A stretch of 64,000 nucleotides of DNA from Lachnospiraceae bacterium. GTDB taxonomy: Bacteria > Bacillota > Clostridia > Lachnospirales > Lachnospiraceae. The stretch spans positions 143,117-207,116 of the forward strand of contig JAFVHP010000037.1 of NCBI GenBank assembly GCA_017474455.1. Direction: 5' to 3'. Shown one piece after another: positions 1 to 64,000 of this stretch (positions are counted from its first letter, which is position 1; each line of letters starts with the position of its first letter). The notes beneath the pieces are model-generated. The model saw only the letters and a program-made list of their open reading frames with translations. It searched no databases and had not been told where the DNA came from. The position numbers and the translations under genes were made by a program.

Positions 1-177
1 TGCCTGTTTTTTATACGGTAAGACCAGAGAATTATAGTATAATTTGGTGCGAAAAAATACGTATTAAGGTAAAATATTATTGCAGAACGCACCGGATGTG
101 GTAGTATTATTTTGGCATGCACCTTTCGCAGAAGGCATATCAGCTGCAGTGTGTTTTTGAAAGGAGGCGGAGAACGG

Positions 178-1074
178 ATGAGGACAGCAGAGGAATTGAA
201 GAGAAGAAAAATAGAACTGAAGCTGACATACGGCGATCTGTCCGCGGCGACGGGCATTCCGGTTCCTACTCTGCAGAAGATTTTCACTGGGAAAACGAAT
301 TCGCCCGGATACATGACAATGCAGAAACTGGAAAAGGTCCTGTTCGGATATGATACCGATAAACCATATACGTCTTCCGATATAACCGCTGAGGAACAGA
401 GGGTCAGAGAAACACAGCCTGTTTACCATACCGGATCGGAGGAAACATGGCGAAGGCTCAGCCCTTATGTTTCGTATAAACCGCAGGGAACATATACTGT
501 TTCCGACCTGGAGCAACTGCCGGAGGAGGAAAGATTCGAATTGATAGACGGGGTACTGATCAGGATGGAGGCCCCCTCCAGAGAACATCAGCTGCTGGTT
601 TCGTTTATTACCGGACAATTAAGCCGATTGGCAGAAGAGCAGGCTGACTGTGACTGCCTTGTTCTGTGCTCGCCATTTGATGTACAGCTGGACAGAGATG
701 AAAGAACGATGGTCCAGCCGGACGTATTGGTGATATGTGATGAGAAAAACGTTAATGAGAAACAGGGGATCGGCGCACCGGATCTTTGTGTTGAGATCCT
801 ATCATCATCCACCCGCAATAAGGACCAGTTACTTAAAAAGTATAAATATGAACAGGCTGGTGTACGGGAGTTCTGGATCGTGGATCCGGAAGCGGAACAG
901 GTGATCGTTTACAGATTTGAAGATTCCGACGGGGGAAAGACGGAGCAGAGATACTCATTTGAGGATAAAGTTCCTGTCGGTATATGCGGCAGGGAACACT
1001 TTGTGGATTTTTCAAAGCGGATTCCGGCTTTTATACGCCGCAGGATGAAAAGTGAAAGCACCGGACGGACCTGA
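178..1074 (+). CDS. HTH domain fused to Uma2-family (DUF820) nuclease-fold protein
   Basis: The N-terminal ~65 residues look like an XRE-type helix-turn-helix (LTYGDLSAATGIPVPTLQKI). Residues ~100-290 match the Uma2/DUF820 PD-(D/E)XK-like fold: an ELIDG segment, VQPDVLVI, then ILSSSTRNKDQLLKKYKYEQ and EFWIVDPEA. The acidic and lysine positions expected for a metal-dependent nuclease core are present. The family is widespread, but its biological role is poorly known. I chose the ATG at 178 because AAAGGAGG lies just upstream; an in-frame ATG at 112 would add a 22-residue Arg-rich stretch with no ribosome-binding site. Most Uma2 proteins lack a DNA-binding domain, so the fusion suggests DNA targeting or autoregulation (inference). 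It stands alone, upstream of an unrelated gene. Confidence 0.8.
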   Translation: MRTAEELKRRKIELKLTYGDLSAATGIPVPTLQKIFTGKTNSPGYMTMQKLEKVLFGYDTDKPYTSSDITAEEQRVRETQPVYHTGSEETWRRLSPYVSYKPQGTYTVSDLEQLPEEERFELIDGVLIRMEAPSREHQLLVSFITGQLSRLAEEQADCDCLVLCSPFDVQLDRDERTMVQPDVLVICDEKNVNEKQGIGAPDLCVEILSSSTRNKDQLLKKYKYEQAGVREFWIVDPEAEQVIVYRFEDSDGGKTEQRYSFEDKVPVGICGREHFVDFSKRIPAFIRRRMKSESTGRT

Positions 1075-1149
1075 ATTTTTTGCCATAGCGGCAGCGGGTA
1101 TAGTATGATTGTGTCTGTAACATACAAATATGAGTGGAGCGGATGAAAC

Positions 1150-1575
1150 ATGTTTGAATTTGATAAACTTTGCAGGGAATATGAAAATCTCACCTATGAG
1201 GAAAGGCTGGATATCCTGACTGATATGGCGGGCGTGATCGTGCCGGCTATCGAAGAACTCAAAGGCAAGAGAAAGGATTTCTTCATGCTCGTTTCAGCGG
1301 CATGCGCGGCGGATGGAAAGCTGGACCCGGAAGAGTATTCGCTCTTTAAGGAATCGACCGGGCTGGATCTCGACTTTGATGAAGCGGCAGAGACGATACG
1401 GCAGATCCGCGGCAAAGATCTGGCGGAACAGGCCAATGAGCTGGTCGACCGGTTCGGTGAACTGGATGAAGACGTAAAAGCGGCCATGGTCTCCTACTGT
1501 CTGTGCATCTGCTCCGCCGACAAACGGATCGGGCTGCAGGAGAGAAGCTTTATCCGACGGCTGATCAGGGAATAA
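1150..1575 (+). CDS. TerB-like small acidic protein
   Basis: A 141-residue acidic, all-helical protein. The segment AACAADGKLDPEEYSLFKE, with a second related block near the C-terminus (CSADKRIGLQERSFIRRLI), resembles the duplicated helical unit of TerB/DjlA-N-like domains, which carry a conserved 'D-G-x-(D/E)xE' acidic motif thought to bind metal. No signal peptide or membrane segment. The gene ends 15 bases before the MBOAT gene, so co-transcription is likely. Function is not established; the domain is often associated with membrane or stress complexes. The start at 1150 is the only good ATG (GAGCGGATGAAAC upstream gives a weak ribosome-binding site). Confidence 0.6.
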   Translation: MFEFDKLCREYENLTYEERLDILTDMAGVIVPAIEELKGKRKDFFMLVSAACAADGKLDPEEYSLFKESTGLDLDFDEAAETIRQIRGKDLAEQANELVDRFGELDEDVKAAMVSYCLCICSADKRIGLQERSFIRRLIRE

Positions 1576-1590
1576 ACAGATCCGGAAAAG

Positions 1591-3012
1591 ATGCAGTTTA
1601 CATCGTTAAGATTTCTCTTATTTATGCTGGTCACAGCAGCGGTCGAATTCCTGCTGCCGAAAAAAGTAAGGACGAAGTGGCTTTTTGCGGCAAGCATCGT
1701 TTTCTATACGCTTCTGGACCTTAAGTTCGTGCCCCTTCTTGCCGCGGTAGTGCTGACGGCATACCTGGGCGGACTGGCTATAAAGGCGGAAGCCGGAAAA
1801 GGCAGGAATGCGGGATTTGCCGTGTCTGTCATTACGGAGATCGCGCTGCTCATCATATTCAGGAGCGCAGGTATATTTACAAAAGGCCATATCTGGATAG
1901 TACCTGTCGGCATCTCCTTTTATATTCTGCAGGCGGTCGGATACCTCATCGATGTCAGGCGCGGGACAGTGGAAGCGGAAAGAAACCTGACCGGTCTGGG
2001 ACTGTTCATTTCCTTCTTCCCCCAGCTCACATCAGGACCTATCGAAAGAGCGCCGCATATGCTGCCCCAGTTTAAAAAGGGACCGGACGGATATGATCCC
2101 GTACGGATCCGGGACGGGGCTCTTTACATGCTCTGGGGATATTTCCTGAAGATGGTCATTGCGGACAGAATAGCGGTCCTGACCGGTACATTCTACGATG
2201 CACCCGGATCATACGGAGGGGCGGTCGCCTTTATCTGCGCCGTACTGTACATGATCCAGCTCTACTGTGATTTTGCCGGTTATTCATCGATCGCGATCGG
2301 CGCGGCAAAAGTGCTCGGCATAGAACTCATGCAGAACTTCAACAGCCCTTTCCTTGCCGGGACCGTTGCCGAATACTGGCACAGGTGGCATACATCCCTG
2401 TCTACCTGGCTGAGGGATTATGTATATATTCCCCTTGGCGGCAGCAGGAAGGGAACAGGGAGAAAATATATCAACATCCTGCTTACGTTCCTGGTGAGCG
2501 GACTCTGGCACGGTACCGGATGGAACTTCCTGCTGTGGGGCCTTGTTTTTGGCCTGCTGCAGGTCGCCGGCGGCGTCCTGGCTCCCGTAAGGGACAGGCT
2601 GGTCAGCGCGGCGCGCATAGACAGGCAGATGTTCTCCCACAGGGTCTTTAAGATCGCGGTCACATTTACCCTTGTCTGCATGACTTTCGTACTGTTCAGG
2701 GCTTCATCGGTCCGGGATGCCCTCGCTGTATACCGGAGCATCCTGCACCCGGCGTTCCACGAACTGACGGGCGGTGTACTGACGCAGATGGGACTCGGGA
2801 TGCCGGATATGGTCCTGCTTCTGTTCTCACTGGCCGTTATGGTGTTTGCGGATATTTGCCGGTACAACGGCATCAGCCTGGCAGACAGGTTTGCAGCCCA
2901 GAGCCTTCCCTTCAGATGGTTCGTGTATATCGCGGCCGTACTGATGATCGCGGTATGCGGGATATGGGGACCCGGTTTCAGCGCGGACAGTTTCATATAC
3001 GCGCACTTTTAA
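1591..3012 (+). CDS. MBOAT family membrane O-acyltransferase (AlgI/DltB-like)
   Basis: A 473-residue polytopic membrane protein of the MBOAT family, which moves acyl groups across the membrane onto extracellular polymers. The invariant histidine is H307 in LVSGLWHGTGWNF. Other family motifs are FFPQLTSGPIERA, the WGYFLKMVIADR segment and EYWHRWHTSLSTWLRDY. It is followed 17 bases later by a secreted-side SGNH-like protein, the usual AlgI/AlgJ or DltB/DltD pairing. No AMP ligase or carrier protein lies next to it, so the donor may be an acyl-CoA rather than a carrier-bound amino acid (inference). The acceptor polymer cannot be told from sequence. A second, different MBOAT is encoded at 36884-38383. 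Confidence 0.9.
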   Translation: MQFTSLRFLLFMLVTAAVEFLLPKKVRTKWLFAASIVFYTLLDLKFVPLLAAVVLTAYLGGLAIKAEAGKGRNAGFAVSVITEIALLIIFRSAGIFTKGHIWIVPVGISFYILQAVGYLIDVRRGTVEAERNLTGLGLFISFFPQLTSGPIERAPHMLPQFKKGPDGYDPVRIRDGALYMLWGYFLKMVIADRIAVLTGTFYDAPGSYGGAVAFICAVLYMIQLYCDFAGYSSIAIGAAKVLGIELMQNFNSPFLAGTVAEYWHRWHTSLSTWLRDYVYIPLGGSRKGTGRKYINILLTFLVSGLWHGTGWNFLLWGLVFGLLQVAGGVLAPVRDRLVSAARIDRQMFSHRVFKIAVTFTLVCMTFVLFRASSVRDALAVYRSILHPAFHELTGGVLTQMGLGMPDMVLLLFSLAVMVFADICRYNGISLADRFAAQSLPFRWFVYIAAVLMIAVCGIWGPGFSADSFIYAHF

Positions 3013-3029
3013 GTGTCTTTTATTGATCT

Positions 3030-4616
3030 ATGACAGATAACGGTTCACTGGAAAAAAGAACGGATACTAAGAAATATCCGGAGAATAAACGCACTGCGTA
3101 CGGCTTCAAGGCAGTGATCGGCGCAGCCGTGCTGCTGGCGCTTATCCTTGCCGCTCTTTCTGCTGCCGCCAGGCTTACGGAGAGGAAAGAGAGCCTGATC
3201 AAGAACGGAACGTTCTTTGATGTGGCGGACAGGACGGATGTGCTCCTTCTGGGCAGTTCCCATGTGGTGAACGGGATAGATCCGGCCGTACTGTTTGAGG
3301 ATTACGGGATCGCGGCGTTTAATATGGCGGGACACGGCAGTATCCTTCCGGTCACGTACTGGACGCTGGTGAATGCCCTGGATTACTGCGATCCGTATTG
3401 TGTCGTCATCGACCCTTTCCTGATAGAGGAAGAGTACCATTTTGTCGATGAAGTGACAGATACCCGCGGAACAGACCTCGCGGAGAACGCGGTAGGCCAG
3501 CTCCATACCGTTCTGGACGTATTTCCCTATACAAAGAACAAGGAAGCGGCCATAAAAGACCTGCTTCTGGATCCGGAGACCAGGAATGAATTCCGCGCGG
3601 ATTTTATCAGATACCACTCCCGCTGGTCTTCGCTGACCGCGCAGGATTATATGGACACGGCAAAGCTGAAAGCGCAAAACGGCAGGATGGGCGCGGAAAT
3701 GCGCTGGAACACGGAATCGCCGGCACAGCATTATGACCTTGTTCCGCCGGAAGAAAAGATGAGTTCGGAATCGACAGGCATGGAGTATCTGCGCAGAGCG
3801 GTCTCGCTCTGTCAGGAACGGGGGATCCTTGTACTGCTGGTCAACATACCCTATGAGGCGGACCCGGACTATCAGCGCGCTGCCAACAGTGTGCAGGACA
3901 TAGCGGATGAAATGCAGGTCCCGTACCTGAACCTGATGTACGCGCCTGGATTGATCGATACAGAAACAGACCTGTCCAGCATCACCCATCTGAACGCCCT
4001 TGGTGCCAAAAAAGTGACGGCTTTTATCGGCAGTGCCCTTCAGAGCATCGGGACTTTGGACCGCAGATCGCAGGCAGGGTATGAGGAATGGGAAAAGATG
4101 GCCGCGGCATACCGCGGGGAGATCATGGAGCATGCGGTGGACGCGCCGGATCTATACAGCGCGCTGAGCATGCTGCAGTTCGACGAGGTCAGCGGGATCG
4201 TCTTTATCAATGACGGTTCCCCGGCCCTTCACGACGGCAATGTTAAGCATATGCTGGAAGCAGCCGCTGCGGGCAAGGGCGGAGAGTGTGCCGGATTTGA
4301 AGCAGCCGCGGAAAAAGACGGTGCCTACTGCCTGGTCCTGGATTCGGCAGCCGGAACTTCATTTGAGGCATACGAAGGCAAGACCCTTGAAGAATTCAAC
4401 ACTTCCTTCGGCGTTGTCAGATTCAATACCGTCCCCGGCATCTATAACCTGGTACAGATCCGGGAAACGGACGGAGAGTTCTCTGACGGGGACAACAGGC
4501 TGGAATATGACGAACACCAAAACGATGATGTCCAGGTGATATTATTTGATCCATCCGACGGGTCGGAAACGGGACACCTGTATTTCCGGTACCGTATCAC
4601 AGCAGATTTGCCGTAA
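3030..4616 (+). CDS. Membrane-anchored SGNH-like acyltransferase partner of MBOAT
   Basis: A 528-residue protein with one N-terminal membrane helix (~residues 27-48) after a charged cytoplasmic start, so most of it is outside the cell. VLLLGSSHVVNG (S77, H78) matches the block I Ser of DltD/AlgJ/AlgX-type SGNH enzymes, and H320 in ITHLNALG is the likely catalytic His, although the Asp usually three residues before it is not there. The C-terminal ~180 residues (from ~350) form an extra region with no family I recognise. With the adjacent MBOAT it probably transfers acyl groups to a cell-surface glycan or teichoic-acid-like polymer (inference). Confidence 0.75.
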   Translation: MTDNGSLEKRTDTKKYPENKRTAYGFKAVIGAAVLLALILAALSAAARLTERKESLIKNGTFFDVADRTDVLLLGSSHVVNGIDPAVLFEDYGIAAFNMAGHGSILPVTYWTLVNALDYCDPYCVVIDPFLIEEEYHFVDEVTDTRGTDLAENAVGQLHTVLDVFPYTKNKEAAIKDLLLDPETRNEFRADFIRYHSRWSSLTAQDYMDTAKLKAQNGRMGAEMRWNTESPAQHYDLVPPEEKMSSESTGMEYLRRAVSLCQERGILVLLVNIPYEADPDYQRAANSVQDIADEMQVPYLNLMYAPGLIDTETDLSSITHLNALGAKKVTAFIGSALQSIGTLDRRSQAGYEEWEKMAAAYRGEIMEHAVDAPDLYSALSMLQFDEVSGIVFINDGSPALHDGNVKHMLEAAAAGKGGECAGFEAAAEKDGAYCLVLDSAAGTSFEAYEGKTLEEFNTSFGVVRFNTVPGIYNLVQIRETDGEFSDGDNRLEYDEHQNDDVQVILFDPSDGSETGHLYFRYRITADLP

Positions 4617-4644
4617 ATACCGGCTTTTCCGGCGCGTATTTTAT
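4614..4644 (+). terminator. Probable terminator after the MBOAT/SGNH pair
   Basis: Just past the stop codon, the segment AAATACCGG is mirrored by CCGG then GTATTTT with a short bulge, giving a modest hairpin ending in a T-rich stretch. It fits the end of the two-gene unit but the stem is imperfect. Confidence 0.4.
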
Positions 4645-4762
4645 ACTTTGTACAGATTGAGAGCCGCCGGAGAATGCGTTAAAATACTTATGCAAATTGC
4701 GATATGACCGGCATCCGGACAGGAGGCGGTGTATTTCATCAGGTAAAGGAATTTATCGCGGG

Positions 4763-5419
4763 ATGATCGAACCTTCAATTTTGTCATGTGATTTCAGCAT
4801 ACTCGGCGACCAGATCAGACAGGCGGCTGACGCCGGGGCTAAAAGACTTCATATAGATGTCATGGACGGGGTCTTCGTACCGTCCATTTCATTTGGCATG
4901 CCGCTCATAAAGAGCATCCGGAAAATGTCGGACATGTTCTTTGACTGCCATCTTATGATCGTAAAGCCGGAGAGATATCTTAAGGTCTTTGCGGGATGCG
5001 GGGCTGACGGCATCACCATACACGCGGAAGCCTGCGAAGATATACAGGCGGCCGTCGACGAGATCCATGCCCTCGGAAAAAAGGCCGGCCTCAGCATCAA
5101 ACCCGGCACGCCTGTAGAGGTACTGGAGCCGTATATCCCTTCACTGGACCTGATCCTGGTCATGACTGTGGAGCCGGGATTCGGGTGCCAGACCTTCCTG
5201 GAAGGGAGCCTGGAGCGGATCAGGGCGGTACGTGAAATGATCGGGCGGATCAAGCCGGACTGCCTGCTGCAGATCGACGGCGGAGTAAACACGAAGACGA
5301 TCCCGGCGGCCAGACAGGCCGGTGTGGATATATTTGTTTCCGGTTCAGCTGTTTTTTACGGAGAAAGCATTGCGGATAACTACCGGCAGCTGACGGAAGC
5401 GGAAAAGGAAGCGGAATAA
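4763..5419 (+). CDS. rpe: Ribulose-phosphate 3-epimerase
   Basis: Interconverts ribulose 5-phosphate and xylulose 5-phosphate in the pentose phosphate pathway, in the cytoplasm. The 218-residue length is typical. Family motifs are visible: PSILSCDF near the start, HIDVMDGVFVP with metal-ligand His/Asp, CHLMI, MTVEPGFGCQTF and QIDGGVN, which close the TIM-barrel active site and phosphate loop. The start is set at the ATG at 4763 so that MIEPSILSCDF begins the protein as in homologs; the frame is open 66 bases further upstream but that part does not look coding. It precedes the aminopeptidase gene by 36 bases. Confidence 0.95.
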   Translation: MIEPSILSCDFSILGDQIRQAADAGAKRLHIDVMDGVFVPSISFGMPLIKSIRKMSDMFFDCHLMIVKPERYLKVFAGCGADGITIHAEACEDIQAAVDEIHALGKKAGLSIKPGTPVEVLEPYIPSLDLILVMTVEPGFGCQTFLEGSLERIRAVREMIGRIKPDCLLQIDGGVNTKTIPAARQAGVDIFVSGSAVFYGESIADNYRQLTEAEKEAE

Positions 5420-5455
5420 TAAACAGGACCGCAGCTGCGGCTTGGGAGAGCGGAT

Positions 5456-6348
5456 ATGCCATCGTTACATATGAGCGGTCAGAAGATCGACCGGAACGCA
5501 CCCTGCTGGTGCGGAAGCGGGAAAAAATACAAGAACTGTCATGAAGAGTTCGATGAAAAGCTAAGAGCCTATGCACTGAAGGGCTTTTACGTACCGGACC
5601 GCTCCCTGATCAAGACGGAAGGGAGATCGAAGGGATCCGGCAGAGCGCTGTGATCAACAGGGCCTGCCTGGATGCGGTGGCGGATGCGATCCACGCCGGT
5701 ATGAACACGCAGGAGATCGATGACATCGTGTACGATACGACGCTGAGCATGGGCGGCATACCGGCAGACCTTCACTATGAAGGCTATCCGAAGAGCGTCT
5801 GTACGTCCGTGAACGAAGAAGTATGCCACGGTATTCCGGATGAAAACCGGATACTGCAGGACGGCGATATAGTCAACGTTGACTGTTCAACGATCCTGAA
5901 CGGCTTTTTCTCCGATTCTTCCAGGATGTATATGATCGGGGAAGTATCGGAAGATAAGAAGAAACTGGTGCAGGTAACGAAGGAATGCGTGGAGATCGGT
6001 ATTAAAGCCACGGTTCCGTGGACCTGTATCGGGGACATGGGCCATGCGGTACATCAGCACGCTCTGGATAACGGTTATACGGTCGTGCGGGAGATCGGCG
6101 GGCATGGCTGCGGCATAGAGTTCCATGAGGATCCCTTTGTCAGCTATGTAGCAAAGCCGGGCACCGGCATGCTGATGGTTCCGGGACTTGTATTTACCAT
6201 CGAGCCTATGGTAAATATGGGTACAGACGAGATCTACGAGGATGCGGATAACGGCTGGACCATTTATACGGCGGACGGCAAACCGTCGGCACAATGGGAG
6301 GTCCAGATACTGGTCACGGAGACAGGGAACGAGATCCTGACCTGGTAA
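5456..6348 (+). pseudogene. map: Type I methionine aminopeptidase with SEC-C zinc motif, frameshifted
   Basis: Two adjacent frames together make one methionine aminopeptidase. The first (5456-5653) starts with a SEC-C zinc motif ([13 protein letters not shown]) and reads into the start of the peptidase linker (LIKTE); the second frame carries on from 5623 as [16 protein letters not shown] and contains the whole catalytic domain. All five metal ligands are intact: DIVNVDCS and the later FFSDSS aspartates, the His of IEFHED, and the glutamates of FTIEPM and QWEVQ. The frames join at GAAGGGAG (5618-5625): adding one G restores IKTEGEIEGIR, close to the usual IKTPEQIEGIR. The enzyme removes initiator methionine and is normally essential, so either this copy is broken while another exists, or the G-run is a sequencing error. 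A GTG at 5650 could start a shorter form. Confidence 0.88.
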
Positions 6349-6383
6349 AACGTTCAATATTGATAACCGGAGGTTTTTTGGGA

Positions 6384-8405
6384 ATGCAGAACAAGGGCAA
6401 CTATTACATTACTACCGCTATTGCTTATACATCGGGCAAGCCGCATATCGGCAACTGCTATGAGATCGTCATGGCCGATGCGATCGCCAGATACAAAAGG
6501 GCAGAGGGCTATAACGTCCGCTTCCAGACAGGTTCCGATGAGCACGGGCAGAAGATCGAGGAACGTGCGAAAAGAGCAGGCCTCACGCCCAAAGCCTTTG
6601 TCGACGAGACCGCCGGAGAGATCAAACGTCTCTGGGATATGATGGATACTTCCTATGACCGTTTCATCCGTACGACCGATGAAGATCATGAACGCCAGAT
6701 CCAGAAAATATTCAAGAGAATGTACGATAAAGGCGACATCTATAAGGGAAAATACGAAGGCCTGTACTGTACCGAATGTGAAGCCTTTTATACAAAGAGC
6801 CAGGTGGAAGACGATAAGTGCCCGGTCTGCGGCAGCCCCGTGCACCAGGCGGAGGAAGAGGCATATTTCTTTAAAATGAGCAAATATGCCGACAGGCTCA
6901 TTGACTATATAAATACACATCCTGATTTCATCAGGCCGGTATCCCGTAAGAACGAGATGATGAACAATTTCCTCCTTCCCGGGCTTCAGGATCTGTGCGT
7001 ATCGAGGAGTTCGTTCACCTGGGGCATCCCTGTGGATTTCGCTCCTGGTCATGTGGTCTACGTATGGCTCGATGCGCTTTCAAACTACATCACTGGCCTC
7101 GGCTATGACGCTGACGGGAACAGCAGCGATCTGTTCAAGGAATTCTGGCCCGCGGATCTCCATCTGATCGGTAAGGATATCGTCCGTTTCCATACCATTT
7201 ACTGGCCGATCTTCCTGATGGCGCTGGATCTTCCTCTTCCGAAGCAGGTGTTCGGGCATCCCTGGCTCCTGCAGGGCGGCGAGAAGATGAGCAAGACGAA
7301 GGGCAATGTCATCTATGTGGATGACCTGATCGAGATCTTCGGACTGGATGCGGTGCGCTATTACGTACTGCATGAAATGCCCTACGAAAACGACGGCGTC
7401 ATTACCTGGGACCTGGTCATCGAGAGGATCAACTCCGATCTGGCCAATACCCTGGGGAATCTCGTCAACCGTACCATCGCGATGGAAAACAAGTATTTCG
7501 GCGGCATCGTCGAGAACAGGGGCGTGGAGGACGTCATGGACACCGACCTGAAGGCCGTCGTCACCGGTGCATACAGGAAGGTCGAGGCAAAGATGGACGA
7601 GTATCGTGTCGCGGATGCCCTGACAGAGATCTTCACCGTATTCAAGCGGCTCAATAAGTATATCGATGAGACCGAGCCCTGGGTGCTCGCAAAGGATCCC
7701 GACAAGAAAGACAGGCTCGCTACGGTGCTCTATAACCTGATCGAGGGCATTACCATAGGAACAGCGCTCGTAGAACCCTTCATGCCCCGCACGGCGAAGA
7801 AGATACTGGAGCAGCTCGGCACAGCGGCAAGAGAATTTGATACGCTTGAAACATTCGGCCTGTACCCTTCGGGCAATAAAGTCACGGATAAGCCCGAGAT
7901 CCTCTTTGCCCGCCTGGACCATGACGAAGTGATGAAGAAGGTGGATGTGATCATGGAGAAGCAGAGAGCGCTGGCACAAAAAGAAGCTGATGCTTCTTCT
8001 GAAGCAACCGCATCCGCAGGTGCTGCCGCAGCCGTTCCCGAAGCCGCCGCAGAGGAGCCGGAAGAAGCCGCACACAAGGAAGAGATCTCCATAGATGATT
8101 TCGACCGGATCGAGCTGAAAGTCGGTGAGGTCATTGCATGCGAAGCGGTGGAGAAATCCAAGAAGCTGCTGTGTTCACAGGTCAGGATCGGAAATGAGAC
8201 GAAGCAGATCCTTTCCGGTATCCGCAAATATTACTCTCCGGAAGAGATGGTCGGCAAAAAGGTGCTTGTCCTGGTAAATCTGAAGCCCGCGAAACTGGCA
8301 GGCATGCTTTCCGAAGGCATGCTGCTGTGCGCGGAAAGCCCCGACGGAACGCTTGCGCTCATGACGCCCGAAAAAGACCTGCCGGCAGGTTCCGAAGTCT
8401 GCTGA
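6384..8405 (+). CDS. metG: Methionyl-tRNA synthetase with C-terminal tRNA-binding domain
   Basis: Charges tRNA-Met. Class I signatures are clear: HIGN at residues 21-24 and KMSKTKGN starting at K301. A CTEC...CPVC zinc knuckle lies around residues 126-147. After the anticodon-binding helices comes a low-complexity Ala/Glu linker (~residues 535-565), then a Trbp111-type OB-fold tRNA-binding domain (~568-673; EISIDDFDRIELKVGEV) used for dimerisation and tRNA capture. The start was chosen at 6384, preceded by GGAGG at 6370, rather than at the open frame from 6294 that overlaps the preceding gene. The total of 673 residues is normal for the long bacterial form. Confidence 0.96.
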   Translation: MQNKGNYYITTAIAYTSGKPHIGNCYEIVMADAIARYKRAEGYNVRFQTGSDEHGQKIEERAKRAGLTPKAFVDETAGEIKRLWDMMDTSYDRFIRTTDEDHERQIQKIFKRMYDKGDIYKGKYEGLYCTECEAFYTKSQVEDDKCPVCGSPVHQAEEEAYFFKMSKYADRLIDYINTHPDFIRPVSRKNEMMNNFLLPGLQDLCVSRSSFTWGIPVDFAPGHVVYVWLDALSNYITGLGYDADGNSSDLFKEFWPADLHLIGKDIVRFHTIYWPIFLMALDLPLPKQVFGHPWLLQGGEKMSKTKGNVIYVDDLIEIFGLDAVRYYVLHEMPYENDGVITWDLVIERINSDLANTLGNLVNRTIAMENKYFGGIVENRGVEDVMDTDLKAVVTGAYRKVEAKMDEYRVADALTEIFTVFKRLNKYIDETEPWVLAKDPDKKDRLATVLYNLIEGITIGTALVEPFMPRTAKKILEQLGTAAREFDTLETFGLYPSGNKVTDKPEILFARLDHDEVMKKVDVIMEKQRALAQKEADASSEATASAGAAAAVPEAAAEEPEEAAHKEEISIDDFDRIELKVGEVIACEAVEKSKKLLCSQVRIGNETKQILSGIRKYYSPEEMVGKKVLVLVNLKPAKLAGMLSEGMLLCAESPDGTLALMTPEKDLPAGSEVC

Positions 8406-8412
8406 AGATAAG

Positions 8413-8931
8413 ATGAACGGTCATATGCCTTTGAAAATGTATAAGTATTTCCTGACAGCGGCCTTGGCAGCCGCTGTCATTGTATTGACTGAAGGCTGCA
8501 GTCAGGATATGACGGATAAAGTCGTTTCCAAAGCCGAAGACGCTTACAGCCGCATCGACGCGGAGCTGACAGACGACAGGCTGACCGCGCTGGACGGGTT
8601 TGCCGGCAGCCAGGCAGAGCTCTTAAAAGACGCTCTGGATGAACTGTACGGACAGGGGATCTCCGCTGAACGGATCGTAGACGCGTTTACGGGAAAGGCC
8701 GGGACAAATGATCCGGCTCCGGCCGGAGAAGACGCTCCGGGCAGCGCAGGTACGGGAAAGATCGTGGAAGATATTACTTCCAGGATCTCGGACGCGGCAA
8801 AGGAAGCGGCCGAGGAGGCTGTGAACAGTGCGGCCGACGCCGCGCAGGAAGCGGCGGAAAACGCGGTGCAGGATGTACGGGACAGCGTCGTGGATAAGAT
8901 CAGCAGTTATATTGACGAGGTATTTGACTGA
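8413..8931 (+). CDS. Ala/Glu-rich helical lipoprotein
   Basis: A 172-residue protein with a signal peptide and lipobox (VLTEGC, residues ~25-30), so it is probably lipidated and surface-anchored. The mature part is dominated by short Ala-Glu-Asp heptad-like runs (AAKEAAEEAVNSAADAAQ), predicting long amphipathic helices or a coiled coil. I do not recognise a family. It begins 7 bases after metG and its stop overlaps the start of the DUF624 gene by one base, so the three probably share a transcript. An alternative ATG four codons downstream is possible. Confidence 0.6.
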   Translation: MNGHMPLKMYKYFLTAALAAAVIVLTEGCSQDMTDKVVSKAEDAYSRIDAELTDDRLTALDGFAGSQAELLKDALDELYGQGISAERIVDAFTGKAGTNDPAPAGEDAPGSAGTGKIVEDITSRISDAAKEAAEEAVNSAADAAQEAAENAVQDVRDSVVDKISSYIDEVFD

Positions 8932-9575
8932 TGGGAAATCTGTTCAGTTTGGACTCTCCCCTGATGAGAGCGCTTGGCAGGGTGGCGGATCTTCTGATCC
9001 TGAACCTTTTGGTCATTGTCTGCTGCATACCGGTCATTACGGCCGGCGCGGCTTTCTCTGCCATGCACTACGTCCTTCTTAAGCTGGTGCGGGGGGAGGA
9101 AGGTTACATCGTCAAACAGTTTTTCAGGGCATTCAAAGAGAATTTCAAACAGGCAACGCTGTTGTGGCTGATCGTGCTTGCGTTTATCCTGATATTCATT
9201 ATGGATTTCCTGATCCTCAGGTATACGGGGATCTCTTTCCCAAAGGTATTGGTCTACAGCCTTTTCTTCCTCGTTTTTGTACTCCTTATGCTTGCGGTCT
9301 GGATCTTTGCCCTTCAGTCGCATTTCGTGAACTCGGTCAGAGGAACACTGCGGAATGCGGCTTTTATGATGATCGCGCACTTGCCCAGATCTTTTTCCAT
9401 GCTCTGTCTGACGCTGCTGCCGCTCCTCCTGCTGTATCTGGTGCAGCAGATCCTGCCATTTGCTGTCATGCTGGGGATCTCACTGCCGGCATATGGCTGC
9501 GCCTTTATCTATGATCCTGTCTTCAGAAAATATGAGACCGCAGCACAGGAAGAACCGGAAGATGGAAACGACTGA
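8931..9575 (+). CDS. DUF624 (YesL-like) membrane protein
   Basis: A 214-residue integral membrane protein with about five hydrophobic helices. The opening (NLFSLDSPLMRALGRVADLLILNLLVIVCCIPVI, here split in meaning: a short amphipathic start, then a first helix ending in CCIPVITAGAA) is the hallmark of the YesL/DUF624 family. Family members commonly sit beside carbohydrate ABC transporter genes; here the next gene downstream is a sugar-type ABC ATPase. Function is unknown. The start codon overlaps the stop of the preceding lipoprotein gene (TGATG), implying translational coupling. Confidence 0.8.
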   Translation: MGNLFSLDSPLMRALGRVADLLILNLLVIVCCIPVITAGAAFSAMHYVLLKLVRGEEGYIVKQFFRAFKENFKQATLLWLIVLAFILIFIMDFLILRYTGISFPKVLVYSLFFLVFVLLMLAVWIFALQSHFVNSVRGTLRNAAFMMIAHLPRSFSMLCLTLLPLLLLYLVQQILPFAVMLGISLPAYGCAFIYDPVFRKYETAAQEEPEDGND

Positions 9576-9586
9576 AAGCGTTCGGA
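9573..9586 (+). promoter_or_regulatory. Possible catabolite-responsive element (cre-like)
   Basis: TGAAAGCGTTCGGA resembles the CcpA target TGWAANCGNTNWCA, with two mismatches at the 3' side. It lies about 200 bases upstream of the orphan sugar ABC ATPase, which would suit catabolite control, but it also overlaps the end of the preceding gene and such matches occur by chance. Confidence 0.25.
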
Positions 9587-9788
9587 ATTGCTGAAAATCA
9601 GCGATGTTGCCCAAAAAACAGCATGGTATTATGTGTAAAATTACCGAAACAAGTGTGCTCTCCGGCCTTCAAATCCGCATTCTATCGGAATTTTGACGAG
9701 ATTTTTGTACAACTTATCGATAAACAAATACAACTCTAAAAGGTATACTTTTTTTAGTTTCTAATCAGCCACTTTAGCGGAGGATATT

Positions 9789-10895
9789 ATGTCAAGTTTA
9801 TCACTCGAAAAAATCACAAAGGTCTATCCCAACGGTTTTGAAGCTGTTAAAGAATTCAACCTTGAGATCGCCGACAAGGAATTCATCATTTTCGTAGGCC
9901 CTTCAGGCTGCGGAAAAACCACAACTCTTCGTATGATCGCAGGTCTGGAAGATATTTCTTCCGGCGTACTGAAGATCGACGACAAGATCATGAACGACGT
10001 AGAACCCAAGGACAGAGATATCGCGATGGTCTTCCAGAACTACGCTCTGTATCCCCACATGACCGTTTATGACAACATGGCATTCGGTCTTAAACTGAGA
10101 AAGGTCCCGAAGGACGAGATCGACAAGCGTGTTCGTGAAGCCGCTAAGATCCTCGACCTTGACAAGCTCCTTGACCGTAAGCCGAAGGCTCTGTCAGGCG
10201 GCCAGAGACAGCGTGTTGCCATGGGCCGTGCTATCGTCCGTTCTCCCAAGGTATTCCTGATGGATGAACCTCTGTCAAACCTGGATGCAAAGCTCCGTGT
10301 CCAGATGCGTACCGAGATCGCAAAGCTGCATCAGAATCTGGGAACAACATTCATCTATGTTACACATGACCAGACAGAAGCTATGACACTGGGAACCAGG
10401 ATCGTCGTTATGAAGGACGGCGTTATCCAGCAGGTCGATTCCCCTCAGAATCTGTATGACAAGCCTTACAACCTGTTCGTCGCAGGATTCATGGGATCAC
10501 CGCAGATGAACTTCCTGGATGCCATTGTCAGCGTTGAAGGAAACGATGTATGCCTGAACGTTGCCGGCAAGCCGATCAAACTTCCTGCAGACAAGGCGAA
10601 AGCCCTTATCGACGGCGGCTACAACGGCAAGACCGTTACCATGGGTATCCGTCCCGAGCATATCAACGACGCAGCCCTTAACGGCGCTACGGAAGCTACT
10701 TATGACTGCAAGGTCGAAGTTTACGAGCTGCTTGGCGCAGAAGTATTCCTGTACTTCGAAATGGACGGCACACCTGTTACCGCCCGTGTAGATCCCAAGA
10801 CGACTGCAAGACCCGGCGATGTTGTCAAGTTCGCGATCGATGTCAGCAGGATTCATGTATTCGACAAGGATACAGAGCTGAAGATCACAGACTGA
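9789..10895 (+). CDS. MsmK/UgpC-type carbohydrate ABC transporter ATP-binding protein
   Basis: A 368-residue ATPase subunit that powers sugar uptake. Walker A is GPSGCGKTT (residues 37-45), the signature is LSGGQRQRVAMGRA, Walker B is VFLMDEPLSNLDAKLR and the switch histidine is in YVTHDQTEAM. The C-terminal ~130 residues form the MalK-type OB regulatory domain (MGIRPEH, ARVDPKT). No permease or solute-binding gene is adjacent, which fits the known multitask role of MsmK-like ATPases that serve several sugar transporters encoded elsewhere. A good ribosome-binding site (GCGGAGG) precedes the ATG. Codon choice looks more biased towards common codons than in its neighbours, as for a well-expressed gene. 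It is followed by a strong terminator, so it is monocistronic. Confidence 0.93.
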   Translation: MSSLSLEKITKVYPNGFEAVKEFNLEIADKEFIIFVGPSGCGKTTTLRMIAGLEDISSGVLKIDDKIMNDVEPKDRDIAMVFQNYALYPHMTVYDNMAFGLKLRKVPKDEIDKRVREAAKILDLDKLLDRKPKALSGGQRQRVAMGRAIVRSPKVFLMDEPLSNLDAKLRVQMRTEIAKLHQNLGTTFIYVTHDQTEAMTLGTRIVVMKDGVIQQVDSPQNLYDKPYNLFVAGFMGSPQMNFLDAIVSVEGNDVCLNVAGKPIKLPADKAKALIDGGYNGKTVTMGIRPEHINDAALNGATEATYDCKVEVYELLGAEVFLYFEMDGTPVTARVDPKTTARPGDVVKFAIDVSRIHVFDKDTELKITD

Positions 10896-10944
10896 TCACC
10901 ATACCGGACCATCTGAAAGGATGGCTGCATCACGAAAACGTAAA

Positions 10945-10973
10945 GGCAGCGTATGAAAATACGCTGCCTTTTT
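10945..10973 (+). terminator. Strong intrinsic terminator
   Basis: A perfect 10-bp stem (GGCAGCGTAT with ATACGCTGCC) capped by a GAAA tetraloop and followed by five T residues, 50 bases after the ABC ATPase stop codon. Confidence 0.93.
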
Positions 10974-11008
10974 CGAACAAGTATTGACCGGGTTCGGGGA
11001 CCCAAGAT

Positions 11009-12100
11009 ATGATTTCGATTCAGACGATCCGAAAGACACTGGAGGAACTGTCCGGCATAACCAGGGCGGAATTTGCCCTGTATGATACGTCAGGGAATGT
11101 CCTTTTTTCTACGGAGAAAGCCGAGATCCATCCCGCGGATGTCATCTCTTCCTTCATTTATTCCGCTGCCGATTCACAGATCATCGGCGACTGTTACCTG
11201 CTCAAGATCAGGGAAGAAGACGAAACAGGATACTGCCTTGCCGCCAGCGGCAGGGGGGATGAGACCTGGACGATCTGCCGGGTCGCCAAGCATGAACTGG
11301 AGAACCTTTCACAGGTCTATAAGGATAAGTACAACCGTAGCAGCTTTTTCCAGAATCTGCTGCTGGATAATCTGCTGCTCGTCGATATCCACAACCAGTC
11401 CAAACGCCTGCATATAGCATATAACGTGCCAAGGGCGGTCATCCTGTTTGAATTCGGGACAAACCTCCAGCCGCAGGATAATGCGGCCGACGAACTGCTG
11501 CAGGAGCTGTTCCGCTCGCAGAACGGGGATTATCTGACAGCCATCGATGAGAACAGCGTGATCCTGATCAAAACGCTGGAAGAGAACGATACGGCGGAGA
11601 AACTGGAAGAAACTGCCCTGATGGCGGTGGATACGCTGGAGACGGAGCTGATGATAGGCGTCCGTGCCTCCTACGGGACCATAGAGACGGAACTGAAGGA
11701 TCTGTCCGCTTCTTATAAGGAAGCCAGGATGGCCATGGAAGTGGGAAAGATATTCTATTATGAAAAACGGGTCATTTCCTATGACAGGCTCGGAATAGGC
11801 AGGCTGATCTACCAGCTGCCGCCCAGTCTGTGCAGGGTGTTCATAAAAGAGGTATTCGGGGACAAGATACCCGACCATATCGATAACGAGATCATGACCA
11901 CCATCAATACATTCTTTGACAACAACCTGAATGTATCGGAAACAGCCCGGCAGCTGTTCGTCCACCGTAATACGCTCGTATACAGGTTTGAAAGACTGGA
12001 GAAAGAGTTCGGACTGGATCTGCGAAATTTCAATGACGCTCTGGTCTTCTATATCGCCATGATGGTCGTAAGGTATATGAAGGCAACGAACAACCTGTGA
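11009..12100 (+). CDS. PucR/CdaR-type transcriptional regulator
   Basis: A 363-residue cytoplasmic protein. The C-terminal ~60 residues (NVSETARQLFVHRNTLVYRF) match the helix-turn-helix of the PucR/CdaR family, which often controls sugar, sugar-diacid or purine use. The central part (~170-290) is like the GGDEF-derived domain of these regulators; the N-terminal ~100 residues are a sensory region that I cannot classify. It lies downstream of the orphan sugar ABC ATPase but behind a terminator, so it has its own promoter. Its 3' end meets a convergent gene 8 bases away with no room for a terminator. Confidence 0.8.
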   Translation: MISIQTIRKTLEELSGITRAEFALYDTSGNVLFSTEKAEIHPADVISSFIYSAADSQIIGDCYLLKIREEDETGYCLAASGRGDETWTICRVAKHELENLSQVYKDKYNRSSFFQNLLLDNLLLVDIHNQSKRLHIAYNVPRAVILFEFGTNLQPQDNAADELLQELFRSQNGDYLTAIDENSVILIKTLEENDTAEKLEETALMAVDTLETELMIGVRASYGTIETELKDLSASYKEARMAMEVGKIFYYEKRVISYDRLGIGRLIYQLPPSLCRVFIKEVFGDKIPDHIDNEIMTTINTFFDNNLNVSETARQLFVHRNTLVYRFERLEKEFGLDLRNFNDALVFYIAMMVVRYMKATNNL

Positions 12101-12108
12101 CGGCGGGG

Positions 12109-13125
12109 TCAGCAAAAATCCCTGATCAATGAAGGAATAAAGCTCTCTTCGGCGGTGGGGCCTTCCTGGATATAGCCGTTTTCGACGCCTTCGGAAATGG
12201 CGAGATCGACGAGTTTTTCATAAGAGCGCTTTGATACTTTATGCGCAAGGGCTTTAATGGCAGGGTCATCGGATGCCCCTGCTGTTTTTATGATCTCCGG
12301 CATCGGTGTGTACTGATTCATAAGGGATATGATGATCCGGTCGCCGAAGGTCCGGTGCAGCCATTCGATGATCCCGCCGGAATCGGCCGCCTGCCGCGGC
12401 ATAACGAGGTGGCGGACGATAACGCCTTTTATCATCAGGCCGTCTGCGCCGATCAGCGGTTCGGGATGCTGCCGGACCATTTCCGTTACGGCGGCAGAAG
12501 CTACTTCAAAATAATCAGGTGCGGAAGCGTATATCGATGAAAGCCGGGGATCCATGAATTTCAGGTCGGCAAGGTAGATGTCGGCAAGGCCGTCCAGCGC
12601 CGCCAACACTTCCGGGCGTTCATAGGAGCCGGTATTCCATACGAACGGGACAGTAAGGCCCAAAAGCCTGGCCTTTTCCATTGCCGGGATCAGGAGCGGT
12701 GTGTAATGGGAAGGTGTGACGAGATTGATATTGTGGGCGCCCTGTGCCTCCAGTGAGAGAAAGATGTCCGCAAGGTCATCTGCGGAAACAGCTTTGCCTC
12801 TGAGCGCGTTTTGTCTCTGGCTGACGGAGGCGTTCTGGCAGAAGATGCAGCCCAGGCTGCAGCCGGTAAAGAAAACTGTGCCGGAGCCTTTCGTACCGCT
12901 GATGCAGGGCTCTTCCCAATGGTGCAGCGAATAGCCGGCGATCCGGATCTGCCCGTCGCTGCCGCAGATACCTGTGTTCCTGGCCCCGGCGGCACTCTCC
13001 GTGTCAGCACTGCCGGGACTGCCGGCGGTACGGCGGGCATGACACTGCCTGGGACAGAGGATGCAGTCTGAAAGATCTGAAAGGCGCTTGTATGAAGGCA
13101 TGTTTTTTTTTGTAAAAATCTCCAT
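12109..13125 (-). CDS. Radical SAM protein, PflX-like (COG1313)
   Basis: The radical SAM cluster motif CSLGCIFC (CxxxCxxC) is followed by QNASVSQ, as in pyruvate formate-lyase-activating-like proteins of the PflX group. A second cysteine set near the N-terminus (CILCPRQC) is also typical. The family makes a 5'-deoxyadenosyl radical; the substrate is not known. The start is uncertain: the ATG at 13125 directly abuts the T-run that ends the SRP RNA gene, and an A9 tract separates it from a second in-frame ATG at 13101. Neither has a well-placed ribosome-binding site. Transcription may read through from the SRP RNA promoter. Confidence 0.85.
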   Translation of the reverse strand: MEIFTKKNMPSYKRLSDLSDCILCPRQCHARRTAGSPGSADTESAAGARNTGICGSDGQIRIAGYSLHHWEEPCISGTKGSGTVFFTGCSLGCIFCQNASVSQRQNALRGKAVSADDLADIFLSLEAQGAHNINLVTPSHYTPLLIPAMEKARLLGLTVPFVWNTGSYERPEVLAALDGLADIYLADLKFMDPRLSSIYASAPDYFEVASAAVTEMVRQHPEPLIGADGLMIKGVIVRHLVMPRQAADSGGIIEWLHRTFGDRIIISLMNQYTPMPEIIKTAGASDDPAIKALAHKVSKRSYEKLVDLAISEGVENGYIQEGPTAEESFIPSLIRDFC

Positions 13126-13299
13126 AAAAAAGCTTCTTTTGCGCTGCGGAGCCTGTAAGCGAATGAAGACCAGGCTGGCTTACGGCACATGAGAGCATCC
13201 GCTTAGTGCTGCTTCGTTCCCGATCTGACACGGTTCACAGCGTCTCATTGCATAAGACCCGGCCTCCCCGGTTACAAAGCTCCGCAGCGCAAAAGAAGC
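13126..13299 (-). ncRNA. ffs: Signal recognition particle RNA (SRP RNA / scRNA)
   Basis: On the minus strand, the segment complementary to 13208-13229 reads GTCAG followed by GGGAACGAAGCAGC, the conserved Ffh-binding apical helix of bacterial SRP RNA with a GGAA loop and asymmetric internal loop; it is flanked by GTGAACC and CACTAAG, as in Gram-positive forms. The RNA is closed by a perfect 21-bp terminal helix (13279-13299 pairing with 13132-13152), and six T residues follow on the minus strand (13131-13126), so the terminal helix doubles as the terminator. The SRP RNA binds Ffh to target nascent membrane proteins. A full Alu domain of the long Bacillus type is not obvious at this ~170-base length, so exact ends are uncertain. 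Confidence 0.85.
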
Positions 13300-13333
13300 G
13301 CTTGAGGTCGTTCGTTTAAGTTTGAAACAATTT

Positions 13334-13339
13334 ATTATA
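13334..13339 (-). promoter_or_regulatory. -10 element of the SRP RNA promoter
   Basis: TATAAT on the minus strand, about 35 bases upstream of the terminal helix of the SRP RNA. No convincing -35 hexamer at 16-18 bases was found, so only the -10 is called. Confidence 0.5.
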
Positions 13340-13375
13340 ACACGTTCAAAGGATACGTGCAGGCCAACCGGCGGC

Positions 13376-14608
13376 TTACTGTACTGGTGCCTCTTCGGAT
13401 GTTTCCGGTTCGGGTGCGGGATAATTGCCTATGTCCGCATTCTGTTCCAGGAACTCGACAGCCTTCTGATTTCTTAACGTCTGCATCAGATAGGCCTTGC
13501 CGGCGGTGTTTTCCGTCTCTTCCGTGATGCCGTTGTCTGCAAGGAACGCGGCATAATCCTCATCCGTTACCGTAAGCCCGTTTTCCGTAAAGATCTTCTG
13601 GGAGGCGACATTCCTGCCCATCCAGATCTTTGCTTCTTCTTCAAGATGCGCCTCGTACCCGTCAGGATAGTAAGCCGCATTGTAATCTTCGACACTGCTG
13701 TAAGGGAAGTTGAGCCCGTACGCGCTGTACATGGACCTCATCTGCTCAAAGGAAGCGTTATCTTCGTTCATGACCAGGGATTCGAGGTAGCGGAGATACT
13801 TTTTGGGATACTCGGTAAGCGTAATGCTGTTATGCAGATAATCGCTGACGGCACTGGAGATCTGAGATGAACGGTAGGTCTCGGCAAGATAAGCGTCATA
13901 ATCCGCAGTGGTGGAAGCGGTGGAGGAATAATACTCCGCAACGAAATCATCGTTCCATTCGGGCGACGTCATGATGCCGTTGACCGTAACGGCGAATTCC
14001 GCGTCCTTGCCCTGCAGCTCCTCGTTGTTGTAATCATCGGGGAAAGTCACGCTGACAGTTACTTCATCACCGGGATGTGTTCCGACGAGCTGGTCTTCAA
14101 AATCATCGATATACGATCCGGAACCGATCTCCAGTGTCGTTCCGGCCCCGTCTGTTGAACCGCCGTCAAAAGCGACGCCGTCGATCGTACCGACATAGTC
14201 CAGATTGATCGTATCGCCTTCCTTCACGGTAAGGGTCGGATCGTCGTCAGCGTACTGATGGGCATTGAGCATGGACTGGTGCTGTGATTCCAGGTATGCC
14301 TCGTCGGCTGTTACAGAAGCCTCATCTATTTTGATGTCGGATGCCGAAAAAGAAGGCAGGAGCTTGTCCACATCGATATCCTTCAGTGTTCCGTCACTGT
14401 TCAGGAATTTAGTGTAATCCGAAGAAGGTGTGATCTGGTTCGCCTTTTTAATGATCGAACTCACGATCCCGATAACGATGAGAACGAGGATCACGGCGGC
14501 AGCCGCGAACAGGATGATCCTGTTCAGCTTTTCCCTCTGTTTTCTCTTGCGTTCCTCTTCCTGGACCTGCAGGCGCTTTGCCTTTGATTTGCTGATTTCT
14601 TCTGCCAT
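13376..14608 (-). CDS. Membrane-anchored trigger-factor-like peptidyl-prolyl isomerase
   Basis: A 410-residue protein with a short Lys/Arg-rich cytoplasmic start, one membrane helix (~residues 27-50, IILFAAAAVILVLIVIG) and a long outside part. Residues ~115-205 form an FKBP domain (DTINLDYVGTIDGVAFDGG, then DFEDQLVGTHPGDE and TFPDDY), the arrangement found in trigger factor. The C-terminal half is helical and like the trigger-factor substrate-binding region. The ribosome-binding N-domain of true trigger factor is replaced by the membrane anchor, so it probably folds exported proteins (inference). The start at 14608 has AGAAAGGA upstream; the open frame runs further 5' over mutY but is not coding. 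It ends in a Pro/Glu-rich tail. Confidence 0.85.
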   Translation of the reverse strand: MAEEISKSKAKRLQVQEEERKRKQREKLNRIILFAAAAVILVLIVIGIVSSIIKKANQITPSSDYTKFLNSDGTLKDIDVDKLLPSFSASDIKIDEASVTADEAYLESQHQSMLNAHQYADDDPTLTVKEGDTINLDYVGTIDGVAFDGGSTDGAGTTLEIGSGSYIDDFEDQLVGTHPGDEVTVSVTFPDDYNNEELQGKDAEFAVTVNGIMTSPEWNDDFVAEYYSSTASTTADYDAYLAETYRSSQISSAVSDYLHNSITLTEYPKKYLRYLESLVMNEDNASFEQMRSMYSAYGLNFPYSSVEDYNAAYYPDGYEAHLEEEAKIWMGRNVASQKIFTENGLTVTDEDYAAFLADNGITEETENTAGKAYLMQTLRNQKAVEFLEQNADIGNYPAPEPETSEEAPVQ

Positions 14609-14734
14609 TTTCGTTACGCATCCTTTCTGATTGTTTTCCGTGTATAATAAGCAAATGCACGCTGAGGTATAGTATACTACAATATTTGTGAAAATAGTGT
14701 GAAACACAATGATCATGCGTAATGAAAGGACTGT

Positions 14735-15799
14735 ATGTGGTACAGGGAACTTCTGTCCTGGTACGGGGAAAATAAAAGAGATCTGCCCTGGCGCAGTGAA
14801 AGGCCTGATCCCTATCATGTCTGGGTGTCGGAGATCATGCTGCAGCAGACAAGGGTCGAAGCGGTAAAGGATCACTACCGCAGGTTCATAAAAGCATTTC
14901 CGGATGTACGGGCACTTGCCGGAGCGGATACGGATGCTGTCCTGAAATACTGGGAAGGTCTGGGTTATTACAGCAGGGCGCGGAATCTGAAGGCCGGCGC
15001 GGGCCAGGTCATGGAAGAGTACGGGGGACAGATCCCGAACAGCGCGGCGGAACTTAAAAAGATAAAAGGTATCGGAGAGTATACAGCCTGTGCCATAGCT
15101 TCGATCGCCTTCGGGGAAAAATGCGCGGCAATCGACGGGAACCTTCTTAGGATCTTTGCACGGCTGACAGCATATAAGGAGAATATAAGGACACAGAAGG
15201 CCAGACAGGAGGCGGAAAGGTATTTCCTTGGCCAGATGCCGGAAAACGGCCTTCCGGGTGTCTATGGGGACATGAACCAGGCACTGATGGACCTGGGGGC
15301 GGAAATATGCGTGCCGGTAAGGCAGGAGAACGGGCCGGACTGCGGCCGCTGCCCGCTGGCCGGCAGCTGCAGGGCATATGGGACGGGAACGGAGAGGAGC
15401 CTGCCCGTCATACCGGAAAAGAAAAGCCGCAGGATACAGGAACTGACAGTTTTTGTGATCCGGGACAATGACAGGTTCGTACTCCGGCAAAGGCCCGGAA
15501 AGGGTCTGCTGGCAGGGCTGTATGAGTTCCCGAATGTTGAAGGTTTTGCGGACAGGAAAGAAGCGCTTCACTGCATCGAAGAGCTTGGCTTTTCACCGGT
15601 CCGGATCATGGAACTGCCGGAGGCGGTGCATCAGTTTACACATGTGGAATGGCGGATGAAGGGCTATGCCGTCTGGGTGGATGATCTATCTCCTGCCAAA
15701 GCCGGAGAGAACGGCTGCTTTGCGGCCACAGCCGGGGAAATAAGCGAAAAGTATTCCATTCCTTCGGCTTTCGGGGCATACCGCCCTTCCACCTGGTGA
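14735..15799 (+). CDS. mutY: A/G-specific adenine DNA glycosylase
   Basis: Removes adenine mispaired with 8-oxoguanine or G. The catalytic Glu is E33 (VSEIMLQQTR) and the catalytic Asp is D134 (AAIDGNLLR), behind the HhH motif KIKGIGEYTACA. The [4Fe-4S] ligands appear as C192, C203, C206 and C212, a C-x10-C-x2-C-x5-C pattern in which the first spacer is longer than the classical x6. A C-terminal NUDIX-like domain (~225-354) recognises 8-oxoG. AAAGGA sits 5 bases before the ATG. It is transcribed away from the isomerase gene. Together with the OGG1-type enzyme at 42231 it supplies an oxidised-guanine repair pathway. Confidence 0.95.
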   Translation: MWYRELLSWYGENKRDLPWRSERPDPYHVWVSEIMLQQTRVEAVKDHYRRFIKAFPDVRALAGADTDAVLKYWEGLGYYSRARNLKAGAGQVMEEYGGQIPNSAAELKKIKGIGEYTACAIASIAFGEKCAAIDGNLLRIFARLTAYKENIRTQKARQEAERYFLGQMPENGLPGVYGDMNQALMDLGAEICVPVRQENGPDCGRCPLAGSCRAYGTGTERSLPVIPEKKSRRIQELTVFVIRDNDRFVLRQRPGKGLLAGLYEFPNVEGFADRKEALHCIEELGFSPVRIMELPEAVHQFTHVEWRMKGYAVWVDDLSPAKAGENGCFAATAGEISEKYSIPSAFGAYRPSTW

Positions 15800-15815
15800 T
15801 TTGTTTTGTTATAAT
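15787..15815 (+). promoter_or_regulatory. Probable sigma-A promoter for malQ
   Basis: -35 TTCCAC (15787-15792) and -10 TATAAT (15810-15815) with a 17-base spacer; the -35 lies within the last codons of mutY. Confidence 0.6.
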
Positions 15816-15836
15816 CACACAAATGTGGCAGAATAT

Positions 15837-15865
15837 AGATAGTGTTTTCAGGGGGAAAACTATCT
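15837..15865 (+). promoter_or_regulatory. Inverted repeat in the malQ leader
   Basis: AGATAGTGTTTTC (15837-15849) is mirrored by GAAAACTATCT (15855-15865) around AGGGG, just before the malQ ribosome-binding site. It could be an operator or an RNA hairpin that limits translation. Confidence 0.4.
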
Positions 15866-15880
15866 GAGGGGGGCTTGATT

Positions 15881-17371
15881 ATGAAAAGAAGCAGCGGAAT
15901 TTTGATGCCGGTTTTCTCATTGCCGTCGCCGTACGGGATCGGCACTGTCGGAAAAGCGGCGTACGACTTCGTGGATTTTCTCCATGATGCGGGGCAGACC
16001 TGGTGGCAGATACTGCCAGTAGGTCCGACCAGCTACGGCGATTCGCCATATCAGAGTCCTTCGGCTTATGCAGGCAACCCGTACTTCATAGACCTGGATC
16101 TTCTGGCGGAGGACGGCCTCCTGACAAAGAAGGAGATCAATGCCGTGTCCTTCGGAGATGATCCGGAGCATGCGGATTACGGCCTCTTATACGAGAACAG
16201 GCTTCCGCTTTTAAAGAAAGCCATGGAGCGCGGCTGGGACGGCGCCGCGGAAGAGATCGGCGAATTCCGCCGGGCAAATGCCTTCTGGCTGGAAGACTAT
16301 GCTGTATTTATGGCTATCAAGCGTGCCAACAAGATGCAGTCCTGGCTGGAATGGGAAGATGAAGGCCTGCGTATGCACAGGCAGGATGCCATCGACCGGG
16401 TCAGGCCGGAACTGGAAGAGGATATCAGGCTTTTCATATTTGCGCAGTACCTTTTCTTTAAACAGTGGGCAAAACTCCGCGAGTACGCGCATGAAAAGGG
16501 CATAATGATCATGGGCGACATGGCCCTTTATGTCGCGCTCGATTCGGCGGATGTCTGGTCGTCGCCCGAGAACTTCCTGCTGGATGAAAAGAATGTACCT
16601 GTCGACGTGGCGGGTGTGCCGCCGGATTATTTCACTGCCGACGGCCAGCTCTGGGGGAATCCCCTGTACAATTACGGCCGCATGGAACAGGACGGTTACG
16701 GGTGGTGGATCCGCATGATCGGCGGAGCCGCGCAGCTTTACGACGCGATCCGGATCGATCATTTCAGAGGCCTGGCCAATTACTGGGCCGTACCTTACGG
16801 CGAAGCTACTGCCAAAAACGGCAGATGGGTCCAGGGCCCGGGCATGCGCCTGGTCTCGGCGCTGAAAGGCTGGTTTACGGATGTACAGTTCATCGCGGAA
16901 GACCTCGGCTTCGCTACGCCTGAAGTAGCACAGCTTTTGAACGAATCCGGCTTCCCCGGAATGAAAGTTCTGGAGTTTGCCTTTGATTCCAAGGAAGAGA
17001 GCAATTACCTGCCTCACACATATCAGCGGAACTGCATCTGTTATACGGGGACGCATGACAACGATACTGTTGTGGGATGGCAGAAGACAGCGGATAAAAA
17101 CGACCTGAAGAAGGCAAAAGCCTATCTCGGCATCAACGACAGCGAAGGTTTTGTCAGGGGAATGATCCGGGGCGGGATGGAGAGCGTTGCCGACCTGTTC
17201 ATAGCCCAGATGCAGGACTACCTGGAACTTGGTGCCGAAGCAAGGATTAACACGCCGGGCGCCGCGAGCGGCAACTGGACCTGGAGGATGCTGCCCGGCA
17301 AGGCAGACAAAAAGCTGGCAAAAGAAATATACGCAATGACGGAAATCTTCGGCAGGCTGAACAGAGTTTGA
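15881..17371 (+). CDS. malQ: 4-alpha-glucanotransferase (amylomaltase)
   Basis: Disproportionates alpha-1,4-glucans during maltodextrin or glycogen use. The 496-residue GH77 protein shows GTVGKAAYDFVDFL and QTWWQILPVGPTSYGDSPYQ near the start, nucleophile Asp in DAIRIDHFRGL, acid/base Glu in FIAEDLGF and the third acid in TGTHDNDTV. The start is placed at 15881 with a purine-rich GAGGGGGG upstream; the frame is open 39 bases earlier. It follows a promoter with an inverted repeat at the leader and is likely a single-gene unit. Confidence 0.95.
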   Translation: MKRSSGILMPVFSLPSPYGIGTVGKAAYDFVDFLHDAGQTWWQILPVGPTSYGDSPYQSPSAYAGNPYFIDLDLLAEDGLLTKKEINAVSFGDDPEHADYGLLYENRLPLLKKAMERGWDGAAEEIGEFRRANAFWLEDYAVFMAIKRANKMQSWLEWEDEGLRMHRQDAIDRVRPELEEDIRLFIFAQYLFFKQWAKLREYAHEKGIMIMGDMALYVALDSADVWSSPENFLLDEKNVPVDVAGVPPDYFTADGQLWGNPLYNYGRMEQDGYGWWIRMIGGAAQLYDAIRIDHFRGLANYWAVPYGEATAKNGRWVQGPGMRLVSALKGWFTDVQFIAEDLGFATPEVAQLLNESGFPGMKVLEFAFDSKEESNYLPHTYQRNCICYTGTHDNDTVVGWQKTADKNDLKKAKAYLGINDSEGFVRGMIRGGMESVADLFIAQMQDYLELGAEARINTPGAASGNWTWRMLPGKADKKLAKEIYAMTEIFGRLNRV

Positions 17372-17442
17372 CTATCTGAAGCATAAGTTCTAGAATAAAG
17401 TGTTTTGCAGTGTGAGTTTTGAATTTATACGTTCGGGTTTTG

Positions 17443-18129
17443 ATGGATATTAATAAACAGCCGGATCAGAAGATCGGTTTTTCGTTATATTTTAAGAAGC
17501 TGCTGTTCCCCGTGTGCGCGGAGCTGCTTTTCATCCTGTCCTATATCCTGTGGCCGGAGAAGGTGCTCTATTTCAACACGGTCTTCAGCATTATTATCGT
17601 TATTTATTTCAGGAAACTGTTTTCATTCCGCAAGTGGGCAGGCTTTTTCCGGCTCCGCCAGTTCTGGATCGCTGTCGGCATAACGGCAGTCCTGACCTAT
17701 CTTCTCCACAAATTGACGGAACTTGTGTCGTTCCGGGAGCTCATCGGTATCCCGGAAGGCAGTATCTCAACGATGATACCCAGCAGCACAACACTTGTGG
17801 GATCTTTGTTCAATATGCTGCTGTATACTCTGATCACGGTCATCCTGCCGCCGTTTGTCGAAACTCTTTTCTACAGGCGCGCGATGATCAGGTTCGAAAC
17901 AAAATGGCTGGTCTATATAACCGCGGCAGCAGGCATGATACTCTGTTCGCTCAACTACGCGCTCGGCCTGCCGGGGATCGTGGAGGGCGTTTTTGTATCA
18001 CTTCCCCTGACCGTGGTATTCCTTCTGACACGCAATATTTACATACCGATCACAGCCCAGCTGATCGTCGGCCTGGCCCGCTTTACCTATCCGATCGTCT
18101 ATGACATAGCGAGGATCATAACCCGATGA
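17443..18129 (+). CDS. CPBP-like polytopic membrane protein (degenerate protease motif)
   Basis: About 228 residues with six or seven hydrophobic helices. FVETLFYRRAM resembles the EExxxR motif of CPBP/CAAX-type intramembrane proteases, but the second Glu is replaced by Thr, and a later LNYALG stands where the second His/Asn motif is expected. It may thus be a non-catalytic relative. The ATG at 17443 is preferred; a TTG at 17419 would extend it by eight residues. Neither has a strong ribosome-binding site. Role unknown; CPBP proteins are known in bacteriocin self-immunity and stress, but no bacteriocin gene is seen nearby. Confidence 0.55.
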   Translation: MDINKQPDQKIGFSLYFKKLLFPVCAELLFILSYILWPEKVLYFNTVFSIIIVIYFRKLFSFRKWAGFFRLRQFWIAVGITAVLTYLLHKLTELVSFRELIGIPEGSISTMIPSSTTLVGSLFNMLLYTLITVILPPFVETLFYRRAMIRFETKWLVYITAAAGMILCSLNYALGLPGIVEGVFVSLPLTVVFLLTRNIYIPITAQLIVGLARFTYPIVYDIARIITR

Positions 18130-18191
18130 TCTGAAGCTGCCGTGACCGGCCAGATCACTTAAGACTTGAAAACCGGATCAAAGGAGCGGCA

Positions 18192-18971
18192 ATGGCAGAA
18201 CGGGGTTACGCCGTTATCACAGGAGCAAGCTCCGGAATAGGCGCTGAATTTGCCAGAGCGTATGGAAAACAGGGCTTTGGCCTGATCCTTTGCGCCAGGA
18301 GGAAGGTCGTTCCGGACGGTATTCCGGAGGGGACCGACATCCGTTATGTATGCGCGGATCTTTCCGGAAAAGAGGGCTGCACGGCCCTTATGGATGAAGT
18401 CCGGAAGGCTGCCGGTTCCGGCTGCAGCGTGGAAGTGTTTGTCAACTGCGCGGGTTTCGGCCTTGCGGGCGCGTTTTCCGATACGGACGCGGACCGCGAG
18501 CTGGAAATGATCGATCTCAATGTAAAAGCTGTTCATTTCCTGATGAAGGAAATGCTGGCCATATTCCGTGCCCGGGGAAGGGGTACGATCCTGAATGTGG
18601 CTTCCAGCGCCGGGCTTTTTCCCGGCGGTCCCTATTTTTCCACGTATTATGCGACCAAATCATATGTTTGTGCGCTGACGAAAGCCGTTGCCCAGGAACT
18701 GAAAGAAGAAAAAAGCGGCGTCTATACCGCCTGTCTCTGTCCCGGGCCTGTGGATACCGGATTCAATGAAACTGCCGGAGTCCGTTTTGCCCTGCGGGGG
18801 ATAAGCGCGCAAGAGTGCGTATCCTATGCACTGCGGCAGATGGATAGAAAAAAGACAGTGATCATACCGGGCCTGTCCATCAGGGCAGCCGTGTTTTTTG
18901 CAAGATTTGTACCAGACAGGTACCTGATGCCTGTCATAGCCCGTCAGCAGAAAAGAAAGAGTGGAAGATAA
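18192..18971 (+). CDS. Short-chain dehydrogenase/reductase
   Basis: A classical SDR of 259 residues. The cofactor motif is TGASSGIG; the NNAG motif reads NCAG; the catalytic Ser is in NVASSAG and the Tyr-Lys pair in YYATK. The C-terminal part is basic (RQQKRKSGR) after a hydrophobic stretch, suggesting possible membrane association. Substrate cannot be assigned. AAAGGAG lies 7 bases before the ATG. Its stop is 3 bases before the MoxR gene, so it may be the first gene of the MoxR operon even though its function is unrelated. Confidence 0.85.
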   Translation: MAERGYAVITGASSGIGAEFARAYGKQGFGLILCARRKVVPDGIPEGTDIRYVCADLSGKEGCTALMDEVRKAAGSGCSVEVFVNCAGFGLAGAFSDTDADRELEMIDLNVKAVHFLMKEMLAIFRARGRGTILNVASSAGLFPGGPYFSTYYATKSYVCALTKAVAQELKEEKSGVYTACLCPGPVDTGFNETAGVRFALRGISAQECVSYALRQMDRKKTVIIPGLSIRAAVFFARFVPDRYLMPVIARQQKRKSGR

Positions 18972-18974
18972 GCC

Positions 18975-19940
18975 ATGGAAAACGAAAGAACAGGTCTGAA
19001 CCAGGATATTTATGACAGGATCGCGAGGCTCAAGGATAATATATCCTCCGTCGTTGTCGGCGCGGGACCGGCCATCAATCATATGATCACGGCACTGATC
19101 GCCGGAGGGCACGTCCTGCTCGAAGATGTGCCGGGCGTGGGCAAGACAACGCTTGCCAGGTCCCTTGCGGCATCGCTGACCGCCAGATTCTCAAGGATCC
19201 AGTTCACACCGGATACCCTGCCCGGGGACGTCACAGGCATGTCCGTATATAACATGAAAACGGGCGAATTTGAAGTGCGCAAAGGCCCGGTCTTCGCCAA
19301 TATCGTCCTGGCGGATGAGATCAACCGGACGTCTCCCAAGACGCAGTCGGCGCTGCTGGAAGTCATGCAGGAAAGGCAGGTCACGATCGACGGCGTGACA
19401 TATTCTGTGGAAGAGCCTTTCATGGTGATCGCGACCGAAAACCCCATGGATTTCTCCGGGACATTCCCGCTGCCGGAAGCGCAGCTGGACAGATTTATGA
19501 TGAAGCTTTCCGTCGGATACCCGGACAATGACGATACCATGCTGCTGGCAAAACGGTACCTGAACGGGCAGCTGGAAAAAGAACTTTCCCCAGTACTGAA
19601 TGAGGAAGACGTCATGATGCTGCGGCAGAAGGCGCTGCAGGTCAAGGTCGCCGACAGTATTATCGAATACACATCGGCTATCATTGCAGGTACAAGGATA
19701 AACAGGGAACTCAGGTTCGGCGCATCCCCCAGGGCCATGCTGGACATGCTGGCCGCCATCCGCGCAAGGGCGCTTACTCTCGGCAGGGATTACTGCATAC
19801 CGGAAGATGTCGTGACGATGGCCAGGGTGGTGATCCCCCACAGGCTGCAGATCACGACGGAAGCCGCAATGAACAGGTATGATGCCGTCTCTATCCTGGA
19901 ATCGGTCGTGAAAGGCGTCAGTATACCCTCAAGTTTATGA
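18975..19940 (+). CDS. MoxR-family AAA+ ATPase
   Basis: A 321-residue cytoplasmic AAA+ chaperone-like ATPase. Walker A is PGVGKTT, Walker B is IVLADEINR, followed by TSPKTQSALLEVMQERQ and sensor segment ATENP. MoxR proteins act with DUF58/VWA partners in maturing or regulating other complexes. Here the DUF58 gene overlaps its stop codon by 4 bases (ATGA) and a transglutaminase-like gene follows, the conserved three-gene set found in many bacteria. Confidence 0.92.
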   Translation: MENERTGLNQDIYDRIARLKDNISSVVVGAGPAINHMITALIAGGHVLLEDVPGVGKTTLARSLAASLTARFSRIQFTPDTLPGDVTGMSVYNMKTGEFEVRKGPVFANIVLADEINRTSPKTQSALLEVMQERQVTIDGVTYSVEEPFMVIATENPMDFSGTFPLPEAQLDRFMMKLSVGYPDNDDTMLLAKRYLNGQLEKELSPVLNEEDVMMLRQKALQVKVADSIIEYTSAIIAGTRINRELRFGASPRAMLDMLAAIRARALTLGRDYCIPEDVVTMARVVIPHRLQITTEAAMNRYDAVSILESVVKGVSIPSSL

Positions 19941-20965
19941 TAAACAAGCTCCGTCTCGCCATTTACCTGGCGGCCCTTGCCGGCTGTGTCGTCTGGATCA
20001 GCTTTACCGGGGGAGCCGCTGCCTATATGACTTTCTTTGCTGTGCTGTTCTATCTGCCCGCAGCCTGCCTTTACGCGCTCTATTCTTCACTGACGCTGCA
20101 TATCTGGCAGGGCCTTCCGGAACATAAAGTGACGAAACAGGAAGAGGAAACATTCAGGATCATCCTCGAGAATACAGGTTTCCTGCCGGTGAATGCCATG
20201 AAACTGGTCTGGGAAGAGGATCTGTGCAAAAGGAACGGGATCCCTTCGGAGACAGTGTATTATCTGCGGGGGGGGGAAAGGATGGAATTATCCTGCAGTA
20301 TGACGTGCCTGTATGCCGGCACCTACCCTGTGGGCGCGAAAAACTTCCTGCTGCCGGATGCTTTCGGGATCCTGAAGCTGAAATTCAGGGTCATGCATGA
20401 ATTTAGAGCGATCGTCAGGCCCAGGATCACGAACGCGGCAGATGAGAGACTTTCCCTGGAGGACAGGCTCAGTACCTTTTCGCTGTCGGATCCGGTCAAC
20501 AAGGACGATATTCTCGGCAACGACATCCGTATGTACATCCCGGGAGATCCCATGCGCCAGATCCACTGGAAGAATACTGCCAGGTCGGGCGAACTGATGG
20601 TGAGGCTGCCGAAGGAAAAGGAGATCAGGCTGATCAACGTGATCCTTGTCCCTGAGCGGCCGCCATATGAATTTGACGGCATCTTAAGACGCGACCGTTT
20701 CCTGGAGTTTGCCGTATCGGCCGCGGCCTGGTTCGGCAGGCAGTCCAAGGCATGCATGTTTATCTATCCCCATGCCACGGTCCGCCATGAGCTGGTCGAT
20801 GACATGCCGTCGTTCTACAGGTTTTATGAAGATCTTTCCGACGGGATCTATTTCGGCAGGGAAGAAGACCAGGAAAACGGCGGGGCGGCAATGATAGAAG
20901 AGACCAGGAGATCGTTTGACGAACGCAGCACAGCCCTGCTTATCTTCAGGGAAAGCGAGTTCTGA
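19937..20965 (+). CDS. DUF58 domain protein
   Basis: A 342-residue protein with two N-terminal membrane helices (~residues 5-50) and the DUF58 signature IPGDPMRQIHWKNTARSGEL at ~residues 195-215. DUF58 proteins have a VWA-like fold and work with the MoxR ATPase encoded just upstream. The coding sequence contains a run of nine G (20268-20276) that keeps the frame as read (LRGGERME), a slip-prone tract. The start overlaps the moxR stop. Confidence 0.85.
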   Translation: MINKLRLAIYLAALAGCVVWISFTGGAAAYMTFFAVLFYLPAACLYALYSSLTLHIWQGLPEHKVTKQEEETFRIILENTGFLPVNAMKLVWEEDLCKRNGIPSETVYYLRGGERMELSCSMTCLYAGTYPVGAKNFLLPDAFGILKLKFRVMHEFRAIVRPRITNAADERLSLEDRLSTFSLSDPVNKDDILGNDIRMYIPGDPMRQIHWKNTARSGELMVRLPKEKEIRLINVILVPERPPYEFDGILRRDRFLEFAVSAAAWFGRQSKACMFIYPHATVRHELVDDMPSFYRFYEDLSDGIYFGREEDQENGGAAMIEETRRSFDERSTALLIFRESEF

Positions 20966-20980
20966 CAAGAGGCGCGGAAA

Positions 20981-23431
20981 ATGCAGGATGTGATGGAAAA
21001 GCTCGGCTTTTTGAAATTCCAGATGAGGGAATGGGGCAGTATCTACCGCTTTATCCTGCTCTGCTGCTTTGTCATGGTCTTTTCCTGCTTCTGGCCGGAT
21101 GTCTTCAATCTTCCCTTCGTATTACTGTTCGGCGCTTTTTTTGAACTTATCCAGTATATCGGCAAAAGGGCCGGCAGGGACGCGTTGTTTACAGGCGTTA
21201 TCGCGCCGACAGCCGCATTTCTGGTACTGATCTTAAGGCACAATGACATCGGCAGGGATGTCCTTAGTGCGGTACTGTTCTGGTATGCCGCCTATGCGGT
21301 GATGCTGGGCAGGTATCTTATCAAGGCGGTACTTGCCGTCCTGGTATTCTTTTGTCTGTATTATCTGAAAGCAGCCGATATCACAAGACCGATGGCTGCC
21401 GTCTTCCTCATTGCCCTTTTGACGGAGCTTTCAGATCTTTTTGCCCGTGAGGGGCCGGAGAGTACCAGTACCGGAGCCGGGCGGTCATCCGGCTGTGCCG
21501 ATACGTATGAAAGGCCGAAAAAGGGCGGCATCATCAGGATCTGGCTTCCTTTCTTCACGATCTACGTTTTCCTGGTCGCGCTTCTGCCTGTTTCCGCGAA
21601 GCCGTTTGACTGGAGCTTTGTATATCAGCTTACAAGGGATATCAGGGAACAGGCGTCCAACGCAGCTGCGGATCTGGAATACTTTTTCCAGCGGCTCGGC
21701 TTCCGAGGGGGCTATGTCAGCGGATATAACGGCCTGGGGAACCGTTCCGCTTCACTTGCGGCCAGTGACAGAAAAGAGCTTTTCATATCAGACAGGATCC
21801 CCTACGCGCTTTATCTGGACGGCGTTTCCTATGTCACTTTCGGTGAAGACGGCAGATGGACAGGCCGGAGCGCAATTTCGGAATATGACAGCGGGTGGCT
21901 CGCGCTGTATCTGAACGCGCTCCGCAGGGAAGGCATCACCAGGGAAGAAGCCCGGTGCTTTTCCGAGATCTATGAAAGAACGATCATTTACGGCCAGATG
22001 AGGACGAGGGACCTCATGCACCCCCTCAATACGATGATCCTGGGAGACAGCGCACAAAAAGAGCTCGAGGCAGGCAGTGGATTCCAGCTCAGGAAGTCCA
22101 AAAAGAGAGGCTTTGTTTATGATGTGACGCTGATGGAACTGGATACGGTCAGCCCGTACCTTCTGCGTGTTTTCCGGAACAGGAGCGGAACGGCTCTTGA
22201 CGAATACGCCACATACTCCGAGATCAGCGCCTATATGAATGAAGTATACAAAAAGCCCTTCAACCGGTACCTTTCCCTGACCGAATACATGAACTGCATC
22301 GAAGGCTTTTCCAACATGGATCTTACGCCGTACCTGGACACCTCGGGTACGACGGAAAGGATGAGGGAACTGGCCCTTTCGCTCACGGAAGAAAGGGAAA
22401 GTGATTTTGACAAGTGTATGGCGATAGAAGCCTACCTCAGGCAGTACCGGTACTCGACACAGCCGCCGGAAGTGCCGGAGGGCGAAAACTGGCTGGACTA
22501 TTTCCTGTTTGAAGCCGGGGAAGGCTACTGTGTGCATTATGCCAGCGCAATGGTCGAGCTGTGCAGGCTTGCCGGCATACCCGCCAGGTATACGGAAGGG
22601 TATGTCTGCCGATTTAATGAGAAGCCGGAGGCGGGAGACGCGAAAGGCTATCCTGTCAGGGGATCGGAAGCCCATGCATGGCCGGAAGCCTGGATCGACG
22701 GCTTCGGCTTTGTGAAATTCGAACCCACGGCGGGTATGCCCAACGCTGCGGAACGGGCCTGGGGGAAACTGACCAGGGCGGATCTGGGCGTTGCGGACGG
22801 CGAAGGCACTGTCGCCGCGCTGGAACCCTATGCTATGCCTGAGCCGGATATCGAGTTCGCCGGATATGAAGAACCGGCGTCGGAAGAGGAAGAAGACAAG
22901 GCAGCCGCGGTCCTGGAAGCAGTCAGAAGATGGATCCTGATCCTTCTCCTCCTTATCCTGGTGATCATCGTTTATCTCCTGATGATGCTTGCCTTCCGCA
23001 GGATCTGGCTGAACCAGAGGTACAGACGGGCCGGCCTGATGGAGCGGATGATGATGGAGCAGAAGGATGCCAGGTGGCTCATTTTAGAGCTGACCGGGCA
23101 CAAAGCGGCCGAAAAGGGCCGCGGTGACAACGAGACCATGCTGGAGACCGCCGCAAGGCTGGCAGAAGCTGAGGATAATATCGATGCCAGAAACCTGTAT
23201 GAGCAGGCGGTAAAGAGTGTTTACGTTTGGTACGCGTACAGTTACGGGGATCATGAGCCCGACGGGGAAGATCTGCGGGATAACGCGGAATTTGGAAAAG
23301 CGCTCTATACGGTCTATCTGGAAAAAGCCGGCAGCTCATTTATCAGGGGCCTGGCCCTGCGGCTCAGGGCGATGTGGCAGCTGTTCTCCGTCTATACGCG
23401 TGACAGGGCAGGCGTGAAAAACAGAGCCTGA
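20981..23431 (+). CDS. Transglutaminase-like membrane protein (TgpA-like)
   Basis: An 816-residue protein. The N-terminus has about six membrane helices, the middle is extracytoplasmic and a further helix occurs at ~648-670, leaving a cytoplasmic tail with a DUF4129-like helical region. The transglutaminase core is at ~500-590: catalytic Cys in EGYCVHYASAM, His in SEAHAWPEAW, and Asp/Glu in VKFEPTAGMP. Such proteins are the third member of the MoxR/DUF58 set and are thought to process or crosslink cell-surface proteins; the substrate here is unknown. It begins 15 bases after the DUF58 gene. Confidence 0.88.
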   Translation: MQDVMEKLGFLKFQMREWGSIYRFILLCCFVMVFSCFWPDVFNLPFVLLFGAFFELIQYIGKRAGRDALFTGVIAPTAAFLVLILRHNDIGRDVLSAVLFWYAAYAVMLGRYLIKAVLAVLVFFCLYYLKAADITRPMAAVFLIALLTELSDLFAREGPESTSTGAGRSSGCADTYERPKKGGIIRIWLPFFTIYVFLVALLPVSAKPFDWSFVYQLTRDIREQASNAAADLEYFFQRLGFRGGYVSGYNGLGNRSASLAASDRKELFISDRIPYALYLDGVSYVTFGEDGRWTGRSAISEYDSGWLALYLNALRREGITREEARCFSEIYERTIIYGQMRTRDLMHPLNTMILGDSAQKELEAGSGFQLRKSKKRGFVYDVTLMELDTVSPYLLRVFRNRSGTALDEYATYSEISAYMNEVYKKPFNRYLSLTEYMNCIEGFSNMDLTPYLDTSGTTERMRELALSLTEERESDFDKCMAIEAYLRQYRYSTQPPEVPEGENWLDYFLFEAGEGYCVHYASAMVELCRLAGIPARYTEGYVCRFNEKPEAGDAKGYPVRGSEAHAWPEAWIDGFGFVKFEPTAGMPNAAERAWGKLTRADLGVADGEGTVAALEPYAMPEPDIEFAGYEEPASEEEEDKAAAVLEAVRRWILILLLLILVIIVYLLMMLAFRRIWLNQRYRRAGLMERMMMEQKDARWLILELTGHKAAEKGRGDNETMLETAARLAEAEDNIDARNLYEQAVKSVYVWYAYSYGDHEPDGEDLRDNAEFGKALYTVYLEKAGSSFIRGLALRLRAMWQLFSVYTRDRAGVKNRA

Positions 23432-23448
23432 AAACATCCGGGTCCTTC

Positions 23449-23476
23449 TTGTAAATTCACCGGACGACCTTATAAT
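23449..23476 (+). promoter_or_regulatory. Probable sigma-A promoter for xpt
   Basis: -35 TTGTAA (23449-23454) and -10 TATAAT (23471-23476), spacer 16. The leader is too short (about 35 bases) to hold a purine riboswitch. Confidence 0.55.
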
Positions 23477-23516
23477 CAGACTATAAGAGCCATTTATCTT
23501 TATGGGAGGGATGCGG

Positions 23517-24092
23517 ATGAATTTTCTGGAAGAGAGGATCTTAAAGGACGGCCAGGTACGGCCCGGAAATGTGGTCAAAGTCGACAGCTTTCTCAACCAC
23601 CAGCTGGACGTAGGCCTTCTGGATGAGGTCGGAAAAGCCTTTTATGAGAAGTTCAAAGATGCCGGGATCACTAAAATAGTAACAGTGGAAGCGTCCGGTA
23701 TAGCTATCGCCGTGCCGACGGCAAGATATTTCGGCGTACCGGTACTGTTTGCCAAAAAGGCAAAGAGCAAAAACCTTGACGGCGACCTTTATACGGCAAA
23801 AGTCATGTCTTTCACCTATGGACAGGAGTATACCGTCACTCTTTCGAAAAAATACCTTAACAGCAGTGATACGGTACTGCTGGTGGATGATTTCCTGGCG
23901 GTGGGCAAAGCGCTGCAGGGACTGATATCCATCTGCGACCAGGCCGGCGCAAAGGTCGGCGGCATCGGGATCGCCATCGAGAAAAGCTTCCAGGAAGGCG
24001 GGAAGCTCCTGCGTGAAGCGGGATATCCTCTATACAGCCTGGCCAGGATCGCTTCGATCGACGACGGAAAGATAAGCTTCGTACAGGAGTAA
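23517..24092 (+). CDS. xpt: Xanthine phosphoribosyltransferase
   Basis: Salvages xanthine to XMP using PRPP. The 191-residue length and motifs fit: VKVDSFLNHQLD near the start, EASGIAIAVPTA, LFAKKAKSK and the PRPP loop VLLVDDFLAVGKALQG. The start at 23517 gives MNFLEERI and sits 6 bases after GGGAGGG; ATGs at 23502 and 23511 are too close to or within the ribosome-binding site. Unlike many clostridial xpt genes there is no purine riboswitch upstream. Its stop overlaps the next gene by one base. Confidence 0.94.
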   Translation: MNFLEERILKDGQVRPGNVVKVDSFLNHQLDVGLLDEVGKAFYEKFKDAGITKIVTVEASGIAIAVPTARYFGVPVLFAKKAKSKNLDGDLYTAKVMSFTYGQEYTVTLSKKYLNSSDTVLLVDDFLAVGKALQGLISICDQAGAKVGGIGIAIEKSFQEGGKLLREAGYPLYSLARIASIDDGKISFVQE

Positions 24093-25135
24093 TGATGACT
24101 GGTCAAGTCCGATATATGATCAGAAACTGTCTGGTAAAACTGACAGCTGCTCTGGCGGCAGCTGTCTTTTTGACTGCGGGCTGCACAGACGCTGCCGGGA
24201 TACAGGAGACAGCGGACGGCAATGCGGCCGCAGAAGCACAGCTGCCGTCTGCTTCTGTTATTAACAGGACGATCGCCTGTGACGGGTTAAAAGATACATA
24301 TAAACTGGTCTTTATATCGGACCTGCATATCATAGCCGAAGAGGACACCTCCGCTTCAGAAGCACCGGGCAGCAGATATATTGATCCGGCCGCGCAGGAG
24401 ACTGTGGACAGCCGGTATGAAGCCTTTGAAGCAGGCGGCCTTTCTTCCGCCGCGTACTGGCCGGAACTGGTGTCCGGACTGAACAGCCTTGAAGCGGATG
24501 CCGTGCTCCTGGGCGGGGATATGGTCGATTTCTGCACACCGAATGCCCTGCGCGTTCTTTCTGAAGGGATCGGGATGATCAGCGCCCCGGTGATGTATGT
24601 CAGGGCGGATCACGATACAGGCACCTGGTACAGTGAAGGATCCGTGACTGCGGAAGATGTAAAACAATGGCAGGATGAGGTGGCAGACAACAGCGATGTG
24701 CTGCTCATACAGCTTCCGGAGCTGTGGATCATCGGTTACAACAACAGCACATCTCAGATATCGGCGGACGCGCTTTACTGGGTGCAGTATTATCTGTCGG
24801 AATGCAGGGACAGAGGCATTCCGGCCATCTTCCTTACACACGTGCCTTTCCAGCCGGAAACAGATTTGGGCCTCGCCGGGGCCTGCAGGCAGTCGCCGGA
24901 CGGCAGGAACCTGTTCTGGGGACCGGACGGGTATCATTATCCGGATTCGAATACGGCGGACCTGATCGATCTTCTCTATGCGGATGATTCACCCGTTGCG
25001 GCTGTACTTGCCGGGCATCTCCATTTCGGATATGAAGGCCCGCTGGCAGATAACGCCGTGCATACCATGCAGTATATCGGCGAACCGGCGTTTGCCCATA
25101 AGATCACTGTTTTTACGATAACAGGGAAGGAATGA
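24092..25135 (+). CDS. Metallophosphoesterase lipoprotein
   Basis: A 347-residue exported protein: signal peptide with lipobox FLTAGC, then a calcineurin-like phosphoesterase domain. Metal motifs in order: ISDLHI (D, H), LGGDMVDF (GD), the usual GNHD replaced by VRADHDTG, FLTHVPF and AGHLHFG (GHxH). The Asn of GNHD is thus changed to Asp (or shifted), which may alter metal binding. Substrate unknown; the class includes phosphodiesterases and nucleotidases. Translation is coupled to xpt. The first two ATGs (24092, 24095) and a third at codon 9 are all possible starts. Confidence 0.8.
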   Translation: MMTGQVRYMIRNCLVKLTAALAAAVFLTAGCTDAAGIQETADGNAAAEAQLPSASVINRTIACDGLKDTYKLVFISDLHIIAEEDTSASEAPGSRYIDPAAQETVDSRYEAFEAGGLSSAAYWPELVSGLNSLEADAVLLGGDMVDFCTPNALRVLSEGIGMISAPVMYVRADHDTGTWYSEGSVTAEDVKQWQDEVADNSDVLLIQLPELWIIGYNNSTSQISADALYWVQYYLSECRDRGIPAIFLTHVPFQPETDLGLAGACRQSPDGRNLFWGPDGYHYPDSNTADLIDLLYADDSPVAAVLAGHLHFGYEGPLADNAVHTMQYIGEPAFAHKITVFTITGKE

Positions 25136-25136
25136 A

Positions 25137-26246
25137 TTGAAATACCGGATCGACCGCTCTGCCGGCGCTGCGCCGGCATACATGCAGCTCTATGAACAGC
25201 TCCGCCGTGACATCACCGGCGGTGTGCTTGAATTCGGGGATAAACTTCCTTCCAAGAGGCTGCTTTCCGAAGAAACGGGGGCCGGCCTGATCACGGTCGA
25301 GCATGCCTATGCACTGCTGGAAGAGGAAGGCTATCTGGAAGCCAGGCAGCGGAGCGGGTACTATGTGATCTATACGGAAGCGGACAGCCTGCCGGAAAGG
25401 ACAGGACCGGATGCGGCCGGGATTGGGCGGCGGTATGAAGGGGCAGTCTCCGGCAGCGCGATCACAGAGCGTGATCCGGAAGAATTCCCTTTTTCTGTTT
25501 ATGCCAGGACGATGAGACGGATCCTCCTGGATTATTCGGACAGGATCCTGGAGCCCTCTCCGGGAGCCGGCTGCACCGAACTCAGACAGGCGCTGGCATC
25601 CTATCTTTTACGAAGCCGCGGCATGGACGTGCGGCCGGAGCAGATCCTGATCGGTGCAGGCGCGGAATACCTGTACACCATGGCTGTAAGGATACTGGGC
25701 AGGGAAAAAAGGTATGCCATCGAAGACCCTTCCTACAATAAGATCAGGCTTGTCTATGAGGCAGAGGGAGTCAGTGTGGAAGCGCTGGAACTGGGGCCGG
25801 ACGGGATCGTCAGCAGCCGGCTGCGCGAATGCACTGCCGATATCCTGCATGTAACGCCCTTTACCAGCTACCCGAGCGGGATAACCGCGACGGCTTCAAA
25901 GAGAAAAGAATATATCCGGTGGGCGCTGGAGCGGGATGCCTATGTGATCGAGGATGATTACAATTCGGAATTTTCTATATCCACAAAAGCGGAAGACACG
26001 CTGTTCCTGCTCGAACCCGAACGCCACGTCATTTATATGAACACCTTCAGCCGGACCATATCCCCGTCGGTCAGGATCGGCTATATGGTACTGCCGGGCG
26101 AAAGATACCGGGCAATGCTGGAAAAGAACGCTTTCTATGCCTGTACCGTGCCTGTGTTCGAACAGCTCGTACTGGCCCGCTTCATCGAGGACGGGGACTT
26201 TGAAAGACATATCAACCGGGTAAGGAGAAAGAGGAGACGGAAGTAA
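25137..26246 (+). CDS. MocR/PdxR-type regulator, C-terminally truncated
   Basis: GntR-type winged helix at residues ~12-80 (GDKLPSKRLLSEETG) followed by a class-I aminotransferase-like domain. Two features suggest it is not a normal PLP regulator. First, the PLP lysine position in the family motif (TFSKTxxPxxRxGY) reads TFSRTISPSVRIGY, with Arg at residue 306. Second, the protein ends at HINRVRRKRRRK, where homologs (about 450-480 residues) continue for another ~80 residues. The stop lies next to a large palindromic element starting at ~26250, and no remaining coding sequence was found beyond it. It may be a decayed gene or an element-truncated one. It starts with TTG at 25137, 5-6 bases after AAGGA. 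Confidence 0.75.
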   Translation: MKYRIDRSAGAAPAYMQLYEQLRRDITGGVLEFGDKLPSKRLLSEETGAGLITVEHAYALLEEEGYLEARQRSGYYVIYTEADSLPERTGPDAAGIGRRYEGAVSGSAITERDPEEFPFSVYARTMRRILLDYSDRILEPSPGAGCTELRQALASYLLRSRGMDVRPEQILIGAGAEYLYTMAVRILGREKRYAIEDPSYNKIRLVYEAEGVSVEALELGPDGIVSSRLRECTADILHVTPFTSYPSGITATASKRKEYIRWALERDAYVIEDDYNSEFSISTKAEDTLFLLEPERHVIYMNTFSRTISPSVRIGYMVLPGERYRAMLEKNAFYACTVPVFEQLVLARFIEDGDFERHINRVRRKRRRK

Positions 26247-26249
26247 GTT

Positions 26250-26425
26250 TAATAGGTCCGGCCTCACAGATCATATGTGCCCTGCGGGACGCTTTCGCTA
26301 TGATGCCGCTGGTCACGTTACATAACGCAGCAAAACGGGCGGTCTCCGCCCGTTTTTTACGCTGCGTAAGTAACGACCGCGGCATAATCCGCGCAGGGCA
26401 CATATGATCTGTAAGGCCGTCATTA
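26250..26425. repeat. Structured palindromic element, copy 1
   Basis: A ~176-base imperfect palindrome. The outer arms pair perfectly over 20 bp (26267-26286 with 26392-26411), with weaker pairing beyond to TAAT ends. Inside are an asymmetric loop, a conserved 40-base block (26286-26325, core TGATGCCGCTGG), a GC-rich terminal hairpin and a 20-base partner block (26368-26387). Both blocks recur in copy 2 at 31062-31210 (33/40 and 18/20 identical) in opposite orientation, while the outer stem and terminal hairpin differ completely in sequence but still pair. On the minus strand the asymmetric loop holds GC-GAAA-GC, a GNRA mini-hairpin. It abuts the truncated regulator gene. Confidence 0.85.
26332..26358. 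terminator. Bidirectional intrinsic terminator inside palindromic element 1
   Basis: CGGGCGG (26336-26342) pairs with CCGCCCG (26346-26352), flanked by four A on the left and six T on the right, so it can stop transcription from either side. It forms the tip of the larger palindrome. Confidence 0.85.
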
Positions 26426-26522
26426 ACAAACTATAGCTGTCCATAAATATTGAGTGCACGATCAAATTTGTTTGAGTGAATAGAAACAGGGTGTTGAATG
26501 ATGCTCGTATTGCTCAAAATTA

Positions 26523-26551
26523 TTCACAGATAATGGCGGGTGTGGTATAAT
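26523..26551 (+). promoter_or_regulatory. Strong promoter for the C-deglycosidase-like operon
   Basis: -35 TTCACA (26523-26528), 17-base spacer and extended -10 TGGTATAAT (hexamer 26546-26551). The leader to the first start codon is ~97 bases and includes an inverted repeat GAACA...TGTTC (26582-26597), a possible operator. Confidence 0.8.
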
Positions 26552-26654
26552 TAATAAGCTATATTATGAACGACCTGAAGAGAACACGGGCCTGTTCGTA
26601 AAGGTGGCAGAAGTGTATAAGGGTTTACTTTTAGGAAAGGAGTGAAGTAAGAGT

Positions 26655-27104
26655 ATGTTTGACAGCTTTCTGGTAAGAAGCGATTCACTGGAGAACGTAT
26701 ATGACGCGTCCGGAAAGGCAGTCGGATTCAAGTTCGGCGTAAGGCTTTCCAACTACCGCGGAATCTATGTTTCCCTAGTCAATGACTTTTATGTCTGCAT
26801 GGACGGGGAAGAATTCAGCACGGAGGATTACTGCCTCGAGCTGAACGGAATGCCGCCCAGAACTATGGAAGAGCTTATCAAATATCCCTTTGAACACTGG
26901 GATCTGCAGGATGAGGCAATGCTGTATGTAAAGAAAGAAGGCGGACTTGCACCCGGTATGCACAGCCTGGATTATCTTCCTTCCACTATGGACGCATACG
27001 GATATCAGGCACATGATGACGAATGGGTCGTCAATCCTCCGAAGCCCGGCAAAGGCGGCGGCAAGCAGATGAGGCCCTGCCATTTCGATCTTGAGCTTCA
27101 GTAA
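26655..27104 (+). CDS. DUF6379-like protein, candidate C-glycoside deglycosidase small subunit
   Basis: A 149-residue protein with no signal peptide, rich in beta-strand-like alternation (VGFKFGVRLSNYRGIYVSLV), ending in a basic Gly/Lys segment (PPKPGKGGGKQ). Its size, its opening and its position directly before a xylose-isomerase-like TIM-barrel gene match the small (beta) subunits of C-deglycosylating enzymes such as DfgB and of related gut-bacterial systems, annotated as DUF6379. In that family the small subunit packs against the barrel and helps shape the active site. The gap to the next gene is 18 bases, with AAGGGAGG between. The assignment rests on remembered family resemblance and context, not on an alignment. 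Confidence 0.65.
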   Translation: MFDSFLVRSDSLENVYDASGKAVGFKFGVRLSNYRGIYVSLVNDFYVCMDGEEFSTEDYCLELNGMPPRTMEELIKYPFEHWDLQDEAMLYVKKEGGLAPGMHSLDYLPSTMDAYGYQAHDDEWVVNPPKPGKGGGKQMRPCHFDLELQ

Positions 27105-27122
27105 GAAGGGAGGAAGATGACA

Positions 27123-28190
27123 ATGATCAAAAGAGGTGTATCATTATACAGCTATCAGCAGAATGAATTCTTTCATACCATGACATGGAAGGATGAACTT
27201 AAGGAAGTCGCGAACAATCTTCGCGGCGCAGACGGGATCGAGATCATCAGCGAATGCACGATCCCCCATTATCCCATGCCGCCGGAGAGCTTCTTCTTCG
27301 AGTGGAACAATGAGATCGCAAGATGGGGCCTGACACCCACAACGATGGATACCTACATGGACACCCTGCAGTTCCGCGATCATGTCCTGACCGATGCGGA
27401 GTGTGCCGAGAGGCTTAAATATGATATCAGACTGGCCAAGAAGATGGGCTTCAGGAACATGCGCCTTTGCCACAATGTTCCCCTTAAAGCAGTGGAGATA
27501 GCCCTTCCCCTTGCTGAGGAACTGGATATCCGCCTGACGAATGAAGTCCATGCACCGAGCCCGATCAAGCCTAAGAGGGGCGTTGACTGGGGCGAGACAG
27601 TTGCCAGGGATATCGCGTTCATCCAGAGGACCGGGACAAAGCACTACGGACTTCAGCCTGACATGGGTATTTTCCAGAACAAGCCCTGCCGTGTCATGCT
27701 CGCATATGCGCTCCGTGCCGGCCTGTCAAAAGACGATTCTTTCAAGGCAGCGGATGAGGTCCTTGTAAAATATGATGAAATCGGAGAAGACAGAGAAGCA
27801 TTCTTCGCATGGGGCAAAGAAGCTTATCCGGATCTTTTCGCATCCAGGTATGCCAGCTTCATGTTCAGAGGCGCATCTGCCGATCCGCTGGATCTGTATG
27901 ACATTATCCCTTATATCTACTGCATCCACGGCAAGTTCTATGAAATGACCGAGATCCCCGGCAAGCCCGGCCAGTACGAAGACAAGTCGATCATGTATCC
28001 CGAAGTTATCGGCATCCTTGCCGACTGCGGTTATGACGGATATATCGATTCCGAATATGAGGGCCAGAGGAGCCAGCAGGATATGGGCTATGAAGGACTT
28101 CCGAATGAAGTAGAGGAAGTCAGGCGCCATCATGAAATGCTCTCCAGGCTGATCGCGGAAGCGGATCATAAGAATAAGAGTAAACAGTAA
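27123..28190 (+). CDS. Xylose-isomerase-like TIM barrel, candidate C-glycoside deglycosidase large subunit
   Basis: A 355-residue sugar phosphate isomerase/epimerase-family TIM barrel. A four-residue metal site is visible: E141 (RLTNEVHA), D180 (LQPDMG), H269 (CIHGKF) and E311 (DSEYEG), the Glu-Asp-His-Glu pattern used by this superfamily and by DfgA-type C-deglycosidase alpha subunits to hold Mn2+ or a similar ion. The pairing with the upstream DUF6379-like gene supports cleavage of C-C linked sugars (puerarin-like or other aryl C-glycosides, after oxidation at the sugar C3). No Gfo/Idh-type oxidoreductase for that oxidation is nearby. The ATG at 27123 is better spaced from AAGGGAGG than the one at 27117. 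A plain sugar epimerase remains possible. Confidence 0.7.
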   Translation: MIKRGVSLYSYQQNEFFHTMTWKDELKEVANNLRGADGIEIISECTIPHYPMPPESFFFEWNNEIARWGLTPTTMDTYMDTLQFRDHVLTDAECAERLKYDIRLAKKMGFRNMRLCHNVPLKAVEIALPLAEELDIRLTNEVHAPSPIKPKRGVDWGETVARDIAFIQRTGTKHYGLQPDMGIFQNKPCRVMLAYALRAGLSKDDSFKAADEVLVKYDEIGEDREAFFAWGKEAYPDLFASRYASFMFRGASADPLDLYDIIPYIYCIHGKFYEMTEIPGKPGQYEDKSIMYPEVIGILADCGYDGYIDSEYEGQRSQQDMGYEGLPNEVEEVRRHHEMLSRLIAEADHKNKSKQ

Positions 28191-28231
28191 GCACTGATGC
28201 TGCAGTATGCAGACAGTATCCGACTGAACGA

Positions 28232-28280
28232 AAGACCGTGCGGTATACCCGGGTTTCATCGGGTACCGCACGGTCTTTTT
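28232..28280 (+). terminator. Strong intrinsic terminator
   Basis: AAGACCGTGCGGTA (28232-28245) pairs perfectly over 14 bp with 28264-28277, followed by a T-run, 40 bases after the TIM-barrel gene. Confidence 0.92.
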
Positions 28281-28294
28281 GTCGGTGAAGTCAA

Positions 28295-28323
28295 TTGACA
28301 AACACCGAATATTCAATCATAGT
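28295..28323 (+). promoter_or_regulatory. Promoter for the MFS transporter gene
   Basis: Consensus -35 TTGACA (28295-28300), spacer 17, weaker -10 CATAGT (28318-28323). Confidence 0.65.
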
Positions 28324-28401
28324 TAAACTGCCTGTTTACACATCGGCTCAGGCTCCGGGCTTTGCTGATGGAGATGTTAAAGAAACGGAGAATGTACGAT
28401 C

Positions 28402-29607
28402 ATGTCAAATAAAAAGAAATTATGGGCGCTTGCGGTGATTATGATCTCCCTGCTGCAGATGCACGGTGTAGGTATGTCGGCCATGCTGGCGCAGATCGGG
28501 AAAGCGTTTCCGGAAGCCCCGGACTCAAAGATCCAGTTTATCCAGACTTTGCCGGCACTGTTCGTGCTGCTGACGATCATTCCGTCTTCTTTCCTCGCGA
28601 GGAAGATCAAGCACAGGTATCTGTGCGCTTTCGGTGCGGCTGTTGTATCGGCATTCGCGATTCTCGGCGCGCTGTTTCACAATTCAGTCGGTATCCTTTA
28701 TCTGTGGTCGATCGTCCTGGGTATCGGTGCCGGCTTCACAGTTACAGTCGGCACTATCGTTATCGATGACCTGTTCGTCGGTTCCGAGAAGGTAACCGTC
28801 CTTGGCCTGCAGGCCTTCGCTGCCAGTGCCGGTACCATGCTTATCACCTTTATCAGCGGCAGACTGGTACAGAAAAACTGGTATCTCGGTTATCTGGCTT
28901 ATCTCATCGCGCTGATCCCTTTATTTGCGAGCCTGTTCTTCCTGAAAAATTCTCAGGAGGAAGTGGAAGCGGAGAGACAGAAAGCAAAGAACAGAGGAGC
29001 AGGCGGAGCGGCCTCGTCCGAAGAGAAGTGCTATGTTCCGGGTGTCATCTTTTCCGTAATCTTTGCCTTCATGATGGGCGTTATCTACAACGTCCTCAAT
29101 ACGAACATCGGTTATTATCTTTCCGAAAAAGGCATTGGCAATTCCGGTACGGCCGGTACAATGATGACTGTATTTCTTCTGTTCTCAGGCCTTATGGGAC
29201 TGGTTGTAGGTTTCCTGACGAAGAAGATCGGCCTGTTTACAGTTGGCGTGGGGTTTGCTGCCATGTGCCTGGGCGACTTTCTCGTTTCGATCAGCCCCAA
29301 TGTCCCGCCGGTAGTCATCGGCGGCATGCTGGCCTGCTGCGGCATACCTTTTGTTATGCCCGTCGTACTGGCAAATGCCACACAGACGGGAGGCAGGATC
29401 TCATCCATGGCACTGACTATGACACTGATGGGTGCGCAGCTTGGCAACTTCGCTTCTCCGGTACTTACGACTGTTGCTGCGAAGGTATTTCATTCTGATA
29501 TGGTCGTATACCGTTACCGACTGGCCGCTGTCATCTCCTTCATCTGTGTGGTCTGCGTAGTCGCTTATGCCCTCAGCCAGAAAAAACGGGCAAAAGCACT
29601 AGCGTAA
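28402..29607 (+). CDS. MFS transporter
   Basis: A 401-residue protein with about 12 hydrophobic helices and a charged central loop (QEEVEAERQKAKNRGAGG), the usual major facilitator layout. ARKIKHRY after helix 2 matches the loop 2-3 signature. Substrate is not predictable from sequence; the position just after the C-deglycosidase-like pair, though behind a terminator and with its own promoter, suggests uptake of a glycoside or export of a product (inference). It ends 22 bases before the MATE gene. Confidence 0.88.
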   Translation: MSNKKKLWALAVIMISLLQMHGVGMSAMLAQIGKAFPEAPDSKIQFIQTLPALFVLLTIIPSSFLARKIKHRYLCAFGAAVVSAFAILGALFHNSVGILYLWSIVLGIGAGFTVTVGTIVIDDLFVGSEKVTVLGLQAFAASAGTMLITFISGRLVQKNWYLGYLAYLIALIPLFASLFFLKNSQEEVEAERQKAKNRGAGGAASSEEKCYVPGVIFSVIFAFMMGVIYNVLNTNIGYYLSEKGIGNSGTAGTMMTVFLLFSGLMGLVVGFLTKKIGLFTVGVGFAAMCLGDFLVSISPNVPPVVIGGMLACCGIPFVMPVVLANATQTGGRISSMALTMTLMGAQLGNFASPVLTTVAAKVFHSDMVVYRYRLAAVISFICVVCVVAYALSQKKRAKALA

Positions 29608-29629
29608 AAAATGTATCAGGAAGGATATA

Positions 29630-31039
29630 ATGACAACTTCAGTGCCGCGCAGACCGCGCGGAGACAATGCCGGCAGATTATTTGACCGAAACAGGATCGA
29701 TTTCAGCGATCTGCTGTTTGATAGTATTTCTTTGAAAAAGCTGCTCCTCCCGCTGATCGTGGAGCAGCTTCTTACTTCTTTTATGGGAATGGCGGATACG
29801 ATGATGATATCCAGGGTCGGCAGCGCTGCCATTTCCGCTGTTTCCCTGGTCGATTCCATTAATATCCTGGTGATCCAGGTCTTCGCCGCGCTGGCGACGG
29901 GGGGAACGATCGTCTGTTCACAGTATATCGGCCATGGGGACAAAGCCCGGACCAACAGCGCGGCCAGACAGGTCGTGCTGACGATCCTTTTCATTTCCTG
30001 TCTTGCGGCAGCTGCCTGCATGATATTCTGTACGCCGATCCTGCGGCTGGTGTTCGGGACGGTGGAAGAAGCCGTCATGCGCAATTCGCAGGTGTACTTC
30101 CTGGTGACGGCAGCATCTTTCCCGTTCCTTGCGCTGTTCCAGGCCGGGGCGGCGTTCTACAGAGCAGGCGGCAACAGCCGTTTCCCGATGACAGTCTCCG
30201 TTATCTGCAACGCCGTTAACATTGCCGGTAATGCCATCTTCATTTTCGTGTTTCACTGGGGCGTTTTCGGCGCCGCGCTGTCAACTTTGATATCACGCAT
30301 ACTTCTGGCTGTTATCGTGTTTGCTTTCCTGAGGCTGCCCAGACAGATCATCGTGATCGACAGATACCTGTCAATGCGCCCGGATTTCACTGTCATCCTG
30401 AAGATCCTGTCGGTCGGGATCCCGGCAGGGATAGAAAGCGGTATGTTCCAGTTTGGCAAACTGGCCATCCAGTCGTCTGTATCGACGCTGGGAACAGCGG
30501 CGATCGCGGCCCAGGCTATGACTAATATCCTGGAAAACCTGAACGGGATCGCCGGTATCGGCATCGGGCTCGGGCTCATGACTGTAGTGGGCCAGTGTAT
30601 CGGCGCGGGCCGGACGGAAGAAGCGAAATACTATATTGTAAAAATATATCTGATCGGAGAGGCAGCAGTGACTGCTTCCTGCCTGTTCGTATATGCGATC
30701 ACAAGGCCGGTGGTATGGCTCGCCGGAATGGAACCCGCGAGCGCGGATATGTGTATCTGGATGATGGGCTGGATCACCCTGGTCAAACCTGTCGTTTGGT
30801 CGGCTGCCTTTATTGTGCCCTATGGCTTCAGGGGGGCCGGCGATGTGAAATTCAACATGATCATGTCCAGTTTAAGTATGTGGCTCTGCCGGGTCGTCCT
30901 GGCGACTATTCTGATAAGGGTCTGCGGCTTCGGACCGATCGCGGTCTGGATCGGCATGTTCTCTGACTGGACGATCCGCGCCATTATTCATTATTTCCGG
31001 TTCAGATCCGGCAGATGGCTGAACCATGCGGTGATATGA
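29630..31039 (+). CDS. MATE family efflux transporter
   Basis: A 469-residue protein with 12 predicted helices in two similar halves. The opening IVEQLLTSFMGMADTMMISRVG and the later LPLIVEQ/GIPAGIESGMFQFG-type repeat start are typical of MATE exporters (kept here as short fragments: EQLLTSFMGMADTMMIS; GIPAGIESGMFQFG). It exports drugs or metabolites using a Na+ or H+ gradient. AAGGA precedes the ATG. Likely co-transcribed with the MFS gene upstream. The region beyond its stop is occupied by palindromic element 2. Confidence 0.92.
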   Translation: MTTSVPRRPRGDNAGRLFDRNRIDFSDLLFDSISLKKLLLPLIVEQLLTSFMGMADTMMISRVGSAAISAVSLVDSINILVIQVFAALATGGTIVCSQYIGHGDKARTNSAARQVVLTILFISCLAAAACMIFCTPILRLVFGTVEEAVMRNSQVYFLVTAASFPFLALFQAGAAFYRAGGNSRFPMTVSVICNAVNIAGNAIFIFVFHWGVFGAALSTLISRILLAVIVFAFLRLPRQIIVIDRYLSMRPDFTVILKILSVGIPAGIESGMFQFGKLAIQSSVSTLGTAAIAAQAMTNILENLNGIAGIGIGLGLMTVVGQCIGAGRTEEAKYYIVKIYLIGEAAVTASCLFVYAITRPVVWLAGMEPASADMCIWMMGWITLVKPVVWSAAFIVPYGFRGAGDVKFNMIMSSLSMWLCRVVLATILIRVCGFGPIAVWIGMFSDWTIRAIIHYFRFRSGRWLNHAVI

Positions 31040-31061
31040 TCAGGATATCTGACTTTTCGTG

Positions 31062-31210
31062 AACTGTCCGTCAGGCTGATGTAACGGTTCTCCGTGCCTT
31101 ATGCCGCGGCCGGTACTTGGGGACCGTCCTTCAGGTCCCTTATGTACCGTTGCCAGCGGCATCAGAGCGGGAGCGTGCCGGAGAACTGTGCATCAGCCCG
31201 GCGGACAATG
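31062..31210. repeat. Structured palindromic element, copy 2
   Basis: A ~149-base imperfect palindrome between the MATE gene and the acetyltransferase gene, ending 16 bases before the latter's ATG. Outer arms pair from TGTCCG (31065) through ~31090 with ~31180-31207. On its minus strand it carries the two conserved blocks of copy 1 (plus-strand coordinates 31140-31179 and 31099-31118). On the plus strand the asymmetric loop holds GC-GGGA-GC, again a GNRA mini-hairpin. Two base pairs in the inner helix differ from copy 1 by compensatory changes. The terminal hairpin is GGGACC/GGTCCC, different from copy 1. Confidence 0.82.
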
Positions 31211-31226
31211 CAAAAAGGAGTTTATA

Positions 31227-31778
31227 ATGACTGAGTTGGAAAAACAGAAATCCTTGGAGGAATACTGGAATAACGATCCGGAGATCGTAGAGGCAAAGAA
31301 GCGTGCCAGGATGATCACACAGATGATCAACCAGACTCCGGCAGAAGATACGGGAAAGATCTTTGACATTGCCTGTGAACTGTTCGGATCGTGCGGTAAA
31401 GGGCTCTATATCAAGCCGCCTTTCTACTGTGATTTCGGATACAACATACACGTCGGGGAAAACTGCATTATCAATTTCCAGTGTGTGCTTCTGGATGAAG
31501 CCCCCATCATCATAGGCGACAATTGTATGATAGGACCGATGACAGGGCTGTACACCGTCAGCCATCCGCTGGATCCGGAACGCAGGGCAGCAGGATATGT
31601 TTCGGGGAAGCCCATCGTGCTTGAAAACAATGTCTGGATAGGCGGCAGCTGTACGATCCTGCCCGGTGTGACGATCGGTGAAAATGCCGTCATCGGCGCG
31701 GGTGCTGTCGTTACGAAGGATATACCGGCAAATACCGTGGCCGCCGGCAATCCGGCAAAAGTATTAAGAAAGCTCTGA
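31227..31778 (+). CDS. Sugar O-acetyltransferase (Maa/LacA type)
   Basis: A 183-residue left-handed beta-helix acetyltransferase with hexapeptide repeats (VTIGENAVIGAGAVVTKDIP) and the N-terminal Mac domain. The family moves acetyl from acetyl-CoA to maltose, galactosides or similar sugars; the catalytic His is in YTVSHPLDPERR. AAAAAGGAG precedes the ATG at 31227; the frame is open upstream into element 2, but that is not coding. The substrate is not known. Confidence 0.92.
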   Translation: MTELEKQKSLEEYWNNDPEIVEAKKRARMITQMINQTPAEDTGKIFDIACELFGSCGKGLYIKPPFYCDFGYNIHVGENCIINFQCVLLDEAPIIIGDNCMIGPMTGLYTVSHPLDPERRAAGYVSGKPIVLENNVWIGGSCTILPGVTIGENAVIGAGAVVTKDIPANTVAAGNPAKVLRKL

Positions 31779-31803
31779 ACCGGACGACCGGCCCGGGATG
31801 GTG

Positions 31804-31831
31804 TTGTTGTACCCTGATACGGTGATATAAT
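31804..31831 (+). promoter_or_regulatory. Promoter for the RidA gene
   Basis: -35 TTGTTG (31804-31809), spacer 16, and extended -10 TGATATAAT (hexamer 31826-31831), 40 bases before the ATG. Confidence 0.65.
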
Positions 31832-31871
31832 TTAATTTGTATCAAAGCATTTGAATTCGGAGGTATTTATC

Positions 31872-32240
31872 ATGAAAGTAATCTCAACCGCTAACGCACC
31901 TGCAGCCATCGGCCCTTATTCCCAGGGGATGGTCGCGAACGGCATCGTATACTCATCGGGCCAGATACCGGTGGATCCCGCAACGGGCAATGTGCCGGAA
32001 GGCATCGCCGCCCAGGCAGAGCAGAGCTGCAAAAATGTCGCCGCTGTTATCGAAGCGGGCGGAAGTTCCATGGAAAAAGTCATTAAGACCACATGCTTTA
32101 TCGCCGATATGGGCGATTTTGCAGATTTCAACGCTGTATATGAGAAGTATTTCGTAAGCAAACCGGCCAGGAGCTGCGTAGCCGTTAAAGCGCTTCCCAA
32201 GGGCGTACTCTGCGAGATCGAAGCGATCGCGGAACTCTGA
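31872..32240 (+). CDS. RidA family enamine/imine deaminase
   Basis: A 122-residue RidA (YjgF/YER057c) protein that hydrolyses reactive 2-aminoacrylate-type enamines released by PLP enzymes. Motifs: NAPAAIGPYSQ, YSSGQIPVDP and the catalytic arginine in KPARSCVAVKALPKG. GGAGG lies before the ATG at 31872. The next gene is a PLP aminotransferase, a fitting neighbour, 31 bases downstream. Confidence 0.95.
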   Translation: MKVISTANAPAAIGPYSQGMVANGIVYSSGQIPVDPATGNVPEGIAAQAEQSCKNVAAVIEAGGSSMEKVIKTTCFIADMGDFADFNAVYEKYFVSKPARSCVAVKALPKGVLCEIEAIAEL

Positions 32241-32271
32241 TCATCCTGACTGATCATATTGGTGGGGAATT

Positions 32272-33501
32272 ATGGCATTTGACATTAAGACAAAAATGAA
32301 CGGCAGGTTCAGAGACCTCCAGGGAGGCCTCTTCCTGAGCGTTGAGAAGGCGGATGTAGGCGAAGGCGCGGCAAAGTTCCAGGCTGCGGGCGGTGTCAAT
32401 ATGGCATGGGCGGACATGTTCTATCCGGATCCTTCCATCCCGGAATCTGTCCTGAAGGCAACGGTGGAGGCGCTGGAAACGGGTTTCCCTTCCCACTATA
32501 CCCTGCCGATAGGCATGCTGGAACTGCGCCAGGCGCTGGCGGAGCATATTGAAAAAAAGGACGGTCTGAAGCTTGATCCCAGCCGGAATATCCTGATTGC
32601 CCCCGGCTCTGATTCCGGGCTGATGATGGCCATGATGCCGTTCCTGGAAGCAGGGGATGAAGTGCTGGTCCCGGATCCCTGCTATGCCAGCAACTATCTC
32701 AACTGTACGCTCCTGGGCGCAAAAGCGGTCAGTGTCCCGACCTGGTATGACGACAATTACAGGATCCATATCGAAGAGATGGAAAAACGCCTGACGAATA
32801 GGACAAAAATGGTGCTTCTGACCCATCCGAACAATCCTACGACAGTCGTTTACCGTAAGGATAACCTGGAGGAGCTGGCGAAGTTCATCGTGGACAACGA
32901 CCTTGTACTTGTCTGCGACCAGGCGTTCGAAGACCATATCTTCGACGGTATAGAATTTGTCTCACCCTGCACGCTTCCGGGCATGTGGGAGAGGACGGTC
33001 ACGGTCTGTTCGATGTCAAAAGGCTATGGCCTGTCCGGCTACAGGATCGGATATCTGTATGCGGATGACCATATGATGGATGTCTATTACGGGGCGGCTG
33101 TGAATGTCCTCGGCGCGCCGAATACGATGTCCACTTTCGGATGCATCGCCGCACTGCACGACGATACGATACTTCCTGGATATAAGGAGAGGCTCGACAG
33201 GCGCAGAATGCTGGCCTACGGGATCCTTTCCGCCATTCCGGGCGTCCGGATGCGGCCTTCGGAAAGCGGGATCCTTTCCTGGCTCGATGTTTCACGGCTG
33301 GGTACTTCGCAGGAGATCGTGGATTATCTGCGGGAAGAAGCGCTGATCATGGTCAATCCGGGCAGCCAGTACGGTGCGTGCGGAGAAGGATTCATCCGGA
33401 TCGTCAGCGCATGCTTTTCGGACGACGGGGATGCGGCCGCCTGCTTTGAACGTATAGCGGACGCGCTGACGAAGCTCGCGAAAGAAAAGGGGATCGCCTG
33501 A
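32272..33501 (+). CDS. Class I/II PLP-dependent aminotransferase
   Basis: A 409-residue fold-type I aminotransferase. The PLP lysine is in CSMSKGYGLSGYRIGY, the cofactor Asp in LVCDQAFED, the Asn in THPNNPTTVV, and the substrate-carboxylate Arg in FIRIVSAC. The substrate is not clear; it is close to the aspartate/aromatic aminotransferase-like group. Ends 1 base before the YbaK-type gene, so these are co-translated. RidA upstream would protect against its reactive intermediates. Confidence 0.9.
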   Translation: MAFDIKTKMNGRFRDLQGGLFLSVEKADVGEGAAKFQAAGGVNMAWADMFYPDPSIPESVLKATVEALETGFPSHYTLPIGMLELRQALAEHIEKKDGLKLDPSRNILIAPGSDSGLMMAMMPFLEAGDEVLVPDPCYASNYLNCTLLGAKAVSVPTWYDDNYRIHIEEMEKRLTNRTKMVLLTHPNNPTTVVYRKDNLEELAKFIVDNDLVLVCDQAFEDHIFDGIEFVSPCTLPGMWERTVTVCSMSKGYGLSGYRIGYLYADDHMMDVYYGAAVNVLGAPNTMSTFGCIAALHDDTILPGYKERLDRRRMLAYGILSAIPGVRMRPSESGILSWLDVSRLGTSQEIVDYLREEALIMVNPGSQYGACGEGFIRIVSACFSDDGDAAACFERIADALTKLAKEKGIA

Positions 33502-33502
33502 A

Positions 33503-34048
33503 ATGGGACCTGAACCGGAACAGGGGCGGCCGGCGGAGACAAAAGGCCGGGCGGAAGCGGAGATCAGGACGTACGACTTTCTGGACAGTCTGGGCATAAA
33601 GTATGAACGGGCCGATCACGAGGCTGCCTTTACGATGGAGGCCTGCGAGGAGATCGACGCGGTCCTGGGCATCAAAATGTGCAAAAACCTGTTTTTGTGC
33701 AACAGACAGGAAACAAGCTTTTATCTCCTGATGATGCCCGGAGATCTTCCGTTTAAGACAAAAGACCTCTCCGCCCAGATAGGAAGCGCGAGACTTTCCT
33801 TTGCCTCGCATGATAAAATGAAAGAGTATCTGGACATAACGCCCGGCGCGATGAGCGTCATGGGACTTATGAACGATACAGAACAGAAAGTGCAGCTGCT
33901 GATCGAAGAGAGCATTCTGCAGGATGAGTATCTGGGGTGCCATCCCTGCGTGAATACGTCCAGCCTGAAGATCAGGATGAAGGACATCACGGAGATCTTT
34001 CTTCCGGCAGTTTCGCATAGTGCAACTATAGTGAGACTAACAGGATAA
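33503..34048 (+). CDS. YbaK/ProX-type aminoacyl-tRNA deacylase
   Basis: A 181-residue trans-editing domain that clears mischarged tRNA, most like PrdX/ProXp-ala, which removes alanine from tRNA-Pro. Seen: HEAAFTMEAC, the conserved Lys in IKMCKNLFLCN, LMMPGDLPFKTKDL and GCHPCVNTSSLKI. The gene starts at an ATG 1 base after the aminotransferase stop; the AAAGGGG ribosome-binding site is inside that gene. Confidence 0.88.
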   Translation: MGPEPEQGRPAETKGRAEAEIRTYDFLDSLGIKYERADHEAAFTMEACEEIDAVLGIKMCKNLFLCNRQETSFYLLMMPGDLPFKTKDLSAQIGSARLSFASHDKMKEYLDITPGAMSVMGLMNDTEQKVQLLIEESILQDEYLGCHPCVNTSSLKIRMKDITEIFLPAVSHSATIVRLTG

Positions 34049-34059
34049 GGGGTTAAAGA

Positions 34060-35205
34060 ATGAGCGATTATTTCGGAAAAGAGATACACAAACTGGGCTT
34101 CGGCCTGATGCGTCTGCCCAAACTTGACGGTGTAAAGGCTGAAAACGGACAGCCTGCCATCGACATTGAGCAGGTGAAGGAAATGGTCGATTTCTTCATC
34201 GCTTCCGGCGGGACTTATTTTGACACTGCGTATGTATATGACGGCGGCAACTCGGAAAGAGCGGCAAAGGAAGCGCTCGTGGACCGTTATCCGAGGGAGA
34301 GCTTCACTCTGGCGACCAAGCTGAACGCGCGCGCTGCCGCGAATGAAGAAGAAGCCAAGAAACAGTTCGTGATCAGCCTTGAGCGCACCGGGGCGGGATA
34401 CTTTGATTTCTATCTCCTGCACGCCATGGGTGCCGATAACTATGAGACCTACAAGGATTATCATCTGTTCGACTTTGCCAGACAGCTGAAAGCGGAAGGC
34501 AAAGTGAAGCACTGGGGCTTCTCCTTCCATGACAAACCGGACGTACTGGACAGGATCCTGACCGACAATCCGGATGCGGAATTCGTCCAGCTGCAGATCA
34601 ACTATGCTGACTGGGAAGACCCGGGCACGCAGTCAAAAGCATGCCTTGAGATGGCCAGGAAGCACGGGAAATCCGTAGTCGTCATGGAGCCTGTCAAGGG
34701 CGGTACGCTGGCGCAGCCTCCGCAGTCGGTTCTGGATATCTTCAAGGCGGCCGATCCGGATGCTTCCCCCGCTTCATGGGCGATCCGCTTCGTTGCCTCC
34801 CAGGACGGCATCATCACGGTCCTCTCCGGCATGTCCAACATGGAACAGATGAAGGACAACGCCACATTCATGAAGGATTTCAAGCCGCTGACAGAAGCGG
34901 AAATGGAAGTGATCAAAAAGGCGCAGGAAACGCTGGCAAGCATTGAGTCCATCCCCTGCACAGGCTGCCATTACTGTACGGAAGGCTGCCCGATGCAGAT
35001 CAATATCCCCGGTATCTTCAGGGCCGTGAACCAGTATATGGTCTATGAGAACCTGGAAGGCGCCAAGGGCGGATACAGATGGGCCACCGGCGGCGGCAGC
35101 AAAGCTTCAGACTGTGTCCAGTGCGGACAGTGCGAAGCGGCCTGCCCCCAGCACATAAGTATTATTGAAGAACTGCAGAAAGCGGCAGAGCTGCTGGAAG
35201 CATAA
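34060..35205 (+). CDS. Aldo/keto reductase with C-terminal ferredoxin-like domain
   Basis: A 381-residue protein. The AKR barrel carries the catalytic set: Asp/Tyr in YFDTAYVYDGG, Lys in ATKLNAR and His in YLLHAMG. The C-terminus adds a bacterial ferredoxin-like part with CTGCHYCTEGC and CVQCGQCEAAC, enough cysteines for two iron-sulfur clusters. The layout is common in anaerobes, where electrons may come from ferredoxin as well as NAD(P)H. Substrate unknown. It lies in the same direction 15 bases before pgi. Confidence 0.92.
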   Translation: MSDYFGKEIHKLGFGLMRLPKLDGVKAENGQPAIDIEQVKEMVDFFIASGGTYFDTAYVYDGGNSERAAKEALVDRYPRESFTLATKLNARAAANEEEAKKQFVISLERTGAGYFDFYLLHAMGADNYETYKDYHLFDFARQLKAEGKVKHWGFSFHDKPDVLDRILTDNPDAEFVQLQINYADWEDPGTQSKACLEMARKHGKSVVVMEPVKGGTLAQPPQSVLDIFKAADPDASPASWAIRFVASQDGIITVLSGMSNMEQMKDNATFMKDFKPLTEAEMEVIKKAQETLASIESIPCTGCHYCTEGCPMQINIPGIFRAVNQYMVYENLEGAKGGYRWATGGGSKASDCVQCGQCEAACPQHISIIEELQKAAELLEA

Positions 35206-35220
35206 ACATGGAGATCAAAA

Positions 35221-36804
35221 ATGGTGAATTGGAAGAATCTTGATACGCTGGAAGCTTACGGAAAGCTGCTTCAGCTTAAAGACAGTGTAGTTTTAAAAGA
35301 AGAGATGGCGGGAGAGAACGGCGCGCAGCGCGTCGCGAAGTACAGTGTGCCGATGGCGGCCGGGCTTTCCTACAATTATGCGGCGAAAGCCGTTAACGAC
35401 GAAGTGCTGGGCGTCCTTTCCGAGCTGGCGTCCGAAGCGCAGCTTACGGAAAAATATGAAGCGCTCTATAACGGCGAAGTCATCAATACCGGGGAGAAGC
35501 GGCATGTCCTGCACCAGCTCTGCCGCGGCCAGCTTGGTGAAGACGTCATCGCCGATGGTGTTAACAAGAGAGAATTCTATGCCGGCCAGCAGCAGAAGGT
35601 CGCCGAGTTCGCGAAACGCGTCCACTCCGGCGAGATCACCAACGCAGCCGGCGAGAAGTTCACGACCGTGGTGCAGATCGGTATCGGCGGCAGTGACCTT
35701 GGCCCCCGCGCGGTTTACCTGGCTCTCGAAAACTGGGCCAAGACCAACGGCGAGCTCCGTATGGAAGCAAAGTTCATCAGCAACGTGGATCCGGACGATG
35801 CCGCAGCCGTGCTCCGGGAGACCGATATTCCCCACGCGCTGTTCATCGTGGTATCAAAATCGGGAACAACACTGGAGACACTGACCAACGAATCCTTCGT
35901 ACGCAACGCGCTGAAGGATGCAGGTGTGGATCCTTCAAAGCACATGCTGGCGGTCACCAGCCAGACGTCGCCCATGGCTTCTTCCACTGACTATCTGGCT
36001 GCATTCTTCATGGATGATTATATCGGCGGGCGCTATTCCGTATCTTCATGTGTCGGCGGAGCAGTCCTTTCACTTGCTTTCGGTCCCGATGTATTCGCGA
36101 GATTCTTAAACGGTGCGGCAGAGGAAGACAGGCTGGCCAAAGAAACGGATATTACAAAGAACGCGGCTCTCCTGGATGCGCTGATCGGTGTTTATGAAAG
36201 AAATGTCCTGGAATACCAGATGACGACCGTACTGCCTTATTCCCAGGCGCTCTCCCGTTTCCCTGCCCATCTCCAGCAGCTGGATATGGAATCCAACGGC
36301 AAATCCGTCAACCGCTTCGGCGAGCCCGTTGACTATGTGACAGGCCCTGTTATCTTCGGCGAGCCCGGCACCAACGGACAGCATTCTTTCTACCAGCTCC
36401 TGCACCAGGGGAAGAATATCATCCCGATCCAGTTCATCGGTTTTAAGAACAGCCAGATCGGTCTTGATATGGATATCCAGGGCAGCACGAGCCAGCAGAA
36501 ACTCTGCGCGAATGTCGTTGCACAGATCATGGCTTTCGCCTGCGGCAAGGATGATGAGAATCCCAACAAGAACTTTGACGGCGGCCGTCCCTGCAGCATC
36601 ATTATCGGCGAACAGCTTACACCGGAAGCACTCGGCGCCCTGCTCGCGCATTTTGAGAACAAGGTCATGTTCCAGGGCTTTATCTGGAATATCAACAGCT
36701 TTGACCAGGAAGGTGTCCAGCTCGGCAAGATCTTAAGCAAGCGCGTCCTGGCCCACGATACCGACGGTGCCCTGAAGGCCTTCGCGGACCTGATGAACAT
36801 CTGA
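35221..36804 (+). CDS. pgi: Glucose-6-phosphate isomerase
   Basis: Interconverts glucose 6-phosphate and fructose 6-phosphate. At 527 residues it is the long form rather than the ~450-residue type common in Bacillus. Recognisable: IGIGGSDLGPRAVYLAL, VVSKSGTTLETLTN (phosphate loop), EPGTNGQHSFYQLLHQG with the catalytic Glu/His, and SFDQEGVQLGK with the Lys. Ribosome-binding site GGAG 7 bases before the ATG. A bidirectional terminator follows. Confidence 0.96.
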   Translation: MVNWKNLDTLEAYGKLLQLKDSVVLKEEMAGENGAQRVAKYSVPMAAGLSYNYAAKAVNDEVLGVLSELASEAQLTEKYEALYNGEVINTGEKRHVLHQLCRGQLGEDVIADGVNKREFYAGQQQKVAEFAKRVHSGEITNAAGEKFTTVVQIGIGGSDLGPRAVYLALENWAKTNGELRMEAKFISNVDPDDAAAVLRETDIPHALFIVVSKSGTTLETLTNESFVRNALKDAGVDPSKHMLAVTSQTSPMASSTDYLAAFFMDDYIGGRYSVSSCVGGAVLSLAFGPDVFARFLNGAAEEDRLAKETDITKNAALLDALIGVYERNVLEYQMTTVLPYSQALSRFPAHLQQLDMESNGKSVNRFGEPVDYVTGPVIFGEPGTNGQHSFYQLLHQGKNIIPIQFIGFKNSQIGLDMDIQGSTSQQKLCANVVAQIMAFACGKDDENPNKNFDGGRPCSIIIGEQLTPEALGALLAHFENKVMFQGFIWNINSFDQEGVQLGKILSKRVLAHDTDGALKAFADLMNI

Positions 36805-36827
36805 AAAACTTAAAAGACTAAAAACTG

Positions 36828-36865
36828 AAAAAGGATCCGGCAGCAGGCCTGCCGGATCCTTTTTT
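36828..36865. terminator. Bidirectional terminator between pgi and the Dlt-like operon
   Basis: GGATCCGGCAG (36833-36843) pairs with CTGCCGGATCC (36849-36859), loop CAGGC, with five A before and six T after. It serves both the rightward pgi and the leftward MBOAT operon. Confidence 0.95.
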
Positions 36866-36883
36866 CTGTCATTTTGACGGATA

Positions 36884-38383
36884 TCAGAACTGGGCATAGA
36901 TAAATGCCGAAGCCGAGTATTCTTCGCCGTAGATACCGAAGATGATAATGCCGAAGATAAGGGCATAATAGACAGCGAGCCGCACAGGGAACGGCTTTGT
37001 CATGAGGTGATCGCGGAACCGGATATTCCTGTAATGGATAACGTCGACCACGACCATCAGCGCCATGCATATAAGGGCAAGGATCAGGTTTTTGATCTCC
37101 AGCCCGTATCCCAGGAGCGTACCGTCAAACAGGAGGGACGGACGCCACGCCGAGGCGGAGATAAACGTCCTGCGGAACATTTCGAACGCAAGGGCAAGGG
37201 AGCCCGCCCTCGTAAAATACCGGCCGAAGACCAGGATGATAAAGGTCCTGACCGACATGAAGATGCGGTATGGGATATTCCCGTTCCCGATATGCAGGAC
37301 AGACCTTATGTTTTTGTATACGGGCGCCAAAAGGATCGCCGATGTCGTGAATACAGCCTGGTAGATGCCGTATACGACATAATTCCAGCCGGTGCCATGC
37401 CAGATGCCGACCAGGATAAATACAAGGAAATTGGCGGCGGCAGCGGCAAATACCCTGCTTAAATATTTGTTTTTTATCAGCTTTGAAGCGGAACGCATTT
37501 TTTTACTGAGGACCAGAGGGTAGTAAACGTACTTTTCCATGATGGTGCCCAGTGTGATGTGCCAGCGCTTCCAGAAGTCCGAGACACTTGAGGCGGCAAG
37601 GGGGGAACGGAAGTTTTCCGGCAGCCCGATCCCCATGATCTCCGTCACGCCCATGATGATATCGATCCCGCCGGCAAAGTCTGCATAGATCTGGAAACTG
37701 TACAGGATCATTGTAAAGAAAAGTACGATACCGGTCACGGACGATTCGGGAACGGCGCTGCTGACAAAGATATGCAGCCTGTCGGCGATCACCATTTTCT
37801 GGAAATAGCCCCAGAGGATCCTCTGCGCCCCGCTGATGAGGGCGGATTCCGAAAACACATGCCTTTCGCGCAGCTGGGGCATCAGATTCTTATAGAGATT
37901 GAAAGGCCCCTGATGGAGGGCCGGGAAGAATGTAACGAATGTCAGAAAGTGAAAATAATTCTTTTCCGCTTCTATCTTGCCTTTATAGCAGTCCACAAGA
38001 TAAGCGGCCACTGAAAGTGAAAAATAGGAGAGCCCGGCCGGCGCGGCAAGGAGACGGATCGAGATCCTTTCACCCGCCGTCACTGCCGTGAACAGAGAAT
38101 CAAATATGCCGGTGAAGAACTTGAAATAAAGGAGCAGACCCAGGTCCAGGAACAGGCTAAGGAAGAACAGCGGACGGGAACCTTTGAGCTTTTTTCCGAT
38201 CAGCCACAAAAAAAGGCACAGCAGCATGCAGATAAGCGTGCCGCTGATCCCGCTGCTGTACGTCATATAGATGAGTGACGCGGCAAGAATGGCATAGATC
38301 TGCAGGCGGCTCTTTGACAAAGCAAAGTAAACTGCCAGGAATACGATAAGGAATGCCGGATACAGGACGGAAGTGATCTCCAT
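36884..38383 (-). CDS. MBOAT membrane acyltransferase of a Dlt-like operon (DltB-like)
   Basis: A 499-residue polytopic protein. The MBOAT histidine is H329 in LVGIWHGTGWNYV; other family features are FFPALHQGPFNLY and SDFWKRWHITLGT. It is the last gene of a four-gene leftward operon with an SGNH protein, AMP-forming ligase and acyl carrier protein, the same parts as the dlt system that D-alanylates teichoic acids. The order (D-A-C-B) differs from the usual dltABCD. It transfers the carrier-bound acyl group across the membrane. It starts one base after the carrier-protein stop. Confidence 0.9.
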   Translation of the reverse strand: MEITSVLYPAFLIVFLAVYFALSKSRLQIYAILAASLIYMTYSSGISGTLICMLLCLFLWLIGKKLKGSRPLFFLSLFLDLGLLLYFKFFTGIFDSLFTAVTAGERISIRLLAAPAGLSYFSLSVAAYLVDCYKGKIEAEKNYFHFLTFVTFFPALHQGPFNLYKNLMPQLRERHVFSESALISGAQRILWGYFQKMVIADRLHIFVSSAVPESSVTGIVLFFTMILYSFQIYADFAGGIDIIMGVTEIMGIGLPENFRSPLAASSVSDFWKRWHITLGTIMEKYVYYPLVLSKKMRSASKLIKNKYLSRVFAAAAANFLVFILVGIWHGTGWNYVVYGIYQAVFTTSAILLAPVYKNIRSVLHIGNGNIPYRIFMSVRTFIILVFGRYFTRAGSLALAFEMFRRTFISASAWRPSLLFDGTLLGYGLEIKNLILALICMALMVVVDVIHYRNIRFRDHLMTKPFPVRLAVYYALIFGIIIFGIYGEEYSASAFIYAQF

Positions 38384-38384
38384 C

Positions 38385-38615
38385 TTATGAAAGCCTGGAT
38401 TCGACGAGGTTTACAAGGGCGTCCAGCGAATTGATGTTCTCAGGCTCGATGTCATCGGCATCGATCTCGATATTGAAAACATCCATCAGCTCCGACATGA
38501 TATGGATCACGTCGAAGGATGCGATGATGCCGTCGTCAAAGAGCGCGGTCTGGCTTTCGATATCGACTCCCGGACAAACTTCTTCCAGGATCTCCAGTAT
38601 CTGTTTGCGGATCAT
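38385..38615 (-). CDS. Acyl carrier protein (DltC-like)
   Basis: A 76-residue carrier protein. The phosphopantetheine serine is in DDGIIASFDVI; the usual Asp before it is Ala, as also happens in some specialised carriers. The rest is an acidic helical bundle (FNIEIDADDIEPEN). The start is the ATG at 38615, 5 bases after GAGG; a GTG at 38621 would overlap that site. It would be loaded by the AMP ligase encoded just upstream and donate to the MBOAT. Confidence 0.88.
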   Translation of the reverse strand: MIRKQILEILEEVCPGVDIESQTALFDDGIIASFDVIHIMSELMDVFNIEIDADDIEPENINSLDALVNLVESRLS

Positions 38616-38627
38616 AGTCACCTCACA

Positions 38628-40220
38628 TCATTGGTTCAGATAAGTATTGATCAAAGCCTGCCTGTCGATCTTCCCGCCAGGTGTCAAAGGAAGCGCGGAA
38701 AGCCTGACCAGTTTCCTGGGCAGCATATAGGCGGGCAGTATTTCCTTAAGTCCGTTGATCAACTGTTCCTGATCGTCGGTACCGTCCGGTACATCCGCGA
38801 CGGATTCATAAAAGGCAATGATCCTGCCGCGGCCGGCATCGTACACGGCGCATGCTCTTGCGGCCTGTCCGGAACGGGAAATTGCTTCTTCTATCTCGCC
38901 AAGTTCTATACGGTGGTCCATATGCTTTATCTGGCTGTCCCGCCTGCCGATAAAGACAAGATCACCTTCTTCATTATACCTTGCATAATCGCCTGTGCGG
39001 TAGATGCGTTCTTCATATCCGGAATTGAGCGGATTCTGCACGAAGACTTCCGCAGTCCTTTCCGGGTCATTTATGTAACCGGGAGAAAGACAAGTGCCCC
39101 GGATACAGATCTCCCCGGCGATACCGGGACGCAGTACGGGCTGATCATCTTCATCTAAAAGGAATACATCCGTATTGCTGCAGGGACGCCCGATCGGGAT
39201 GGACAGCGATCCGGCAGCGGAGGTATCCCCGGATGATGCAGCCAGCGCGGCTTCGCATTTTTCAATAAAAGCATTGCCGACAATATAATATGTACTGTCT
39301 ACAGTGGCTTCTGTCGGACCGTAGAGATTGGCGAAGAGAGCGTCCGGGAGGGCCCTATGCCATTCAAGGAACTGTGGGACCGGCATGACCTCGCCAGCGA
39401 AGAGTACTTTACGGACCGTTTCAGGCCTGACTTTGGCAAAGGTCTTAAATTTGACGATCATACAGAGGATGGAAGGCATCCAGTTGATCAGGGTCGCCCC
39501 GATCTCGTTCAGGTATGCAATCAGGCGGGCAGGCAGGGCAAACAGTTTCCTGGGTACGATATACATATGCGCGCCGCTGATCAGCGTACCATAGATCTCC
39601 TTGACGGAACCGTCAAAGAAGAATGCGTTCTGGTTGGCGAGGATTTCTGTATTGTCGATGCCGAAGGTCTCAACGAACCACTGCGCAAGCTTCAGCAGAG
39701 AAGAGTGGCGGATCAGGACTCCTTTGGGCATGCCCGTCGAACCGGAAGTAAAGATCGCGTATGCAGGGTCCGCATCCGTAAGGCCAGCCCTTCTTACGGA
39801 AAGAAGGCTAAGGTCCTCCGGTCCCGGTTCTGCATCGGCCAGATCTTCGGCATAGTATATCCCGCTGTCCGTGAACAGATCAGACGGTAAGCTGACCGAG
39901 CGGGAACAGATGACAGCCTTTGCGCCGGACGTGCCGATGATATGCGAAAGCCTTTCCGCAGGCATATCGGTGTCTGCCGGTATGTAGTAGCATCCTGCGT
40001 ACAGGACACCGAGGAAAGCCCTGATCATTTCCGGACTTTTCGGCATGTAAACAAGCACAGGAGTACGCGGGGGCAGTGCGGCAGCCAGCCTGGACGCGAT
40101 CACCTGTGAACCCGTATAGAGGTCCCGGAATGTAAGGGCAGAGTTTTCATCTTCGAATGCCGGCGCATCCGGATATCTGTCCAATGTGATCTCAAATGCG
40201 TCAAGAACGGTATTGATCAA
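38628..40220 (-). CDS. AMP-forming ligase / amino-acid adenylation enzyme (DltA-like)
   Basis: A 530-residue adenylating enzyme that activates a carboxylic acid (D-alanine in true DltA) and loads it on the carrier protein. Core motifs: YAIFTSGSTGMPKGVLI, YGPTEATVDSTYYIV, YRTGDYARYNEEGDLVFIGR, HRIELGEIEEA and the catalytic lysine in TPGGKIDRQAL. It starts with TTG at 40220, overlapping the TGA of the preceding gene as TTGA, with GAGGAG upstream. It is slightly longer than DltA (~500), and the substrate may differ. Confidence 0.88.
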   Translation of the reverse strand: MINTVLDAFEITLDRYPDAPAFEDENSALTFRDLYTGSQVIASRLAAALPPRTPVLVYMPKSPEMIRAFLGVLYAGCYYIPADTDMPAERLSHIIGTSGAKAVICSRSVSLPSDLFTDSGIYYAEDLADAEPGPEDLSLLSVRRAGLTDADPAYAIFTSGSTGMPKGVLIRHSSLLKLAQWFVETFGIDNTEILANQNAFFFDGSVKEIYGTLISGAHMYIVPRKLFALPARLIAYLNEIGATLINWMPSILCMIVKFKTFAKVRPETVRKVLFAGEVMPVPQFLEWHRALPDALFANLYGPTEATVDSTYYIVGNAFIEKCEAALAASSGDTSAAGSLSIPIGRPCSNTDVFLLDEDDQPVLRPGIAGEICIRGTCLSPGYINDPERTAEVFVQNPLNSGYEERIYRTGDYARYNEEGDLVFIGRRDSQIKHMDHRIELGEIEEAISRSGQAARACAVYDAGRGRIIAFYESVADVPDGTDDQEQLINGLKEILPAYMLPRKLVRLSALPLTPGGKIDRQALINTYLNQ

Positions 40221-41278
40221 TTATGGTTCTCCTCATCGGAATAAAAAACCCTGAACCGGTCGGCCAGGCCTTCCCATACTTCATAGCCGGGTTCGTTTCT
40301 GTGGTCCGCCAGTCCGTAATACGGGTCGGACAGGATATCGGCGGCAGCTTCGGAGACTTTTACGGCGCCGCTGAAACTGCAGTGGCTTTCATCCAGATAA
40401 TCTTCTTCCGGGATGATGCCGAGTTCGGTCACTGAATCATAATTATTCAGGTCATAATAGAAAACGCCCTGCGAAGTCAGCCAGTTGAAGCGGGTATCCT
40501 GTATCCCGGTGTTATAGGCAGGGGGATAGATGAAAGGATACCCGATGAACACAACGGTGATGTCATTTTCATGACACAGATCGATAAATTTCGTATAGTA
40601 TCCGGCGTTCACGGGGGCGATCGGGTCGCTGTATCCGGCATCGTCCCACAACTCGGGGGTGATCAGGGGAGGTTCGCCGTGATAGCCTTTTCCTGCCTGG
40701 TATCCGCCAAGCAAAAACGGGGGCAGTTTATCCCGGTTCATATAACCGCGCGGCAGAAGGTTTGCCGGCGTCATATCATGCCATAACGAGTGATAGCGGT
40801 GGATCGGCAGGTAAAACTCCATCCGGTCAAGGCTCTTATCATCCCGGCAGGCATCGTCCAGCATGTCTTTCCTGACCTTTCGGTCCGTGAAGTTTTCATA
40901 TGCCCGGATATAGTCGCTTTCATACAGGACTGGGTCGAACAGGCCCCTGAAATCGCATACCGCGACTTTCGGATGCTGATGCTTCAGCGCATAGACGAGC
41001 CTGTGGTAAACGACAGTGGCGCTGCCCCAGGAAGTGGCCATGTTATACGATGTGATGCCTGACCTCTCAAATATGATCGATGGTGCTATGGCCTGATGGG
41101 TCTCGCTGGTGCCGAAAAAGAGTACGTCAACCGCACCGTCCGGCATTTCTTCGAACTGAAGGTCGGTCGTCCTTGAGTCTTCGGACGCTGCCCAGCGGAA
41201 AAGGAAAACATACTGGATGGCAGCGAATATGACGGCAAAGCCGATTATAAAAATCAGGATCCTTTTAGATAAACGCAT
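40217..41278 (-). CDS. Membrane-anchored SGNH-type protein of the Dlt-like operon (DltD-like)
   Basis: About 353 residues with one N-terminal membrane helix, the rest outside. Catalytic-type motifs: LFFGTSETHQ (Ser and Glu of block I) and DESHCSFSG (Asp-x-x-His). DltD proteins use this site to move the acyl group to the polymer with the MBOAT. It is the first gene of the operon. The ATG at 41278 is preferred to a TTG at 41287; neither has a clear ribosome-binding site. Divergent from the TrmH-family gene. Confidence 0.82.
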   Translation of the reverse strand: MRLSKRILIFIIGFAVIFAAIQYVFLFRWAASEDSRTTDLQFEEMPDGAVDVLFFGTSETHQAIAPSIIFERSGITSYNMATSWGSATVVYHRLVYALKHQHPKVAVCDFRGLFDPVLYESDYIRAYENFTDRKVRKDMLDDACRDDKSLDRMEFYLPIHRYHSLWHDMTPANLLPRGYMNRDKLPPFLLGGYQAGKGYHGEPPLITPELWDDAGYSDPIAPVNAGYYTKFIDLCHENDITVVFIGYPFIYPPAYNTGIQDTRFNWLTSQGVFYYDLNNYDSVTELGIIPEEDYLDESHCSFSGAVKVSEAAADILSDPYYGLADHRNEPGYEVWEGLADRFRVFYSDEENHN

Positions 41279-41396
41279 ACAAATCAATAATAAACTATTT
41301 CAAGGGGTACTGTCATCAGCAAACCATGTAAAATTGCCGGCAATACGATACAATAGACGCGGAAAGAACTTATTAGTGAAAGGCGGGGGCAGGAAG

Positions 41397-42230
41397 ATGA
41401 AGATCAGGTATATAGAAGTGCATGACCTTGGGGATCCCGAACTGGTCCTTTATCACAGCCTGAACGAAGCGCAGCTCAAACATTATTTTGAGCCGGTCAG
41501 GGAAGGACTGTTCGTCGCCGAAACACCTGTCGTTATCGAAAGGGCGCTGGCAGCAGGATACGTGCCTTATTCTTTCCTTGCAGAACCGCGCTACATGGAA
41601 TGGCTGGACAGGCTTTGCCCGGTCGCGGGTCTCGATGATGAGCTGCCCGCGTATATCGCGGAAGAAGATGTGCTGCGGAACATTACGGGATATAAACTGA
41701 CCAGAGGCGCTTTGTGCGCAATGTACAGAAAACCGCCTCTCAAATTAGACGATATTACTGACTGCACCAGCCGGATCGCGGTACTGGAGAATGTGATGAA
41801 CCCGACGAATGCAGGCGCCATTTTCCGGTCCGCGGCAGCGCTCGGGATCGGTGCGGTGATCATGACCGGAGCGTCTACAGACCCTATGTACCGCAGATGC
41901 GTCAGGGTCAGTATGGGGACTGTCTTTTCAGTGCCCTGGATAAGGCTGGAAAATGACGGTACGGCAGCCGGGATCGCGGGCAGACTTAAGGAAAAAGGAT
42001 TCTTCTGTGCCGCCATGGCCCTTAAGGACGATTCGGTAACGCCGGACGATCCGCTTCTTTTGAAAAATGATAAGATCGCGGTCTTTTTGGGTACCGAGGA
42101 GGCCGGGCTTGGCGATGAGACTATCGATGCCTGTGATGCTACGGTCATGATCCCCATGCAAAAGGGCGTGGATTCGCTGAACGTATCCGTTGCTGCCGGC
42201 ATCGCGTTCTGGAGTATAAGGGAACGGTAA
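41397..42230 (+). CDS. TrmH/SpoU-family RNA 2'-O-methyltransferase
   Basis: A 277-residue SPOUT enzyme that methylates ribose 2'-OH in tRNA or rRNA with S-adenosylmethionine. The knot motifs are all present: ENVMNPTNAGAIFRSAAALG, FLGTEEAGL and IPMQKGVDSLNVSVAAGI. The N-terminal ~100 residues are a substrate-binding extension. Which RNA it modifies is not known. It begins at 41397 after AGGAAG. The next gene starts immediately after its stop. Confidence 0.9.
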   Translation: MKIRYIEVHDLGDPELVLYHSLNEAQLKHYFEPVREGLFVAETPVVIERALAAGYVPYSFLAEPRYMEWLDRLCPVAGLDDELPAYIAEEDVLRNITGYKLTRGALCAMYRKPPLKLDDITDCTSRIAVLENVMNPTNAGAIFRSAAALGIGAVIMTGASTDPMYRRCVRVSMGTVFSVPWIRLENDGTAAGIAGRLKEKGFFCAAMALKDDSVTPDDPLLLKNDKIAVFLGTEEAGLGDETIDACDATVMIPMQKGVDSLNVSVAAGIAFWSIRER

Positions 42231-43085
42231 ATGAGATTCACTCCCGGAGATGATTTTGATCCTGCCCGGATCACGGACAGCGGACAGTGTTTCCGCTGGA
42301 AAATGCTCTCAGAAGATACCTGCCGCCTGATCCACGCGGGCAGATGCCTGTATGCGGTAAGAACAGGAATTGACGAATTCGAACTGGATTGTTCAGAGGA
42401 AGAGTTCTCCTCTATCTGGAGCGGTTACTTTGACCTGGAGGAGGATTATGCCGCCATACGCGGCAGGATAGACCCGGTAAAAGATCCTTTCCTGGCCAAA
42501 GCCTGCGCGGAGGGCAAAGGGATCCGTATCCTGCGCCAGGACCCCTTCGAAGCGCTGATCAGTTTTATCATCTCCCAGAACCGGAATATCCCGGCGATCC
42601 GGAATTCCATTGAGCTGCTTTGCCGGATGGCGGGAGAAGAACGGACAGATAAAAGGGGAGAACCATTCTATACGTTTCCGGGACCGGAAAGCATCGCTTC
42701 GCTTCCGGACGAGAGACTGGCTGCGTGCAGGCTGGGTTACCGGGCCGGTTATGTCAGGGCGGCCGCAGTTGCTGCGGCAAAAGGGACTTTTGACCCGGAC
42801 GCGCTTGAGAAAAAGAGCGATGAGGAAGCTATGACAGAGCTTACGAAGCTGTACGGTGTCGGCGTGAAAGTGGCCGGCTGCATGCTGCTGTTCGGTCTGC
42901 ACCGCCTCAACGCGTTCCCGGTGGACGTGTGGATCCGCAGGGCCATCGGGACAGAGTATCCGGCCGGATATCCGATGGAGGAATATGCACCGTACAACGG
43001 AGTGTACCAGCAGTATATGTTCGCGTACTACAGGAACGGAAAGACTAAACATAGAACCTGTTCAGGAGGGACCGATCATGTCTAA
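42231..43085 (+). CDS. 8-oxoguanine DNA glycosylase, OGG1 type
   Basis: A 284-residue bifunctional glycosylase/AP lyase. The HhH-GPD site has the lysine nucleophile at K213 (YGVGVKVAGCM) and Asp at D232 (FPVDVWIRR), 19 residues apart exactly as in human OGG1 (K249/D268). SGQCFRW near the start and the DPFEALISFIISQ segment also match OGG1. OGG1-type enzymes are less common than Fpg in bacteria but known in Clostridia. The 3' end overlaps the epimerase gene by 8 bases. Confidence 0.9.
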   Translation: MRFTPGDDFDPARITDSGQCFRWKMLSEDTCRLIHAGRCLYAVRTGIDEFELDCSEEEFSSIWSGYFDLEEDYAAIRGRIDPVKDPFLAKACAEGKGIRILRQDPFEALISFIISQNRNIPAIRNSIELLCRMAGEERTDKRGEPFYTFPGPESIASLPDERLAACRLGYRAGYVRAAAVAAAKGTFDPDALEKKSDEEAMTELTKLYGVGVKVAGCMLLFGLHRLNAFPVDVWIRRAIGTEYPAGYPMEEYAPYNGVYQQYMFAYYRNGKTKHRTCSGGTDHV

Positions 43086-44145
43086 AACAACTGTTGATCT
43101 GAACGATAAGACTATTCTGGTAACCGGTTCCCCGGGCTTTATCGGGGCGGGGCTGGTCATGAGGCTGTTAAGGGAAATGACCGGCGGTACAGTCATTTCC
43201 ATGGATAACATGAATGACTACTATGACCCGGAATTAAAGGAATACCGCCTGTCATTGATCCGCCGGCTGGCAGAAACATCGCCTGTGAAGCACGTCTTTG
43301 TCAGGGGCAGTATCGCGGATAAAGAGCTGGTCACAAAGGTGTTTGAAGAATATCATCCCGCTGTAGTCGTCAATCTTGCGGCACAGGCCGGCGTCAGATA
43401 CAGCATCGATCATCCGGATGCCTATATTGAATCCAATCTGATCGGTTTTTACAACATCCTGGAGGCATGCCGCCATTATCCGGTGGAGCATCTTGTCTAC
43501 GCCTCTTCCTCTTCTGTGTACGGAGGAAATAAAAAAGTGCCTTTCTCTGTCGATGATAAGGTTGACAATCCTGTCTCCCTGTATGCCGCGACAAAGAAGA
43601 GCAATGAACTGCTCGCGCACAGCTATTCAAAACTGTACAACATCCCTTCCACAGGACTCCGCTTCTTTACGGTGTACGGCCCTGCCGGAAGACCTGATAT
43701 GTTCTATTTTTCAGCGACGCAGAAGCTGACCGCCGGGAAGACGATCCAGATCTTCAACTACGGCAACTGCAGGCGTGACTTCACCTATATCGACGATATC
43801 GTCGAGGGTGTCCTCCGTGTCATGCAGGGAGCACCGGAAAAGAAGAACGGAGAAGACGGTCTGCCTCTGCCGCCCTATGCTGTATACAACATCGGCGGAG
43901 GGACACCTGAGAACCTTCTCGATTACGTTTCCACTTTACAGGAAGAACTGGTAAGTGCCGGCGTGCTTCCCGAAGACTATGACTTTGAAGCACACAGGGA
44001 ATTGGTGGGCATGCAGCCGGGAGATGTCCCTGTCACATACGCCGACAGCTCGGCCCTGGAACAGGATTACGGCTTCAGGCCGGCCATCGGTATCCGTGAA
44101 GGCCTCAGGAACTATGCAAAATGGTATAAGGAGTATTACGGATAG
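43078..44145 (+). CDS. NAD-dependent nucleotide-sugar epimerase (UDP-glucuronate 4-epimerase-like)
   Basis: A 355-residue extended SDR. NAD motif TGSPGFIG; catalytic Ser in YASSSSVYG and YxxxK in YAATKKSN; RFFTVYGPAGRPDMF and the later GIREGLRNYAKWYKEYY tail fit the UDP-glucuronate 4-epimerase/GalE-like group that feeds polysaccharide synthesis. The start at 43078, preceded by AGGAGGG, lies inside the end of the glycosylase gene. A role in making the sugar of the surface polymer modified by the MBOAT systems is possible (inference). Confidence 0.88.
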   Translation: MSKTTVDLNDKTILVTGSPGFIGAGLVMRLLREMTGGTVISMDNMNDYYDPELKEYRLSLIRRLAETSPVKHVFVRGSIADKELVTKVFEEYHPAVVVNLAAQAGVRYSIDHPDAYIESNLIGFYNILEACRHYPVEHLVYASSSSVYGGNKKVPFSVDDKVDNPVSLYAATKKSNELLAHSYSKLYNIPSTGLRFFTVYGPAGRPDMFYFSATQKLTAGKTIQIFNYGNCRRDFTYIDDIVEGVLRVMQGAPEKKNGEDGLPLPPYAVYNIGGGTPENLLDYVSTLQEELVSAGVLPEDYDFEAHRELVGMQPGDVPVTYADSSALEQDYGFRPAIGIREGLRNYAKWYKEYYG

Positions 44146-44189
44146 TTATCAGAAGGTCTGCGCCGGGGCAGGAAGAACAATAGGAGCAT

Positions 44190-44225
44190 AAAAAAGGAGA
44201 TGAGCATTTACATGCCCATCTCCTT
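44190..44225 (-). terminator. Terminator for the rubrerythrin gene
   Basis: AAGGAGATGAGCA pairs with TGCCCATCTCCTT with one mismatch; read on the minus strand the stem is followed by a run of T. Confidence 0.8.
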
Positions 44226-44260
44226 AATGCTTTAAAAGCGCCTGATATAAGCGGTAAGGC

Positions 44261-44830
44261 TTAGCCGAAATACCTCTTCAGAAGGCCTGCGAAAGCCTTG
44301 CCGTGCCTTGCCTCGTCGCGAGCCATTTCATGGACTGTGTCATGAATAGCGTCAAGGCCGAGTTCTTTCGCTTTCTTAGCGAGTTCTGTTTTGCCTGCGG
44401 TCGCGCCGTTCTCAGCATCCACACGCATCTGCAGGTTCTTCTTGGTGGAGTCTGTGAGGACTTCGCCGAGGAGTTCTGCAAACCTGGCAGCGTGATCGGC
44501 TTCTTCGAAGGCAGCCCTGCGCCAGTATTCGCCGATCTCGGGATAACCTTCCCTGTAGGCTACACGGCTCATGGCAAGATACATGCCGACTTCCGAGCAT
44601 TCGCCCGTGAAGTTCTCGCGAAGACCCTGGATGATATCATCCGGTGCGCCCTGCGCGACGCCGACTACATGCTCGGCGGCCCATGTCATTTCGCCTTCGT
44701 CCTGTGCGATGAATTTGCTCTTGGGAGCCTTGCAGACAGGGCAGACCCAATCTTCGGGAAGATCCGCGAACTTTACGCCTTCAGCGTCTTCATCATAAAC
44801 GTGTCCGCAGATCGAGCATACATATTTCAT
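44261..44830 (-). CDS. Reverse rubrerythrin (rubredoxin-fused NADH peroxidase type)
   Basis: A 189-residue protein with the rubredoxin domain at the N-terminus (CSIC at residues 5-8 and CPVC at 30-33) followed by a diiron four-helix ferritin-like domain ([35 protein letters not shown]). This order, opposite to classical rubrerythrin, is that of 'reverse rubrerythrins', which reduce hydrogen peroxide and help oxygen survival in clostridia. The ribosome-binding site AAGGAGG is strong. A -10 TATAAT lies upstream on the minus strand. Single gene with its own terminator. Confidence 0.95.
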
Positions 44831-45035
44831 GGTTCCATACCTCCTTAAAAGTACATTATAAGTAATTTGACATTATCACTTTAAGCTTCTGCAGGCCGGG
44901 TTGTCAATGGCTCCCGGGATTTACAATTTGCCCTCCGGCGGATACACTTACTAAAACAGCGGACAGATCTGATCTGCTGCTCAGTATTTAAGAAAAAATT
45001 AATAAATTACTCGGGAAATGGAGAAAGAACAGGAT

Positions 45036-45533
45036 ATGGCAGAGCATAAAGAGCTTCAGAAAATTGCAAGCTTCAACATCAATCACCTGACGCTGGAACC
45101 GGGGATCTATGTATCCAGGACGGACAGGTTCGGTGATACGGTGATCACAACATTTGACTTAAGGATGACCAGGCCGAACAGGGAACCGGTAATGAATACG
45201 GCGGAACTGCATACGATCGAGCACCTTGGAGCCACTTATCTGCGCAATCACCCTGAATTCAAAGACCGTACGGTCTATTTCGGGCCGATGGGCTGCCGTA
45301 CCGGCTCCTATATGCTCCTGGAAGGGGAACTGACTTCTGCGGACGTGGTGCCGCTGGTAACGGGCATGTTCGAGTTTATCAGGGATTTTGAAGGCGAGGT
45401 GCCGGGGGCGGCAGCCAGGGACTGCGGGAACTATCTGGACCAGAACCTGGGGATGGCAAAGTATCTGGCGAAGCGCTATCTGGATGAAACGCTTTACTGC
45501 ATCGATGATGCGCACCTCAATTACCCTGACTGA
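45036..45533 (+). CDS. luxS: S-ribosylhomocysteine lyase
   Basis: Splits S-ribosylhomocysteine into homocysteine and the AI-2 precursor DPD. The metal site and catalysts are visible: H59, E62 and H63 in HTIEH, C87 (GPMGCRTG) and C130 (DCGNY). The ATG at 45036 is preferred to the upstream in-frame ATG at 45018 because only the former has a purine-rich segment (ACAGGAT) before it. mtnN follows after 41 bases, so the two steps of S-adenosylhomocysteine recycling are encoded together. Confidence 0.95.
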   Translation: MAEHKELQKIASFNINHLTLEPGIYVSRTDRFGDTVITTFDLRMTRPNREPVMNTAELHTIEHLGATYLRNHPEFKDRTVYFGPMGCRTGSYMLLEGELTSADVVPLVTGMFEFIRDFEGEVPGAAARDCGNYLDQNLGMAKYLAKRYLDETLYCIDDAHLNYPD

Positions 45534-45574
45534 CGGGATCCGGATAAGAAGACATTTTCAAAGCGGAGGAATGG

Positions 45575-46315
45575 ATGGAAAAGGATAAGGATATCAGGGT
45601 CGGTATCATCGGCGCGATGGAAGTCGAAACGGAACTTCTGCGCAGCAGGATGATGCAGGACAACAAAGATGATAAAGGTGTAAAAGTCAGTGAAAAGGCG
45701 GGGATGACCTTTTATGAAGGGCAGATCGGCGGCATCAGCACCGTACTGGTCAGGAGCGGCGTCGGCAAGGTAAATGCGGCCGCCTGTACGCAGATCCTCG
45801 CGGATGTATATGGGGTAACGCATATCATCAATACCGGTGTGGCCGGTTCGCTGAACAATGCGGCTAATATCGGCGATATCGTGATCTCGGCCTGTGCAAT
45901 GCACCACGATGTCGATGCGTCTGTATTCGGTTACGCCAAAGGCGAAGTGCCCCAGATGGGGATAAAGGCATTCCCGGCGGATCCCTGGCTCGTACGGCAG
46001 GCGGCAGATGCCTGCAGGAAAGCGGCGCCCGATATCAGCGTTTTTGAAGGAATGGTGCTCAGCGGGGACCAGTTCATCAGTGAGAGGGCGAAAAAGAACC
46101 TGATCGCGGATACCTTCGGCGGCATGTGCGTGGAAATGGAAGGAGCGGCTATCGCGCAGACGGCCTATATCAATAAGATACCCTTCGTCATTATCCGCGC
46201 CATATCGGACAAGGCGGATGAGAGCGTGCAGGTCAGCTATGATGAATTTGAGGGAAAAGCCGCCCGGCACTGTGCGGCACTGGTCATAAACCTTCTGGAG
46301 AATCTGGAGGCCTAG
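45575..46315 (+). CDS. mtnN: 5'-methylthioadenosine/S-adenosylhomocysteine nucleosidase
   Basis: Removes adenine from MTA and SAH, providing the substrate of LuxS. Motifs: VGIIGAMEVETELL at the start, TGVAGSLNNAANIGDIVI, VEMEGAAIAQ and the catalytic Asp in AISDKADES. Length of 246 residues is slightly longer than E. coli Pfs, due to an insertion near residues 27-37 (QDNKDDKGVKV). GCGGAGGA lies before the ATG. Confidence 0.95.
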   Translation: MEKDKDIRVGIIGAMEVETELLRSRMMQDNKDDKGVKVSEKAGMTFYEGQIGGISTVLVRSGVGKVNAAACTQILADVYGVTHIINTGVAGSLNNAANIGDIVISACAMHHDVDASVFGYAKGEVPQMGIKAFPADPWLVRQAADACRKAAPDISVFEGMVLSGDQFISERAKKNLIADTFGGMCVEMEGAAIAQTAYINKIPFVIIRAISDKADESVQVSYDEFEGKAARHCAALVINLLENLEA

Positions 46316-46352
46316 TTTATTTTTTGTTTATGATTCTTTTAGCTGTGCTTTA

Positions 46353-46381
46353 TTGAATAGTTGTTCTATACGATGTATAAC
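46353..46381 (+). promoter_or_regulatory. Promoter of hsp20 with overlapping inverted repeat
   Basis: -35 TTGAAT (46353-46358), spacer 17, -10 TATAAC (46376-46381). An imperfect inverted repeat TTGTTCTATAC-GAT-GTATAACAA fills the spacer and -10, a position suited to a repressor. It is not a CIRCE element. A GGCGGTG/CACCGCC hairpin lies further downstream in the leader. Confidence 0.55.
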
Positions 46382-46458
46382 AAATACATAACAAAGAACA
46401 AACGGCTGTCAGCAGGCGGTGTTTTTACACCGCCGCACAGATAAAGGAGGAGACAAAA

Positions 46459-46926
46459 ATGATCAAGACCGGAAATTACAGAAACAATAACGAACTTGCC
46501 GATTTCTGGAGAGACCCTTTCGAGACGCTGAATACCGTATTCGCGCCTTTATGGGGAGGCAGTAACGGCAGCAATGACGGGCTCGAGAAAAAGTTTTCCG
46601 GATTCTCGACCGATGTGATCGAAAAGGATGATGAATACATCGTACAGGCTGAACTGCCCGGATTTGAAAAAGAAGAGATCTCTGTTGACCTTAAGAACGA
46701 CATCCTCACGATCTCCGCTTCCCACAATGAAGAGAATAAGGAAGAGGACGGGAACATAAAGTATCTGAGAAGAGAGAGAAGGCATGTTTCCTGCCAGAGG
46801 AGCTTCAGGGTCGAAAACGTAGATCCGGCCGACATCCATGCATCGTATACCAACGGTGTACTGGAGGTAAGATTCCCCAAGCAGAAGGACCCCAGGGAAG
46901 AACAGCACAGGATAGAGATCAGCTGA
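46459..46926 (+). CDS. Small heat shock protein (Hsp20/alpha-crystallin)
   Basis: A 155-residue ATP-independent holdase. The alpha-crystallin domain runs from ~residue 48 (DVIEKDDEYIVQAELPGFEK) to ~140, with the conserved NGVLEVRFPK near its end and a C-terminal tail. It lies behind AAAGGAGGAG. Expected to be induced by heat or other stress; the inverted repeat at the promoter may be involved. Confidence 0.95.
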   Translation: MIKTGNYRNNNELADFWRDPFETLNTVFAPLWGGSNGSNDGLEKKFSGFSTDVIEKDDEYIVQAELPGFEKEEISVDLKNDILTISASHNEENKEEDGNIKYLRRERRHVSCQRSFRVENVDPADIHASYTNGVLEVRFPKQKDPREEQHRIEIS

Positions 46927-46961
46927 CAAACGGTATTGCACCGGCATGACGGTCCGATTTC

Positions 46962-46999
46962 AAAACAGGCTTTCCGGCATCGTCCGGGAGGCCTGTTTT
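46962..46999 (+). terminator. Terminator after hsp20
   Basis: AAAACAGGC...GCCTGTTTT with an inner TCCGG/CCGGG stem; ends in T residues 18 bases before the histidine kinase gene. Confidence 0.75.
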
Positions 47000-47016
47000 C
47001 ATGTTAATATAGTGGC

Positions 47017-48507
47017 ATGACATTCAGACAGAAGATATGGGCAACTTTTGCCATAACAGTTATCCTTCCCATGCTCCTTATCGTTGCCGCGTATGTGATC
47101 ATAGGCGGCTATCTGCAGCGGACAACAGGCGGCGCCCCGTCAGGCGGCACTGTCTATGACAGTTCGATCAGGTTTGTCCGGAATGCCCAGCACATCGTAG
47201 AGATGAGGCTTCCGGAGATCATCGAAGACCCGGAATGGTTTGATGATGAAGAAAACGTCCGTGAGATATCCGCGGAGCTGGAAGACGAACATTCCTACCT
47301 GATCGCGCGCAGGAATGGGGAAGTGATCTACTCGGGCAGTCCCGAAGAGTCGGAGAGATATCTGGACCGTCTTCCCTCTTATGGAAAAGGGATACCCGGA
47401 AGGGCGATCTACATGGAAGATTTCAACATGCTGATCGAACAGCGGGACTTCAGGTACACGGACGGCGGCGACGGAACTGTTTTTACGGCGACGAAGGCTG
47501 TTACGCAGATATCGAGAAAGCTCCTGCTGGCCATGCTGATCGCGCTGGCGGGGATATTCGTGCTGACCGGGATTCTCCTGACCAGGTGGCTTTCAGGCAG
47601 TGTATTTACCCCGATCCGTGATCTGAATACGGCGATGAACCAGATCCGGGACGGCAATCTGGATTTCATGCTGGAAACAAATGAAAAAGGCGAGATCGGC
47701 GAGCTGTACAAAAACTATGAAGACATGCGGCTGCGGCTGAAGGAGTCCGCGGATGAAAAGCTTCTCCGGGAGCAGCAGAACAGGGAGCTGATCAGTAATA
47801 TCTCCCATGACTTGAAAACGCCGATCACGACCATCAAGGGATATGTGGAGGGCCTTCTGGACGGCGTCGCGAATACACCGGAAAAACAGGAGAAGTATCT
47901 CCGCACTGTTGCCAGTAAAGCCAACGACATGGATAAGCTGATCAATGAGCTGACGCTTTACTCCAGGATCGACAGTGACAGGATACCGTATAATTTCCAG
48001 CCGGTTAACGTCAGTGATTATTTCAGGGACAGTGTCGAAGAGATCGGCATGGATCTGGAGGAACGGGGGATCCTTCTGAACTTTGTCAACATGGTCCAGC
48101 CGAATACCATGATCATTGCCGACCCCGAACAGCTCAAGCGTGTCGTCAACAATATCGTGGGCAACAGTGTAAAGTACATCGATAAGACCCCGGGCAGGAT
48201 CGAGATACGCCTTCTAGACGAACAGGATTCCGTCCGTGTGGAGATCGAAGACAACGGCAAGGGCATCGCGCAGAAGGATCTGCCGAACATATTTGACCGG
48301 TTCTACAGGACGGATTCATCGCGCAATTCCATGCAGGGCGGCAGCGGCATCGGCCTTTCCATCGTGAAAAAGATAATCGAAGACCACGGAGGATATATCT
48401 GGGCTACCAGCAGGGAAGGCGAAGGGACGTGCATGCACTTTGTTATCCGCAAGTACAGATATGAGGAAACAGAGAGCGTTGACGTGGAAGATATCGAAAC
48501 AGTTTGA
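47017..48507 (+). CDS. Sensor histidine kinase
   Basis: A 496-residue two-component sensor. Two membrane helices (~8-28 and ~170-190) enclose an extracellular sensor region of ~140 residues. HAMP follows (~190-245), then the phospho-acceptor H264 in NISHDLKTPITT, N box (NNIVGNSVKY), G1 (VEIEDNGKGI) and G2 (GGSGIGLSIVKKI). The extracellular part does not match a sensor I know. No clear ribosome-binding site precedes the ATG; TATAGT lies unusually close (47008-47013). Its partner regulator is downstream, opposite to the usual order of regulator first. Confidence 0.93.
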   Translation: MTFRQKIWATFAITVILPMLLIVAAYVIIGGYLQRTTGGAPSGGTVYDSSIRFVRNAQHIVEMRLPEIIEDPEWFDDEENVREISAELEDEHSYLIARRNGEVIYSGSPEESERYLDRLPSYGKGIPGRAIYMEDFNMLIEQRDFRYTDGGDGTVFTATKAVTQISRKLLLAMLIALAGIFVLTGILLTRWLSGSVFTPIRDLNTAMNQIRDGNLDFMLETNEKGEIGELYKNYEDMRLRLKESADEKLLREQQNRELISNISHDLKTPITTIKGYVEGLLDGVANTPEKQEKYLRTVASKANDMDKLINELTLYSRIDSDRIPYNFQPVNVSDYFRDSVEEIGMDLEERGILLNFVNMVQPNTMIIADPEQLKRVVNNIVGNSVKYIDKTPGRIEIRLLDEQDSVRVEIEDNGKGIAQKDLPNIFDRFYRTDSSRNSMQGGSGIGLSIVKKIIEDHGGYIWATSREGEGTCMHFVIRKYRYEETESVDVEDIETV

Positions 48508-48545
48508 CCGTGGAGTGACCACAGTTTAAATACAGGAGGTACCGA

Positions 48546-49235
48546 ATGAGCAGAATACTGATCGTGGAAGACGAAGAATCCATCGCGGATCTGGAGAAAG
48601 ATTACCTGGAACTGGCAGGGTTTGAGGTACAGGTCGAGAACAACGGGAAAGACGGTCTTAAAGCAGCCTTGAGCGGAGAGTTCGACCTGCTGATACTGGA
48701 CCTGATGCTGCCTGAAGTGGACGGTTTCGAGATCTGCCGGCAGGTCAGGGAAAAACAGGACATACCGATCCTGATGGTGACGGCTAAAAAGGACGAGATC
48801 GATAAGATAAGGGGTCTTGGCCTGATGGCGGACGACTATATCACCAAGCCATTTTCGCCCAGTGAACTGGTGGCGAGGGTCAAGGTGCATCTGGCGAGAT
48901 ATGAACATCTGGTCGGTGCAGGCCAGAAACAGAACGATATCATCGAGATCAGGGGACTGAAGATCGATAAGACTGCGAGAAGAGTCTGGGTCGACGGCGA
49001 AGAAAAGACCTTTACGACCAAGGAGTTCGACCTTCTGACTTTCCTTGCCGAGAATCCGAATCATGTTTTCTCCAAGGACGAACTTTTCCGCCGGATCTGG
49101 AATATGGACTCGGTCGGCGAGATCGCTACCGTTACCGTGCATATCAAAAAGATCCGTGAAAAGATCGAGTATGATTCATCCAATCCGCAGTATATAGAAA
49201 CGATCTGGGGCGTAGGGTACAGGTTCAAGATATGA
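48546..49235 (+). CDS. OmpR-family response regulator
   Basis: A 229-residue regulator: receiver with acidic pocket (VEDEES) and phospho-acceptor D52 (LILDLMLPEVDG), Lys in ITKPFSPSEL, then a winged-helix DNA-binding domain (residues ~130-229; FTTKEFDLLTFLAENPNHVF, VTVHIKKIREKI). AGGAGGT ribosome-binding site. It pairs with the sensor kinase 38 bases upstream. Target genes unknown. Confidence 0.95.
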   Translation: MSRILIVEDEESIADLEKDYLELAGFEVQVENNGKDGLKAALSGEFDLLILDLMLPEVDGFEICRQVREKQDIPILMVTAKKDEIDKIRGLGLMADDYITKPFSPSELVARVKVHLARYEHLVGAGQKQNDIIEIRGLKIDKTARRVWVDGEEKTFTTKEFDLLTFLAENPNHVFSKDELFRRIWNMDSVGEIATVTVHIKKIREKIEYDSSNPQYIETIWGVGYRFKI

Positions 49236-49969
49236 TGCAGGACCAGTTTTCGAGGACAAGGCTGCTCTACGGAAAGGCGGCAATGGATAAGCTTGCGGGC
49301 TGCAGGGTGGCCGTCTTCGGGATCGGCGGCGTCGGCGGGTATACGGTCGAAGCGCTTGCAAGGAGCGGGATAGGCGCGCTGGACCTGATCGACAATGACA
49401 CGGTCAGTCTCAGCAACCTGAACAGACAGATCATCGCCACGATGGATACGCTGGGGGAGTACAAAGTCGATGCCGCCGCAAGGAGGATCGCTTCGATATC
49501 CCCGGACTGTACTGTGCGGACTTATAAAACATTCTTCCTGCCGGAAACGAGGGACGGGTTCGATTTTTCCGTATACGACTATGTCGTGGATGCGATCGAT
49601 ACCGTGACCGGTAAACTGGCGATCATCGAATGCGCGAAGGAAGCGGGTGTCCCGGTCATCTCTTCCATGGGCGCCGGCAATAAACTGGATCCGACGGCGT
49701 TCGAAGTCGCCGACCTGTATGATACCATGATCTGCCCTCTGGCCAGAGTCATGCGCAGGGAGTGCAAAAAAAGAGGGATCAGATCCCTCAAAGTCGTTTA
49801 CTCAAAAGAAGAGGCGCTGCACCCGGTCCCGGATGCGGACGCCATAGATGAACATCCGCCTGCCGGCAGGCGTGCCGTACCCGGATCGGCGGCCTTTGTG
49901 CCGTCAGTCGCCGGACTCATCATCGCAGGTGAGATCATAAGCGACCTGACGGCGGGTCTGAGGCCTTGA
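49232..49969 (+). CDS. tcdA: tRNA threonylcarbamoyladenosine dehydratase
   Basis: A 245-residue ThiF/E1-like enzyme that converts t6A37 in tRNA to cyclic ct6A using ATP. ATP-binding motif VFGIGGVGGYTVEALARSG; LNRQI; DAIDTVTGKLAIIE and SSMGAGNKLDPT fit the TcdA/YgdL group. Start overlaps the response regulator stop by 4 bases, so they share a transcript although functions are unrelated. Convergent with cmk, 6 bases apart, with no terminator visible. Confidence 0.9.
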   Translation: MMQDQFSRTRLLYGKAAMDKLAGCRVAVFGIGGVGGYTVEALARSGIGALDLIDNDTVSLSNLNRQIIATMDTLGEYKVDAAARRIASISPDCTVRTYKTFFLPETRDGFDFSVYDYVVDAIDTVTGKLAIIECAKEAGVPVISSMGAGNKLDPTAFEVADLYDTMICPLARVMRRECKKRGIRSLKVVYSKEEALHPVPDADAIDEHPPAGRRAVPGSAAFVPSVAGLIIAGEIISDLTAGLRP

Positions 49970-49975
49970 TTCCAT

Positions 49976-50680
49976 TCAGATAACTGTGTTTTTAATGATA
50001 GACAGGATCCGTTCGGTGACCTGTTCGACGTTCATGTCGGAGGTGTCGACGAGGATCGCGTCTTCTGCCTGTGTAAGAGGAGCGACAGGCCTTGTCATGT
50101 CGCGCCGGTCTCTCTCCTGTATCTGCTGCGCAATGACATCGAGATCGGCTTCTTCGCCCCTGGCGATAAGTTCGTCATATCTGCGCTTTGCCCTGACGCC
50201 GACACTGGCCGTAAGATAGATCTTCACCTGGGCATCCGGCAGGATAACAGTTCCGATATCCCTGCCGTCCATTACGACATTTTCTTTCCGGGCAAGGGAT
50301 CTCTGCAGTTCCTTGAGCTTGTCCCTGACGGCTGGCACGACGGAACACTTGGAGGCCATATTGCCGACCTGTTCGGTCCTTAATCCGTCCGTAACGTCCT
50401 CGCCGCACAGCAGTACGCGCTGTTCCGGTGTATGGCTTCCGGCAACAGGCCTGTAGGAGATGGTGATATCCGCATCTGCGCAGTCGCGGCCGATCGCTTC
50501 TTCGTCGTCTTCATCAGTGCCTTTCCTGAGGAGATAAATGGCCATGGCGCGGAACATCGCCCCGGTATCCACATAAATATATCCTTTCCGGCGGGCAATA
50601 GCCTTTGCAATAGTGCTTTTTCCGGCGCCGGCAGGACCGTCGATCGCTATATTGACAGTTCTTTCAGTGTTTTCTTCCAT
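49976..50680 (-). CDS. cmk: Cytidylate kinase
   Basis: Phosphorylates CMP/dCMP. P-loop GPAGAGKSTIAKAIA at the start, YVDTGAMFRAMA, the CMP-binding insert (~residues 60-100) and MDGRDIGTVILPDA are clear. The ATG at 50680 has GGGAG at proper distance; the one at 50686 nearly touches it. Length of 234 residues is a little longer than the usual 220-225. Confidence 0.94.
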   Translation of the reverse strand: MEENTERTVNIAIDGPAGAGKSTIAKAIARRKGYIYVDTGAMFRAMAIYLLRKGTDEDDEEAIGRDCADADITISYRPVAGSHTPEQRVLLCGEDVTDGLRTEQVGNMASKCSVVPAVRDKLKELQRSLARKENVVMDGRDIGTVILPDAQVKIYLTASVGVRAKRRYDELIARGEEADLDVIAQQIQERDRRDMTRPVAPLTQAEDAILVDTSDMNVEQVTERILSIIKNTVI

Positions 50681-50729
50681 GTTCATTCTCCCTGACAGTC
50701 TTTCAGATGATATCCTGATACAGCTTATT

Positions 50730-51845
50730 TTACAGTAAAAGCTTCATGCCTACATCATAAACATCCCCGGAAACAGCGTCGGCGAGCCACCTTGCCATGG
50801 TGATCCCGTCCACGGTCTTGAATGCGAAATAGAGCTCGCGAACGGCGGTATGTACCGTCCCGCCCTGTGTGAAGGGAAATTTCCAGGGATCGATATAAAT
50901 GCCGAAATCCCCGGACAGTTCCTTTAGTTCCTTTATCATTTTCTGCAGATCGGCGAAGAAGGCATCCTGGACGTCCCTGTCCGTTTTATAGACCTTGTTC
51001 GTCACGTCATTATAGTAGGTGCTCAGCAGATAATCCCTGGTGGAGCTGGAATACAGGCAGCGGAAGCGGTTTCCGTACTTCTGAAAAAGCGCGCGGTAAA
51101 AATCGAGCGTGATGTTTTCGGAATGAATGGCAGACCAGAACCGCTTGTCGGTCTTCCAGATATCCCTGAGTGTCTTTTTCCACTTTTTATACAAAAGCTG
51201 CCCGCTGTCGGAAAAGAGCGTGATGTCTTTGCAGTCCGGATAATACAGGTCCGCGATATCGCCGGCCAGGGCGGGAACCGCAAATGCGCCTGCCGAGTTG
51301 CCTGCGACCAGGATCCTTTTCGCTTCCGGAAAGAATGAAGAACCCGCGTCCATGGCGCTGCGGAAATTGGTATAGCCGTGAAAATGCAGGGTGCTTTCTT
51401 CTCCGTTCCCGGTATGATAGACAAATTCGTTATTGCCCAGATGCAGGTCGCCGGTGGAATAGGGGATGACGATGAAATTCCAGTCATTGAACGGATTCCG
51501 TACGCTTCCCGTCTGTGTGATCCCGATATTGATGTTCATGATCTGGGTCACCGGCCTTAAATTGCTCCAGTAGTAATTCGGGAGCCTGATCAGCATTTTC
51601 GGCGCAGTAACAGGTCTGGCAGCGGTGTATTCATTCCACGCGATGCCGCCGCCCGATAAAAAGATGCACAGATCCTTTGACGGCGCGCGCTTGACATAGA
51701 TATGGTATTCACTGCCGTCGCCGGACATTCCGTCCGGAATATCGACCCTGTACCAGACCCTGCTCTTTAAGCGCTGTCCCGGTTCGGCCAGGGGCGGAAT
51801 GATAGTCGGTCCTTCAGTTTTTTTATGCAGAAAACTGTTTGCCAT
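50730..51845 (-). CDS. Pectinacetylesterase-like alpha/beta hydrolase
   Basis: A 371-residue predicted cytoplasmic esterase. IFLSGGGIAWNEYTA forms the oxyanion-type loop and S184 in AGNSAGAFAVPAL is the likely nucleophile, the arrangement of the pectinacetylesterase/Notum family; no signal peptide is seen. It is the third of three leftward genes (acyltransferase-like, zinc-ribbon membrane protein, esterase), separated by 3 bases from its neighbour. The recurring set suggests making and trimming an acyl ester, but the substrate is unknown. Confidence 0.75.
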   Translation of the reverse strand: MANSFLHKKTEGPTIIPPLAEPGQRLKSRVWYRVDIPDGMSGDGSEYHIYVKRAPSKDLCIFLSGGGIAWNEYTAARPVTAPKMLIRLPNYYWSNLRPVTQIMNINIGITQTGSVRNPFNDWNFIVIPYSTGDLHLGNNEFVYHTGNGEESTLHFHGYTNFRSAMDAGSSFFPEAKRILVAGNSAGAFAVPALAGDIADLYYPDCKDITLFSDSGQLLYKKWKKTLRDIWKTDKRFWSAIHSENITLDFYRALFQKYGNRFRCLYSSSTRDYLLSTYYNDVTNKVYKTDRDVQDAFFADLQKMIKELKELSGDFGIYIDPWKFPFTQGGTVHTAVRELYFAFKTVDGITMARWLADAVSGDVYDVGMKLLL

Positions 51846-51848
51846 AAG

Positions 51849-52508
51849 TTAAATATTGAAAAGCTTTGAAGCGGCGCTGGCCAGGTCCTTCCTGAAAAAG
51901 ATGACTGCGGCGATCCCGCAGATCAGAAGGAATGCCATACTGAGCACCGCAGGCAGTTTAAAAGGATTCAGGTCCAGAAGTATAGGTATCATCTGCAGGA
52001 AAGAGAGCAGCATATCGACAGCCAGGAAAATGATATACTCTTCCAGAAGCATTTTAAGGCCTTTGCCTATGCAGACCGTAGCGATGGAGATCGCAGTCAG
52101 GCCAAGCGGTATCAGCCACGCAATGGACCAGCCTCTGTAACCGCTGTAAATATCGATAAACACAGCTGCCGCGCAGACAAAGTACGCCTGCAGAGAGAGC
52201 ATTTTGATCAGGTTCCGGCGGTAGTTGACCGTCATGGATATATCCAGCCAGACCAGCCCTGTACAGATCATGGAAAAGGTCAGCCAGTGGTTGTCAAAAT
52301 CCGTCAGATAATGCACTGTCAGAAGGATGATCTCTGCGGCGATGCAGATAAAAGTCGACAGCCTAAGGACAGTGAAAGGATTGACTTTCTTCGGTACGAT
52401 CAGCGGAAACGGGGAAGGTTCCGGCTCACCCTGGACTCTGCCGCCGCACAGCGGGCAGCATGTCTTGCTGCCCCTGATCGTGACCTGGCACTTCGGACAG
52501 CTAAGCAT
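51849..52508 (-). CDS. DUF6320-like zinc-ribbon membrane protein
   Basis: A 219-residue protein with an N-terminal zinc ribbon (C4, C7, C18, C21) and about six membrane helices. The layout fits the DUF6320 family. The start codon lies within the last 8 bases of the upstream acyltransferase gene, so translation is coupled. Function unknown; it could anchor or regulate the two enzymes encoded on either side (inference). Confidence 0.7.
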   Translation of the reverse strand: MLSCPKCQVTIRGSKTCCPLCGGRVQGEPEPSPFPLIVPKKVNPFTVLRLSTFICIAAEIILLTVHYLTDFDNHWLTFSMICTGLVWLDISMTVNYRRNLIKMLSLQAYFVCAAAVFIDIYSGYRGWSIAWLIPLGLTAISIATVCIGKGLKMLLEEYIIFLAVDMLLSFLQMIPILLDLNPFKLPAVLSMAFLLICGIAAVIFFRKDLASAASKLFNI

Positions 52509-53895
52509 CGCCTTTTACCTCCTGTTTCTTTCCGGGCTTATTCTCCTTCTTCACCTTTTTCGCCTTCTCCTTCTTCCCTTCCTTCTTTTTCAGCTTTCTT
52601 CCGGAACTGCTTTGAGGACCGGGGACAGCCTCGTGATCATTGGAAGCAATGCAGACTTCGAGTCCGAGTTCGGTGAGCCGCCTGTAGAAGGAAAGCATGG
52701 TCACCTGGGTCGTATAGCCCGAATTGCTGCCGAAGGACAGTACGTCCCCGAAACTGCTCATGCAGATGGTCAGGGACTGGGAAGTCATATACGGTACGAA
52801 ATGATGGATATACTTTGCGTATTCCGCAGGGAACCGGATCATGCCCAGATTGGAGATCGTACAGGTAATGCCGCGCCTTCCTTTTTTATAGAACCATTCG
52901 ACCACCGGGTCCTTGATGAACAGGGGGACGATCCTGATAAGGGGATGATGTTCGAGACCGGCATAGGAATTCATGGCGTGTTCGATGTTTTCCATGGTGA
53001 GCTGGCGCTCGAAGGAACTGCGTACTTCACCGAGGATGCTTTGCAGCGTGCCGTCATACTTATTGGCGTCGTAGGCGACGTTGATGACACCGAAAAAATT
53101 CCTGGCGGTGTCGGACGGGAAAAACTGGCGCAGGTTGACGGGTATGCTGATGATGACGGGAAAGCGCCTGTCTCCCTTGCGCATGGTCGCTATGACCGAT
53201 TCTATGACGAGCGAACAGGCAAGCACGCCAATCGTTGCACTATAGTCGTGTGCGATCGCAAGGAACGCCGATGCGCTCACAGAGCCCTCCAGGAGATGGC
53301 AGTAATGGTTCTCATCGCGCTTTTCCCTGAGCTGGTAAGCGTGCTTTTTGGTCAGCTCTTTCCAGCTGCCTTTGTCGAGCCGGCTGTCGTAGTAATGACT
53401 GAACGCGTCGCTTTCCTTTTCCAGTACGGAAGCACGGGACTGGTCCCTGTCAGGCATCGCAAGGGAATGCGCAAGGCACAGGTAACGGATCAGCAGCTCT
53501 TTGAAAAAGTCAAAGGCGCCGGTCCCGTCGGTCAGGACGTGGAACATTTCAAGACTGATGCGGTTTCTGTACCAGATCACACGGTAAAGGAGATTTTTCC
53601 TGCCCGGGATGTACACGGGCGAGCAGGGAGGGAGAACGTCCGGAACAGCTTCCGGCTTTATATCCCGGCTTTCCAGGTAGTACCAGAAAAAGCCTCTTTT
53701 CAGAATGCAGCCGAAATGAGGGAAGACTTCCGCAGTCTTCTCCAGTGCCTGCTGAAGCAGGGACGGCACCACCTCCTCATTCAGTTCACAGCAGATGCGA
53801 AAGACTTTGGTGTCGGAACCCTGCGCTGTGGAAGGAAACATCTTAGCCGCGTTGTCCAGTTGATACCAGCGATCATTATTACTCATAAAAGTCAT
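52501..53895 (-). CDS. Condensation/alcohol-acetyltransferase-like protein
   Basis: A 464-residue protein of the CoA-dependent acyltransferase superfamily. The active-site motif is HVLTDGTGAF (H119, D123, G124), a HxxxDG variant preceded by Phe rather than a second His; the C-terminal lobe carries SNLGMIRFP. A Lys-rich tail (KLKKKEGKKEKAKKVKKENK) extends the C-terminus. It may acylate an alcohol or amine. It starts the leftward triplet; the two candidate ATGs (53895, 53886) have no ribosome-binding site and a TATACC lies only a few bases upstream, suggesting a very short leader. Confidence 0.7.
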   Translation of the reverse strand: MTFMSNNDRWYQLDNAAKMFPSTAQGSDTKVFRICCELNEEVVPSLLQQALEKTAEVFPHFGCILKRGFFWYYLESRDIKPEAVPDVLPPCSPVYIPGRKNLLYRVIWYRNRISLEMFHVLTDGTGAFDFFKELLIRYLCLAHSLAMPDRDQSRASVLEKESDAFSHYYDSRLDKGSWKELTKKHAYQLREKRDENHYCHLLEGSVSASAFLAIAHDYSATIGVLACSLVIESVIATMRKGDRRFPVIISIPVNLRQFFPSDTARNFFGVINVAYDANKYDGTLQSILGEVRSSFERQLTMENIEHAMNSYAGLEHHPLIRIVPLFIKDPVVEWFYKKGRRGITCTISNLGMIRFPAEYAKYIHHFVPYMTSQSLTICMSSFGDVLSFGSNSGYTTQVTMLSFYRRLTELGLEVCIASNDHEAVPGPQSSSGRKLKKKEGKKEKAKKVKKENKPGKKQEVKGDA

Positions 53896-53950
53896 TGTAA
53901 CATGGTATACTTACATTCGGTACTCGCTGGATCCTGAAATCGGAAAAACG

Positions 53951-54613
53951 GTGGATAAATTGAAAAAGCTGAATTTAAAACTGATCCTGATGCTGTTCTG
54001 CCTGCTGGCCTCCTGCCTGGGGATAATTGCCTGCAGCGACGGTGCGAAGGCGGCTTCCGGCATGAACGTCTGGCTCGATGAAACGGACAGCGGGGGAGCG
54101 CCTGCTTTGACGGATGCGGCCGGAACAGAGGAAGAAACACCGGACGGCGGCTTTATCGCGCTGACGGAAGATGAAGCACAGACGGACGATCAGACCGGGC
54201 AGCCGGCGGACGAGGCCCCGGAAGAGGCTGAAGAGATCACCGGGGCGGACCCGGAACCGTACCTGGATCCGGACGGCGCATACACTTCAAAAGACGATGT
54301 TGCCCTTTATCTGTATCTGTACGGCGAGCTGCCGGATAATTTTATAACCAAAGAAGAAGCGAGGAAGCTGGGATGGCCGGGCGGCAGCCTGGAGCCTTAC
54401 GCGCCGGGCAAATCGATCGGCGGGGATTATTTCGGCAATTATGAGGGAAAGCTGCCGAAACGCAAAGGGCTTTCCTATCATGAGTGCGATATCGATACCG
54501 GAGGAAGAAAAGGCCGCGGGTCGAAACGTCTGATCTACGGTACTGACGGAAGCATCTATTATACGGAAGATCATTACGAGAGTTTTGAACAGCTTTACGG
54601 AGGGGAAGGATGA
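53951..54613 (+). CDS. Barnase-like ribonuclease with lipoprotein signal and acidic linker
   Basis: A 220-residue exported protein. Residues 1-28 are a signal peptide with possible lipobox cysteines C22 (LLASC) or C28 (GIIAC). Residues ~40-105 are an acidic, probably disordered linker. Residues ~110-218 are a microbial ribonuclease (barnase/N1) domain: ELPDNFITKEEARKLGW, APGKSIGGDYFGN, and the catalytic residues E178 (YHECDID), R189/R193 (RGSKRLIYGTD) and H208 (EDHYESF), equal to barnase E73, R83/R87 and H102. It starts with GTG at 53951; the ribosome-binding site is weak. The next gene is a barstar-like inhibitor overlapping by 4 bases. Confidence 0.9.
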   Translation: MDKLKKLNLKLILMLFCLLASCLGIIACSDGAKAASGMNVWLDETDSGGAPALTDAAGTEEETPDGGFIALTEDEAQTDDQTGQPADEAPEEAEEITGADPEPYLDPDGAYTSKDDVALYLYLYGELPDNFITKEEARKLGWPGGSLEPYAPGKSIGGDYFGNYEGKLPKRKGLSYHECDIDTGGRKGRGSKRLIYGTDGSIYYTEDHYESFEQLYGGEG

Positions 54614-55020
54614 ACAAAAAGATCCTGATCAGCCTTGCGGGGATAATAGACAAAAAGGGACTGCACGAGGCGCTTAAGCGGGCGCTTTCATTCCCTGATT
54701 ATTACGGCGGCAACCTGGATGCGCTGCACGATATGCTGACGGAACAAGGGACCGGCACCAGGATCGTGATCACCGGCGCCGGCGGTATGGCGCCTGAACT
54801 GGACGGCTATTTTGAAGTGATGAAGAAAGTATTTGCCGATGCGCAGTCCGAGACGCCGGATCTTGAGATCGTCATTGAGGATGATGCGGATCCCGGAACA
54901 AAGGACGGGCCGGATGACCGGATGGCTCCGCTGACTGATTTTGACGGCGGATGGAGCCGGCGCGGGATAGGCAGGTTCGCGCAGAGCACCTGGCGTTCAA
55001 GGGAAGGGGAGACTGAATAA
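54610..55020 (+). CDS. Barstar-like ribonuclease inhibitor
   Basis: A 136-residue cytoplasmic inhibitor. PDYYGGNLDALHDML matches the barnase-binding helix of barstar, with Y31/Y32, D37 and D41 in the places of barstar Y29/Y30, D35 and D39. The first ~90 residues cover barstar; a C-terminal extension of ~45 residues (acidic, then Arg/Trp-rich GRFAQSTWRSRE) is not part of classical barstar. ATGA overlap with the nuclease gene couples translation, so inhibitor is made with the toxin. Confidence 0.9.
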   Translation: MNKKILISLAGIIDKKGLHEALKRALSFPDYYGGNLDALHDMLTEQGTGTRIVITGAGGMAPELDGYFEVMKKVFADAQSETPDLEIVIEDDADPGTKDGPDDRMAPLTDFDGGWSRRGIGRFAQSTWRSREGETE

Positions 55021-56315
55021 TGGGTATTTCGGCCGGCACGATGGGTGCCATTGCCCTTGCGGTCTTTCTCATACTTGTGCTGTTTTATGCCGGAAACCTG
55101 ATGGAAAGGATCCCGGCACCTCTACTGCAGTTCATCAGCTGCACGCTGCTGGCCCTTACGGCAGTGGTCTATGTGATGAGGACCTGGCAGGACCCTGTCA
55201 TGTACCTGATCAAACTGATCCTGCTCATAGGGGCGCATCTGTGTACCTGTATGATCGCCGACGCCATGTTCAGACACAGGCGGATGACGGGAAATTACGC
55301 GGTGATCGTCTCCCTGGCATATGCCGTACTGATGCTGCCGGTCTTCTTCGGGGTGAAGGGAGAGACCGGAAAACTCCTTCCGATACGGCTCTATATACTT
55401 ATACCGACGGTCCTTATCATGGCGGGGCTTCTGTTCATGGTCAGGCAGGTGCACAGGAAAAAGACTTTTGACTGGATCATGGCAGCCGTACTGATGGCAC
55501 CGGCCTGCATCCTGTGCCGGGAGCTTCTGCCGGCCCTCATTACAGCAGTACTTATTTATCTTTTCGAGCTGCTGCGCAGGAGAGAACGCAGGGCTGCAGC
55601 GGCTTTCGCAGGCAGTGCGGCGGTACTGGCAGCGGTCGTCCTTGCTGATGTGCTCGGGTTTGCGTCCGGGATCAGGGATACCTTTGCCGCGGATGCTGCG
55701 GGACTTCCGCCGTTTGCGGAGTCTGTCATATCCCGCGGATATCTTATCGTAATGCTTGTCTTTTTGCTGGCCGGCACGGTCCTCTGCCCTTTCCTGCGGT
55801 ATTTCGTAATGAACAGGCGAATTTCGGTCGCGGAACTGTACCCGCTGGTCTTTACCATACTGGTCATGGCCTTTTATATGCTGGATGCGGATCTGGCCGG
55901 AGGTCCGGTCGATGTCCGGGCGGCGCTCTGTCTCTGGAGCTTCATCCCGCTTACGGCAGCTGCCGCGGCGGCGCTGTATGAAAGGTGTGCCGGGGAATTC
56001 GACCTTGCACGGATCTTCGCCGCTGTGGGGGAACCGGAAGAAGCCGGAGAAGAAGAAAAAGACGATGCCGGACCTGTATCTGACGTGATCCCGGTCAGTT
56101 TTATGATCAGCCCGTCAGGCCGGAAAGCCGCGGATGAAGGAACTGCCGCTCCCGAAACGGCAGGTCAAAAGACCGGGGAAGCGCCTGATGACGGCAGAAG
56201 TATGACAAAGAAGGATGAAGAACTGATAGACAGTATGTTCCTCGGACATACGTTTACATTTACGGATGAAGAAGAAAAGGAGAGCGGTTCAGGTGCAGGT
56301 ACGGATCAGGGTTAA
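55020..56315 (+). CDS. Multi-pass membrane protein of unknown function
   Basis: A 431-residue protein with about ten hydrophobic helices in the first ~325 residues and an acidic, Gly/Ala-rich cytoplasmic tail of ~100 residues that includes DSMFLGHTFTFTDEE. I do not recognise a family. Its ATG overlaps the barstar stop by one base (TAATG), so it belongs to the barnase/barstar unit; a role in export or in handling the nuclease is possible but unproven. Confidence 0.6.
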   Translation: MGISAGTMGAIALAVFLILVLFYAGNLMERIPAPLLQFISCTLLALTAVVYVMRTWQDPVMYLIKLILLIGAHLCTCMIADAMFRHRRMTGNYAVIVSLAYAVLMLPVFFGVKGETGKLLPIRLYILIPTVLIMAGLLFMVRQVHRKKTFDWIMAAVLMAPACILCRELLPALITAVLIYLFELLRRRERRAAAAFAGSAAVLAAVVLADVLGFASGIRDTFAADAAGLPPFAESVISRGYLIVMLVFLLAGTVLCPFLRYFVMNRRISVAELYPLVFTILVMAFYMLDADLAGGPVDVRAALCLWSFIPLTAAAAAALYERCAGEFDLARIFAAVGEPEEAGEEEKDDAGPVSDVIPVSFMISPSGRKAADEGTAAPETAGQKTGEAPDDGRSMTKKDEELIDSMFLGHTFTFTDEEEKESGSGAGTDQG

Positions 56316-57159
56316 GGATATCATTTTTATCATTATCGGTTCGAGCATCACTGCATTTGCGACGAAATACATATTCGACCAGGCGGGCCTCGTCACAGGG
56401 GGCGTGTCCGGCCTGTCCATCATAGCCAAGTTCCTGACAGGCCGCTACACCGGCCATGCCCTGCCGCTCTGGGCAGGCAGCATCATCTTTAATGTGCCCA
56501 TTTTTATCTTCGGGATGATCACGGACGGAAAGAGGAGCGTTCTGCGTTCGGCTATTTCATGGCTGATCATCACTGTTGAGCTGTATCTGTTTCCTGAATA
56601 CAGGTTCAGCGCGGACAATCTTCTGCTGGTGGCGATCTATGGCGGGATCTGCTACGGCGCGGGGACCGGCATACTGCTGATGGCCAGGACCACATCCGGC
56701 GGAACGGACATGCTGGCCAATTCCCTTCATAAATACATCCGCCAGGTCTCCATCGGCAGGATCCTGCAGTTCCTGGACGGGGCGGTGGTTCTCGCCGGCG
56801 CTGCCGTTTTTAATCTTGAACATACTCTCTACGCGGTCATTTCCGTTTTCCTTATGGGGAAAGTGGCTGATTTTATACTGAGCTACGGCCGCAGCGCCAG
56901 GATGGCGCTGATCATATCTGCCAGAAATGACGAGATCGCGAAGACCATCATGAAAGAGGTGGACAGGGGTGTGACCTGCCTGGACGGCAGAGGCATGTAT
57001 TCCGGAGAACCCCGTACTGTTCTCGTCTGTATCTGCACAAGGCGGGATATCGTTGACATCAAGGATATCGTCAGGGCCTGTGATCCGAATGCTTTCTTCG
57101 TGGTCGGCGATGTGGCCGAAGCCCTCGGGGAAGGATTCTTACAGGACTGGTCGTCATAA
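56293..57159 (+). CDS. YitT family membrane protein (DUF161/DUF2179)
   Basis: About 288 residues: five membrane helices (DIIFIIIGSSITAFATKYIF; ARTTSGGTDMLANSLHK is the family's GGTD segment) followed by a cytoplasmic DUF2179 domain (~residues 215-288; ISARNDEIAKTIMKEV, RRDIVDIKDIV). Role unknown. GTG at 56293 is preferred as it follows AAAAGGAG by ~9 bases; an ATG at 56266 would add nine residues but has no ribosome-binding site. Either start lies inside the preceding gene (overlap 23 or 50 bases). Confidence 0.85.
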   Translation: MQVRIRVKDIIFIIIGSSITAFATKYIFDQAGLVTGGVSGLSIIAKFLTGRYTGHALPLWAGSIIFNVPIFIFGMITDGKRSVLRSAISWLIITVELYLFPEYRFSADNLLLVAIYGGICYGAGTGILLMARTTSGGTDMLANSLHKYIRQVSIGRILQFLDGAVVLAGAAVFNLEHTLYAVISVFLMGKVADFILSYGRSARMALIISARNDEIAKTIMKEVDRGVTCLDGRGMYSGEPRTVLVCICTRRDIVDIKDIVRACDPNAFFVVGDVAEALGEGFLQDWSS

Positions 57160-57205
57160 GACCGGGACTGTTCAAAACAAATTCGCTGATTTTGAAAAAT
57201 AATGC

Positions 57206-57234
57206 TTCACTTTTCGGGAAAGCTGACGTATAAT
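57206..57234 (+). promoter_or_regulatory. Promoter of the sodium:solute symporter gene
   Basis: -35 TTCACT (57206-57211), spacer 17, consensus -10 TATAAT (57229-57234). Confidence 0.7.
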
Positions 57235-57258
57235 CGCTTTAACGCGCAAACGCGTCGG

Positions 57259-57278
57259 CGCGTCGAAGCTTCGACGCG
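57259..57278 (+). promoter_or_regulatory. Perfect 20-bp palindrome, likely operator
   Basis: CGCGTCGAAGCTTCGACGCG lies ~18 bases after the predicted transcription start of the symporter gene. A related half-site (CGCGTCGG) precedes it at 57251-57258. It could bind a repressor or form a very stable leader hairpin. Confidence 0.6.
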
Positions 57279-57308
57279 AAAAAGTAAACTGAAAAACTGG
57301 AGGACATC

Positions 57309-58847
57309 ATGCTTGTAAAAATCATTCTTCTGATCTGCTTCTTCGCCGTTATGGTCGGCGTTGGTTTCTGGTCTGCCAAAAGGACACGGAACGTCAATGA
57401 TTACGTTCTGGGCGGCAGGGCAGTCGGCCCGTGGCTGACAGCTTTTGCTTTCGGCACATCCTATTTCTCGTCTGTCGTATTTGTCGGTTACGCGGGGCAG
57501 TTCGGATGGAAATACGGTCTCTCATCGACCTGGATCGGCCTGGGCAACGCTTTTATCGGATCACTACTGGCATGGCTCGTCCTCGGCAGGCGTACAAGGA
57601 TCATGACTCAGACGCTGGACGCGAGAACGATGCCTGAATATTTCGGCAAACGTTTTGACTCAAAGGCTCTGCAGATCGTGGGCAGCGCCATTGCCTTCGT
57701 TTTCCTTGTCCCCTATACCGCCTCCGTATATAACGGCCTTTCAAGGCTTTTCGGTATGGCCTTCTCCCTGGATTATAAGATCTGCATCTTGATCATGGCG
57801 CTTCTGACCGGTGTCTATGTCGTGGTCGGCGGATATTTTGCCACGGCAATGAACGACTTCATCCAGGGCATCATCATGCTGTTCGGCATCTGCGCGGTCA
57901 TCGCCGCCGTGCTCAACGGCCAGGGCGGCTTCATGAACGCGGTCCGCGAGCTTTCGCTTCTGCCCGCCGATGATGTCGCTACCGCTTCCCTGCAGGGCAG
58001 CCAGGGCCTGTTTACCGCGTTCTTCGGTCCGGACCCGCTGAACCTGGTCGGCGTAGTCATCCTTACATCGCTCGGTACATGGGGCCTTCCCCAGATGGTG
58101 CATAAATTCTATACGATCAAAGATGAAAGGTCGGTCAAGACCGGTACGATCGTATCCACATTCTTCGCGGTGATCATAGCCGGCGGATGTTATTTCCTCG
58201 GCGGCTTCGGCAGGCTCTTCGATTCTCCGGCCATCTATACCGAAGCAGGAACGGTCGCCTATGATACGATCATCCCGCAGATGCTTTCGACGCTTCCCGA
58301 CGTGCTGATCGGTATCGTGATCGTCCTGGTGTTCTCGGCATCCATGTCGACGCTTTCGTCGCTGGTTCTGACTTCGAGCTCCACGCTGACGCTGGACTTT
58401 TTGAAGACTTCGGTCTGGAAGAATATGTCGGATAAGACACAGCTCGTCGTTATGCGTGTACTGGTGGCGGTATTCATCATTCTTTCGGTCGTACTGGCGC
58501 TCAACCCGCCTACATTCATCGCGCAGCTGATGGGTGTTTCATGGGGCGCGCTCGCCGGCGCCTTCCTTGCGCCTTTCCTGTACGGGCTGTATTCAAAGAA
58601 GATCAGTAAGGCAGCAGTCTGGGCAAGTTATGCCTTCGGCGTAGGATTTACCGTAGTGAACCTGCTGTTCCATCTGATCAAGAGCCCCATCAATGCAGGC
58701 GCCTTTACCATGATCGCCGGCCTTATCCTGGTCCCGATCGTCAGCGCGGTCACTAAGAAGCCGGATGAGAAGGAAATGGATGAACTTTTCAAGTGCTACG
58801 ACCAGGTCGTGACGGTCAAGAAAGCGCATTCGCTGGAAGAAGGCTGA
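57309..58847 (+). CDS. Sodium:solute symporter (SSS family)
   Basis: A 512-residue transporter with ~13 membrane helices. VNDYVLGGRAVGPWLTAFA and the GYAGQFGWKYG segment near the start, and VVGGYFATAMNDFIQG in the middle, match Na+-coupled SSS carriers (proline, pantothenate, sugars). The substrate is not known. A GGAGG ribosome-binding site precedes the ATG. The gene has its own promoter and an operator-like palindrome, so it is probably induced by its substrate. Confidence 0.92.
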   Translation: MLVKIILLICFFAVMVGVGFWSAKRTRNVNDYVLGGRAVGPWLTAFAFGTSYFSSVVFVGYAGQFGWKYGLSSTWIGLGNAFIGSLLAWLVLGRRTRIMTQTLDARTMPEYFGKRFDSKALQIVGSAIAFVFLVPYTASVYNGLSRLFGMAFSLDYKICILIMALLTGVYVVVGGYFATAMNDFIQGIIMLFGICAVIAAVLNGQGGFMNAVRELSLLPADDVATASLQGSQGLFTAFFGPDPLNLVGVVILTSLGTWGLPQMVHKFYTIKDERSVKTGTIVSTFFAVIIAGGCYFLGGFGRLFDSPAIYTEAGTVAYDTIIPQMLSTLPDVLIGIVIVLVFSASMSTLSSLVLTSSSTLTLDFLKTSVWKNMSDKTQLVVMRVLVAVFIILSVVLALNPPTFIAQLMGVSWGALAGAFLAPFLYGLYSKKISKAAVWASYAFGVGFTVVNLLFHLIKSPINAGAFTMIAGLILVPIVSAVTKKPDEKEMDELFKCYDQVVTVKKAHSLEEG

Positions 58848-58867
58848 GAAAAGAAACAAAGATCAGT

Positions 58868-59461
58868 TCAGCCCAGGTGATAGGCTCTGCCGGACAGGAT
58901 CCGGGAGCCTTCACCGGGCAGATAAAAGATATCTGCTTTAGGCTGCCAGCTGTTGGCAAGACGAAGATAGGTCCTGCCGCCCGTGCTCAAAGGATACCGC
59001 CTGTATCCGACACAGAGCACCCAGTGCCAGTCGAAAAGGCTGTTGGAGAGCAGAAGGGCGACAGGCATACCGCGGTCCAGGGCATGGATGATATCAGGGC
59101 GCGATACCGCTCTTTCGGACAGGATCACCTTTCCGAAAACGGAAGCGCCTTTTTTTATGCCCCGGTTCAGTGTAAATACCGGGCCGTTGCCGATGATCCT
59201 GTGCATAACGTCAAAGATGCTGCCGGCAGCGGGCGTCCCCGACAATGCTTCACCTGCCGGGTCTTCGGCGGTCAGGGAAAGAAGGACGTTGGAAGCGCAG
59301 ACGGCGCCGCAGTGGTTCTTCGCCACGGCGGCAAAATCGCCTGTCGTCGCAAAGGTCATATCTGCCGGCAGGAGCATGACCTCGTCATAGGTATTGCCGT
59401 CAGGCAGGTCTGACAGTTTCAGGAATCCATAGGGTATCTTATCGGCATTTCGGTTCGGCAT
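58868..59461 (-). CDS. Papain-like (C39-type fold) cysteine peptidase homolog
   Basis: A 197-residue protein with no signal peptide. A Cys-His-Asn triad is visible: C51 in KNHCGAVCASN, H146 in DWHWVLCVGYR and N170 in RLANSW, the order and spacing of papain-like/C39-type peptidases. It could cut a peptide, or act as an acyltransferase-like relative. GGAG lies 7 bases before the ATG. The leftward neighbour is convergent symporter; hydF lies upstream in the same direction, 53 bases away, so the two may be co-transcribed. Confidence 0.72.
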   Translation of the reverse strand: MPNRNADKIPYGFLKLSDLPDGNTYDEVMLLPADMTFATTGDFAAVAKNHCGAVCASNVLLSLTAEDPAGEALSGTPAAGSIFDVMHRIIGNGPVFTLNRGIKKGASVFGKVILSERAVSRPDIIHALDRGMPVALLLSNSLFDWHWVLCVGYRRYPLSTGGRTYLRLANSWQPKADIFYLPGEGSRILSGRAYHLG

Positions 59462-59514
59462 CGCGTTTCTCCGATGATCAGGAAAGACTGTGTATTATCA
59501 GTATCAGTATACTC

Positions 59515-60771
59515 TTAAAGGAGTTTTTGTATATCCGGCGCAAAGGAAAGGCTCCTTTTCAGTATACCGTTGACTGCGGCGATCAGGGTCCCGTAATTGG
59601 TAAACGGGATGCCCTGGTCAGCGGCGCATTTTTCACGGTACAGCATTTCGCGTTCGCTGAGCATACAGCCGCCGCAGTGCACGATCAGCGCATAAGGTGA
59701 CAGGTCCTCGGGGAACCCGCCGCCGGATGTGAAGGAGAAGGAAAGCTCTTTTCCTGTATATTCCCTGATCCAGCCGGGAAGTTTGACAGTGCCGATATCC
59801 TCGCACTGCCTGTGGTGCGTGCAGCCTTCCGAGATCAGGAGCATATCGCCGTCTTTAAGGGAGGCAAGGGCCGATACGCCGGCAACGGCCGGCTCCAAAA
59901 ATCCTTTATAGCGGGCCATCAGAATGGAAAAAGAGGTCAGCGGTATCTCTTCCGGGACCATTTTACTGACGGTTCCGAAGACCTGGGAATCCGTGACGAC
60001 CAGTGCGGGCGCTTCCTTCAGGATATCCAGCATGCCCGGAAGGCGTTCCGGCTGCACAAAGACCGCGCTGCAGTCCGCGTCCAGAATGTCCCGCAGCGTC
60101 TGTACCTGGGGGAGGATCATCCTGCCTTTCGGGGCGGATCCGTCGATCGGCGTGACAAGTATGACCAGACTGCCGGGGGAAAGAAGATCGCCGATGATGC
60201 GTTTTTCCTTTTTCCCCGCATCCGAAGCCATAAGCGCTCCGATGGCGTTCTTCAGTTCTTCAGTTCCGCTGCCGTCTTTGGCGCTTACAAAGAGGATGCG
60301 GTCTTTGGGGATCCCGGTCTGCCCGTGCAGAAGTTTCTCCGGGCTGTCCGGACCGGGCACACCACCCTCGAGAAGATCTGTTTTATTGAATACGATAAGA
60401 TACGGGATATCTTTTTCACGGAACAATGATATAAGCGCCATATCCTGAGGCGAAAGACCGGCCCTCACATCCGCGGCAAGAACGGCGATATCACAGCGGT
60501 TCAGGGCCTGTCTGGCTCTTTTTACGCGCAGTGCGCCGAGTTCCCCTTCATCATCCAGCCCGGGCGTATCGATGATAACGACAGGCCCGAGGGGAAGCAG
60601 CTCCATCGCTTTCTGTACGGGATCCGTAGTCGTTCCCGCGATGTCGGAGACGATCGAGAGGGCCTGCCCGGTGACCGCGTTGACGAGGCTGGATTTGCCG
60701 GCGTTCCTCAGCCCGAAGAAGCCGATATGGATACGCTCGGCGGATGGTGTCTTATTCAGATCGTTTGCCAT
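59515..60771 (-). CDS. hydF: [FeFe]-hydrogenase maturation GTPase HydF
   Basis: A 418-residue scaffold on which the hydrogenase H-cluster 2Fe unit is built before transfer to HydA. G1 GLRNAGKSSLVNA, G3 DTPGLDD, G4 NKTD are in the N-terminal GTPase domain. The C-terminal [4Fe-4S] ligands fit CxH...HCxxC (GCTHHRQ and VHCGGCML). The ATG at 60771 has AAGGA at 8 bases; the one at 60777 is too close. HydE, HydG and the hydrogenase are not in this window. Confidence 0.93.
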   Translation of the reverse strand: MANDLNKTPSAERIHIGFFGLRNAGKSSLVNAVTGQALSIVSDIAGTTTDPVQKAMELLPLGPVVIIDTPGLDDEGELGALRVKRARQALNRCDIAVLAADVRAGLSPQDMALISLFREKDIPYLIVFNKTDLLEGGVPGPDSPEKLLHGQTGIPKDRILFVSAKDGSGTEELKNAIGALMASDAGKKEKRIIGDLLSPGSLVILVTPIDGSAPKGRMILPQVQTLRDILDADCSAVFVQPERLPGMLDILKEAPALVVTDSQVFGTVSKMVPEEIPLTSFSILMARYKGFLEPAVAGVSALASLKDGDMLLISEGCTHHRQCEDIGTVKLPGWIREYTGKELSFSFTSGGGFPEDLSPYALIVHCGGCMLSEREMLYREKCAADQGIPFTNYGTLIAAVNGILKRSLSFAPDIQKLL

Positions 60772-60954
60772 TGTCATATTCCTTTCCCCGGATATCCGGC
60801 ATGGCCTGTATCCGGTTATTTGAACATACTCTAAGCGGATAAATTCTGCAACAGGCGGCCTTATCCATATGGAATAATCAGGCCTGTGTGTGTATAATTA
60901 CATAAGTTTGTGACAATTATTAAGTTTATATTAACGTGAACGGTAACAGCGCTG

Positions 60955-62589
60955 ATGTTGAAATGGCTGAAGGGCCGCCTGCTCATTGCAGCAGCCGTAT
61001 TATCGTTATTCTCCGGATCCGAATGTGCTGCGGCCGGAACAGACCTGTACCTGTCCGGTACAGACAAAGAGCCCGCAGCCACAGCCGCGTCGCTTGCCGA
61101 ACTCAATGCGGGCAGGCTTTACAGTTCAGCCGTAAGAGTTGCCGGATATGCCGGATCGGATGACTTTGCCGCCATTGCCGCGGAGCTGCAGGACAGTATA
61201 TATTCGCAGTTCGACCATCTGATAAAACAGAACGGGCATATTGAACTGGCGATGGGCAGCCAGTGTCTTATCTACTGTGATGTCAGCAGCCTCGTTCCGG
61301 ACGCGTACGGCTACGGCATTTTCATAGGCGATGCGGCAGCGTGTCAGGACGGGATAAGGAACGGTGCAGGCAGATGGATCGTATTTGCCGGACAGCCGGG
61401 AACGGATAACTTTGCCGCTGTCTCCTCCGCGGGGACATGGACCGGCGGCCAGCCTGCAGGCCTGCAGGTGATCAGTGTATATGACAGTCAGAACAGAAAG
61501 GCTGCCGAGTACAGCGGGAACACGGCAGGAGGACTCTTTGAAGGACAGGCAACAGTCAGTTTTCCTGCTTCCGGTATCAGTATTACAAGGACGTATGCGG
61601 GCGGCTGGCCTGTCAAATACATAAAGGACGGCATTGTGTTCGAAACGGCTGTGATGAGTGAAGGCGGTCTCAGGGAACAGCAGCTGATCATGCTGGGCAC
61701 TGAATATGAAAGCAGCACCGCCGGCGTGCCGGGGTACTGCACGCACGACTGGAAAACAGATACCGCGGGTATACTGCCGGCGGCAGAAGGTGAAGGCTTC
61801 AGGACGCAGGGCGGCAGAACGGAATATACGGATGCGTCAGGCCATAAGGCATCGGGACTGATCAGTACTGAGAACGGCCTGTTTTATATACCCGAAGACG
61901 GTTACGTGATCAAAGGCTGGAACTGCTGTAACGACCGGTTCTTCTATGTCGGCAGCGACGGCCGCATTCTTCGTGATGCGGAAGTGACTCCCTACAGGGT
62001 AGACGGCGCGGGAATGCTGATCCGGGATGAAGACGGGCAGGAACGGGATGCCGGGATAGGCCGTACGGCCGAAAAGATACTGCTTTCCGTCGTCTCCGGC
62101 GATATGACCAGGGAAGAGCAGTTAAGGGCCTGTTACGATTATGTCCTTTCGAATACGGTCTACAGAAGGACATATGAAACGCCGGAAGGCAGGGACTGGA
62201 CACGGCTTTATGCCCTGGATGCGCTCGTATCCGGACAGGGCAACTGTTTCAGGTACGCGGCCGCGTTTGCCTATCTGGCCGATGCCGTCGGATATGAAGC
62301 CAGGATATGTACCGGCCAGATCAGTGCACGGCGCGGCGGGACCACGCCGCACGGCTGGGTCGAGATCCTGACGGATAACGGCTGGTTCATCTGTGACCCG
62401 GACATGCAGGACGCGACAGGCGGGGATTACTATATGAAATCCTTCAGCCAGTATCCCGTAAAGCCTCTGGTCACAGAAGCCCGGTGGGAAGCCCGGATCA
62501 CGGAAGATATGCCGGTCCTGGATCTTAAGATGCGCACAGATGCCGGCCCGGAGCTTTCTGAAGAAGCTGCCGGCGGATCTGCAGAATAA
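60955..62589 (+). CDS. Exported transglutaminase-like protein
   Basis: A 544-residue protein with an N-terminal signal sequence (LLIAAAVLSLFSGSECAAAG). The N-terminal ~100 residues (LYSSAVRVAGYAGSDDFAAI) and middle region (~200-360), which includes a CW_7/choline-binding-like stretch (KGWNCCNDRFFYVGSDGRIL), are not firmly classified. The C-terminal ~130 residues form a transglutaminase-like domain with Cys in GQGNCFRYAAAF, His in PHGWVEI and Asp in FICDPDMQ. It may crosslink or cut cell-surface proteins. No clear ribosome-binding site precedes the ATG; two more exported proteins follow. Confidence 0.75.
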   Translation: MLKWLKGRLLIAAAVLSLFSGSECAAAGTDLYLSGTDKEPAATAASLAELNAGRLYSSAVRVAGYAGSDDFAAIAAELQDSIYSQFDHLIKQNGHIELAMGSQCLIYCDVSSLVPDAYGYGIFIGDAAACQDGIRNGAGRWIVFAGQPGTDNFAAVSSAGTWTGGQPAGLQVISVYDSQNRKAAEYSGNTAGGLFEGQATVSFPASGISITRTYAGGWPVKYIKDGIVFETAVMSEGGLREQQLIMLGTEYESSTAGVPGYCTHDWKTDTAGILPAAEGEGFRTQGGRTEYTDASGHKASGLISTENGLFYIPEDGYVIKGWNCCNDRFFYVGSDGRILRDAEVTPYRVDGAGMLIRDEDGQERDAGIGRTAEKILLSVVSGDMTREEQLRACYDYVLSNTVYRRTYETPEGRDWTRLYALDALVSGQGNCFRYAAAFAYLADAVGYEARICTGQISARRGGTTPHGWVEILTDNGWFICDPDMQDATGGDYYMKSFSQYPVKPLVTEARWEARITEDMPVLDLKMRTDAGPELSEEAAGGSAE

Positions 62590-62612
62590 ATCAAACGACA
62601 GGAGAAAACAGA

Positions 62613-63170
62613 ATGTATAACAGAGTATTAGCCGCTTTATTATCGATCAGCATCGCCGCAGCCCTTGCAGGCTGCCAGATCGCGGTCCCCGTGACGTACC
62701 AGCAGTCTGCGCCTGCAGCAGATACTGCCGCAGAGGAAACTGCCGACGGGTCAGAGGAAGAAGAGACCGAAGATGAAGCGACTGCGCCGGAAGATGACGC
62801 GGAAGAAACGGCGGATACAGCGGAAGAAGGAACGAAAGAAGACGAAACAGCCGGCGAAGCGGAAGAATCCGAAGAGGCTGAAGCAGCCAAAGAAACCGCT
62901 GCGGAAGATACCGCAGAAGAAGAGGCAGCCGAAGCGGCTCCTGCAGCTGCTGCACAGGCACAGACACCGGCTCCCGCTCCGGCCCCTGCACCTGCACCCG
63001 CGCCCGTTCCTGCACCCGCACCTGAACCGGCACCGGCACCTGCACCGGCTCCTGCTCCGGGGGAGCGCTATGAGGTCGAAAGGATCTTTATCGAGGACTG
63101 CGGGTCCGACAGCGGTTATTGGGATATCCTGTATTCCGACGGTACGCACGAGTATATTGACGAAGATTGA
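62613..63170 (+). CDS. Glu-rich and Ala-Pro-repeat lipoprotein
   Basis: A 185-residue protein: signal peptide with lipobox ALAGC, then ~75 residues of Glu/Thr/Ala low complexity, ~40 residues of Ala-Pro dipeptide repeats (an extended wall-spanning spacer), and a compact C-terminal end of ~35 residues (YEVERIFIEDCGSDSGYWD, then ILYSDGTHEYI) with a Cys. The tip is likely the functional part, held away from the membrane. Family unknown. AGGAG lies 8 bases before the ATG. Its stop overlaps the start of the next gene (TTGA). Confidence 0.72.
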   Translation: MYNRVLAALLSISIAAALAGCQIAVPVTYQQSAPAADTAAEETADGSEEEETEDEATAPEDDAEETADTAEEGTKEDETAGEAEESEEAEAAKETAAEDTAEEEAAEAAPAAAAQAQTPAPAPAPAPAPAPVPAPAPEPAPAPAPAPAPGERYEVERIFIEDCGSDSGYWDILYSDGTHEYIDED

Positions 63171-64000
63171 GCGATTCAGAAGAAAGGCGGCGTGAAGAAG
63201 CCCGCCGCGAAGTAAGGGAAGAACTGAAAAGGAAACGCAAAAGACAGATACGTATGAAGGCTGTCCTGTTTTTTGTCGTTTCTTTTTTGTTGGTCATATC
63301 CCTTGGCCTGGTCTATATGATCCATAAAGATCCCGAAAAAGTATACGAGATCTATTCTTCTGTATTTGAAAAAGATACCGCCGCCAGTGGACCGGAGACA
63401 GGGGAAGGCCAGGAAACGGAGCTTCCCGCAGCGGATGCGTCCGAAGACCGGCCGGCCGGTCCGGAAGAAGTGCAGGGAACGGAGGAGACCGCGGCTGCAC
63501 CGGAAGGCACGGAACAGGCAGCAGGTCAGGAAACGGAAGGAAACGCACCCGGGGAAGCACCTGTAACCGGAGCCCCCGGAACGACTGACCGGACAGATGA
63601 GAATGCTCAGCCGGACCGGGAAGAGGCCGGAGAACAATCCGGGGAAGCTGTCCTAGGCGCGACCAAGGTCCCGTCCTCCAGGCAGGATGCCGTAAGCGAT
63701 GATAAGGAGAAAGAAAGCAGAAGCGGCGAAGAAGGACAGCAGGGATCCGAAGGGGAAGAAGAGACAGAGGGACCGGAAAGCCCGGATACAGCGGGAGCAG
63801 CAGAAGAGTCGGGAGCAGGAAGTGCCGAAGGACAGCACCCGGCTGCTGTGCCAAGAGAAGAAACAGCCCCGGCTCCGGCATCAGCATCCGCGCAGGGGAT
63901 ACGGGATATCACCGACCCGGACAGCTGGTTCGACGGGACATTTGAACTGCCTGTGAGCGGAGCGGCAGGCTATGCTTCCGTAGCGATGAACGTAACGGAT
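63167..64000 (+). CDS. Membrane-anchored acidic low-complexity protein (partial)
   Basis: An open frame that runs through the end of the window (278 codons seen). A TTG at 63167 overlaps the preceding stop and begins a highly charged cytoplasmic segment (SEERRREEARREVREELKRK), followed by one membrane helix starting near the ATG at 63254 (AVLFFVVSFLLVISLGLVY). The outside part is ~210 residues rich in Glu, Gly, Pro, Ala and Gln with little predicted structure, then a more ordered start (DPDSWFDGTFELPVSG) of a domain cut by the window edge. Function unknown. If the start is 63254 the Arg-rich segment is lost. Confidence 0.7.
   Translation, partial: MSDSEERRREEARREVREELKRKRKRQIRMKAVLFFVVSFLLVISLGLVYMIHKDPEKVYEIYSSVFEKDTAASGPETGEGQETELPAADASEDRPAGPEEVQGTEETAAAPEGTEQAAGQETEGNAPGEAPVTGAPGTTDRTDENAQPDREEAGEQSGEAVLGATKVPSSRQDAVSDDKEKESRSGEEGQQGSEGEEETEGPESPDTAGAAEESGAGSAEGQHPAAVPREETAPAPASASAQGIRDITDPDSWFDGTFELPVSGAAGYASVAMNVTD

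Follow-up and report, generated by a model that had tools for sequence, protein, structure and literature searches.

Mobile palindromic hairpins conserved across Lachnospiraceae may be selected as folded DNA

Introduction

A 64,000-nucleotide stretch of DNA from a Lachnospiraceae bacterium (hereafter, the window) contains two related palindromes in opposite orientation. A preliminary description, made from the letters of the sequence, called them two copies of a conserved, covarying structured element and offered two readings: the signature of a selected RNA structure, or hairpin DNA spread by a transposase. The locus raises the question of what kind of element these copies are, how far it has spread, and whether its fold is kept as RNA or as DNA.

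Results

Copy 1 with its arms and core spans 26259-26419 of the window and copy 2 spans 31065-31207; these limits, taken from the folds, are close to those first proposed (26250-26425 and 31062-31210). A 40-base block (26286-26325 against the complement of 31140-31179) is identical at 33/40 positions and a 20-base block (26368-26387 against the complement of 31099-31118) at 18/20, exactly as the preliminary description had counted. The value of 33 is also the best 40-base match between both regions, and 60 shuffles reach 24 at most. Either strand of both copies folds far below shuffled sequence (z of -15.0, -15.7, -7.8 and -8.1). The strand with the GNRA loop is the minus strand in copy 1, which folds at -120 kcal/mol (z -15.7) and matches the covariance model described below with 125.8 bits, and the plus strand in copy 2 (z -8.1; 116.3 bits). 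In the folds the outer arms of copy 1 (26259-26285 and 26388-26419) are complementary to each other and resemble none of the arms seen in the other 23 copies. Those of copy 2 (31065-31098 and 31177-31207) likewise pair in the fold and, by alignment, show no relationship with the copy 1 arms. Each copy has a folded mini-hairpin, GC-GAAA-GC at a three-way junction in copy 1 (26291-26298, read on the minus strand) and GC-GGGA-GC in copy 2 (31167-31174, plus strand). In copy 1 the variable apical stem (26326-26366) includes, by sequence and fold, a terminator-like GC hairpin with A and T runs on its two sides; in copy 2 (31119-31140) it folds as a short stem-loop without that insert. Alignment and folds thus bore out the compensatory changes claimed for the joining helix, the two GNRA loops, and the outer arms and apical stem that are unlike in sequence between the copies with pairing kept.

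Copy 2 is flanked by the end of a MatE gene (31039) and the start of a hexapeptide-repeat transferase gene (31227). Between both copies, at 26655-29607, lie a gene for a C-glycoside deglycosidase beta subunit (PF19906), an adjoining 357-aa ORF that has no Pfam match and that we took for a sugar isomerase-like partner, and then an MFS transporter; these genes are possibly a cluster for the use of plant C-glycosides. Elsewhere in the window, an Rfam search placed a bacterial large SRP RNA at 13125-13337 on the minus strand (102.8 bits).

A pattern of the core matched the window twice, with 0 matches expected, and the whole genome seven times, with 0 for the reversed control. By our own reading 6/7 of these matches have the same fold, and we took the seventh for a chance match. 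A first covariance model, built from the six like-folding copies, was searched against the window's genome and found 24 copies at E < 3e-18; a further match, at E 1.63, is weak. The same model found copies in 17 of 36 other genomes of the genus, two of these weakly, whereas 24 genomes representing other families within the order gave none. Among 397 sampled Lachnospiraceae genomes, 142 carry the element, and they come from 124 of 334 genera, the window's own included; this survey scored the 8 best candidates per genome, so its copy numbers per genome are minima. Further copies in related genomes, on which the preliminary description had made its case depend, are thus plentiful. An in-depth search of nine positive genomes gave 1 to 40 copies apiece, and carriers in which the pattern search and the model matched in the same loci include Roseburia porci, R. 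inulinivorans DSM 16841, Coprococcus catus and Butyrivibrio species. In a sample of the class, 7/291 genomes were positive and all seven were from Lachnospiraceae. Outside the family, one Quinella contig (L181) scores 52 bits, a match that we took, without a test, for contamination or transfer. We conclude that, within the samples searched, the element is nearly confined to one bacterial family.

The preliminary description had recognised no known riboswitch or ribozyme, and Rfam likewise gave no family for either copy. At gathering scores the window yielded SRP RNA elsewhere only, a search of 26000-31500 to E 5 returned a single weak match outside both copies, and 10 further element loci returned nothing to E 0.1. 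Our literature searches turned up no paper that we recognised as describing the family, with a 2017 list of 224 candidate RNAs outside their coverage. An origin from phages, plasmids or viruses found no support: the short pattern occurs in three viral contigs that lack the fold of the element, and there was no match for copy 1 in a plasmid collection or for copy 2 in a phage collection, each copy having been compared with that one collection only.

We read the anatomy of the element on the strand carrying the GNRA loop, using 104 matches taken from 95 loci searched with the model. In the conserved unit of about 110 bases, an outer stem leads to a three-way junction, one side of which carries a GNRA mini-hairpin of two pairs; the rest is an inner stem whose internal loops are fixed and an apical stem that varies. 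By eye, all 24 copies of the window's genome follow one folding plan with outer arms that differ in sequence; the outer stem can be of nearly any sequence, and a bulge near the junction is common. The apical loop starts with G in 96/104 copies and continues with T in 94/104. After the variable apical stem comes the mini-hairpin, A-GC-GNRA-GC-G, in which both the A before it and the G after it are present in 104/104 copies. Its loop is GNRA in 102/104 (GAGA 45, GAAA 23, GGGA 15, GCAA 9, GGAA 7 and GCGA 3), the two exceptions being GTCA and AAAA. Two Watson-Crick pairs of the inner stem are replaced in many copies by a tandem G-A pair, and at these two core positions 81/84 of the non-Watson-Crick cells are G-A, so that the hairpin form itself seems to be selected. 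A terminator-like hairpin bordered by A and T runs is present in the long apical stems of L009, L011, L015, L022, L023 and L027-L029; in other copies there is just a short apical loop, without such an insert.

Evidence for movement came from the ends of the copies. In one genome, G026, the ends read ATGATGT..AGGTCAAAAG, and both are present in 16 of the 18 copies examined (19 fetched). All 16 two-ended copies are flanked, by eye, by direct repeats of 3-4 bp. Both ends and direct repeats were likewise seen by eye in 4/6 examined copies of G010, and the one copy of G008 in which both ends are present shows no direct repeat. Taken over G026, G010 and G008, a target-site duplication of 3-4 bp, judged by eye, accompanies 20/21 two-ended copies among 26 examined. 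Both ends are also found in 6/10 copies examined in G022, 7/10 in G031 and 3/12 in Roseburia porci, and the ends in these genomes and in rumen genomes differ from the G026 type. No target duplications were seen for G022, G031 or the window's genome. Ends of the G026 type, with 1-2 mismatches, border a 2-kb element (L196:891-2862) encoding a 536-aa protein with DUF772 and DDE_Tnp_1_6 domains, the best NCBIfam match of which is the IS1182 model (E 1.7e-39) at a score of 136, under the model's cut-off of 270. This IS1182-like element was rejected as a carrier of the core, its best core match being 6.6 bits (E 0.42). The idea that a transposase family shares the ends of the copies thus held for one subfamily, the IS1182-like one of G026; in the window's genome no common ends or terminal repeats were seen by eye among the 24 copies. 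We conclude that the element has spread as MITEs with terminal inverted repeats in some genomes, with target duplications of 3-4 bp in two of them.

A Y1 transposase was rejected as the mobiliser, because the window's genome (G000, 96.55% complete) has 0 Y1_Tnp matches at E 1e-6; such matches are present in 209/397 sampled genomes. G026 also contains 40 forward and 37 reverse matches to the ATGATGT-type ends, with numerous pairs 68-160 bp apart, and these closely spaced pairs are probably deletion derivatives without the full core. In G451, at about 1290-1480 of L255, a MITE-like palindrome adjoins a core copy, and its ends resemble those of the G026 IS1182-like element.

Copies lie mostly between genes, a point that the preliminary description had raised. 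Among 78 copies examined, 65 have two clear neighbours, 12 are overlapped by an ORF call (made by a simple longest-frame method) and one is without a neighbour. Relative to the genes, the GNRA strand of the 65 copies is sense in a tandem arrangement in 22 and antisense in 25, with 11 copies between convergent and 7 between divergent genes. We found no common neighbour gene, since the 20 proteins that flank copies in the window and at 11 other loci are of unrelated families (4/20 without a Pfam family), and no upstream sequence common to the 24 copies of the window's genome was seen by eye. A replication-strand bias was also rejected for G451, where GC skew at 20 places assigned the GNRA strand to the lagging side in 10/17 copies, by our count. 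Among 169 copies of ten genomes, 13 neighbour pairs lie less than 300 bp apart, of which 11 are minus-plus and 0 plus-minus. Back-to-back pairs of this kind occur in G451, G241, G002, G337, G322 and C42 of the window's own genome, with about 46-264 bp between model ends; in the close inverted pairs that we viewed, the arms were unrelated to each other.

We then considered how the stems stay paired. An alignment of six copies already had double changes at 17/34 pairs, with 96% of cells paired. In the 104-copy alignment, which was fitted to the covariance model, double changes fall on 33/34 pairs and the covariation score is 0.728 compared with 0.197 (sd 0.007) for shuffled alignments; 0/500 shuffles reach the observed score, and slid controls give 0.043-0.117. 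The description of the element as conserved and covarying thus stands, with one of five measures, the number of further pair types, not above shuffles (104 vs 101.4, reached by 130/500). G-U pairs are rare. They make up 1.8% of 3504 cells (63 G-U, 44 A-C), and once the four outermost pairs, both G-A columns and a single column that contains 26 G-U are set aside, the counts are 28 G-U and 26 A-C. The SRP RNA of 30 related genomes, used as a control, has 440 G-U and 9 A-C among 2397 cells (18% G-U), on a structure derived with RNAalifold, a method that favours G-U; RNAalifold applied to 30 random rows of the element gave 25 G-U and 20 A-C among 1136 cells. Cells with double changes are of the transversion type in 548 cases and of the transition type in 487, compared with 79 and 266 in SRP RNA.

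An alignment blind to G-U, however, put G-U over A-C at about 2:1 (85:42, 53:26, 28:19 and 20:10 at rising stringency; p = 0.0002, 0.003, third not tested, and 0.1, the counts not being independent). The comparison with SRP RNA rests on the RNAalifold structure, as the G-U-blind arm alignment did not work there. Together with changes between orthologous cores, of which five are to G-U and one to A-C, the 2:1 ratio indicates that a strand preference exists. The mismatch type showed no clear link with the direction in which flanking genes are transcribed, G-U:A-C being 12:9 in sense and 16:7 in antisense copies. G-T is the milder mismatch in DNA too, and a mini-hairpin of the form GC-GNRA-GC has unusual stability as DNA. 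We conclude that the pairing pattern fits a hairpin maintained in DNA, perhaps on one of its strands, better than an ordinary RNA.

These data bear on the alternative that survives best, a structured noncoding RNA made from the GNRA strand, which would be multi-copy through MITEs, would act either in trans or within a 3' UTR, and would have strictly Watson-Crick stems. The GNRA loops, the strong covariation, the near-invariant letters of the junction and the excess of G-U over A-C in the unbiased alignment and the orthologous cores are what such an RNA would leave, whereas the tenfold richer G-U content of SRP RNA, the lack of a transition bias among double changes, the random orientation to genes, the G-U/A-C ratio without a clear tie to flanking transcription, the lack of an Rfam match in the window or 10 loci, and the 24 copies without a common upstream sequence argue against it. 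We regard this RNA as possible and rather doubtful. The selected RNA of the preliminary description is therefore weakened: its GNRA loops are real, and its pairing, with G-U near the level of A-C, and its placement in either orientation to genes are unlike those of an ordinary RNA. The hairpin DNA spread by a transposase that had been named beside it fits better, and its link to transposition was found in some genomes.

Copies at orthologous sites allowed change in the core to be compared with change in its surroundings. Of the 12 copies fetched from G268, 10 are also present in G631, and one copy is common to G454 and G163. Across these 11 pairs the core differs at 35/911 positions (3.8%), whereas flanks differ at 6.6% and near flanks at 10.9%; without L240 and L242, which have clustered changes and were excluded post hoc, the core differs at 10/746 (1.3%) vs 7.3%. 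Of 342 orthologous core pairs, 329 are unchanged, six changed on both sides and are still paired, five changed to G-U, one changed from G-U and one is broken. In the arms, single changes led to G-U in 13 cases, to A-C in 13 and to other mismatches in 27, and 18 pairs changed on both sides with pairing kept. The outer arms of L239 and L249 differ on both sides with 0 core differences, and in the orthologous copies L242 and L250 both arms differ together. The two remaining G268 copies are present in G631 as fragments only, which indicates that single copies are dispensable. Empty sites in G631 were rejected on the same grounds, as the two apparently empty sites hold these fragments; at the first of them G672 has no trace of the element, in sequence too diverged for the junction to be read. 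Shortened derivatives are present in G026 and G010.

Such piecemeal loss, the shortened derivatives and arms that change en bloc are what would be expected of an ordinary MITE relic, a palindrome that has become neutral after its spread, in which covariation reflects quasi-palindrome correction only and the core appears conserved through recent copies. A neutral core should not change less than its flanks, as it does in the 11 pairs and also after the post hoc exclusion, or keep its GNRA mini-hairpin in 102/104 copies from many genera, and we consider a relic distinctly unlikely. A transposon-derived bidirectional terminator or mRNA 3'-end hairpin, selected at gene ends in either orientation, is highly improbable: 16/24 model matches in the window's genome do have the stop codon of an ORF call at a distance of 25-50 bases, a GC hairpin bordered by A and T runs is present in several apical stems and use of both strands would predict strict Watson-Crick pairing, but the terminator-like insert is missing from many copies, 7/65 copies lie between divergent genes, and the asymmetric GNRA junction would be left unexplained.

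Discussion

The family to which both copies belong is real, large, mobile and conserved. That it is a Lachnospiraceae-wide family of mobile palindromic DNA hairpins with a selected centre is, in our judgement, about an even call, and part of this reading is what we infer. The family would move in trans on borrowed transposases. Copying between the arms at the level of DNA, by hairpin template switching or hairpin repair, would rewrite both arms together, and the arms may stay complementary for this reason. Selection would preserve the core in the form of a cruciform or a folded strand of DNA, most likely one that a putative protein recognises. A DNA hairpin is consistent with the many copies, with arms that are unlike in sequence yet pair, with the double changes, with the rarity of G-U and with orientation to genes that is sense in 22 and antisense in 25 copies. 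Counted against it are the purine at the third loop base in 102/104 copies, since GNRA is a hallmark of RNA, the 2:1 excess of G-U over A-C in the unbiased alignment, further pair types that are not above shuffles, the window-genome copies in which terminal repeats were not seen, and an IS1182 score of 136 that is below the cut-off of 270. No core-binding protein was found either: Y1 transposase, the single candidate tried, has no match in the window's genome. A more specific form of the DNA hairpin would be a class of mobile element whose folded single strand, with its GNRA loop, tandem G-A pairs and internal loops, is recognised by a dedicated putative Lachnospiraceae enzyme, each element regenerating its own palindromic arms, with ends and arms swapped wholesale and the centre inherited. 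We consider this form unlikely.

Several known systems resemble the family in part. One account of RUP, Correia/NEMIS, ERIC and the Rickettsia palindromic elements describes them as short, multi-copy, often intergenic and with long hairpins, and RUP as presumably mobilised in trans by IS630-Spn1 (PMC2229807). The Lachnospiraceae element is like these bacterial MITEs and palindromic repeats in shortness, copy number, frequent intergenic site and long hairpins. To our knowledge, however, copies within one such family share their ends, whereas here ends and arms vary by copy and species and an asymmetric centre is conserved across Lachnospiraceae. The IS1182-family insertion sequences and their MITEs are similar in that the ends of the G026 MITE match an IS1182-like element with 1-2 mismatches; they differ in that this insertion sequence is without the core, and other subfamilies have other ends, none of which was seen in the copies of the window's genome. 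The REP and REPIN elements of RAYT (Y1) transposases are imperfect DNA hairpins with conserved mismatches that are often paired in inverted orientation. The imperfect hairpin here is similar and its close pairs are inverted too (11/13), but it is much longer, and the window's genome has no Y1 transposase match. Candidate structured bacterial RNAs, as characterised in one account, are noncoding and covarying with a conserved fold (Weinberg 2010, PMC2864571). The element described here has these three properties as well, and differs in being without an Rfam match, poor in G-U, free in orientation and mobile.

Taken together, the element would be a widespread, conserved and so far nameless hairpin family in a major family of gut and rumen bacteria. 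Its strong covariation without the usual G-U signature is a caution for the discovery of RNA motifs. Copies at orthologous sites would offer natural material with which to trace the rewriting of palindromic arms and to learn which factors recognise chromosomal DNA in its folded form.
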